This document shows positions 1 through 32,409 of a stretch of DNA of 32,409 nt, in pieces (within the stretch, counting starts at the first letter, position 1; each line of letters starts with the position of its first letter). The notes under the pieces were generated by a model that was not told the origin of the DNA, searched no databases, and worked only from the letters and a program-made list of their open reading frames with translations. The stretch comes from an uncultured Prolixibacteraceae bacterium (GTDB lineage: Bacteria > Bacteroidota > Bacteroidia > Bacteroidales > Prolixibacteraceae). The DNA is taken from the NCBI GenBank assembly GCA_903834475.1, contig CAILJH010000214.1, positions 1 through 32,409 of the forward strand, in the 5' to 3' direction. Both the position numbers and the translations under genes were made by a program.

Positions 1-21
1 AAAATGGTTAATAAATAACCA
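1..21 (-). terminator. Putative attenuator hairpin after the TPP riboswitch
   Basis: On the minus strand a 6-bp stem, TGGTTA (21–16) with TAACCA (10–5), closes a 5-nt loop and runs into TTTT at the window edge. It lies about 20 nt downstream of the TPP aptamer, where an expression platform is expected. The stem is short and AT-rich and the T-run is cut by the window end, so a transcriptional attenuator is only an inference. Confidence 0.4.
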
Positions 22-39
22 ATGAGGCAAGTAATTCCC

Positions 40-142
40 TTTCGCCATCCCTTCGCCGGCATTACCCGTATCAGGTTCGGTGGGTGTGATCTCAGCCTGA
101 ACTTACCCCGACTTTCGTCAGGAAGGCACCCCATTGCGTAAA
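40..142 (-). promoter_or_regulatory. TPP (thi-box) riboswitch
   Basis: The minus strand carries the conserved thiamine pyrophosphate aptamer blocks in order: GGGGTGCC (132–125), CTGAGA (about 97–92), then GAACCTGATACGGGTAATGC and GGCGAAGGGA. P2 can form between GGGGTG and CACACCC, and P3 is extended. P1 can form between TTTACGC (142–136) and GCGAAA (45–40). This RNA senses TPP and normally represses thiamine synthesis or uptake genes. The regulated gene lies left of position 1 and is not visible. The match to the consensus is very strong; which gene it controls is unknown. Confidence 0.95.
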
Positions 143-437
143 TTGATGGGGTAAAAGTAGCCTTTTAAATGGATTGAATCCAATCTTTCTTAGAAAAAGT
201 GTTCACGGTCCTTTTCTTCTTCATGGAATGAAGTCTTCGAAATTCATAGAACTCTAAAAATTTGGTCCTTTCGGAAAAATTGTCATTTTCCGTTTCCTGA
301 TTTCTGAAATATTGACATCAAAAATGATTTTATGGCACTACTAATCAGACATATAGATTTTGGTATTGGGTTTGAAAAAGTCTTAAACGAAAACAATTAA
401 TAAAACAAAGTCTAACTAAAAAATGGAGGATTAAGTT

Positions 438-869
438 ATGTTACCAGTATTTAAAACCAGAAACTTACCGGGTATATTTGACGAATTCCTGAGCGGAAAC
501 TTACTTCCGAATTTTATTGAAGAAGGAGCATGGAAATCAACTCCGGCTGTAAACATTTACGAAAACAATGAAAAATTTGAAATTGAAATTGCAGCTCCCG
601 GTCTCGAAAAAGATGATTTCAAGATTGATTTGAAAGACGAATACCTGACGGTCTATTCTGAAAAGAAAGACAAAAAGGAAGAAAAGGAAAAAGGGAAAGT
701 AGTTCGTTCCGAATTCAGGTACTCATCTTTCCAGCGTTCGTTCTCATTGCCTCATGAAATTGATGTGACGGCCATAAATGCTAACCACAAGAACGGGGTT
801 TTGACTATCGAACTGCCAAAAAAAATAGAGTATAAGAATAATCTGTCACGTCAAATCGAAATCCAATAA
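438..869 (+). CDS. Small heat-shock protein, Hsp20/alpha-crystallin family
   Basis: This 143-residue protein is a cytoplasmic holdase chaperone of the IbpA/Hsp20 type, which binds unfolding proteins without ATP. The alpha-crystallin domain covers about residues 34–132. It contains the signature NGVLTIELPK near residues 119–128, and the tail ends in an IEI sequence, the I-x-I motif used for oligomer assembly. The length is typical. An unusually good ribosome-binding site, GGAGG at 425–429, sits 8 nt before the ATG; such sites are uncommon in this phylum and suggest high expression. The 286 nt upstream hold no gene and I found no clear TAnnTTTG box there. The gene is monocistronic, with a terminator right after it. 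Confidence 0.93.
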   Translation: MLPVFKTRNLPGIFDEFLSGNLLPNFIEEGAWKSTPAVNIYENNEKFEIEIAAPGLEKDDFKIDLKDEYLTVYSEKKDKKEEKEKGKVVRSEFRYSSFQRSFSLPHEIDVTAINANHKNGVLTIELPKKIEYKNNLSRQIEIQ

Positions 870-894
870 TCATTGACTGGCTTGTACTTTGTTT

Positions 895-927
895 AAGGAT
901 TGTTCCTTCGGGTGCAATCCTTTTTTA
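895..927 (+). terminator. Intrinsic terminator after the hsp20 gene
   Basis: Arms AAGGATTG (895–902) and CAATCCTT (915–922) form a perfect 8-bp stem around a loop containing TTCG, followed by a run of six T. It lies 25 nt after the Hsp20 stop codon. Confidence 0.85.
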
Positions 928-938
928 TAATAGCAGTT

Positions 939-1448
939 CTATTCCCCTCCTTTGGAGGGGTTAGGGGAGGCCAGATCTTTCTTCGAAAAACTCAATGGGA
1001 GAAGGCTTTCAACACCATTCAAAACCATGATCGAACCCTGACCATCCAGGATGATTCGGATTGGAGTATTGAACCTGACTTCTGCTTCGGCCAATGCCTG
1101 ACGGCACGAACCACAAGGTTTAACCGGCTCATTCACCAATACACCATTTTTAGCTGCTGAAATTGCGATCGCTTTAACTGAAGCTTCAGGAAAATTGGCA
1201 TTGGCATAAAACAGCGCGACGCGTTCAGCGCACAATCCTGACGGATAGGCGGAATTTTCCTGGTTATTGCCTGTCACAACCGTCCCGTTTTCGAGCAAAA
1301 CAGCTGCACCAACGTGAAATCCGGAGTATGGCGCATAAGCTAATGCTGTAATTCTCCGTGCTTCCTGAAGCAGGTTCTGATCATTTCCGGAAAGTTCATC
1401 GATCGATTGATATTCGTATACGATAATTCTTATTTCAGTCGTTTTCAT
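939..1448 (-). CDS. cdd: Cytidine deaminase
   Basis: A 169-residue zinc-dependent cytidine deaminase, which converts cytidine or deoxycytidine to (deoxy)uridine in pyrimidine salvage. The active-site signature is complete: HVGAAV at 45–50, C73-A-E75 with the catalytic glutamate, and PCGSC with zinc ligands C112 and C115. The N-terminus runs into the first deaminase helix (EARRITALAYAPYSGFHVGAA). The protein is somewhat longer than many family members. Its last nine residues, SPNPSKGGE, are encoded by a GC-rich palindromic repeat also found elsewhere in the window, so the tail is probably acquired and not part of the fold. A likely promoter lies just upstream, in the region divergent from the glucosaminidase gene. 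Confidence 0.95.
   Translation of the reverse strand: MKTTEIRIIVYEYQSIDELSGNDQNLLQEARRITALAYAPYSGFHVGAAVLLENGTVVTGNNQENSAYPSGLCAERVALFYANANFPEASVKAIAISAAKNGVLVNEPVKPCGSCRQALAEAEVRFNTPIRIILDGQGSIMVLNGVESLLPLSFSKKDLASPNPSKGGE
944..972. repeat. GC-rich palindromic repeat, copy 1 (inside the cdd 3' end)
   Basis: The plus strand shows CCCCTCC–TTT–GGAGGGG followed by TTAGGGGAGGCC. The first part is a perfect 7-bp palindrome and the second a shorter GC block. Related copies lie at 2626–2656, 31689–31720 and 31797–31832, with a core-like hairpin at 2520–2540. This copy encodes the C-terminus and stop codon of cytidine deaminase. Confidence 0.8.
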
Positions 1449-1465
1449 TTATGAACAGTTTTCCC

Positions 1466-1497
1466 CAAATGTACGTCAATACTTGTTAACTGACAAT
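1466..1497 (-). promoter_or_regulatory. Putative Bacteroidota promoter for cdd
   Basis: On the minus strand, ATTG (1497–1494) is followed after 20 nt by TACATTTG (1473–1466). This fits the Bacteroidota consensus TTTG–N19-21–TAnnTTTG. The inferred start site would lie only about 10 nt before the cdd ATG. Confidence 0.5.
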
Positions 1498-1520
1498 GAC
1501 GCTTGCTTACAACATTTTCT

Positions 1521-1528
1521 TATTTTTG
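1521..1528 (+). promoter_or_regulatory. Putative -7 box of the glucosaminidase gene
   Basis: TATTTTTG fits TAnnTTTG and lies 23 nt before the chosen ATG at 1552. No good -33 TTTG is present at the proper distance. If real, it rules out the longer reading frame starting at 1483. Confidence 0.35.
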
Positions 1529-1551
1529 CAGAAACACAACAATTTCTATTT

Positions 1552-2511
1552 ATGCTTAAATATTTCTTGCCGCTCCTGGCACTTTTTATATCGACTTCGG
1601 TTTTTGCACAGAAACAGCAGTTTTCCAGGGAAGAATATATCCAGAAATATTACAAACTGGCTATTTCCGAGATGGAGCGCAGCGGTATTCCTGCCAGTAT
1701 TACTTTGGCACAAGGTTGCTGGGAATCTCAAAATGGCAACAGTATTTTAGCCACGGAAGGGAACAATCATTTTGGTATTAAATGCAAATCAGAATGGACT
1801 GGCAAAAAGATATACCATGATGACGATGCCAAACATGAATGCTTCCGAAAATACGCCCACGCTGAAGCATCTTTTATCGATCATTCTGATTTCCTGATGG
1901 CAGGTAGCCGTTATGGCTTTCTTTTTCAGCTCGATCCAAAAGATTATGCCGGATGGGCACGTGGCTTGAAAAAGGCTGGCTATGCAACAGATCCGATCTA
2001 TGCTGAACGCCTGGTCAAAATTATCGAGGAGTTTAAACTTTTTGTTTACGATGAATATGGCGATAACCGTCAACTGGCATCCATCCCGCAACAGAAACAA
2101 GAACCTGAAAAGCCAAAGGTTGCTAACACGAATTTAGTTAAGACCATTGGATCGTATAAGATTGAAATGAGAAATGGCTTGCGCACCATTGTTGTTCCTG
2201 AAGGTGAAACCTATGAAAGCCTTACAAAAAAACTAAAACTAAAAGACTGGGAAATATATACTTATAACGATTTCGGAAAGGGAAAGCAACCAAGGGCCAA
2301 CGAGATATTGTATATTGAGGCAAAATACAAAAAGGCAAACCGTCACCATAAACAACACATCACTGAAAATGGCGACACGATGCATTATATCGCGCAACGC
2401 TACGGACTTAAATTAAGACCTTTACTTCGGCGAAACCGCATGAATGAAGGAGACGAACCTGCAGCGGGACAAATAGTTTATCTCAGGAACAAAAGACCGC
2501 GAAGAGGATAA
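1552..2511 (+). CDS. Secreted GH73-type N-acetylglucosaminidase with LysM
   Basis: A 319-residue predicted peptidoglycan hydrolase acting in the periplasm or at the cell surface. The start at 1552 is chosen because it opens directly onto a signal peptide (hydrophobic residues 4–18, cut after VFAQ). The frame stays open back to 1483, but that would bury the signal peptide. Residues about 25–165 form a glucosaminidase domain: SGIPASITLAQGCWESQNG contains the expected catalytic Glu58, followed by NNHFGIKC and a YAERLVKIIEEF helix. Residues about 270–315 form a LysM peptidoglycan-binding module (TENGDTMHYIAQRYG). A weaker LysM-like stretch lies around 215–258 (VPEGETYESLTKKLKL). It probably takes part in cell separation or wall turnover. 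The gene stands alone, divergent from cdd. Confidence 0.9.
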   Translation: MLKYFLPLLALFISTSVFAQKQQFSREEYIQKYYKLAISEMERSGIPASITLAQGCWESQNGNSILATEGNNHFGIKCKSEWTGKKIYHDDDAKHECFRKYAHAEASFIDHSDFLMAGSRYGFLFQLDPKDYAGWARGLKKAGYATDPIYAERLVKIIEEFKLFVYDEYGDNRQLASIPQQKQEPEKPKVANTNLVKTIGSYKIEMRNGLRTIVVPEGETYESLTKKLKLKDWEIYTYNDFGKGKQPRANEILYIEAKYKKANRHHKQHITENGDTMHYIAQRYGLKLRPLLRRNRMNEGDEPAAGQIVYLRNKRPRRG

Positions 2512-2519
2512 TGAAGAGC

Positions 2520-2540
2520 CCCTTCCCCAAAGGGGAAGGG
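2520..2540. repeat. GC-rich hairpin after the glucosaminidase gene
   Basis: Arms CCCTTCCCC (2520–2528) and GGGGAAGGG (2532–2540) pair perfectly around AAA. It begins 8 nt after the stop codon and lacks a long T-run, so it may end or stabilise the transcript. It resembles the core of the GC-rich repeat family in this window. Confidence 0.6.
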
Positions 2541-2605
2541 AGTTTGGAAATAAATTCTTCAAGATTAATGCATGAGCAAAATATTTCTACTTTAAAAAAA
2601 ATAAT

Positions 2606-2986
2606 TTACTGAATATCAACTTTTTCTCCCATCCTTTGGAGGTATTGGGGGAGGCTTCTGAAAAGCAGCCTCAACAAAACCCGGTCTGCAAAAAGAATAA
2701 AATTCAGGATCAGTGCAACCATGGCAACTTGCAATGCATTACCCGATATGAATTTGAAAATCTGCAGCAGAACTTCTTTGTTGACCAGATAATAAGTTCC
2801 TGCAACTACGCCAATCAAAAACAGAATGAGTACCGATAGATAGATATATTCGTAAAGATCTGTCATCCATTGATTTTTAGCAACAATCCGGGACGTCACC
2901 TTTTGGGCAAAACCGTCCGACAAACGATATCCTGGTTCAGTTCTAAACGTTTTTTCCAGAATTGAATCCAGTTTTTCATGATTCAT
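2606..2986 (-). CDS. Small two-helix membrane protein coupled to the ECF sigma factor
   Basis: I do not recognise a named family for this 126-residue protein. Residues 1–45 are soluble (MNHEKLDSILEKTFRTEPGYRLSDGFAQKVTSRI). Hydrophobic segments follow at about 47–69 and 83–105, so it is probably an inner-membrane protein with its N-terminus in the cytoplasm. Its start overlaps the end of the sigma-factor gene by 11 nt, which indicates translational coupling. The position fits an anti-sigma factor or sigma-linked regulator, but there is no HxxxCxxC zinc anti-sigma motif. Residues around RSLPQYLQRMGE near the C-terminus are encoded by a copy of the GC-rich repeat found at other gene ends. The function is inferred from position only. 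Confidence 0.7.
   Translation of the reverse strand: MNHEKLDSILEKTFRTEPGYRLSDGFAQKVTSRIVAKNQWMTDLYEYIYLSVLILFLIGVVAGTYYLVNKEVLLQIFKFISGNALQVAMVALILNFILFADRVLLRLLFRSLPQYLQRMGEKVDIQ
2626..2656. repeat. GC-rich palindromic repeat, copy 2 (inside a coding 3' end)
   Basis: The plus strand reads CTCCCATCCTTTGGAGG followed by TATTGGGGGAGGC, a diverged copy of the repeat at 944–972. It is read through in the minus-strand gene at 2606–2986 and ends about seven codons before that stop codon. Confidence 0.65.
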
Positions 2987-3557
2987 TGTTGATCTCCTTC
3001 ACGGTCTTTAAACTATTATTATCTACCACAAACTTAAGTTTTTCCTTTAAAAGTGCCTTTGCCCTGAACAGGTAACTTTTTACAGTTCCTTCGGGCATTC
3101 CGGTTATCTGTTCGATTTCCTGATACGAAAACTCTTCCAGATGGTACAAAGTTAATACTGTACGATACTGAACCGGCAGGTTTTCAATCTGTTCCCGAAT
3201 GTAGCGGTGCAAATCAGTCTTTTCGTAATCACCTGAATTAAAATCGGTCAGGTTACGAAGTGCTGCCGAATCATCCGGATTGACCTCATCGCCTTTTTTG
3301 AACTTTCGCAGATAATTTATGCTGGTATTGTATGCAATAGTTGCAATCCAGGTCGACAGTTTACATTCATTGCGGTACTTTCCAAGGTTTTGGTAAACCT
3401 TCAGGAATACTTCCTGACAAACATCTTCCAACTCATCCTGCCGCTGTATTAACCGCCCGGTAATATGAACCACCAACTTTTGGTATCGCGATACCAAAAA
3501 CGTGAAGGCATTCATATTTCCATTTAAAATCTGGTTTATCAGTTCAGCATCATCCAT
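2976..3557 (-). CDS. RNA polymerase sigma factor, ECF (sigma-70 family)
   Basis: About 193 residues with only the two domains of an extracytoplasmic-function sigma factor. Region 2 includes DELEDVCQEVFLKVYQNL and CKLSTWIATIAYNTSINYLRK, which bind core polymerase and the -10 element. Region 4 is the helix-turn-helix stretch FSYQEIEQITGMPEGTVKSYLFRAKALLKEKL. I chose the start at 3557 because MDDAELINQILNGN is the usual ECF beginning; the frame is open to an ATG at 3596 that would add 13 residues. The downstream membrane-protein gene overlaps its end, and a divergent small membrane-protein gene lies upstream, suggesting a small regulatory locus. The signal and regulon cannot be told from the sequence. 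Confidence 0.92.
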   Translation of the reverse strand: MDDAELINQILNGNMNAFTFLVSRYQKLVVHITGRLIQRQDELEDVCQEVFLKVYQNLGKYRNECKLSTWIATIAYNTSINYLRKFKKGDEVNPDDSAALRNLTDFNSGDYEKTDLHRYIREQIENLPVQYRTVLTLYHLEEFSYQEIEQITGMPEGTVKSYLFRAKALLKEKLKFVVDNNSLKTVKEINNES

Positions 3558-3695
3558 ACTGGAAGTTTGACAACAATCCGTTGAGAAATGTTGCATGAAG
3601 TACTTATAATTTCTTCAGAAAAAAAAAGATTTAAAACCTGCAACATTTCCATAACTCCCGCTGTCACATCTTTCAAACAATTAAAACTGAAAATT

Positions 3696-4076
3696 ATGAA
3701 CGATTTTTTTATCCCCGCAGTTATTTTTACAGGAATCTATTACATCCTAAAGAACTTTACCGACTTCCTTCTGAAACGGAAAATCATTAAAGCAGGTCAT
3801 TTTGAAAAGGCAGGAATTCTTGAACAGCAAGTTTCTTCTGAAACCAGTGAAGCCCGTGAGGTGAATAAATATCCTTCGTTGAAATGGGGTTTGGTAGCTT
3901 TCTTTGCCGGAATTGGCTTTATAATAATTAATCAGATGAGCCCAAGTGTTAATAATGAAGTCAATTTCGACTTGTTTATGCAGCGGAGTGTATTGCCTTT
4001 CGGAATTGAGTTAGTCTCCATTTCATTGGGATTCATTGTTTATTTCCTGATTGTGAATTTCAGTAAAAGGAAATAG
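3696..4076 (+). CDS. Small membrane protein, DUF6249-like
   Basis: A 126-residue predicted inner-membrane protein. The ATG at 3696 is preferred because it opens on a hydrophobic segment (about residues 5–18). The frame is open back to 3588, but that region is low-complexity and overlaps the possible 5' end of the divergent sigma gene. Two further hydrophobic segments lie at about 64–79 and 98–120, separated by a charged stretch (KRKIIKAGHFEKAG) and ending in KRK. The pattern resembles DUF6249 proteins, which I recall beside sigma-factor genes in Bacteroidota; the family assignment is from memory. The role is unknown, and the divergent arrangement suggests it may belong to the sigma-factor regulon. 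Confidence 0.65.
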   Translation: MNDFFIPAVIFTGIYYILKNFTDFLLKRKIIKAGHFEKAGILEQQVSSETSEAREVNKYPSLKWGLVAFFAGIGFIIINQMSPSVNNEVNFDLFMQRSVLPFGIELVSISLGFIVYFLIVNFSKRK

Positions 4077-4085
4077 TAAAAAGTC

Positions 4086-4131
4086 AATAGTCATTGGGAA
4101 AGTCGTTTAATCCTTTTTCCCAATGACTATT
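4086..4131. repeat. Perfect 15-bp inverted repeat with AATGACT motifs (bidirectional terminator?)
   Basis: AATAGTCATTGGGAA (4086–4100) pairs perfectly with TTCCCAATGACTATT (4117–4131). A further partial copy, TTCCCAATGA followed by eight or more T, comes directly after at 4131–4148. It lies between the convergent membrane-protein gene and fmt, so it can end transcription from both sides. The same AATGAC word recurs in the inverted repeat at 26081–26131. Confidence 0.7.
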
Positions 4132-4159
4132 TCCCAATGATTTTTTTTCAATGACTGAT

Positions 4160-5137
4160 TTACATTTTTACTTTCCAATCGCTCAAATCATGAAAGCCGC
4201 GAAGCAACTCATCGATTTTCATTCGCTTCTTTCCTGAAAGCTGAATATCGGTAATCGAAAGCCAGCCATCGGGACAGGCAATTTTCAGGTATTTTTTGTT
4301 ATCTGTCAGGAGTGTACCGGGAGCAGCAGGCAAATTGCTGTAATCACGGCTTGAAGAATAGATTTTTGCGGTCAGTACTTCAGCTTTCTCCGGATGTTCC
4401 AATTCAGTCCACGCAGCCGGATAGGGCGACAATCCGCGAATCAGGTTTCGAACCGACTCCGAATCTTTGGTCCAGTCAATACGGCAATCATCTTTAAATA
4501 GTTTGGGTGCCAGCTTTGGTCGTTCAGTGTTGTCAATTAATTGTTCCTGATCAATTGGTTCAATCCTTTCTTCCACCAAAGCATCAACAGTCTTGATAAC
4601 CAAACCTGCTCCGAGTTCCATCATCCGGTCGTGCAAATCGCCAACGGTATCATTCTCTGAAATATTTACCTTCTCCTGAAAAAGAATCTGTCCGGTATCA
4701 ATTTCGTGCGAAAGCAAAAATGTAGTTATGCCGGTCTCTGTTTCCCCATTGATAACTGCCCAATTCAGCGGGGCGGCTCCCCGATAGTGTGGCAAAAGTG
4801 AAGCATGCAGATTAAAAGTTCCAAGTCGTGGCATGTTCCATACGATTTCGGGCAACATCCGGAAAGCAACTACAATCTGAAGGTCGGCTTTCAGGCTTTC
4901 CAGTTCGGCAATAAATTCCGGATTTTTTAATTTTTCAGGCTGAAGTATAGGCAGATTATTTTCTATTGCATATTTTTTTACGGCTGATTCACTCAACAGC
5001 CGGCCACGACCTGCAGGTTTATCAGGAGCAGTTATAACTCCTGCAATCCGGTAGCCATTTTCAACCAAAGCCTTTAAACTCTCCACTGCAAAATCGGGAG
5101 TTCCCATAAACACGATACGGATTTCTTTCGGACGCAT
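4160..5137 (-). CDS. fmt: Methionyl-tRNA formyltransferase
   Basis: A 325-residue enzyme that transfers a formyl group from 10-formyl-tetrahydrofolate to initiator Met-tRNA. The N-terminal domain starts with RIVFMGTPDFAVESL and holds the catalytic set N109, H111 and D147 in FNLHASLLPHYRGAAPLNW and HEIDTGQI. The C-terminal tRNA-binding domain (about 210–320) includes CRIDWTKDSESVRNLIRGLSPYPAAW. The length matches the family. The start is supported by the fold beginning within five residues. It ends facing the convergent gene at 3696–4076 and is divergent from the CBM48 gene. The 294 nt upstream hold AT-rich DNA and an A/G-rich tract but no gene. Confidence 0.96.
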   Translation of the reverse strand: MRPKEIRIVFMGTPDFAVESLKALVENGYRIAGVITAPDKPAGRGRLLSESAVKKYAIENNLPILQPEKLKNPEFIAELESLKADLQIVVAFRMLPEIVWNMPRLGTFNLHASLLPHYRGAAPLNWAVINGETETGITTFLLSHEIDTGQILFQEKVNISENDTVGDLHDRMMELGAGLVIKTVDALVEERIEPIDQEQLIDNTERPKLAPKLFKDDCRIDWTKDSESVRNLIRGLSPYPAAWTELEHPEKAEVLTAKIYSSSRDYSNLPAAPGTLLTDNKKYLKIACPDGWLSITDIQLSGKKRMKIDELLRGFHDLSDWKVKM

Positions 5138-5363
5138 TGTTTTTTTTTGTAAAGATAAGGCTTGAAAAGGAAAAGGGAAACAGGAAAATGGAAAAGAGTA
5201 AAAATGCCTTGCAATTGGGAAAATCGGTCTGAATATGAAGGTCTTAAACTTGTGTTAACAAAAGCAGCAAATGTCATTAACTGCTAATAATCAATGTATT
5301 ATAATTTTCAAAAGTTAATTTATTGTCAAGATATTGCTAAATAATTTGCGCACAGGATTTTAA

Positions 5364-5395
5364 CTTGAATTACCTCAATGCTTTAGGTATTTTTG
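5364..5395 (+). promoter_or_regulatory. Bacteroidota-type promoter of the CBM48 gene
   Basis: CTTG (5364–5367), a 20-nt spacer and TATTTTTG (5388–5395) fit the consensus TTTG–N19-21–TAnnTTTG. Transcription should start near 5402, giving a leader of about 30 nt to the ATG at 5432. This excludes the alternative ATG at 5393. Confidence 0.65.
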
Positions 5396-5431
5396 AACCG
5401 TCAAATTATACTTGAATTTAAAACTGAAATT

Positions 5432-5743
5432 ATGAGCTTAAAGAAACAATTTTTAAAATCAAAACCGGTGTGCAAGGTTTCTTTCCGATTAGATGCTGCT
5501 GAAGCTTCAGGAGCTAATACTGTTCAATTGCTGGGCGACTTCAATAATTGGGATAAATCTGCTGAACCAATGGCAAAGCTGAAATCGAATGATTTTACAG
5601 CCGTACTCGAACTCGAATCGGGTAAAGATTACCAGTTCCGTTATTTCATCGATGGATCTTCATGGAAGAATGATTCACAAGCCGATCAATTCGTAACCAA
5701 TGCATTTGGCGAATTAAACGGTGTAGTTTCAACTGCAGAGTAA
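5432..5743 (+). CDS. Stand-alone CBM48 (isoamylase N-terminal / AMPK glycogen-binding) protein
   Basis: A 103-residue protein made almost entirely of one carbohydrate-binding module of the CBM48 type, normally found attached to starch or glycogen branching and debranching enzymes or AMPK beta subunits. The module covers about residues 10–98: VSFRLDAAEASGANTVQLLGDFNNW, followed by KDYQFRYFIDGSSWKND, with the conserved aromatic residues of the glycogen-binding face (W46 and later W/F/Y). No signal peptide and no catalytic domain are present, so it should be cytoplasmic. It is monocistronic with its own promoter and a strong terminator. A role in glycogen binding or sensing is plausible but unproven. 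Confidence 0.85.
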   Translation: MSLKKQFLKSKPVCKVSFRLDAAEASGANTVQLLGDFNNWDKSAEPMAKLKSNDFTAVLELESGKDYQFRYFIDGSSWKNDSQADQFVTNAFGELNGVVSTAE

Positions 5744-5767
5744 ATCTCTATGGGTATTTTCCCATGT

Positions 5768-5813
5768 AAAAAGCAGAAACAGATAATTCATGATTATCCT
5801 GTTTCTGCTTTTT
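5768..5813. terminator. Bidirectional intrinsic terminator
   Basis: Arms AAAAAGCAGAAACAG (5768–5782) and CTGTTTCTGCTTTTT (5799–5813) are perfectly complementary, with a smaller ATAAT/ATTAT stem inside the loop. T-runs follow on both strands. It serves the convergent CBM48 gene (plus) and the ribBA/DUF5522 operon (minus). Confidence 0.9.
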
Positions 5814-5836
5814 CTTTTGTAATAGAGCGTGAACAG

Positions 5837-6061
5837 CTATGACCTGTATTTCTTTTCAAGATCCGGCCGAAGTTTCCGGTTTCCTTTTACTGCTTTTGGT
5901 GAATACGGGCAATTTTTACACCCATTTGAACAGCAATAACCACGTTTAACGAGATACAATTCAGTCATTACGCGGTATCCGTCCGGATTCAGGATGAAAT
6001 CAACTCCTTCCACGGTCTGTTCGCCATAGCCTGAATCAAACATATCGTCGAACATGCCCAT
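5837..6061 (-). CDS. DUF5522-like small cysteine-cluster protein
   Basis: A 74-residue protein whose second half reads TELYLVKRGYCCSNGCKNCPY. It has four close cysteines (C43, C44, C48, C51) in the pattern CC-x3-C-x2-C, as in the DUF5522 family. Such a cluster could bind zinc or an iron–sulfur centre, but no function is established here. No signal peptide or membrane segment is visible. It starts 8 nt after the ribBA stop codon, so the two are almost certainly co-transcribed, and the operon ends at the terminator at 5768–5813. The family call is from memory of the motif; the gene itself is clear. Confidence 0.8.
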   Translation of the reverse strand: MGMFDDMFDSGYGEQTVEGVDFILNPDGYRVMTELYLVKRGYCCSNGCKNCPYSPKAVKGNRKLRPDLEKKYRS

Positions 6062-6069
6062 ATTCCGGA

Positions 6070-7296
6070 TTATTTATCGTATCGAAAATTGGAAAGGTTA
6101 TGGCCCATCCGGTCACGCTTGGTCTTCAGGTAGGCCTGATTGTGCTCGTTCGGTTTAATCTCAATGGAGATGGTTTCAACCACATCTAAATCGTAGGCTT
6201 CCAAACCGACACGTTTTACCGGATTGTTTGTCATTAACCGCATTTTGGTGACACCCAGACTACGAAGAATCTGAGCACCGACGCCGTAGTCACGTTCATC
6301 GGCATCAAATCCGAGGTGCATATTGGCTTCCACGGTGTCAAATCCCTGTTCCTGAAGTTTATACGCAGCAATTTTATTCATCAGGCCAATTCCGCGTCCT
6401 TCCTGCATCATGTAAACAATGACGCCTTTTCCTTCTGCTTCAATTTTATTCATGGCATATTCCAGCTGGTCGCCACATTCACAACGCATCGATCCAAAGA
6501 TATCTCCGGTCATGCACGAAGAATGGACCCTGACAATAACTGGTTCGTCGTGTTGCCATTCGCCTTTGATGAGGGCAATATGTTCAACGCCATTCGATAC
6601 CTGACGGAAAGGAATGATTTTAAAATTGCCGTGATGTGTCGGTAAACTCACCTCTTCTCCACGCTCAATCAAGCTTTCGCTCTGCAAACGATAGGTTATC
6701 AGGTCTTTTATCGAAATAATCTTCAGGTTAAACCGTTGGGCAAGAACCAATAATTCAGGAAGGCGGGCCATTGTTCCGTCTTCATTCATAATTTCGATTA
6801 ATACTCCAACAGGAGTCAGTCCGGCCAAACGTGCCAGATCTACCGAGGCTTCGGTATGTCCCGAACGCCTGAGAACACCGCGGTTTTTGGCTTTCAAAGG
6901 GAAAATATGACCCGGGCGGCCCAATTCATCAGGTTTGGTATCCGGATTGGCCAATGCATTTAAAGTTTTGGCACGATCGCTTGCAGAAATACCAGTCGTA
7001 CAACCATAACCAAGTAAATCAACAGAAATGGTAAAAGGAGTTTCGTGCGTTGAAGTATTTTTGCCAACCATCAGGTCCAGCTCAAGCTGATCACAGATTT
7101 CCTCACTAACAGGTGCGCAAACCAGGCCACGTCCATAGGTGGTCATAAAGTTTACCATTTCAGGAGTAACTTTTTCGGCGGCAGCTACAAAATCACCTTC
7201 ATTCTCGCGATCTTCATCATCAACAACAATGATCATTTCGCCCCTTTTGATGGCTTCAATAGCTTCCGGTATAGTGTTCAATATAATATCGCTCAT
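6070..7296 (-). CDS. ribBA: Bifunctional DHBP synthase / GTP cyclohydrolase II
   Basis: A 408-residue riboflavin-synthesis enzyme combining both entry reactions. The N-terminal domain (about 1–202) makes 3,4-dihydroxy-2-butanone 4-phosphate from ribulose 5-phosphate: acidic motif [11 protein letters not shown] at 26–36 and [14 protein letters not shown]. The C-terminal domain (about 210–400) opens the GTP ring: [20 protein letters not shown] carries the three zinc cysteines, followed by EGRGIGL and the NNPVKR stretch. Both halves look intact. It lies 72 nt after the glycosyltransferase 2 gene on the same strand and 8 nt before the DUF5522 gene. A possible internal promoter lies at 7326–7333, so it may be expressed separately from the lptF genes. 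Confidence 0.97.
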
Positions 7297-7325
7297 TTCG
7301 GTACTGTAAATTTCGAATAACGGCG

Positions 7326-7333
7326 CAAAACTA
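7326..7333 (-). promoter_or_regulatory. Possible -7 box before ribBA
   Basis: The minus strand reads TAGTTTTG, fitting TAnnTTTG, about 30 nt before the ribBA ATG. No TTG is found at the usual -33 distance, so this is weak. Confidence 0.3.
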
Positions 7334-7368
7334 ACGAAAAATATCGGTTTAACGGAGCGAAAGTGGTT

Positions 7369-8553
7369 TTATGCCCTTTGCGACTTCTCCCAGTTAACAG
7401 ATTGTTTACCTTTCAGAAAACGCACCCAGCCCCGCAGAGAGGCATAATTCATGGCAGTAAAATAGTACGGAATAAAAAGCAACTTGAACCTGATTTTTCG
7501 CTGTTCGAGCATCCAGCCCAGCAGGGCAAGTAAGTACATGAATCCCTGTAAATAAAAGAAGTATGAAAAGAAATTGAAAGTTCGGATTTCAAGTTCTTCC
7601 GGAAGAATGAAGAAATTAACAATTGGCAGGCAGAAAAGGGCAATTGGCGCAATGGTCCAGCGCAAAACCTTGTGGGAAATGTATTGGATTGATAACATAC
7701 CGTGCCTGAACGGATTCAGAAGTCCTTTGAGTCGCATAATGGTTTGTAGTCCACCAGCTGCTATTCTTACTTTTCGTTTTAATTCCTCAGCCACACTCAC
7801 AGAAGCGGTTTCGATGGCATAAGCGTCAGGAGTATAGGCGATCCTGAAACCCTTTTCGGCAATACGCAATGAAATGATAAAATCATCCAGAATGGTGTCA
7901 TTTTCCACCTGCTCAAAAAGATTAGTGCGAATTGCAAAAAGTTCACCGACCGCACCAACTGCCGAATTCAAATCACTATCCATTCGTTTGACCCACGACT
8001 CGAACTTCCAGTACAAGTTTTCGCCTGATCCGGCAGCATTATCCGAATCTTTGCTGAGTACCCTTTTTTCGCCTGCAATACATCCAACTTTGGGATCAGC
8101 AAAAGTATTTACAATAATCTTTACTGCATCGGTACATAAAATGGTATTACTGTCTGAAAAAATTACAATCGGTGCATTTACGAACTGGATTCCGCGGTTC
8201 ATGGCATGAATCTTTCCTTTCCGCTCCGGAAGATGATGAACCTCCATATTCGGATATTTCCCAAGGATCTCAGGAGTTCCGTCATCCGAACCGTCAGTAA
8301 TCCAAAGAATCTGCATTTTGTCAGCCGGATAGTCCAGTTCCATCATATTTTTCACCTTCATGTCCACGTAATCCGCTTCATTGAATGCAGTCACAAACAT
8401 GCAGACCCGGGGAAACTCTTCCATAGCAATTTCCGGAAATGATTTTATCGTATAAACTGTTTTCCTGAATAAGAGCAGGACAGCCACCAGAATGGCATAT
8501 CCGGCGAACGTATAAAACACGATAAAAAACAATATCCAGAAAAGAATTTCCAA
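7369..8553 (-). CDS. Membrane glycosyltransferase, family 2
   Basis: A 394-residue inner-membrane transferase that probably adds or polymerises a sugar on the cytoplasmic face. After one N-terminal membrane segment comes a GT-A domain: MFVTAFNEADYVDMKVKNM, WITDGSDDGTPEIL, the metal-binding FSDSNT and the acceptor region DDFIISLRIAEKGF. R-K-V-R-I-A-A-G-G-L-Q occupies the place of the Q/RxxRW motif. Three or more hydrophobic segments follow between about 290 and 365. The layout is like PgaC-type poly-GlcNAc synthases, but product and donor cannot be read from sequence. Its ATG is only 2 nt from the stop of the family-4 gene, so both are in the lptF operon. Confidence 0.88.
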   Translation of the reverse strand: MEILFWILFFIVFYTFAGYAILVAVLLLFRKTVYTIKSFPEIAMEEFPRVCMFVTAFNEADYVDMKVKNMMELDYPADKMQILWITDGSDDGTPEILGKYPNMEVHHLPERKGKIHAMNRGIQFVNAPIVIFSDSNTILCTDAVKIIVNTFADPKVGCIAGEKRVLSKDSDNAAGSGENLYWKFESWVKRMDSDLNSAVGAVGELFAIRTNLFEQVENDTILDDFIISLRIAEKGFRIAYTPDAYAIETASVSVAEELKRKVRIAAGGLQTIMRLKGLLNPFRHGMLSIQYISHKVLRWTIAPIALFCLPIVNFFILPEELEIRTFNFFSYFFYLQGFMYLLALLGWMLEQRKIRFKLLFIPYYFTAMNYASLRGWVRFLKGKQSVNWEKSQRA

Positions 8554-8555
8554 GA

Positions 8556-9755
8556 CTATAAATGTTGTTTGTAAAATTCGATGAGTGCTCCGGCCTGCGA
8601 CAAATTATCAAATTTTTCCTGAATGAAACCAATGGCATTCCGGCCAATCCGATCGGAAAGTTCCCGGTTATTGATTAGACGGGTTATGGCATCAGTAAAC
8701 TGATCCACATTGTTGGCAATCAGAATATTATTTCCGTTTTCAGTAGGAATCCCCTCTGTTCCGATGTCGGTTGTAACGATTGGTTTCCCAAGCGCCATAC
8801 CTTCAATAATCTTGATTCGCATTCCACTTCCGGAGAATAGCGGAACAACCATGATGGCCTTGGAATTCATAAAATCATAGGCATCATTGATTTCGCCAAG
8901 ATATTCAACGCCCTGGAGCTTAATGCGGCGTTCGAACCAGTCAGGAGCATTCCTTCCGGCCAGGTAAAACTTCATCTGAGGATTTTCGCTATGAATCTTT
9001 GCCCAACAATGTTCAAAAAACCAAATCAGCCCTTCCTGGTTTGGAGCCCAGTCGAGGGCTCCGATATGAAACAGCGATGGAAATTCCAACTTTTTAGCCG
9101 TAGGTACCAATGACGCAAAATCGATACCGGTTTGCGAAGTATGGCGAGGCTTGACATTTCCAAGGGCATCCAGAATCAGACCGTCACGATCGGTGATAGG
9201 CACCAAAATGTCGTATTTGTTTAAGTAACTTATTTCGAAACGCTTGATTCTTTTTGACAGGTTCCGGATGTAATTCGACCGCAATCCTTCGGACAAAGTC
9301 GCTGTCCGCTCCCATATTTCGTATTCAATGTTGTGGGCCCGATAGGCGATCAAAGCCTTGGAATATTTACGGATAGCAGGAATGTACGGACAAAGGTACA
9401 ACCCTTCAAGCTGAATTACATCGAACTGTTTTTCTGTTAAAAGTTTGATGAGCTGAACACTGAACTCGTCGGAAATAAACCGCTGCGCATTGTATGGAAG
9501 TTTTGAGAACAGAAAGTTTAATGCCCCGTCGAGCCAGTTAATTGAGGCAGGCACTTCAACCAGCCGAAAATCGGCCTTACTGCGGATATTCGCCGGCATA
9601 TCCTTAAAATGGATGTGATGCTTTGAAGTATTCATGCTTAAAACGGTCACTTCGTGTCCCAGCATCGAAAATCCTTTGGTCATGTTCATGCAGGCAATGG
9701 CTCCTCCATCTTTCGATGGCCATGGCACTTTGTTCATTAACTGGAGTATGCGCAT
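8556..9755 (-). CDS. Glycosyltransferase, family 4 (GT-B fold)
   Basis: A 399-residue cytosolic transferase. The N-terminal Rossmann half begins MRILQLMNKVPWPSKDGGAIACMN, typical of GT4 enzymes that build cell-surface polysaccharide or modify lipid-linked sugars. The C-terminal half holds the nucleotide-sugar site: LFSGSGMRIKIIEGMALGKPIVTTDIGTEGI, with the E-x7-E type arrangement. No signal peptide or membrane segment is present. It starts 4 nt after lptF and ends 2 nt before the family-2 transferase gene, so the three are tightly coupled. The donor and acceptor are unknown; the context suggests envelope glycan or glycolipid assembly. Confidence 0.92.
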   Translation of the reverse strand: MRILQLMNKVPWPSKDGGAIACMNMTKGFSMLGHEVTVLSMNTSKHHIHFKDMPANIRSKADFRLVEVPASINWLDGALNFLFSKLPYNAQRFISDEFSVQLIKLLTEKQFDVIQLEGLYLCPYIPAIRKYSKALIAYRAHNIEYEIWERTATLSEGLRSNYIRNLSKRIKRFEISYLNKYDILVPITDRDGLILDALGNVKPRHTSQTGIDFASLVPTAKKLEFPSLFHIGALDWAPNQEGLIWFFEHCWAKIHSENPQMKFYLAGRNAPDWFERRIKLQGVEYLGEINDAYDFMNSKAIMVVPLFSGSGMRIKIIEGMALGKPIVTTDIGTEGIPTENGNNILIANNVDQFTDAITRLINNRELSDRIGRNAIGFIQEKFDNLSQAGALIEFYKQHL

Positions 9756-9759
9756 CAGT

Positions 9760-11235
9760 TTAAATTTCAGGTTTTGATTTCTTGAAAAAACTCAATTTGT
9801 AAAGTTTCTTGAAGAACAATTGATAACTTTCTATATTCATTACTCCTGAATCGGTAGCTGCTTTATAAGTTAGCCAGATTCCAAGAGGCAAAAATACGGC
9901 CGAAGAAAACCACATTCCGCTGGACATCGACCAGGCATCTTCGCGGGCAAATTTTTCTCCGGTTATTAATAAAATATAATAGGCAATAAACATCAGGATA
10001 GAAACAACAACAGGCATTCCAAGTCCGCCTTTACGGATGATGGCCCCAAGCGGAGCTCCGATGAAAAAGAAGATTAAACAGGCAAAAGGAAGGGTAAACT
10101 TACGATGCCATTCCATCACGTAGGCATTTACCATTTTCTTTCGGCTGTACATTTCTTCGAGTTGCTGACTGATTAACTGTGAGTTTCCCCTCACGCTTGA
10201 AACAGTCCTCCGGTAGAGATCATCTTTTTCGAATGTAGTCATCGATTTTATAACCTGTGCCAGATCAACCAGTGTATCCGGTTTTATTTGCGGATTTTTC
10301 TTTAATGAATCGGGCGTCGACAACCAGTTTATTTGTTTGGATATATCGCTGATGTAGTTGAGCGAGGTCACAAAACGCAATACCCGTCTTTTATAATCAA
10401 CAAATAACGAATCGCCCTGATTGGATAACTGACCAACATTCATCATGCGTGAGCCGTGGCTAAAAAGTTTTTCGTCGCTCCGGTTAAATTCGAAGTCAAG
10501 CATGCTAATGTTGATGACTTCTTTTTGAAATGTTTCTCGCCGGAAAGGGAAACGTCGTGCAGAACCTTGCCGCCGGTCGGCTTCTTCAGAATAGCTCTGT
10601 CCGTTATACAAGGTAATCGCCATGTATTTTTTATTTTCAGTCACCGCCATTTTTCCTGAATCGGCAATGGTCACCATCACATTTCCTTCATTACGCCTGT
10701 GGTCATAAATCATCACATCGTACAACATGTTGTTTTTCTTGTTTTTGCGCTCTACTTTGATGCTGTAGTTCGGCATATCGCTGGCAAAAACACCTTCTTT
10801 GATAATCATTTCAGGTTTTTGCATTTTGACACTGTACATCAGCGAATAAAACTTCAGGTTTGTTTTCGGAAGGACATTGTTGGAGAAATAAAAAGCAACA
10901 TAGGTCAGAATTATTGCAACAATCAGTAATGGGCGCATAATCCGGAAGAGCGAAATTCCGGAAGCTTTCATCGCCACAAGCTCGTAATTCTCACCCAAAT
11001 TCCCGAAAGTCATGATTGAAGCCAATAAGGTAGCCAACGGAAATGCAAGCGGCACAAGACCAAAGGACGCATAAAGCAGCAATTCGGAAACGATTTTCCA
11101 ATCCAGACCTTTCCCTACCAAATCATCAATGTACTTCCACAGAAATTGCATCAGCAGAATAAATACACAGATAAAAAAGGTCATAAAAAAAGGACCAAGG
11201 AAACTTTTGATAATAAACTTATGCAGTCGCTTCAT
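9760..11235 (-). CDS. LptF/LptG-family lipopolysaccharide export permease
   Basis: A 491-residue membrane component of the Lpt machine that pulls lipopolysaccharide out of the inner membrane together with the LptB ATPase. Three N-terminal membrane segments (about 10–35, 52–76, 98–118) and three near the C-terminus (about 376–475) flank a large periplasmic domain. The cytoplasmic loop has the family sequence YELVAMKASGIS, which contacts LptB. The protein is longer than the roughly 360-residue enterobacterial LptF, with an extended periplasmic part. Whether it acts as LptF or LptG cannot be decided here. It lies 62 nt after the START-like gene and 4 nt before the family-4 transferase gene. Confidence 0.94.
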   Translation of the reverse strand: MKRLHKFIIKSFLGPFFMTFFICVFILLMQFLWKYIDDLVGKGLDWKIVSELLLYASFGLVPLAFPLATLLASIMTFGNLGENYELVAMKASGISLFRIMRPLLIVAIILTYVAFYFSNNVLPKTNLKFYSLMYSVKMQKPEMIIKEGVFASDMPNYSIKVERKNKKNNMLYDVMIYDHRRNEGNVMVTIADSGKMAVTENKKYMAITLYNGQSYSEEADRRQGSARRFPFRRETFQKEVINISMLDFEFNRSDEKLFSHGSRMMNVGQLSNQGDSLFVDYKRRVLRFVTSLNYISDISKQINWLSTPDSLKKNPQIKPDTLVDLAQVIKSMTTFEKDDLYRRTVSSVRGNSQLISQQLEEMYSRKKMVNAYVMEWHRKFTLPFACLIFFFIGAPLGAIIRKGGLGMPVVVSILMFIAYYILLITGEKFAREDAWSMSSGMWFSSAVFLPLGIWLTYKAATDSGVMNIESYQLFFKKLYKLSFFKKSKPEI

Positions 11236-11297
11236 GCTTTGTTCTTCCGTAGTAAAACGATTACAAAACTAAATTATTTTGAAGGATTACAAAAGGA

Positions 11298-11687
11298 TTA
11301 TGAACCGAGGAGTTGACGCAATTTGAGGATTTGTGAATTCCAGAGTTCGGCAGTTTGTTTGGCTTCGTCCTCATCGGCAAAATCAACAATCAGAAGTGAA
11401 ACATCGTTGGTTAAATCATCCTGAGTGATAACAAATTCGAAATAAGCTTCCTCTCTCTCCAACTCATCATCAATCCATTCATATCGAACGTTCTTATTTT
11501 CCTTATGATTCTTTTTTTCTGCGACCTGATCGCTATCGCCCCAAACAAAAGTGAATATATTTCCTTTCACCCGAACATCATCAGCAAACCATTCTGTCAG
11601 TCCCGATGCCGTACTCAGCCTGTTAAAGAGCACTTTAGGTGAGCAGTTCATCGGGTATTCCAATTGTAATTTCGTTTTTCCAGCCAT
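11298..11687 (-). CDS. START-like domain protein (Bacteroidota family)
   Basis: A 129-residue protein matching the conserved Bacteroidota START-like (SRPBCC helix-grip) family. Key stretches are QLEYPMNCSPKVLFNRLSTA, SGLTEWFADDV, VSLLIVDFADEDEA and a final helix ELWNSQILKLRQLLGS. Members have a hydrophobic pocket, but no ligand is established to my knowledge. The ATG at 11687 (MAGKTKLQLEY) is preferred; the frame is open to 11717, adding ten residues unlike the family. No signal peptide is seen. It is the first gene of the run leading to lptF and the glycosyltransferases, with the 416-nt region holding the tRNA remnants upstream, so a link to envelope lipid handling is possible. Confidence 0.88.
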   Translation of the reverse strand: MAGKTKLQLEYPMNCSPKVLFNRLSTASGLTEWFADDVRVKGNIFTFVWGDSDQVAEKKNHKENKNVRYEWIDDELEREEAYFEFVITQDDLTNDVSLLIVDFADEDEAKQTAELWNSQILKLRQLLGS

Positions 11688-11907
11688 CGGGTAATTGATT
11701 TTCTGCAATATAGACAAATAAACAAGAAAACACTATATACCCTGAAATGCACCCGATGTTTTTTATATTTCCGTAACATATCTTCAGGTAAGCATTTTAT
11801 GGCTCTTGTATGTATTTATGCATACTGGAACAGGCACAAAAGCCTGTCTCATGAATTCATTGAACGAAAAAAGCATTCTAAATTTTTCTTAACTCTTCAT
11901 TTTTATT

Positions 11908-11959
11908 TAGCGAGAGCCCCGATTGGTGGGGACGCTCTAACCAACTGAACTGCCTCAAT
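11908..11959 (-). pseudogene. tRNA-Met remnant 2 (anticodon arm missing)
   Basis: The minus strand reads TTGAGGCAGTTCAGTTGG then TTAGAGCG, a tRNA 5' half with a D-arm. It passes into a CCCC/GGGG hairpin and ends with CTCTCGCTA, identical to the 3' end of the intact tRNA-Met at 12502–12575. It is only 52 nt long: the anticodon arm and part of the T-arm are gone. It cannot act as a tRNA. It follows the truncated GIY-YIG tail at 11953–12000. Confidence 0.75.
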
Positions 11960-12000
11960 TCTGAGTATTGAATCAAATTCTCGTGATTTACTTCCGACTT
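11953..12000 (-). pseudogene. Truncated GIY-YIG nuclease C-terminus
   Basis: Sixteen codons (12000 down to 11953) align without gaps to the last sixteen codons of the GIY-YIG gene at 12134–12391. By my count 33 of 48 bases and 9 of 16 residues match (pattern KSxVxxExLIxxSExR). Both copies meet a tRNA-like sequence at the same codon; the stop TAG of the intact gene is CAG here. The rest of the gene is missing, the copy beginning near the terminator at 12021–12057. This is a remnant of a duplicated unit. Confidence 0.7.
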
Positions 12001-12020
12001 CAGGCAAGAGTTCGACAAAT

Positions 12021-12057
12021 AAAAAAAAGCTATAAGAAATAAATCTTATAACTCTTT
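12021..12057 (-). terminator. Terminator-like hairpin after tRNA remnant 1
   Basis: On the minus strand AAAGAGTTATAAG (12057–12045) can pair with CTTATAGCTTT, followed by a T-run. It is closely similar in sequence and place to the hairpin after the intact tRNA-Met (12455–12491), which supports duplication of a tRNA-plus-terminator unit. Confidence 0.7.
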
Positions 12058-12073
12058 CATATTCACACAGATA

Positions 12074-12143
12074 TGGTCATGGCTGGTCGGGACGACCTTC
12101 CCGATTTTTATCGGGACGCCCAAACCAGCTGAGCTACCTCGAT
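12074..12143 (-). pseudogene. tRNA remnant 1 overlapping the GIY-YIG 3' end
   Basis: CGAGGTAGCTCAGCTGGTT (12141–12123) is identical over 19 nt to the 5' half of the intact tRNA-Met. The anticodon arm is replaced by a palindrome, TCCCGAT–AAAA–ATCGGGA, with no usable anticodon. AGGTC matches the variable region. The T-arm and acceptor 3' strand have no proper match. T8, A9 and G10 of this remnant form the stop codon of the nuclease gene. A functional tRNA is very unlikely. Confidence 0.75.
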
Positions 12144-12391
12144 TCCGAGTTTCGAATCAAACTTTCAAGATATACTCTGCTTTTCTTCCTTTTTAATTGG
12201 TTTTCGCGAATGAGTGCTATAGTTTTGGTAGGCAAAGTCTTAGTATAAACAACCACCCATGGCCGACCTGTTTTGGTCGATGAAGTAGCACCTGCATTAT
12301 GTCTGCTTATACGCTGCTGAACATCGGCTGTGCTGCCAATATAGAAGTGATCACGAGATTCGCTATAAAGTATGTAAACGAAGTGAGGCAT
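12134..12391 (-). CDS. GIY-YIG nuclease domain protein (UPF0213/YhbQ-like)
   Basis: An 85-residue single-domain GIY-YIG protein. It has VYI at 5–7 and YIG at 17–19, the catalytic arginine in QQRISRHNAG (R27) and the metal-binding glutamate E63 in RENQLKRKK. The fold is that of homing nucleases and UvrC, but small stand-alone members have no firmly known role. It starts with MPHFVYILYS, as usual. Its end is unusual: the final residues SESR and the TAG stop run into a tRNA-like sequence. It sits between the terminator of the intact tRNA-Met and that remnant, and a 16-codon copy of its tail lies 137 nt further on in front of another remnant. I infer that it travels or is duplicated with tRNA genes. 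Confidence 0.9.
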   Translation of the reverse strand: MPHFVYILYSESRDHFYIGSTADVQQRISRHNAGATSSTKTGRPWVVVYTKTLPTKTIALIRENQLKRKKSRVYLESLIRNSESR

Positions 12392-12454
12392 AGTAATTAG
12401 TCAGATCAATTAAAAATACAACACTTGCCCAAATATTTTAACTTATTTGAATAT

Positions 12455-12491
12455 AAAAAAGAGTTACAAGAAATTCATCTTATAACTCTTT
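12455..12491 (-). terminator. Intrinsic terminator of tRNA-Met
   Basis: The minus strand has AAAGAGTTATAAG (12491–12479), an 8-nt loop, then CTTGTAACTCTTT running into TTTTTT. It is 10 nt after the tRNA 3' end, and its near-copy lies at 12021–12057. Confidence 0.85.
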
Positions 12492-12501
12492 CATTTTAAA
12501 G

Positions 12502-12575
12502 TAGCGAGAGGCGGGCATGATCCGCCGACCTCGCGATTATGAATCGCGCGCTCTAACCAGCTGAGCTACCTCGCC
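12502..12575 (-). tRNA. tRNA-Met, anticodon CAU
   Basis: A complete 74-nt cloverleaf on the minus strand. The acceptor GGCGAGG pairs with TCTCGCT (G·U at both ends, discriminator A). D-stem GCTC/GAGC; anticodon stem CGCGA/TCGCG with loop TTCATAA giving CAT; variable region AGGTC; T-stem GGCGG/CCGCC. CCA is not encoded. The G1·U72 pair and lack of initiator features favour elongator Met; the lysidine-modified Ile(CAU) type is the alternative. The T-loop ATCATGC is odd: A54 and T58 replace the usual T54 and A58. A promoter-like TATATTTG lies about 55 nt upstream and a terminator follows. Confidence 0.92.
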
Positions 12576-12629
12576 ATTAATTTCCTGAACTTGCATCAAA
12601 TCGTCTTGTGGGGCTCTTTTTTGCGGTTG

Positions 12630-12637
12630 CAAATATA
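12630..12637 (-). promoter_or_regulatory. Putative -7 box of tRNA-Met
   Basis: The minus strand reads TATATTTG, a full match to TAnnTTTG, 54 nt before the tRNA 5' end. The -33 region lacks a clear TTTG. Confidence 0.45.
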
Positions 12638-12679
12638 GTACTTTATTGATTCGATTTTTGCCAGCAGACAAAATTATTG

Positions 12680-12722
12680 AAAAAAAGGATTTTGTCCGCG
12701 ATAAACGTTTCTTGTTATCCGC
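12680..12722 (-). terminator. Possible terminator of the histidine kinase gene
   Basis: About 30 nt after the kinase stop codon the minus strand can form a bulged stem (GCGGATAAC with GTTTATCGC), followed shortly by TCCTTTTTTT. The pairing is imperfect. Confidence 0.35.
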
Positions 12723-12750
12723 TTGAAATGACTTCCCTGCCAATCAATTT

Positions 12751-15642
12751 TCAATTTTGGAAATGATTTTGCATCATTCTCAACAATTCACTGTTTTTTA
12801 TGGGTTTCGAAATGTAATCGGTACAACCGGCTGCAATGGCCTTTTCTTTGTCGCCTGAAAGTGCATAGGCTGTTTGAGCAATAATTATTACCTTTTCATT
12901 GAATTGCCTAATTTGCCGGGTCGCTTCATACCCATCCATTTCAGGCATTTGGATATCCATCAGAATCAGATCAATGTCAGGATTTTCCCTGCAAGTATCA
13001 ACTGCTTCCAATCCGGTTCTTACTTGTAAAATTTCCTTCCCAAATTTCCGGACAACAATCGAAATGAGTGATGCCGATCCTTCATCATCTTCAGCGATCA
13101 AAATCTTCAGGTCTTTAATCTGTATTTCTTTATCGTGTTCCGAATTTTCAAGTCCGGACACTTCAACTTCTGCTTCTTCAATCTGGTATGGAAGAGTAAA
13201 ATAGAAAACACTTCCACCTGCCTTGCCTTCAGACAGGTTTCTTTCCTCACTTTCGACCCAGATCCGACCACCCAACATATCGACATAGGCTTTGGTAATG
13301 GCTAATCCCAGTCCTGCTCCCTGAAGAGCCATTTTATCGCTGACATCCGCCTGAATAAAACGTTCAAAAATAGCTTCCTGCCTGTCTTTTGGGATTCCGA
13401 TTCCGGTGTCTCTCACATAGAATTCAAGATGAGACGCATGGCCATGCGCCTTTACCAAAGTACAACCAAATTCGATAGAGCCTTCTTTGGTATATTTAAC
13501 TGCATTTTTAACCAGGTTGGTCAGGATCGCGTAAAGTTTTTCACGGTCAGTTCGGATCAGGACTTCCGAAGATGGCAGGAAATTCTTTAATGTCAATTCC
13601 AATCCTTTGGGTTCTACTTCTGCTTTAAAGAAATTATAAATAAACAAAAGCTGCTCGTTCACACTGGTTTCCGATATAGAGACTTTCATCTGTCCTGATT
13701 CGATCTTCGAAATATCGACGATATCGTTAATGATATTGAGCATACGAACACCACTTTTCTCAATAATTTCAATGTATTCCTGTTGTTGGTCGCTGGTCAG
13801 ATTAGGTTCCTTCAGTATTTCTGCAAAGCCAAGGATTCCGTTCATTGGAGTCCGGATTTCGTGGCTCATATTAGCAAGGAAAGCCGATTTTAGGCGGGTA
13901 TTTTCTTCTGCCTTTTCTTTGGCAGTTATCAGGTTCAGATTTTGATTGATATATTCCTGATTCAGATAAGCATATTCTTCATTCTGCTCCTGAAGTTCTT
14001 TCTCTATCAATTTCTGAACGGTAATGTCGCGTATTGTACCAACCATGCTGACTACACGATTGTTTTCATCCAGTTTAAGACGGCCGATGCCATGTACCCA
14101 ACGCTCCTCACGATCATTATGTCTGACAATTTTATATTCCTTATCAAATTTACTCCGCCTTTTCAATACATTATGAATAAAGTAATCATTCATAATACCT
14201 TGCCATTCAGGATGAATAATGCCTATCCATGTTTTCACTGATTTTTCAAAATCCGGCTCGATCCCGAATATTTCATTCAGAATATCCGAACTTGTCCAAT
14301 TACCGGAAGCAACGTCAAGAGTATAGGTTCCGAGTCTGGCAATATGCTGTGTTTCATTCAAAAACAATTCGCTCTCCTGCAGGGCTTCTTCGGCTTGTTT
14401 TCTGGCAGAAATGTCGCGCACCGAGATAATATCTGCTGTAATTCCCTTATATTCGATGACCTTTCCAATACTTTCGAATAATATCTTATTCCCTTTACTG
14501 GTCATGCCAAAATACTCCGCAATTTCAAGTATTTCACCATGTGCCATTTTGGTCAGATCTTCAATTGCTTTTGGAATGGATTCTTCGCAAATATAACGGA
14601 AGACATTTTCTCCAATTATTTCATCCTGATGTTCATATTCAAAGGTTCGGATCAACGACTGATTGGCATACAGAATTTTACCTTCAAAATCTATGATGAG
14701 TATTCCTTCAAAACTATTCTCAGCAACGGCGCGATATTTTTCTTCGCTTTCGCGGAGGGCCTGTTCTGTCAGTTTTTGTTTAGTGATATCGTGGCCTATA
14801 CCTACAAGCCCAACCACGCGATTATTTTTGTCGTGTAAGGGGAGCTTGGAGGAAACCAACCAACGTTTCTGCCGGGTTTCGTCAAAAACATATTCCTCCC
14901 TGTTTATGACCGGTATTCCTGTTTCGATTACAGACCGGTCGTCAGCCTGAAACTTTTCTGCCAAATCTTTTGGATAAATATCAAAATCATCTTTGCCTAT
15001 AATCTCGGCCTCTGATTTTGCGCCCATGTACCGCAATTCAGTTGAATTGGCCAAAGTTTTCCGGCAATCTAAGTCTTTGGCATAGATCGAATCCGGGATA
15101 TTGTCGATGACCGTTCTGAGCAGCAAATGTTCATTCTGAAGTTTTTCTTCTGCCTCCTTGCGCTTGGAAATATCACGAACGATTGAAAGCATGGCTGGTT
15201 TATTTTCAAACTGAATTGGCATCGCTTTTACTTCCACCTGAACTTCAGAGCCATCGGGGCGCAAAAATATTTCTTCGACAAGAGGTAAAACATTACCATG
15301 AGTCATCGCATGCTTGATTCGTTCAATGACCATTGCACGATATTCAGGATGAATAAACTGCATCACCGGTACTCCAAGTAATTCGGCTGAGCTGGTCACA
15401 GCCATCAAGCGAAGGCACTCATTGTTAACAAAAACAATCTTTCCATCTTCATAAATTGCGATGGCATCGGGCGAATTTTCTACCAACTCGTGGTATTTCA
15501 ATTCAATTGACCTGTAAGATTCTTCCGCCAGTTCACGTTCAAGGACGCTCTTATTGTACGATGTCTTTAAACTGGTATTCTCTTGTTTCAATTCCTGTAA
15601 CTCTTTCAGGAGTTCTTCAATTGTTCTGTTAGGATGGTTCAT
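12751..15642 (-). CDS. Hybrid sensor histidine kinase with four PAS domains and receiver
   Basis: A 963-residue signalling protein. After a short coiled coil (8–45), four PAS modules follow at about 47–165, 172–290, 300–415 and 425–545, each ending in a PAC-type RDIS/HDIT/RDIT sequence. A coiled coil (550–585) leads to the HisKA helix with phospho-acceptor H594 in NMSHEIRTPMNG. The ATPase domain has N713 (TNLVKNAVKY), DTGIGIP (745–751) and GAGLGLAITKAYV. A receiver domain (845–962) has D896 (LILMDIQMP) and K946. No membrane segment or signal peptide is visible, so it senses inside the cytoplasm, perhaps redox or small ligands through PAS. There is no neighbouring response regulator, so the output partner must be elsewhere. 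Confidence 0.95.
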   Translation of the reverse strand: MNHPNRTIEELLKELQELKQENTSLKTSYNKSVLERELAEESYRSIELKYHELVENSPDAIAIYEDGKIVFVNNECLRLMAVTSSAELLGVPVMQFIHPEYRAMVIERIKHAMTHGNVLPLVEEIFLRPDGSEVQVEVKAMPIQFENKPAMLSIVRDISKRKEAEEKLQNEHLLLRTVIDNIPDSIYAKDLDCRKTLANSTELRYMGAKSEAEIIGKDDFDIYPKDLAEKFQADDRSVIETGIPVINREEYVFDETRQKRWLVSSKLPLHDKNNRVVGLVGIGHDITKQKLTEQALRESEEKYRAVAENSFEGILIIDFEGKILYANQSLIRTFEYEHQDEIIGENVFRYICEESIPKAIEDLTKMAHGEILEIAEYFGMTSKGNKILFESIGKVIEYKGITADIISVRDISARKQAEEALQESELFLNETQHIARLGTYTLDVASGNWTSSDILNEIFGIEPDFEKSVKTWIGIIHPEWQGIMNDYFIHNVLKRRSKFDKEYKIVRHNDREERWVHGIGRLKLDENNRVVSMVGTIRDITVQKLIEKELQEQNEEYAYLNQEYINQNLNLITAKEKAEENTRLKSAFLANMSHEIRTPMNGILGFAEILKEPNLTSDQQQEYIEIIEKSGVRMLNIINDIVDISKIESGQMKVSISETSVNEQLLFIYNFFKAEVEPKGLELTLKNFLPSSEVLIRTDREKLYAILTNLVKNAVKYTKEGSIEFGCTLVKAHGHASHLEFYVRDTGIGIPKDRQEAIFERFIQADVSDKMALQGAGLGLAITKAYVDMLGGRIWVESEERNLSEGKAGGSVFYFTLPYQIEEAEVEVSGLENSEHDKEIQIKDLKILIAEDDEGSASLISIVVRKFGKEILQVRTGLEAVDTCRENPDIDLILMDIQMPEMDGYEATRQIRQFNEKVIIIAQTAYALSGDKEKAIAAGCTDYISKPIKNSELLRMMQNHFQN

Positions 15643-15676
15643 CCATTCTGCTTTATGTGAATATAAACCTTAGCGA

Positions 15677-15684
15677 CAAATATA
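15677..15684 (-). promoter_or_regulatory. Putative -7 box of the histidine kinase gene
   Basis: The minus strand reads TATATTTG, a full TAnnTTTG match 34 nt before the ATG at 15642. No good -33 element is seen. Confidence 0.42.
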
Positions 15685-15845
15685 TATTATATTTTTAGGA
15701 AGCTGTAAGAAAGTACTTATTAAAAAGAGTGGCATTTTCTGCTTAAAATCTATTAACCCGTCAGATTTGCTTTCTGAAAGGTTCCTGATCAATTGGGTGA
15801 GAAAAAGAACAAAAATGAGTTCAAACAACTGACCACTGCATAGAT

Positions 15846-15884
15846 AAAAAACAATGATCCTATCTCTTTCGAAACAGAATCATT
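15846..15884 (-). terminator. Intrinsic terminator of pepD
   Basis: The minus strand has AATGATTC (15884–15877) pairing with GGATCATT (15860–15853, one G·U) followed by GTTTTTT. It is 28 nt after the pepD stop codon. Confidence 0.65.
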
Positions 15885-15911
15885 CTTATGCATTTGCCAA
15901 ATCCGGAAAAC

Positions 15912-17378
15912 CTATTTTGATGGAATATTTTTCAGCGTTTCAACAAGGAAGTCCCAGAATTTGCTGACCGATTCGATGTTTACTTTTTCATCCGGAGAGT
16001 GTGGAAACCGGATGGTTGGTCCCAGAGATATCATATCCCAGTTTGGATACGTTCCCCCAAGAATACCGCATTCCAGACCGGCATGAATGGCGCGGATTTC
16101 TGGAATACGGCCAAATTTATTCTCATAGATCTTCAGCATGGTTTTCAGAATTGGCGATTCCATATTTGGTTTCCATCCCGGATATCCACCGGCCAGTTTC
16201 ACCTCAGCTCCGGCCAATGTAAAGACCGAATCCATCCGTGAACCAAGCTGAGCTCTCGCAGAATCAACCGAACTTCGCATGAGGCAGGCAATGCTGATTG
16301 TTTTTGCTTCGCTGTCGGATTTCACAATAGCCAGATTGGTAGAGGTTTCAACCAGTCCTGCCATGGTATCACTCATACGCATCACTCCGTTCGGACAGGC
16401 AACTATCGCATGAGTAAGGTTGATCTGTGTTTTTTCGTCAACCAAAGAAGTGGGCATTTCTGTTTTTGAAAGTTCGATTTTAAGCGTTGGTTCAGTAACC
16501 GAAAGTTCACGTTTGATTACATTGGTCAATCCGGCTACCAATCCGACCAGTTTATCAGCGGTTGCATAAGGAACTGTAACAATTCCGAATGTTTCGCGAG
16601 GAATGGCATTACGCAAACTTCCGCCGTTGATCGATGACAAACGCATACCGCAAACTTTGTAAGCTTCTTTCAATATGCGGAAGAAAATCTTGTTCGAATT
16701 TCCACGGCCCAAATGAATGTCAACTCCAGAATGGCCGCCTTTTAATCCGGTAACATTCAACTTAAATCCAATTGATTCTGCAGGAACCGGAACTTCCGTG
16801 TAATTAAATTTCACATTGGCATCTTCACCACCGGCGCAGCCAACATACAATTCACCTTCATCTTCCGAATCCATATTGATCAGGATGCTTCCTTTCAACC
16901 AGCCAGCTTCCAGTCCGATAGCTCCGTCCATGCCGGTTTCTTCGGTGGCTGTAAACAAACCTTCAACCGGTCCGTGAGCCAAATCTTTCGAAGCCAGAAC
17001 GGCCATAGCTGCAGCGACACCAATTCCGTTATCGGAACCAAGGGTTGTTCCATTGGCTCTCACCCATTCACCGTCGATGATTGTTTCAATCGGATCCTTG
17101 GCAAAATCGTGAGCTTTGTCGCTGTTTTTCTGCGGAACCATGTCGAGATGGCCCTGAAGAATTACTCCTTTGCACTTTTCCATCCCCGGAGTGGCAGGTT
17201 TACGGATAATTACATTCCCTGATTTATCCTGCATAGTCTCCAATCCGAGGCTATTGCCAAAATCAACCAGGAACTTTCTAATCTGTTCTTCGTGATGCGA
17301 AGGACGCGGTATCCGCGTCAACTGGTAAAAATTCTCCCACAATTCAATGGGATCAAGTTTTGAAATTTCGTTGTTCAT
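15912..17378 (-). CDS. pepD: Aminoacyl-histidine dipeptidase, peptidase family M20C
   Basis: A 488-residue cytosolic metallopeptidase that cleaves dipeptides such as Xaa-His. Landmarks of the M20C family are RIPRPSHHEEQIRKFL near the N-terminus, GHLDMVPQK with the first metal histidine and aspartate, TLGSDNGIGVAAAMA, TATEETGMDGAIGL with the catalytic glutamate pair, and the late HAGLECGILGG. The lid domain in the middle includes GLKGGHSGVDIHLGRGN. Length and motif order match the family, and no signal peptide is present. It has its own terminator at 15846–15884. The 160 nt before it hold the terminator of the upstream MFS gene, so it is probably transcribed alone. Confidence 0.96.
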   Translation of the reverse strand: MNNEISKLDPIELWENFYQLTRIPRPSHHEEQIRKFLVDFGNSLGLETMQDKSGNVIIRKPATPGMEKCKGVILQGHLDMVPQKNSDKAHDFAKDPIETIIDGEWVRANGTTLGSDNGIGVAAAMAVLASKDLAHGPVEGLFTATEETGMDGAIGLEAGWLKGSILINMDSEDEGELYVGCAGGEDANVKFNYTEVPVPAESIGFKLNVTGLKGGHSGVDIHLGRGNSNKIFFRILKEAYKVCGMRLSSINGGSLRNAIPRETFGIVTVPYATADKLVGLVAGLTNVIKRELSVTEPTLKIELSKTEMPTSLVDEKTQINLTHAIVACPNGVMRMSDTMAGLVETSTNLAIVKSDSEAKTISIACLMRSSVDSARAQLGSRMDSVFTLAGAEVKLAGGYPGWKPNMESPILKTMLKIYENKFGRIPEIRAIHAGLECGILGGTYPNWDMISLGPTIRFPHSPDEKVNIESVSKFWDFLVETLKNIPSK

Positions 17379-17467
17379 ATAGTAGTTTTAAAATAAAAAT
17401 TCGAAGGAATATTCAGTTTCTAAAAGTACAATTAATCCACAAAGTTTCTTCCTGAATTAAAACAATA

Positions 17468-17505
17468 AAAAAACCTGCATCCAATTTAATGAATACAGGT
17501 TTTTT
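17468..17505 (-). terminator. Intrinsic terminator of the MFS transporter gene
   Basis: Arms AAAAAACCTG (17468–17477) and CAGGTTTTTT (17496–17505) pair perfectly, giving a stem with A- and T-runs usable on both strands. It lies 33 nt after the stop codon of the minus-strand gene at 17539. Confidence 0.85.
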
Positions 17506-17538
17506 GAGATTTTGAGGACTGGTCAAATCAACCGTATT

Positions 17539-18939
17539 TTAGCTTTTGATATTTGGCTTCTCAAGCCCGTAACCCATTTTGCGGTCTTCCGCTTTTAACA
17601 GAAAGGCAAACCCAATGGCTAAAAATCCGAACAAGGCGAATATCAGCATTGGAAAAGTGTAGTTGTATTGTGTAATCACCTGATTTTGACCGTCAATTAG
17701 CTTATCAATTGTTCCGGTTTTGTTTTTATCGAGTACGACACCGATAAGCATCGGAACGAGTGTTAATCCGATATTCTGAACCCAGAATGTCATGGCATAG
17801 GCGGTTCCAAGTTTGCTTTCAGGAATAATTTTAGCAATCGATGGCCACATAGCTGACGGCACCATCGAAAAAGCTACTCCAAGCACCATGACCAATCCGA
17901 TAGCAATCGGGAAGCTGTTTAGCGATGGAATAGAAAACAACAAATGAACACAAACCAATAAAATTGAACCTGCAATCATGATGCTGGCACCACGGCCTTT
18001 TTTGTCGAACATACTGCCAAAAACCGGAGTTAGCAGCAAGGCACTTAAAGGCAGTAATGCTGGAATCCAACCTGCAAACTCGTCTGAAATTCCGAACTTC
18101 TGAACCATCAGGTTGATGGCATATTTTATAAATGGGAAAACAGCCGAATAAAACAAAACGCAAAGCACGGTGATAAACCAGAATGCGCGATTTTTTCCGA
18201 TTTCGAGAATGTCGGCGAATTTGAATTCTTCGTCGGCTGCGACACCGGCGTCAGCTTCTTCGCGGTCGAGCTTTCTATCCATGAAAGTAAAAAGGATGAA
18301 AACAAGCAAGCCAATTCCCAACAGGAAAAGCGAGAGAACCACAGGAGCACTTATCGTTCCGAATAATTTGACCAAAGGAATTGGAGTAATCATGGCCAAC
18401 ATAGTGCCAATTCGTCCGGTTGAGGTATTCAATCCAATAGCCAGCGCCATTTCTTTGCCGCGGAACCAGCGCACAACCGCTTTGTTGGCGGCAATTCCAA
18501 ACATTTCGCAACCTACACCAAAAATTGCAAATCCAACTCCGGCAACCACAGCCGAGGTTTGGGTTTGTGCCATAGCTTGCCACCCAAAAATGGTAAATTC
18601 TGAAGTTCCGTGAACATGTCCGGAAATAGCCCAATATTTGATGAATCCGCCTGCCAGCATGATTCCGATACCAAGAATCCCGGTGAACCGGACACCCATT
18701 TTATCGAGAATCATTCCGCTGAAAACCAGCATCAGCAAAAATACGTTGAACCAGCCGTATGCGCCTGTAAAAAAGCCATAATCGGAGGCCGACCATTGTA
18801 GCCCGGCTTGTAACCTTTCCTGTAAAGGCGCCATAGCATCGGTCAGGTAATACATACACATCATTGTAAACGACACCAGTCCAAGCATTATCCAACGTGC
18901 TGATTTCGAGTCGCGAAGCGATTTTTTAATTTCCTGCAT
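17539..18939 (-). CDS. Major facilitator superfamily transporter
   Basis: A 466-residue inner-membrane carrier with about 12 hydrophobic segments. The N-terminal half shows a loop after helix 2 with SGMILDKMGVRFTG, a form of the MFS G-x-x-x-D-R-x-G-x-R signature. The cytoplasmic centre (about 213–245) is charged (DRKLDREEADAG). The second half repeats the pattern with GSMFDKKGRGAS. The substrate cannot be told; the overall shape recalls organic-anion or sugar-phosphate MFS members. It begins 32 nt after the DUF4831 gene on the same strand, so the two may share a transcript that ends at 17468–17505. Confidence 0.9.
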   Translation of the reverse strand: MQEIKKSLRDSKSARWIMLGLVSFTMMCMYYLTDAMAPLQERLQAGLQWSASDYGFFTGAYGWFNVFLLMLVFSGMILDKMGVRFTGILGIGIMLAGGFIKYWAISGHVHGTSEFTIFGWQAMAQTQTSAVVAGVGFAIFGVGCEMFGIAANKAVVRWFRGKEMALAIGLNTSTGRIGTMLAMITPIPLVKLFGTISAPVVLSLFLLGIGLLVFILFTFMDRKLDREEADAGVAADEEFKFADILEIGKNRAFWFITVLCVLFYSAVFPFIKYAINLMVQKFGISDEFAGWIPALLPLSALLLTPVFGSMFDKKGRGASIMIAGSILLVCVHLLFSIPSLNSFPIAIGLVMVLGVAFSMVPSAMWPSIAKIIPESKLGTAYAMTFWVQNIGLTLVPMLIGVVLDKNKTGTIDKLIDGQNQVITQYNYTFPMLIFALFGFLAIGFAFLLKAEDRKMGYGLEKPNIKS

Positions 18940-18971
18940 TTTTTTTGAGTAAGGTTGTTTTTATAGATTAG

Positions 18972-20108
18972 TTATTTTTGAGTTTCAGTAGGTTGATTTA
19001 TTTCCAAAACAGATTTGATGGCTCCGGTGGTTGGATAAAATTCCAGACGGTAAGTTCCGTCAAGCAGATCTTCGGGAATCGGTGCCGTTGTTCCGAACTG
19101 AGCAACAGCAAAGCGTGCTCCGGCAAGTTGGGTACTGCCATCCAGAATTCGGATTTCAGCCATGCCTGGCATCCGGTAAAATAATCCGCTTTTTCCGGCA
19201 TTCGGATTTTCGGAAGTGCTGAGCCCCGATTGTTTGGAAGCCAGATTTTCCGATTTATTCACTTCAATCACAATTGGGCGGCCCGACAAATCGGATTTGG
19301 GCAGAACGCCGCGATCTTCGCTAAACCGAAAAACCACTTCGTTTTTTACTGATTTTGCACCGGGTACGAAATCAAAACTGAATTCATAGGACAGAGCAGA
19401 TGATTTTCCAACAAACAGGGCAAGGTAGTTCTGCTCCATTTTACCCAATTCCTGGGTCATCACTTCAAACGATTTTCCATCCGGAAGCGGTTCGTCATTG
19501 GCATTGGTTAACAATGCAAAGCGCGAATTGCGAAGGTTGAAAATGGTTTCGGCAGCTTCGGCAGCTTTCTCATCCATATTCTTTGAAACCAACTTGAAAG
19601 TTTTGGTTGAATCGGTACGCGAATTAAAACTCCAGATCGATAAATCGTCGAATTTAACCTGTTTGTCCAGATTTTTCGTGAGGAAAGATTGGGTCAGAAT
19701 GTCGGATTCGGCAGTTTTAACGCCAGAATTTATCGCAGCCAAAACACCTGATTCGGTCAGGCTAATTAATTGTGCTGAAGAGCCCATGGCTTTATGAACC
19801 TGATCCGGATCGGGCTCACTGAAAACTCCAATTTTCATTTCATCCAAATTCCACCGATCGGCATCTGCTGAAGGTGCATTGTCGATTCCCAGCATTTTCT
19901 GTGCATACATTTGAAACGGACCATGAACATATCTTTCGCGGGTCGCTTTCACATGGATGCGTATTCCGGTCTGCGGTAAAGCGTAAACCACTCCTTCCAC
20001 GGGTTCGGGAATTGCTCCCGGAACATTTTTTTTCTTGTCATCTTTAGGGGCAGCAAAAAGTGAGACTGCCAGAAGCATAAGAATGATTGATACTATTGAA
20101 GATTTCAT
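18972..20108 (-). CDS. DUF4831 family secreted protein
   Basis: A 378-residue protein resembling the Bacteroidota family DUF4831, of unknown function. It starts at 20108, where MKSSIVSIILMLLAVSLFAAPKDD forms a clear signal peptide. The frame is open to 20396, but that extra part is the translation of a repeat element. After the signal peptide come GVVYALPQTGIRIHVKATRE and YVHGPFQMYAQKMLGI, the family's usual beginning, and later FAVAQFGTTAPIPEDLLDG near the end. It is probably periplasmic or outer-membrane-facing. The MFS gene follows after 32 nt, possibly in the same operon, though no functional link is evident. Confidence 0.87.
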   Translation of the reverse strand: MKSSIVSIILMLLAVSLFAAPKDDKKKNVPGAIPEPVEGVVYALPQTGIRIHVKATRERYVHGPFQMYAQKMLGIDNAPSADADRWNLDEMKIGVFSEPDPDQVHKAMGSSAQLISLTESGVLAAINSGVKTAESDILTQSFLTKNLDKQVKFDDLSIWSFNSRTDSTKTFKLVSKNMDEKAAEAAETIFNLRNSRFALLTNANDEPLPDGKSFEVMTQELGKMEQNYLALFVGKSSALSYEFSFDFVPGAKSVKNEVVFRFSEDRGVLPKSDLSGRPIVIEVNKSENLASKQSGLSTSENPNAGKSGLFYRMPGMAEIRILDGSTQLAGARFAVAQFGTTAPIPEDLLDGTYRLEFYPTTGAIKSVLEINQPTETQK

Positions 20109-20140
20109 GGTTGAAATTTTATTGGTTTCTTTTTTTTTTG

Positions 20141-20460
20141 AACCACATAGACACATAGGTAATGAGAACAATTTGTTGTCGTGTTTATTCAATGCACTCA
20201 CCCCATGACCGGAGGCAGACATACAGCCTCGCTTCTCGTTGCTACTCTTTATACATAAGTCCTGGCCTGAAAGGCCATAATAATTCAGCTCGTCCATAAA
20301 CTCAGAGCGCTGCCGTTCGACTGAGCTCACGTCGAAGCCCTGGGCTATAATATGCTGCCCTTTCAGGGCGTTAAAATGAAGGAATAAATACGACATTACT
20401 TTATTCTTATTACTTAGTTTTTCACTTATTCAAAAATTTCTTTGTGTTCTATGTTGTTTT
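20141..20460. repeat. Composite repeat element bounded by imperfect inverted repeats
   Basis: This stretch holds no convincing gene. Its ends are AACCACATAGACACATAG (20141–20158) and, on the minus strand, AACAACATAGAACACAAAG, an imperfect terminal inverted repeat. Inside are two palindromes, GGCCTGAAAGGCC (20264–20276) and GCCCTTTCAGGGC (20357–20369), in opposite orientation, and a GC-rich segment with GTTCGACTGAGCTCACGTCGA between them. I recall similar GCCCTGAAAGGGC sequences as dispersed repeats in Bacteroidota; copy number cannot be checked here. It occupies the whole upstream region of the DUF4831 gene and separates it from nnr. Confidence 0.55.
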
Positions 20461-20494
20461 CATTGTAATTAAAAACCCAAAAATAGCTAAATTA

Positions 20495-22003
20495 TTATTC
20501 GAGCTGCAGAAAAGCTGAACCGAGGTGATTTATTATATCTCCGGCGATAAGTGCATGTTGCCCGAATTGAAATGCAGCAAGGTCGCCAGCCAGCCCATGC
20601 AGAAAAACACCAATCAAGGCGGCATCTTCAGGAGTGTAATTCTGAGCCAGCAAGCCGAGAATGATTCCCGTCAGCACATCGCCACTTCCTCCGGTAGCCA
20701 TTCCAGGGTTTCCTGTACTGTTGAAGAAAACACTGCCATCGGGAACCGTAACACAGGTGTGAGCACCTTTAAACACCAGGATGATCTTGTATTTCACAGA
20801 AAACTGAATCTGCTTTTGCAGACGATCGAACGAATTAACAGATGGTCCGGCCAGTCGTTCAAATTCTTTGGGATGTGGCGTCAGAATTGAATTTTCAGGA
20901 AGTCGTGCAAACCATTCTTTGTTTTCTGACAGAATATTTAAAGCATCGGCATCAATGACCAGTTTTTCAGGTCGAGCCAAAAGTAAATTTCCGAAAGCCT
21001 TCATCGTTTCCGGCATTTTGTCGAGTCCGGGACCAATTCCAATGGCATTAATTGGTGAAAGATCCGGCACTTGTGAAAAAACAGATTCCGATGGATCGAT
21101 GGAAGTCATGGCTTCAGGAACCGCATTTTGAATAATCTGATATCCCAACTGTGGAATATGAGTGGTCAGCAAACCAACACCAGCCCGCAAACAAGCTTTT
21201 GATGCCAGAACCGCAGCGCCCATTTTTCCGTAACTTCCGGCAATCAGCAAAGCGTGTCCAAAGTTACCTTTGTGCGAAAATTTTCCGCGTTTCTTAATTG
21301 TTCCTGAAATGTAAGTTTTAGTCAGTTCAAAATATTTGCTTTCAGTTTTAAGAATGGCTTCAGGATGCAGGCCGATCGGCAAAACTTCCCAATCTCCAAC
21401 TATTCCGGAATTTTCAGGAAAGAGAAAACTCAGTTTAGGAAACTGAAAAGTAAGTGTATGGCAGGCTTTGACTACTCCGGTAAGGTCGTTTTGAGTGTTG
21501 TCTTCTCCGAAAAGTCCGCTTGGGATATCAATGGAAACGACCCTTGCACCTGACTCATTGATCTTCAGCACAATTTCCTTGGCTAATCCATCCAGCGGCT
21601 TATTTAATCCTGAACCGAATAATCCATCGATAATAACTGCTCCGACAGGAATATTGGGAAATGAATCTGCCGAAACCATTCGATTCAGTGAAACCTTGCC
21701 TTGCTCTTCAAGCCGCTGCCAGTTGGTAGCCGGATTACCTTTCAATTCACGGCCAAAATTTGAAAGATAGACGATACAATTAAAATTGCAACCAGCTAAA
21801 ATCCGGGCAACTGCCAATGCATCACCGCCATTGTTTCCAGGTCCGGCAAAAATATAAACCGGATTTGTCTTACTTAGGTTCCGGACGAGCCAGTCAACCA
21901 CCGTCCCCGAAGCCCGTTCCATCAGGTCAATGGAAGAAATTGGCTCAAGAAGCATAGTCAGCTGATCAATTTCTGCGATTTGTTTACAGGAAAAAAGTTT
22001 CAT
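20495..22003 (-). CDS. nnr: Bifunctional NAD(P)H-hydrate epimerase / dehydratase
   Basis: A 502-residue metabolite-repair enzyme that restores NADH and NADPH after hydration damage. The N-terminal YjeF domain (about 1–215) epimerises the hydrate and has the signature FAGPGNNGGDALAVARIL and the VIIDGLFGSGLN segment. The C-terminal ribokinase-like domain (about 225–498) is the ADP- or ATP-dependent dehydratase, with NFGHALLIAGSYGKMGAAVL, DADALNILSE, TPHPKEFERL and the nucleotide-site NPGMATGGSGDVLTGII. The domain order and length match bacterial Nnr. No signal peptide is present. The gene is divergent from the DUF4143 ATPase gene and has no obvious operon partner. Confidence 0.96.
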   Translation of the reverse strand: MKLFSCKQIAEIDQLTMLLEPISSIDLMERASGTVVDWLVRNLSKTNPVYIFAGPGNNGGDALAVARILAGCNFNCIVYLSNFGRELKGNPATNWQRLEEQGKVSLNRMVSADSFPNIPVGAVIIDGLFGSGLNKPLDGLAKEIVLKINESGARVVSIDIPSGLFGEDNTQNDLTGVVKACHTLTFQFPKLSFLFPENSGIVGDWEVLPIGLHPEAILKTESKYFELTKTYISGTIKKRGKFSHKGNFGHALLIAGSYGKMGAAVLASKACLRAGVGLLTTHIPQLGYQIIQNAVPEAMTSIDPSESVFSQVPDLSPINAIGIGPGLDKMPETMKAFGNLLLARPEKLVIDADALNILSENKEWFARLPENSILTPHPKEFERLAGPSVNSFDRLQKQIQFSVKYKIILVFKGAHTCVTVPDGSVFFNSTGNPGMATGGSGDVLTGIILGLLAQNYTPEDAALIGVFLHGLAGDLAAFQFGQHALIAGDIINHLGSAFLQLE

Positions 22004-22095
22004 CGCTTTTAGATTTGAGCTAAAAGTACGAATTATTGGGAATTAAAATAGTGGCTACTTCATCCGGAATTCAACTTGGTTAATTTTCCATTTCT

Positions 22096-22177
22096 CGATA
22101 TTTTTCATTTGCTAAATGAATATTATCGGATATTTTTCATTTGCTAAATGAATATTATCGGATATTTTTCATTTATA
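22096..22177. repeat. Two and a half 32-bp tandem repeats containing a TTCATTT/AAATGAA palindrome
   Basis: Two full 32-bp units (22096–22127, 22128–22159) and a partial third (22160–22177) repeat with near identity. Each full unit contains TTCATTT–GCT–AAATGAA, a 7-bp inverted repeat with a 3-nt spacer, set in ATATT and TATTATCGG flanks. They end 38 nt before the DUF4143 ATPase ATG. The size and place suggest an operator array for a dimeric regulator, possibly for autoregulation. No spacer-like sequences are present, so it is not a CRISPR. Confidence 0.8.
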
Positions 22178-22214
22178 AGATTTATTTGTCCTGAAAAAGG
22201 TTTATATTTACCAC

Positions 22215-23438
22215 ATGAATATGCTGGATAGAAACATATTACCGTCAATCATCGAACACTTGCAGTTCAAAGAGTTTGTAGTTATCACAGGGCCTCGCCA
22301 GTGTGGCAAAACTTCAGTGCTCCGTTTGGTCGAAGATTACCTGAAAAAGATAGGAGAAACAAGCATTTATTTGACGATGGAAGATCCGGCTGTTTTGAAG
22401 CGACTCAACGAACATCCAGAGAACTTACTTTCTGTTCTGCCGCAAACCGATCGGAAGATTTATATTTTAATTGATGAAATTCAATACCTGGCCGATCCAA
22501 CCAATTTTCTGAAATACAATTTCGATCTTCACTCCGAAACAATGAAAATTGTTTGTACAGGCAGCAGTGCATTTTACATTGATCAGAATTTCAAAGACTC
22601 ACTGGCTGGCAGAAAGCAGCTATTCAAGCTGTTCACACTAAGTTTTGATGAGTTCCTGTATTTCAAAACCAGCGATAATTCCATTAAATCGGAATGGCTC
22701 GAAATGAAAAAGCGGCCTGAATATTTATCCGTGAAACATGCCACAATCCGGCAATTGTTTGACGAATACCTTACTTATGGAGGTTATCCGGAAGTAGTTT
22801 TAGCAAACACCGTTGAGCGGAAGAAAGACCTGTTGGCCGAGCTGGCTCAGGCATTTTTGAAAAGGGACATTTTGGAAAGCAATGTTCGTGATGAGGAGAA
22901 GTTTTTTATGCTCACCCGACTGTTGGCAGCCCAAACAGGAGGACTGGTCAATGTGAATCAATTGGCCAATACTTTGCAGTTGTCAGTAACTGCCGTCGAA
23001 AACTACATCCAGATATTGCGAAAGACCTTTCATATTCATCTACTTCGGCCATTCTTTAGTAATATAACCAAAGAGCTGACCAAAATGCCAAAAGTATATT
23101 TCAACGATTTAGGAATAAGAAATATGCTCCTGAAACAATTTTCGGAAGTGGAAAACCGTCTTGACAAAGGCGAATTAATTGAAAACTATATTTTTATAAG
23201 GCTACGCGACATTTATTCTACTGACGACATCCAGTATTGGCGCACTACCGATGGAAATGAAGTCGATTTTGTGGTCAGTACCGAGTTTCAAAAAGGTTTC
23301 GCCATCGAATGTAAGTTTGACGAGAAATCATTTTCTAAATCGAAATACAAAAAGTTTGAAGCTGCGTATCCAAATTATCCACTTTCAGTAAAGGTATATC
23401 AATCGTTTAATTACGGATCTTCAATCCTCCTGTTGTAA
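22215..23438 (+). CDS. AAA-type ATPase with DUF4143 domain
   Basis: A 407-residue protein of the AAA_14/DUF4143 group, common and often multi-copy in Bacteroidota and archaea, with no settled function. The ATPase domain (about 1–200) has Walker A GPRQCGKT at 26–33 and Walker B IYILIDEIQYL near 80–92, followed by CTGSSAFYI. The middle part carries a winged-helix-like segment (NVNQLANTLQLSVTAVENYIQIL). The C-terminal DUF4143 region ends with WRTTDGNEVDFVV and FAIECKF, the D–E-x-K pattern of a PD-(D/E)xK nuclease-like fold. The start at 22215 is the first ATG; one two codons later is possible. It stands alone behind 32-bp tandem repeats, which suggests a selfish or defence-like role, but this is inference. 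Confidence 0.9.
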   Translation: MNMLDRNILPSIIEHLQFKEFVVITGPRQCGKTSVLRLVEDYLKKIGETSIYLTMEDPAVLKRLNEHPENLLSVLPQTDRKIYILIDEIQYLADPTNFLKYNFDLHSETMKIVCTGSSAFYIDQNFKDSLAGRKQLFKLFTLSFDEFLYFKTSDNSIKSEWLEMKKRPEYLSVKHATIRQLFDEYLTYGGYPEVVLANTVERKKDLLAELAQAFLKRDILESNVRDEEKFFMLTRLLAAQTGGLVNVNQLANTLQLSVTAVENYIQILRKTFHIHLLRPFFSNITKELTKMPKVYFNDLGIRNMLLKQFSEVENRLDKGELIENYIFIRLRDIYSTDDIQYWRTTDGNEVDFVVSTEFQKGFAIECKFDEKSFSKSKYKKFEAAYPNYPLSVKVYQSFNYGSSILLL

Positions 23439-23484
23439 GACAAATCTATCATTTTCAGGGTGCAGTAAACCTGATTTTCCAACA

Positions 23485-23515
23485 GTTGCACGGCTTAAAA
23501 ACTTGTTTATATTTG
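23485..23515 (+). promoter_or_regulatory. Bacteroidota-type promoter of the POT transporter gene
   Basis: GTTG (23485–23488), a 19-nt spacer and TATATTTG (23508–23515) match the consensus TTTG–N19-21–TAnnTTTG. The start site should lie near 23522, about 50 nt before the ATG at 23573. This excludes the ATG at 23486 as the start. Confidence 0.65.
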
Positions 23516-23572
23516 TCAGTATTGCAAAACCTTAACAATACCAACCTTTTTCTAATTTTAAAATTTCTGAAT

Positions 23573-25123
23573 ATGTTTAAACAACACCCAAAGGGATTAT
23601 TATCAGCGGCTCTGGCAAATATGGGAGAACGCTTTGGTTTTTATACCATGATGGCGATTCTGGTACTTTTTCTCCAGGCAAAATTTGGTCTGTCTGGCGT
23701 AAATGCCGGAATTATTTATTCCATCTTTTACTTCTCCATTTACATTCTGGCATTTGTTGGAGGATTAATCGCTGACAAAACAAGAAATTACAAAGGCACC
23801 ATTCTGACTGGTTTAATTTTGATGGCTGTTGGCTATTTCCTGATTGCAATTCCTTCGCCAACACCTACACCAAACAAAGTTCTTTTTCTGACTTTAACCT
23901 GTATGGGATTGTTTGTCATCGCTTTTGGGAATGGTTTGTTTAAAGGGAATTTACAGGCACTGGTAGGTCAGATGTATGACAGCCCGGAATACGGAAAAAT
24001 GAGAGACTCCGGGTTTTCATTGTTCTACATGTTTATTAATGTAGGTGCCATTTTTGCTCCGCTGGCTGCAATCGGAGTCCGGAATTGGTGGTTAGGAAAA
24101 CACGGTTTCGCCTACAATGCTGACCTTCCTGCGCTATGTCACGCACATTTGGATGGAACCATTAATTCAGCAGCTTCCGAATCACTGGTTCAAATGGCAA
24201 CCAAAGTCAGTGCCGCTCCGGTTGCTGATATTACTGCATTCGCGAAGGATTATCTGAATGTTTTCACTACCGGATTTCATTATGCTTTTGGAAGTGCTAT
24301 TCTTGCAATGGCAGTTTCTCTGACTATCTACATGGTAAATAAGAAAAACTTCCCGAATGCTAAAAAAGTGGTTACCTCTGGTGTCGCAGTTGATCCGGAT
24401 GCTATTGTAATGGATATCAAAGAAGTTAAGCAACGCATGTACGCTTTGTTTGCAGTTTTTGGCGTTGCGATTTTCTTTTGGTTGTCATTTCATCAGAATG
24501 GGTTAACTCTAACTTATTTTGCAAAAGAATATACGGATTTAAGTAGTGTGAAAATTTCCTTATTCGGTCTCAGTTTGCAGGGTGCTGAAATTTTTCAGTC
24601 CATCAATCCATTCTTTGTTGTATTTCTTACTCCGCTTGTATTAGCCTTTTTTGGCTGGCTAAGAAAAATTGGCAAAGAACCTTCCACTCCCCGAAAAATT
24701 GCTATCGGTATGGGCATTGCTGCATTAGGATTTCTTGTCATGGCAGTTGGTTCATATTTCAGCAATCTGCCTTTACATTCAGCAATCAACCCAGCTGAAG
24801 GTGGTGTACCACTGGCTGAAAACCTAAAAGTCACCCCATTCCTGCTCATACTAACATATTTCGTTTTAACAGTTGCTGAGTTGTTTATCAGTCCTCTTGG
24901 AATTTCGTTTGTTTCCAAAGTTGCTCCTCCGCAATACCAGGGAGTCATGCAGGGTGGATGGCTTGGAGCTACCGCCATCGGAAATGCATTTCTATTTTTG
25001 GGCGCCATTCTTTATTCCACTATTCCAATCTGGATGGCCTGGACTTTATTTGTTGCTGCCTGCAGCATTTCGATGTTCACCATGATATTTATGCTGAAGT
25101 GGCTTGAACGGGTTGCAAAATAA
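23573..25123 (+). CDS. Proton-dependent oligopeptide transporter (POT/PTR family)
   Basis: A 516-residue inner-membrane symporter that imports di- and tripeptides with protons. The N-terminus MFKQHPKGLLSAALANMGERFGFYTMMAILVLFL contains the POT ExxERFxYY-like motif (here GERFGFYTM), followed by GGLIADKTRNYKGTILTG and FKGNLQALVGQMYD with the second PTR signature region. About 12–14 hydrophobic segments are spread over the chain. The start at 23573 is chosen because it follows a good promoter and gives the family-like N-terminus; the frame is open to 23486. It is monocistronic, with a terminator before the beta-lactamase gene. Together with pepD elsewhere in the window it would support peptide use. 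Confidence 0.92.
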   Translation: MFKQHPKGLLSAALANMGERFGFYTMMAILVLFLQAKFGLSGVNAGIIYSIFYFSIYILAFVGGLIADKTRNYKGTILTGLILMAVGYFLIAIPSPTPTPNKVLFLTLTCMGLFVIAFGNGLFKGNLQALVGQMYDSPEYGKMRDSGFSLFYMFINVGAIFAPLAAIGVRNWWLGKHGFAYNADLPALCHAHLDGTINSAASESLVQMATKVSAAPVADITAFAKDYLNVFTTGFHYAFGSAILAMAVSLTIYMVNKKNFPNAKKVVTSGVAVDPDAIVMDIKEVKQRMYALFAVFGVAIFFWLSFHQNGLTLTYFAKEYTDLSSVKISLFGLSLQGAEIFQSINPFFVVFLTPLVLAFFGWLRKIGKEPSTPRKIAIGMGIAALGFLVMAVGSYFSNLPLHSAINPAEGGVPLAENLKVTPFLLILTYFVLTVAELFISPLGISFVSKVAPPQYQGVMQGGWLGATAIGNAFLFLGAILYSTIPIWMAWTLFVAACSISMFTMIFMLKWLERVAK

Positions 25124-25192
25124 ATTAAGATTTGGATATCAGTTTCGTGACAACATAACCGGAACAACCAAACGATAAAAGATATACTTTTG

Positions 25193-25220
25193 AAGGAGTG
25201 GCTTTTGCTGCTCCTTTTTT
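25193..25220 (+). terminator. Intrinsic terminator after the POT transporter gene
   Basis: Arms AAGGAG (25193–25198) and CTCCTT (25211–25216) enclose a 12-nt loop, followed by TTTT. A TACTTTTG box lies directly before it (25185–25192), but without a -33 partner I do not call it a promoter. Confidence 0.7.
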
Positions 25221-25238
25221 ATATTCTGTATTTCTGAA

Positions 25239-26069
25239 ATGAAAAATATGAATTCAAATCTTCGCAAAATCGGGCTGTTCATGCTTCTGTTTATTGCCTT
25301 TGAATCGTGTTCAATTCATCCGGCAAAAAAAGATGTTCCGCCAAATTTTCAGCCATTTTTTGAAGAGTATGGAGTTCAGGGATGTTTTTTGCTTTATGAC
25401 TTGAAAAATGACATCTATCAAATCTACAATTCCACTCGCTGCGAACAGGGCTTTTTACCAGCTTCCACATTCAAAATTCTGAATTCGCTGATTGGTTTGG
25501 AAACTGGTGTGTTAACCGATGAGAATATGGTCATTCCATGGGATGGGGTGGTCCGAACGGAAGAAGCATGGAACAGAGATCACACCATGGCTTCTGCAAT
25601 ACAGTATTCTGTAGTTCCATATTTTCAGGAAGTGGCACGACGAATTGGACCTGCTCGAATGAAAGAAATGGTGGATGATTCGGATTATGGACGCATGGAC
25701 ATCACCAAAGAAACCATTGATAAGTTCTGGCTTTGGGGCAATTCGCGGATTACACCCTGGGAACAGATGAATTTTCTATTGCATTTTTACACCAATAAAT
25801 TACCTTTTTCGCAGGAGAATGTAAATTTGGTCAGGAAGCTGATTATCCTGAAACAAACAGACAAATGGACTTTTAGCGGAAAAACCGGAATGACCGTTCA
25901 AGATGGAAAAAACATCGGTTGGTTAATTGGCTATCTGGAAGAAAACGGCAAGGTCTGGATGTATGTTTGCAATATGGAATCAGGCACCGATAATAATGAA
26001 AAATTCAGGGAAAGCCGTCGTGGAATTACCGAAAAGGTCTTTAAATCAATGGGGTTGATGGAAGATTAA
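25239..26069 (+). CDS. Class D (OXA-type) beta-lactamase
   Basis: A 276-residue serine beta-lactamase related to the OXA group, expected to open the beta-lactam ring in the periplasm. The active-site set is present: S76-T-F-K79 in PASTFKILNSLIGLETG, S124-V-V126, the tryptophan W164 in DKFWLWG, K215-T-G217 in FSGKTGM and G227-W-L-I-G231. The usual YGN is YGR here (Y150-G-R152). Residues 1–24 look like a signal peptide; the ESC sequence before C24 is only a poor lipobox, so a lipoprotein is possible but not certain. An ATG at 25248 is an alternative start. The gene stands alone between the POT terminator and a perfect inverted repeat. It differs from any OXA sequence I can recall; the substrate range is unknown. 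Confidence 0.9.
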   Translation: MKNMNSNLRKIGLFMLLFIAFESCSIHPAKKDVPPNFQPFFEEYGVQGCFLLYDLKNDIYQIYNSTRCEQGFLPASTFKILNSLIGLETGVLTDENMVIPWDGVVRTEEAWNRDHTMASAIQYSVVPYFQEVARRIGPARMKEMVDDSDYGRMDITKETIDKFWLWGNSRITPWEQMNFLLHFYTNKLPFSQENVNLVRKLIILKQTDKWTFSGKTGMTVQDGKNIGWLIGYLEENGKVWMYVCNMESGTDNNEKFRESRRGITEKVFKSMGLMED

Positions 26070-26080
26070 AAAGTCATTAA

Positions 26081-26131
26081 GTCATTCACAGTCATTCGTT
26101 GTAAACTAACAATTGAATGACTGTGAATGAC
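26081..26131. repeat. Perfect 17-bp inverted repeat with AATGAC motifs (bidirectional terminator?)
   Basis: GTCATTCACAGTCATTC (26081–26097) pairs perfectly with GAATGACTGTGAATGAC (26115–26131), and the loop can extend the stem by GTTGT/ACAAT. Further GTCATT and AATGAC words flank it (26072–26078, 26139–26155). It lies between the convergent beta-lactamase and acs genes and shares its AATGAC word with the repeat at 4086–4131. Confidence 0.7.
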
Positions 26132-26162
26132 GTGAAACAAATGACTACCAATGACATTTTGA

Positions 26163-28076
26163 CTACCGCTTCACCTCAACCAATGCCCCGCTAATAATTT
26201 TTTCTACGATATCTTCATCGAGCAAGGTGGTAATGTCACCCAAATTGGATGCATCGCCCTCCGCAACCTTACGGAGAATCCGGCGCATAATCTTTCCAGA
26301 ACGGGTTTTGGGTAATCCGGGAACCAATTGAATCAAATCAGGACGGGCAAACGGACCAATCAAATTGGTAACCGCCATCTTGATACTCTTCCGGATACCT
26401 TCTTCACCACCGGTTGAAAGTTCTCCGCACACCACGAATGCATATATTCCCTGGCCTTTGATTGCATGCGGGTAACCAACCACTGCCGATTCGTTGACCA
26501 ATGGATGCGAGTTAATTGCATTTTCAATTTCGGCAGTTCCAAGCCGGTGACCCGAAACGTTTATAACATCATCAACACGGCCAAGGATGCGGTAGTACCC
26601 GTCCTCGTCGCGTTGCGCCCCGTCGCCCGTAAAATAAAGGTTTTTGAAAGTCGAAAAATAGGTTTCCCTGAAACGGTCGTGATCGCCCCAAATTGTTCGT
26701 GCCATACCTGGCCATGGGAACTTGATGCAAAGGTTTCCCTTCACACTGTTTCCGGTCAATTCTTTATTTTCGCCGTTCATAATTACGGGTTGGATACCTG
26801 GCAGCGGCAAAGTTGCAAACGATGGTTTTGTCGGAATAATTCCGGGTATCGGGCTGATCATCACTCCCCCGGTTTCGGTTTGCCACCAGGTATCCACGAT
26901 TGGACAACGATTGCGGCCAATATGGTCGTGATACCAGTGCCATGCTTCTTCATTGATCGGTTCTCCAACAGTTCCCAAAACTTTAAGTGAAGACAAATCC
27001 TTGTCCAAAATATGATCCATGCCAAGTGCAAGTAAAGACCGAATGGCAGTTGGTGCGGTATAGAATTGATTCACCTTGTATTTGTCAACCACATCCCAGA
27101 ACCTTCCGGCATCGGGCCAGGTGGGGATTCCCTCAAACATCAGCGTTTGTGCACCATTCAGGAGTGGTCCGTAAACAATGTAGGAATGGCCGGTAACCCA
27201 GCCAATATCTGCCGTACAAAAATAAATATCACCGGCATTGTATTGAAAAACATTTAAAAAGGTGTAAGCGGTATAAATCATGTATCCGGCAGTAGTATGA
27301 ACAATTCCCTTGGGTTTGCCAGTCGATCCTGAAGTGTACAAGATGAACAGATTATCTTCAGCATCCATCACTTCGGCAGGGCATTCAGGCGATTGCCCGT
27401 CGATGGCTTTATGCCACCAGATATCGCGGCCAACAACCATGTTAATTTCAGATTTTGTCCGTCGAAGGACCACAACTGTTTCAACGCATGAACACAATTC
27501 CAGTGCTTCGTCAACAATGGCTTTAAGCGGTGTTATTTTTTCCCCGCGGAAACCGCCATCTGCAGTCAGAACCACTTTGGCTTCTGCATCCAGAATGCGG
27601 TCGGCAAGCGAGGCGGCTGAAAATCCTGCGAAAACTACCGAATGAACAGCCCCAATCCGGGCACAGGCCAGCATCGCTATCGTCAATTCAGGAACCATTG
27701 GCATATAAATAGCCACCCGGTCACCTTTCTTTATTCCAAGGCGTTTGAGCGTATTGGCAAATTTGTTGACTTCCTTATACAGCTCCAGATAAGTTAAAAT
27801 CCGGTTTTGCTCGTTCGGATTATTTGGTTCCCAGATGATGGCTGGCTGGTTACCGATGGTATACAAATTCCTTTCAAAAATATTCTCCGTTATATTTAAC
27901 TTTCCGCCGCCATACCATTTAACTGAAGGACCTTCAAAGTCCCATTCCAGAACTTTATCGCATCGTTTATGCCAGTAAAACCCTTCTGCAACTTCAGCCC
28001 AAAAGGCTTCCGGATTGGCAATACTTTTCTGGTATTCATGAATATAACCGCCTAAACTGTGAATCTTTGCTACCAT
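26163..28076 (-). CDS. acs: Acetyl-CoA synthetase (acetate–CoA ligase)
   Basis: A 637-residue AMP-forming enzyme that activates acetate to acetyl-CoA. The adenylation core includes ILYTSGSTGKPKGIVHTTAGYM (P-loop-like A3 motif), TVGEPINEEAWHWY, DTWWQTETGGVMISP and the hinge GRVDDVINVSGHRLGTAEIE. The C-terminal LPKTRSGKIMRRILRKVAEGD carries the catalytic lysine that is acetylated in homologues. The length is that expected for Acs. The N-terminus includes WYGGGKLNITENIFERNL, typical of the family. It faces the beta-lactamase gene across a strong inverted repeat and has a 148-nt upstream region with no gene. Confidence 0.97.
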   Translation of the reverse strand: MVAKIHSLGGYIHEYQKSIANPEAFWAEVAEGFYWHKRCDKVLEWDFEGPSVKWYGGGKLNITENIFERNLYTIGNQPAIIWEPNNPNEQNRILTYLELYKEVNKFANTLKRLGIKKGDRVAIYMPMVPELTIAMLACARIGAVHSVVFAGFSAASLADRILDAEAKVVLTADGGFRGEKITPLKAIVDEALELCSCVETVVVLRRTKSEINMVVGRDIWWHKAIDGQSPECPAEVMDAEDNLFILYTSGSTGKPKGIVHTTAGYMIYTAYTFLNVFQYNAGDIYFCTADIGWVTGHSYIVYGPLLNGAQTLMFEGIPTWPDAGRFWDVVDKYKVNQFYTAPTAIRSLLALGMDHILDKDLSSLKVLGTVGEPINEEAWHWYHDHIGRNRCPIVDTWWQTETGGVMISPIPGIIPTKPSFATLPLPGIQPVIMNGENKELTGNSVKGNLCIKFPWPGMARTIWGDHDRFRETYFSTFKNLYFTGDGAQRDEDGYYRILGRVDDVINVSGHRLGTAEIENAINSHPLVNESAVVGYPHAIKGQGIYAFVVCGELSTGGEEGIRKSIKMAVTNLIGPFARPDLIQLVPGLPKTRSGKIMRRILRKVAEGDASNLGDITTLLDEDIVEKIISGALVEVKR

Positions 28077-28224
28077 CGTTAGTTCAATTAGTTTAATTAA
28101 AAGATGATTTTTGTCTGGAATTTGAAGTATTTCAGAATAAGCAACAAGTATAGTGATTTTTGGTTTAAATCATACAGGTAATCTTTCGGATGAAAAATCA
28201 AGTATAAATTTGATTTAAAACGAT

Positions 28225-29619
28225 TTATTGCCCCGGAGGTGTAAAACTGGCATCCTTGTTATCAAGCACCAACACCCAATCGTTACCGCGTCCGCCGGTT
28301 TCCGGTATAAATTCGCGGATTCCGTCGTTTGGAATTTCACCTGATTTCTTCGCCTCACCGGTTCGCGGATTGTACCACCAAACTACTGAATTCTTCCAGT
28401 CCAATTTTTTCAGATCTAATTTTGCAGACCAGCCGGTCGGAATGTAAACGAATGCATAATTCCGGCCTTTGGTGGCCACAATGAAATCGGTTTCGGATAT
28501 GTAATCATTGGCCACAAGTTCCTGAAAACGAATCCGTTCGGTCATGGGACGGCTTTCCATTAAGCGGCGAACATGAATCATGTCACCGGCTCCGGGCAAA
28601 TCGAGATCATCATACCAGGTGTGCCGGGCGAAACCAACCGGTGTTCTTTCCTGAGTGAGCATCTGCCAGATGGCATGGCAACCGTAAGTATGCCCGAATC
28701 CTCCGGAAAATAAATTCCAGTAGGCAGCTTGCCTGATATCAGCATCATCAAACCAGCCGAGAATTTCAGGTTGCCAGTTGCATGGATGATCTTCATACCG
28801 GGGCTCTCCATCGAATGTTGGCTTTTGGGGCTGAAGCTGATAATCAGGAATGAGTAGTTTTTTATATGCTGCATAAGAACGTTCGCCATGCCCGGTTTGC
28901 ATCATGTTAAAATCGAGCCAGTTTTGTTGCTGAAACCATTTGGAAGAGCTTGATCCACCTGAAGGATGATAAGTCATCAGGTGATTTTTATCCACCGATT
29001 TGATTCCGGTTGCCAGTGCATTCCAGATTTCATAATTCGCACTGCCTCCTTCGCGGTCTCCTCCGTTGATCCAAATGATATTCGGATAATTTTTATACCG
29101 GTTGCCAATCCATTTTCCATAAAGTCCGGCATTTTCTTTGGTGAAAATTACCGGGCCAATACCCCACTGCTTGTCCACTTTATCGCCCCAGGTCGGCAGC
29201 AATCCGATGAACATTCCTTTTTCTTCAGCTTTCCGAATCACCCAATCCACATGTGCGAAATATTTTTCATTTGGTTTTATTGGATCGTTATCCACCAAAG
29301 GTTTCTCTCCCTCCATATTCGGTGTATTCAATCCATCGAGTTCGGCCAAAACAACCGCCTGAATAACGGTGAATCCTTTCTCACGCCGGTTTTCCAGATA
29401 CTTTTCGGCATCAGTATTATCCAGACGGTGAAACAATTCCCAGGCCGTATCGCCCAGATAAAAAAATTGCGTTCCATTGGAGAACTCTAAAAAACGATGA
29501 TTTTCTGAAACTTTCAGATTGCCATTTTTAAAATTGACCGAAGACCCCTGCCATTTCTGGTTCTGTGCCTGTACTGTCCATATTCCAAGGAATACAAAGA
29601 AAACCATCCATTTTTTCAT
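28225..29619 (-). CDS. Secreted glycoside hydrolase, GH140/DUF4038 (apiosidase-like)
   Basis: A 464-residue exported glycosidase. The signal peptide MKKWMVFFVFLGIWTVQAQ is followed by a (beta/alpha)8 barrel of the DUF4038 type: FYLGDTAWELFHRL, KGFTVIQAVVLAELDGLN, and the likely catalytic pair D188 (WINGGDREG) and E272 (FDGEPRYED), placed as in characterised GH140 apiosidases. A C-terminal beta domain (about 375–460), the putative collagen-binding type of these proteins, includes WWYNPRTGEAKKSGE. In the gut Bacteroides such enzymes act on rhamnogalacturonan II apiose; that substrate is not proven here. No SusC/SusD or other hydrolase genes are near, so it is not in a recognisable polysaccharide locus. 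An AT-rich stem at 28195–28216 may end it. Confidence 0.88.
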   Translation of the reverse strand: MKKWMVFFVFLGIWTVQAQNQKWQGSSVNFKNGNLKVSENHRFLEFSNGTQFFYLGDTAWELFHRLDNTDAEKYLENRREKGFTVIQAVVLAELDGLNTPNMEGEKPLVDNDPIKPNEKYFAHVDWVIRKAEEKGMFIGLLPTWGDKVDKQWGIGPVIFTKENAGLYGKWIGNRYKNYPNIIWINGGDREGGSANYEIWNALATGIKSVDKNHLMTYHPSGGSSSSKWFQQQNWLDFNMMQTGHGERSYAAYKKLLIPDYQLQPQKPTFDGEPRYEDHPCNWQPEILGWFDDADIRQAAYWNLFSGGFGHTYGCHAIWQMLTQERTPVGFARHTWYDDLDLPGAGDMIHVRRLMESRPMTERIRFQELVANDYISETDFIVATKGRNYAFVYIPTGWSAKLDLKKLDWKNSVVWWYNPRTGEAKKSGEIPNDGIREFIPETGGRGNDWVLVLDNKDASFTPPGQ

Positions 29620-29762
29620 AACGTAATTGACGATATTTGTTCAGGAAATTTGATTAAATTAGTATTCGAAGTTAAACATTTCTATCATTTCAAGGTTTTA
29701 ACTGGCAGTAATTAAGAGAAACATTCATCGTTGCAAGCATTTAAATTTAGAACAGATATACA

Positions 29763-30821
29763 ATGAAAATAATAGATCAGACCAAACCGATTCTGGTAAC
29801 CGGGGGCACCGGATACCTCGCTTCCTGGATAGTTAAACTATTACTTGATGAGGGAAGAGAAGTCAGGACTACCGTAAGAAACCTGTCACAGAAGGATAAA
29901 TATGCTCATCTCACAGCAATTGCGGTAAAAAGCAAAGGTACATTCCAGGTTTTTGAAGCTGATTTACTGAAAAAAGGAAGTTTCGCCGATGCCATGGCCG
30001 GATGCGAATTGGTGATTCACACGGCTTCTCCGTTCAAAATCTCTGGAATAAAGGATGGCCAAAAAGAATTGGTCGAACCAGCCTTGGAAGGCACCCGGAA
30101 TGTCCTTGAATCGGCAAATAAGACAGAAAGTGTAAAACGCGTTGTGCTGACTTCAAGCGTGGTTGCCATTTACGGTGATGCCGTCGATCTGGCGAAAACC
30201 GAAAAGGGAATTTTTACCGAAGAACATTGGAATTTCTCAAGTTCTGTCAAACATCAGCCTTATTCATTCTCGAAAACCCTGGCCGAAAAACTGGCATGGG
30301 AAATGGCCGGAGAACAAAACCGATGGGATTTGCTGACCATCAATCCGGGATTTATCATGGGACCATCGCTCAGCAAACGAACCGATTCGACCAGTATTGA
30401 TATCATGATGCAACTGAGTTCAGGAAAGTTCAGAACAGGCGTTCCTTCAGGCAAAATGGGCATTGTGGATGTTCGCGATGTGGCCAAGGCACATATACTG
30501 GCTGGTTTTTCTCCTTCTGCTTCAGGCCGTCACATTGGTGTGGCCGATCATAAAGATTTTTTGGATTTTGCCAATGTGATCAGGGCAAAATATCCTCAAT
30601 ATCCGCTTCCAAAATCGTATGTTCCAAAATGGCTTTTAGGAGTCATTGCGCCATTGATAGGATTTTCCCGGAAATATGTAAAACTGAATATTGGAATTGA
30701 TGTAAAATTTGACAATTCGTATATCCGAAAGGATCTGACAATGGAATTTCTTCCATTCGAAACAACAATATCCGACCATTTCACCCAATTGCTTGATGAT
30801 GGAATCATAAAAAGACTTTAA
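29763..30821 (+). CDS. NAD(P)-dependent epimerase/dihydroflavonol-reductase-like SDR
   Basis: A 352-residue extended short-chain dehydrogenase. The Rossmann motif is GGTGYLASWIVKLLLDEG near residue 14, followed by the cofactor-selecting region TVRN. The strand VLTSSVVAIYGD carries the catalytic serine, and YSFSKTLAEKLAW carries the Y-x3-K pair. The sequence is closest in type to dihydroflavonol 4-reductase or aldehyde reductase relatives; the substrate cannot be deduced. No signal peptide is present. The next gene begins one base after its stop codon, so they form an operon of two NAD(P)-binding proteins. It is divergent from the GH140 gene. Confidence 0.9.
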   Translation: MKIIDQTKPILVTGGTGYLASWIVKLLLDEGREVRTTVRNLSQKDKYAHLTAIAVKSKGTFQVFEADLLKKGSFADAMAGCELVIHTASPFKISGIKDGQKELVEPALEGTRNVLESANKTESVKRVVLTSSVVAIYGDAVDLAKTEKGIFTEEHWNFSSSVKHQPYSFSKTLAEKLAWEMAGEQNRWDLLTINPGFIMGPSLSKRTDSTSIDIMMQLSSGKFRTGVPSGKMGIVDVRDVAKAHILAGFSPSASGRHIGVADHKDFLDFANVIRAKYPQYPLPKSYVPKWLLGVIAPLIGFSRKYVKLNIGIDVKFDNSYIRKDLTMEFLPFETTISDHFTQLLDDGIIKRL

Positions 30822-30822
30822 T

Positions 30823-31470
30823 ATGAAACGAATCGCCAATGTAATTGGGGCAAATGGGTTAGTTGGCCATAGTCTGGTCAACAAATTACTTTTTCATAGC
30901 GAGTTTGGTAAGGTCAGGATTTTTGTGCGACGCAAAACCGGAGTTATTCATGAGAATCTCGAGGAAAAGATCATTGACTTTGACCAGCCGGAAAACTGGA
31001 AACATCTGGTTCAGGGCGATGTGATATTTTCAACGCTGGGAACGACGATCAAAACAGCCAAAACCAAGGAAAAACAATACCTCGTCGATTTCACCTATCA
31101 ATATGAATTTGCCAAAGCAGCTTCCGAGAATGGAGTTCCGGCCTACGTTTTAGTTTCATCCATGGGAGCGAATCCAAAATCTTCAGTTTTCTATTCCCGA
31201 ATGAAAGGCGAACTGGAAGAAGCCGTTGCCAGGCTGAAATTCAGCAAACTGATTATTTTCAGGCCTTCTATTCTGGATGGAAACCGTCGTGAGAAACGAA
31301 GCGGTGAAAAGATCGGACTAATCATCAGCCGATTCATCACCCGATTTATTCTGAAGAAATACCGGCCAACACCTATACCAATTTTAACATCAAAAATGAT
31401 TCGGCTGTCAGTCGATCAAACAGAAGGATTTCGCATGATCGAAGGTGCTGAAATTTTTGCCAGAAAATAG
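30823..31470 (+). CDS. NAD(P)-binding protein, HTATIP2/TIP30-like atypical SDR
   Basis: A 215-residue short Rossmann protein. It begins RIANVIGANGLVGHSLVNKLL, with a glycine-rich GANGLVG motif, followed by VRIFVRRKTG, which favours NADPH. The stretch YVLVSSMGANPKSSVFYSRMKGELE contains the S and Y-x3-K-type residues of the family. The C-terminal part includes IIFRPSILDGNRREKRSGEKIG. It resembles bacterial HTATIP2-like oxidoreductases, whose reaction is mostly unknown. The ATG is one base after the stop of the epimerase gene (TAATATG), so translation is coupled. It ends 3 nt before the convergent xseB gene. Confidence 0.88.
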   Translation: MKRIANVIGANGLVGHSLVNKLLFHSEFGKVRIFVRRKTGVIHENLEEKIIDFDQPENWKHLVQGDVIFSTLGTTIKTAKTKEKQYLVDFTYQYEFAKAASENGVPAYVLVSSMGANPKSSVFYSRMKGELEEAVARLKFSKLIIFRPSILDGNRREKRSGEKIGLIISRFITRFILKKYRPTPIPILTSKMIRLSVDQTEGFRMIEGAEIFARK

Positions 31471-31473
31471 CGG

Positions 31474-31674
31474 TTACTGGTTCATATCCTTTAAAATCTT
31501 CTCGACTTCGGCTTCGGTTTTGTGCAGCTTATCCTTGCAGATGGTAATCAGTACCGAAACCCGGCTAACCTGTTCCGACAGTTCATCCACATCCAGTTCC
31601 TCGTTTTCAATTTTTTCCAGAATCTCTTCAATTTCTGTAATTGCATCCTTGTACGTTGCTTTTTTCGTTGCCAT
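31474..31674 (-). CDS. xseB: Exodeoxyribonuclease VII small subunit
   Basis: A 66-residue all-helical subunit of exonuclease VII, which degrades single-stranded DNA and acts in mismatch repair. The family pattern is clear: TYKDAITEIEEILEKIENEELDVDELSEQVSRVSVLI, then CKDKLHKTEAEVEKIL. Length is typical. It lies downstream of xseA on the same strand, with a 105-nt gap holding two inverted copies of a GC-rich repeat that could form a strong hairpin between the two subunit genes. It faces the oxidoreductase gene across 3 nt. Confidence 0.95.
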   Translation of the reverse strand: MATKKATYKDAITEIEEILEKIENEELDVDELSEQVSRVSVLITICKDKLHKTEAEVEKILKDMNQ

Positions 31675-31688
31675 TGATAATTTTTTAT

Positions 31689-31720
31689 AGCCTCCCCCAC
31701 CCCCTTCACAAGAGGGTGAG
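31689..31720. repeat. GC-rich palindromic repeat, copy 3 (inverted orientation)
   Basis: The plus strand reads AGCCTCCCCCACCCCC then TTCACAAGAGGGTGAG, the reverse orientation of the copies at 944–972 and 2626–2656. With the copy at 31797–31832 it can form a long imperfect hairpin between xseA and xseB. Confidence 0.65.
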
Positions 31721-31779
31721 AAAGAATCGCCAGTTATAATATCCTTGTTTTTTGTTCGAAATTTTTTATTGAATTTTTT

Positions 31780-32409
31780 TTAAGAATCCGTTTTTAAGCC
31801 CCCTCTTGAGGAGGGGGTTTGGGGGAGGCTTTTCCCCTCCACTTTGCTTTCAACCGTTCCGTCGCTCAGCCTTGTTTCCAGCTGTTCTCCCACTTTGACC
31901 TGTTTGATCGACTTCACAATTTTTCCGTTGATCATCGTCAGTGAATATCCCCGTTTCAGTATATTCTGCGGATCAACCAGACGAAGTTTTTCCTGAAAGG
32001 AAATCAGGGCTTTCTTCTCATTCCGGATTTGATCAGTCGACTGAATTTTAATCAGATGCTGAAACTGGTTCAAAAGGTTTTTGTTCTTCAAAACCTGTGC
32101 ACGGAAAATGAAGTTCAGTTTGTTTCCTGAAAAGTCGAGCAGATGCTTTTGATGTGTAACAAAGCGATTGGTCAGACTTTTTACTTCCGTAGAATACTTT
32201 TTAATCTCCGATTTTTGATCTTTCAGGAAAACTGAAGATCGGTTTGCCAGTTGAATACGCGCAATTTTCAAGCGGTTTTGCTGATCAACAATCAGTTGGT
32301 TAACCAATTGTTTCAGTAGGTCTGCCGCATCATTCAGCCGGTTTTTATTTTCTTCGAGCTGATCAGTAACCAGTTCCGAAAAATGCTTTTCGAGTTCTTT
32401 CAGTTCCTC
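31780..32409 (-). CDS. xseA: Exodeoxyribonuclease VII large subunit, C-terminal part (runs off the window)
   Basis: About 209 codons of the C-terminal half of XseA, in a frame open to the right edge; the N-terminal OB fold and catalytic core are outside the window. The visible part is the long coiled-coil stalk (alternating charged and leucine residues, ELKELEKHFSELV onward) and the conserved closing segment NILKRGYSLTMINGKIVKSIKQVKVGEQLETRLSDGTVES. The last residues, SLPQTPSSRGG and a short tail, are encoded by a GC-rich palindromic repeat and are not part of the family. A TTG at 32307 is not a real start. It forms the exonuclease with xseB downstream. Confidence 0.94.
   Translation of the reverse strand, partial: EELKELEKHFSELVTDQLEENKNRLNDAADLLKQLVNQLIVDQQNRLKIARIQLANRSSVFLKDQKSEIKKYSTEVKSLTNRFVTHQKHLLDFSGNKLNFIFRAQVLKNKNLLNQFQHLIKIQSTDQIRNEKKALISFQEKLRLVDPQNILKRGYSLTMINGKIVKSIKQVKVGEQLETRLSDGTVESKVEGKSLPQTPSSRGGLKTDS
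31797..31832. repeat. GC-rich palindromic repeat, copy 4 (inside the xseA 3' end)
   Basis: The plus strand reads GCCCCCTCTTGAGGAGGGGG then TTTGGGGGAGGCT. It is the clearest relative of the copy at 944–972, and like it encodes the C-terminal tail of a minus-strand gene. Confidence 0.75.

Follow-up and report, generated by a model that had tools for sequence, protein, structure and literature searches.

Small GIY-YIG nuclease genes adjoin tRNA genes and spare, palindrome-bearing tRNA parts across Bacteroidota: a candidate minimal mobile element

The window analysed here, a stretch of 32,409 nucleotides spanning positions 1 to 32,409 of contig CAILJH010000214.1 from an uncultured Prolixibacteraceae bacterium, carries on its minus strand a tRNA-Met gene followed by a GIY-YIG nuclease gene, the end of a second one and two altered pieces of tRNA-Met. 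The features are given below as they come on the minus strand; coordinates of the tRNA and the ORFs were computed, and all others were read by eye.

12576..12610 (-), leader of tRNA-Met, TTTGATGCAAGTTCAGGAA; a comparable leader is found in the congeners G463 and G462
12501..12575 (-), intact tRNA-Met, anticodon CAT (ARAGORN; Rfam RF00005, 58.3 bits)
~12454..12491 (-), terminator-like intrinsic hairpin past the intact tRNA (by eye)
12134..12391 (-), GIY-YIG nuclease gene, 85 aa (PF01541, E=3.8e-17)
12081..12140 (-), tRNA-Met remnant 1, with an almost full 5' part and with its anticodon and T arms replaced
12099..12116 (-), palindrome TCCCGATAAAAATCGGGA, which replaces the anticodon arm of remnant 1
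12021..12058 (-), second terminator, a near-copy of the 12454..12491 hairpin (by eye)
11957..12004 (-), final codons of a second GIY-YIG copy, now decayed (tail alignment)
11907..11956 (-), tRNA-Met remnant 2, with TCCCCACCAATCGGGGCT in place of its middle and the 3' end CTCTCGCTA of the intact tRNA
11298..11717 (-), neighbour gene (ORF), which we take to be START-like and which served as the anchor for related loci

A sequence-only reading of this DNA had described an array of GIY-YIG, tRNA and terminator units beside tRNA-Met, and ARAGORN, Rfam, PF01541 and the alignment of the two nuclease tails all show that array to be real. The window protein scores 62.8 bits against PF01541 (cut-off 22.6), and the stop codon of its 85-aa ORF is remnant 1's own TAG. 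The second remnant does have the intact tRNA's final CTCTCGCTA, as had been stated. The resemblance between the two 48-nt nuclease tails also goes beyond shuffled sequence, with none of 20,000 shuffles reaching the observed identity and the best reaching 25, but the count is 30 of 48 identical bases and not the 33 of 48 first given. In both window remnants the anticodon arm has been replaced, a point on which that reading was silent; the palindrome TCCCGATAAAAATCGGGA has an expectation of 0.05 per shuffled window. What had been taken for a possible third trace of the nuclease tail, upstream of the intact tRNA, proved to be ordinary tRNA-Met leader, similar leaders being present in G463 and G462, both of which are without a GIY gene at tRNA-Met. 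Between tRNA-Met and the next gene in the window, the GIY-YIG gene is the sole ORF of at least 50 aa, and an integrase ORF of that size is absent from the same interval. No Rfam intron reached its gathering score in the window, and the GIY ORF stands alone rather than within an intron or intein, as do the genes of free-standing homing endonucleases. Elsewhere in the window, a TPP riboswitch lies at 31-143 (-), with 64.7 bits.

The window protein carries the conserved residues of the GIY-YIG motif, which in a 292-row alignment of the family, as shares of the rows that are not gapped at that position, are Y 99%, Y 99%, G 99%, R 97%, H 100% and E 98%. The two motif tyrosines, the arginine and the glutamate belong to the GIY-YIG active site. 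NCBIfam TIGR01453 matches the protein weakly (21.2 bits vs. a cut-off of 56.05). The best matches of the family among solved structures are to UPF0213 proteins (1zg2, E=1.4e-14; 1ywl, E=1.5e-12) and to SLX1 (7cq2, E=7e-7), the latter annotated as a structure-specific endonuclease, from which the genes described here may differ in their genomic setting, with a tRNA partner and a spare part of it. A phage or plasmid origin of the window gene was considered and set aside: tblastn at 1e-5 gave no match to the protein in 50,697 phage records and none in the plasmid collection.

Small single-domain GIY-YIG genes adjoining tRNA genes are a widespread pattern in Bacteroidota. Family matches were obtained from 63 of the 149 genomes searched in the order and from 195 of 296 at the level of the phylum, counts that may include relatives away from tRNAs; because related GIY genes that do not adjoin tRNAs exist, the figure of 195 overstates the tRNA-bound kind. 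Beyond the loci derived from searches, we drew 60 stretches from the order list, down to about E=1e-5, and a further 80 from the top of the phylum list, giving a sample that leans to higher-scoring matches. The resulting 291 GIY matches form 211 clusters, 60 of which hold from two to five GIY copies. Left out of these counts were L002, L025, L041, L123 and L125 (duplicate places), L003 and L004 (other GIY genes) and L005-L019, which had been collected for their palindromes; clusters whose flank on one side is shorter than 300 nt (42) and those outside Bacteroidota (7) were counted apart.

The finding that the sequence-only reading had named as its refutation, relatives that never adjoin tRNAs, did not come about: in 142 of the 162 Bacteroidota clusters that have at least 300 nt on both sides, ARAGORN calls a same-strand tRNA no more than 300 nt away (111 upstream, 26 downstream and 5 both), and on the opposite strand within that distance in none of the 162. 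Of these 142 tRNAs, those called in L022 and L070 are altered copies that lack a proper anticodon. The nearest tRNAs of the clusters comprise 29 anticodons and, with all flanks counted, a tRNA-bound cluster is present in 109 of 129 sampled Bacteroidota genomes, the sample having been picked by GIY matches. Among the 20 well-flanked clusters that lack a called tRNA, L202 sits on tmRNA, its GIY gene coming straight after the tmRNA and before a hairpin-bearing remnant of the tmRNA 3' end (336-1030), while L133, L094 and L213 have a tRNA found by Rfam some 320-550 nt upstream. Eight clusters without a called tRNA were read individually, and some of them contain tRNA halves (e.g., L110, L184, L021 and L124).

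A family match is found in 21 of the 23 genomes of the genus, where 28 loci were examined in all. A tRNA is called within 300 nt at 18 of 18 loci (15 places) scoring at least 67 bits to the family profile, at 0 of 10 loci scoring below 65 bits, and likewise not at L004; at least two of the genus tRNA calls are altered copies (L266 and L269). Given this split by score, the tRNA-bound GIY genes are a subfamily. We had also entertained an association limited to Bacteroidota, since none of the first seven loci from outside the phylum adjoined a tRNA, but further copies in the same seven genomes, presumably Patescibacteria and alphaproteobacteria, brought the count to 8 of 29 loci with an adjoining same-strand tRNA, and the claim was therefore dropped. 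At 4 of those 8 loci a spare tRNA copy scores better than 60 shuffles. The 1-Mb genome G468 (Magasanikbacteria) holds 13 copies of the family, and five examined loci there (among L324-L352) adjoin tRNAs.

The spare tRNA part comes in two forms that mirror one another. Class I has the order tRNA, terminator, GIY gene, 3' part of the same tRNA, terminator; class II has the order promoter, 5' part, GIY gene, promoter copy, tRNA. The spare copy was tested in 155 clusters, regions containing N, short regions and undetermined tRNAs being omitted. In class I it scored better than 60 shuffles in 116 of 127 clusters and better than 40 tRNAs of other kinds in 109, and 95 of the 112 clearest copies stop exactly at the tRNA 3' end. 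In class II it was better than shuffles in 25 of 28 clusters, and 22 of the 24 clearest copies start within the first 5 bases. Break points range from the first bases to about position 50. Either form reads as if a GIY gene had entered a tRNA gene, with a duplication that preserves one whole tRNA. At three loci (L110, L022 and L184) the tRNA 3' half precedes the GIY gene, and no 5' half was seen there.

Units can be repeated many times over with little divergence, as in L153, where five 315-bp units with 99% identity stand in tandem on tRNA-Asp, and in L041, where three near-identical units stand on tRNA-Val. The proposal that nuclease and tRNA genes duplicate as one unit thus holds for tandem duplication itself, seen directly at loci such as these two, but not for the content of the unit, which in class I is a tRNA 3' part, a terminator and a GIY gene rather than a whole tRNA. 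The best Pfam GIY-YIG match of the window's own genome (L001) adjoins tRNA-Asp and combines several of these features: upstream are two tRNA-Asp 5' parts, each with the palindrome TCCCGAGTACTCGGGA in its D loop, then the intact tRNA, and downstream of it a terminator, the GIY gene, a 3' part with TCCCGAGTACTCGGGA in its T loop and another terminator.

The lineages of the GIY genes track the type of tRNA, also from one host family to another. In a tree built from 153 GIY domains, the anticodon label of the nearest tRNA changes 65 times, compared with a mean of 118 for shuffled labels (least 112), and 69 times vs. 118 once the C-terminus is trimmed. For 61 of the 153 tips, the nearest tip from another family bears the same anticodon, compared with 10.5 in shuffles (most 23). 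Vertical descent may be responsible in part for the clustering of isotypes on this tree, and the Gly-GCC elements belong to a single host family.

Palindromes recur within the partial tRNA copies. They were sought in 150 clusters, with the same kinds of region and tRNA omitted as for the spare copies, and in 98 of these the spare region contains, directly against tRNA sequence, a palindrome foreign to the intact tRNA; some such palindromes are terminators. Counting any palindrome, 128 of 150 spare regions have one, whereas shuffles predict 49.6 and control stretches have one in 142 of 371 cases; this count is inflated because the 190-nt regions can include terminator copies, which are palindromic as well. 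The fair count is the strict one, which demands tRNA sequence on both sides and yields 80 palindromes in 73 clusters; by linear position, the arm replaced to within one base is the anticodon arm for 27 of them, while the T arm contains 25 and the D arm 4. A core of the form TCCCG...CGGGA occurs in 69 of 131 abutting palindromes. The window's own genome contains TCCCGA-N(0-12)-TCGGGA 23 times, and we considered whether these palindromes lie solely in tRNA remnants, which was the case for just 5 of the 18 whose surroundings were viewed. Across genomes the median density of this pattern, with kinship ignored, is 3.49 per Mb where there is a GIY match and 0.97 per Mb where there is none (p=7e-10); for the reversed control pattern the corresponding values are 0.49 and 0.38 per Mb (p=0.65).

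Sister species differ in the presence of the GIY gene at one and the same tRNA, as alleles of a single site do for free-standing homing endonucleases. We compared the tRNA-Met locus across the genus by anchoring it on one neighbour gene, which is present in 20 of 23 genomes and adjoins tRNA-Met in 19 of the 20, the window's own genome included. An intact GIY gene is present in 5 of these 19 genomes and a fragment in 2, while 12 have none within the stretch examined. Two of the five genomes with an intact gene have two copies each, both fragment-bearing genomes also have remnants, and one of the 12 GIY-free genomes, G461, retains upstream a 5' remnant with a palindrome (by eye). Two other genomes of the family, G465 and G072, have no GIY gene at this locus. 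Only in the window's own genome and in G463 does the tRNA-Met gene point the way of the neighbour gene; in the remaining 17 it is reversed. G463, with a neighbour gene 99% identical and both flanks common to the window, is without the GIY gene and without the downstream remnants. A window-type GIY gene hidden elsewhere in G463 was looked for; after the best match, L269, comes a palindrome-bearing tRNA remnant that resembles tRNA-Val by eye, and because of this remnant and the lack of a blastn match to the window locus we regard it as another element.

On the neighbour-gene tree, whose branches are weak, the presence and absence of the GIY gene take a minimum of 4 changes, which may be gains or losses. 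Recent transfer was considered as well. Between the window's own genome and the four others with an intact gene, the GIY proteins are 64-71% identical and the neighbour gene 76-78%; among those four, the values are 77-92% and 91-97%. Since the GIY proteins are thus about as similar as the neighbour gene or less so, there is no sign of recent transfer at tRNA-Met.

Taken together, these observations lead us to a reading to which we give a probability of about 0.7, namely that the genes belong to a minimal selfish element of ~300-400 bp, composed of a free-standing single-domain GIY-YIG gene and a spare piece of the host tRNA. Such an element would live on tRNA genes and, at least once, on tmRNA. 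Most probably the nuclease would cut the tRNA gene, and repair would then copy in a cassette of tRNA 3' part, terminator and GIY gene, or its mirror image; insertion of such a cassette would keep one tRNA intact and leave a displaced part over. Units pile up in tandem and then decay, and recombination between the repeats would make the array grow, shrink or disappear. The palindromes in the spare part probably serve to mark, or to block, the places where cutting or recombination happens. Targeting of the tRNA locus by the nuclease, as the sequence-only reading had proposed, would accord with the agreement of gene lineage and tRNA type, the presence polymorphism and the behaviour of phage SegB, all of which lend it indirect support. 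Counting against the selfish-element reading are the missing sign of recent transfer at tRNA-Met, the anchoring of that locus on a single neighbour gene, the tilt of the sample to higher-scoring matches, the related GIY genes away from tRNAs, the possible share of vertical descent in the isotype clustering and the modest 8 of 29 loci outside Bacteroidota; moreover, for a tRNA to stay intact alongside its own nuclease would take some form of protection.

SegB, the phage protein just mentioned, is larger, with a GIY-YIG domain and a long C-terminal part. According to the accessible parts of the published accounts, it is a free-standing GIY-YIG homing endonuclease encoded in the tRNA region of phages T4 and T6 (PMC13096335, PMC2988022), cuts inside tRNA genes and drives amplification of a tRNA-segB repeat (PMC13096335). 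The same excerpts report a short stretch of homology shared by the 5' end of the tRNA and the 3' end of segB, a motif RAWTSGAAC, and a survey by the authors that took in phage and archaeal virus proteins, bacterial chromosomes not being included (PMC13096335). The reverse complement of the motif, GTTCSAWTY, is present in 139 of 312 of our tRNA entries, repeats counted, and by reading would fit the tRNA T loop. As far as the SegB excerpts go, the two systems have in common GIY-YIG genes adjoining tRNAs, tandem tRNA-nuclease units, short homology of a tRNA 5' end with the nuclease gene's 3' end, and many kinds of tRNA. However, SegB is phage-borne and, in what we have of its description, without palindrome-replaced partial tRNAs (PMC13096335), whereas the present elements are chromosomal, single-domain and hairpin-scarred and usually have one partial tRNA per unit. 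Among the matches listed in our literature search, whose coverage leaves most subscription journals outside, no publication on tRNA-tied chromosomal GIY-YIG genes appeared.

Alternatively, the GIY genes could be passive cargo, left over from phages or other elements that integrate at tRNA genes, with the partial tRNAs as attachment-site scars. Integration commonly leaves partial copies beside tRNAs; in the available part of the report on PYG1, a ~21.4-kb integrative element of Pyrococcus yayanosii, a tRNA gene serves as the site, a partial copy is left and one tRNA stays whole (PMC9897764), and the 3' halves that precede the GIY gene in L110, L022 and L184 would suit such an origin. Unlike PYG1, however, our units are just ~300-400 bp, with only the GIY gene between the copies in the window; class II keeps 5' halves; the break points vary as described; and in none of the 162 well-flanked clusters is a tRNA called on the opposite strand. 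We consider passive cargo improbable. Slippage or unequal exchange could also have duplicated a tRNA and its neighbour neutrally, the GIY gene having no role, and the near-perfect tandem units (e.g., L153) and the 60 of 211 multi-copy clusters are what this would produce, but it leaves unexplained why one gene family should be found at 29 anticodons in 109 sampled genomes, why its tree should carry an anticodon signal and why its lower-scoring relatives are tRNA-free; to our minds neutral duplication is quite improbable.

Two further accounts would give the nuclease a function. As a device serving the host, it might amplify its tRNA on demand, for dosage or for escape from tRNA-cutting toxins, much as T6 SegB, by the accessible text, amplifies a tRNA-Tyr unit and thereby defeats Septu (PMC13096335). 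However, in the loci that we read the extra copies are partial or broken by hairpins, so the dosage of working tRNA would not rise, and we give this account very little credence. Were the nuclease instead to act on tRNA itself, with the altered copy as a decoy or antidote RNA, one could understand why ARAGORN still takes some altered copies for tRNA (L022, L025 and L239); in many copies, however, so much of the 5' or 3' part is missing that a tRNA fold would be impossible, and the relatives of solved structure are UPF0213 and the structure-specific SLX1, which makes an RNA-level system most improbable in our judgement.

Returning to the selfish element, a bolder variant is that recognition of tRNA genes is guided in part by shape: an SLX1-like nuclease would cut tRNA arms extruded as DNA hairpins, insert with a spare tRNA half and swap the cut arm for a genomic TCCCG...CGGGA palindrome. 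We regard this joint reading as doubtful. Shape-guided cutting would, on this hypothesis, account for both the arm replacements and the tmRNA case; if it is true, the dispersed palindromes of Bacteroidota are products or partners of GIY nucleases, and host tRNAs and tmRNA are partly element-borne sequence. Palindromes moved by a dedicated enzyme are the hallmark of the REP/RAYT type; the corresponding observation here is a correlation, that of palindrome density with GIY matches. The palindromic GC clusters of yeast mitochondria are likewise short, mobile-looking and varying in sequence, but they are mitochondrial and, in the part of the source available, are not tied to partial tRNA copies as the present palindromes are (PMC4478555).

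If the selfish-element reading is correct, the highly conserved tRNA genes of bacteria house a common element small enough to pass as noise, some partial or odd 'tRNA-???' calls are explained, chromosomal genes are linked to phage SegB amplification, and a source is suggested for the dispersed palindromes. The same layout at more than a hundred relatives in other bacteria points to a form of mobile DNA, so far overlooked, that resides on tRNA genes and leaves them whole.

Several single loci deserve mention in their own right. In L025 (828-2569), tRNA-Val copies with a foreign anticodon arm flank the intact tRNA on both sides, alongside two GIY copies, and several of the tRNA-Val copies are called 'tRNA-???' by ARAGORN. 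In L239 (G443) the intact tRNA is preceded by three tRNA-Met 5' copies that carry palindromes and is followed by remnants and two GIY genes. A few hundred bases from the GIY gene of L097, an RT-7 RNA match at 518-675 (-) falls below threshold (83.2 vs. 116.8 bits). The window's own genome contains at L016 (~1480-1550) a tRNA-Gly remnant with TCCCGAGTACTCGGGA in its anticodon arm, near intact Gly and Leu tRNAs, and in congeners (L273 and L276) a GIY gene lies near Gly/Leu tRNAs. The GIY stop codon of L153 apparently comes from the palindrome that follows the gene (TAG in TCCCGACTAGTCGGGA, ~842-860), with L032 and L106 similar, and at class II tRNA-Arg loci, e.g., L084, several genomes share the palindrome CCTGCCTGCCGGCAGGCAGG within the D loop of their tRNA-Arg 5' parts.
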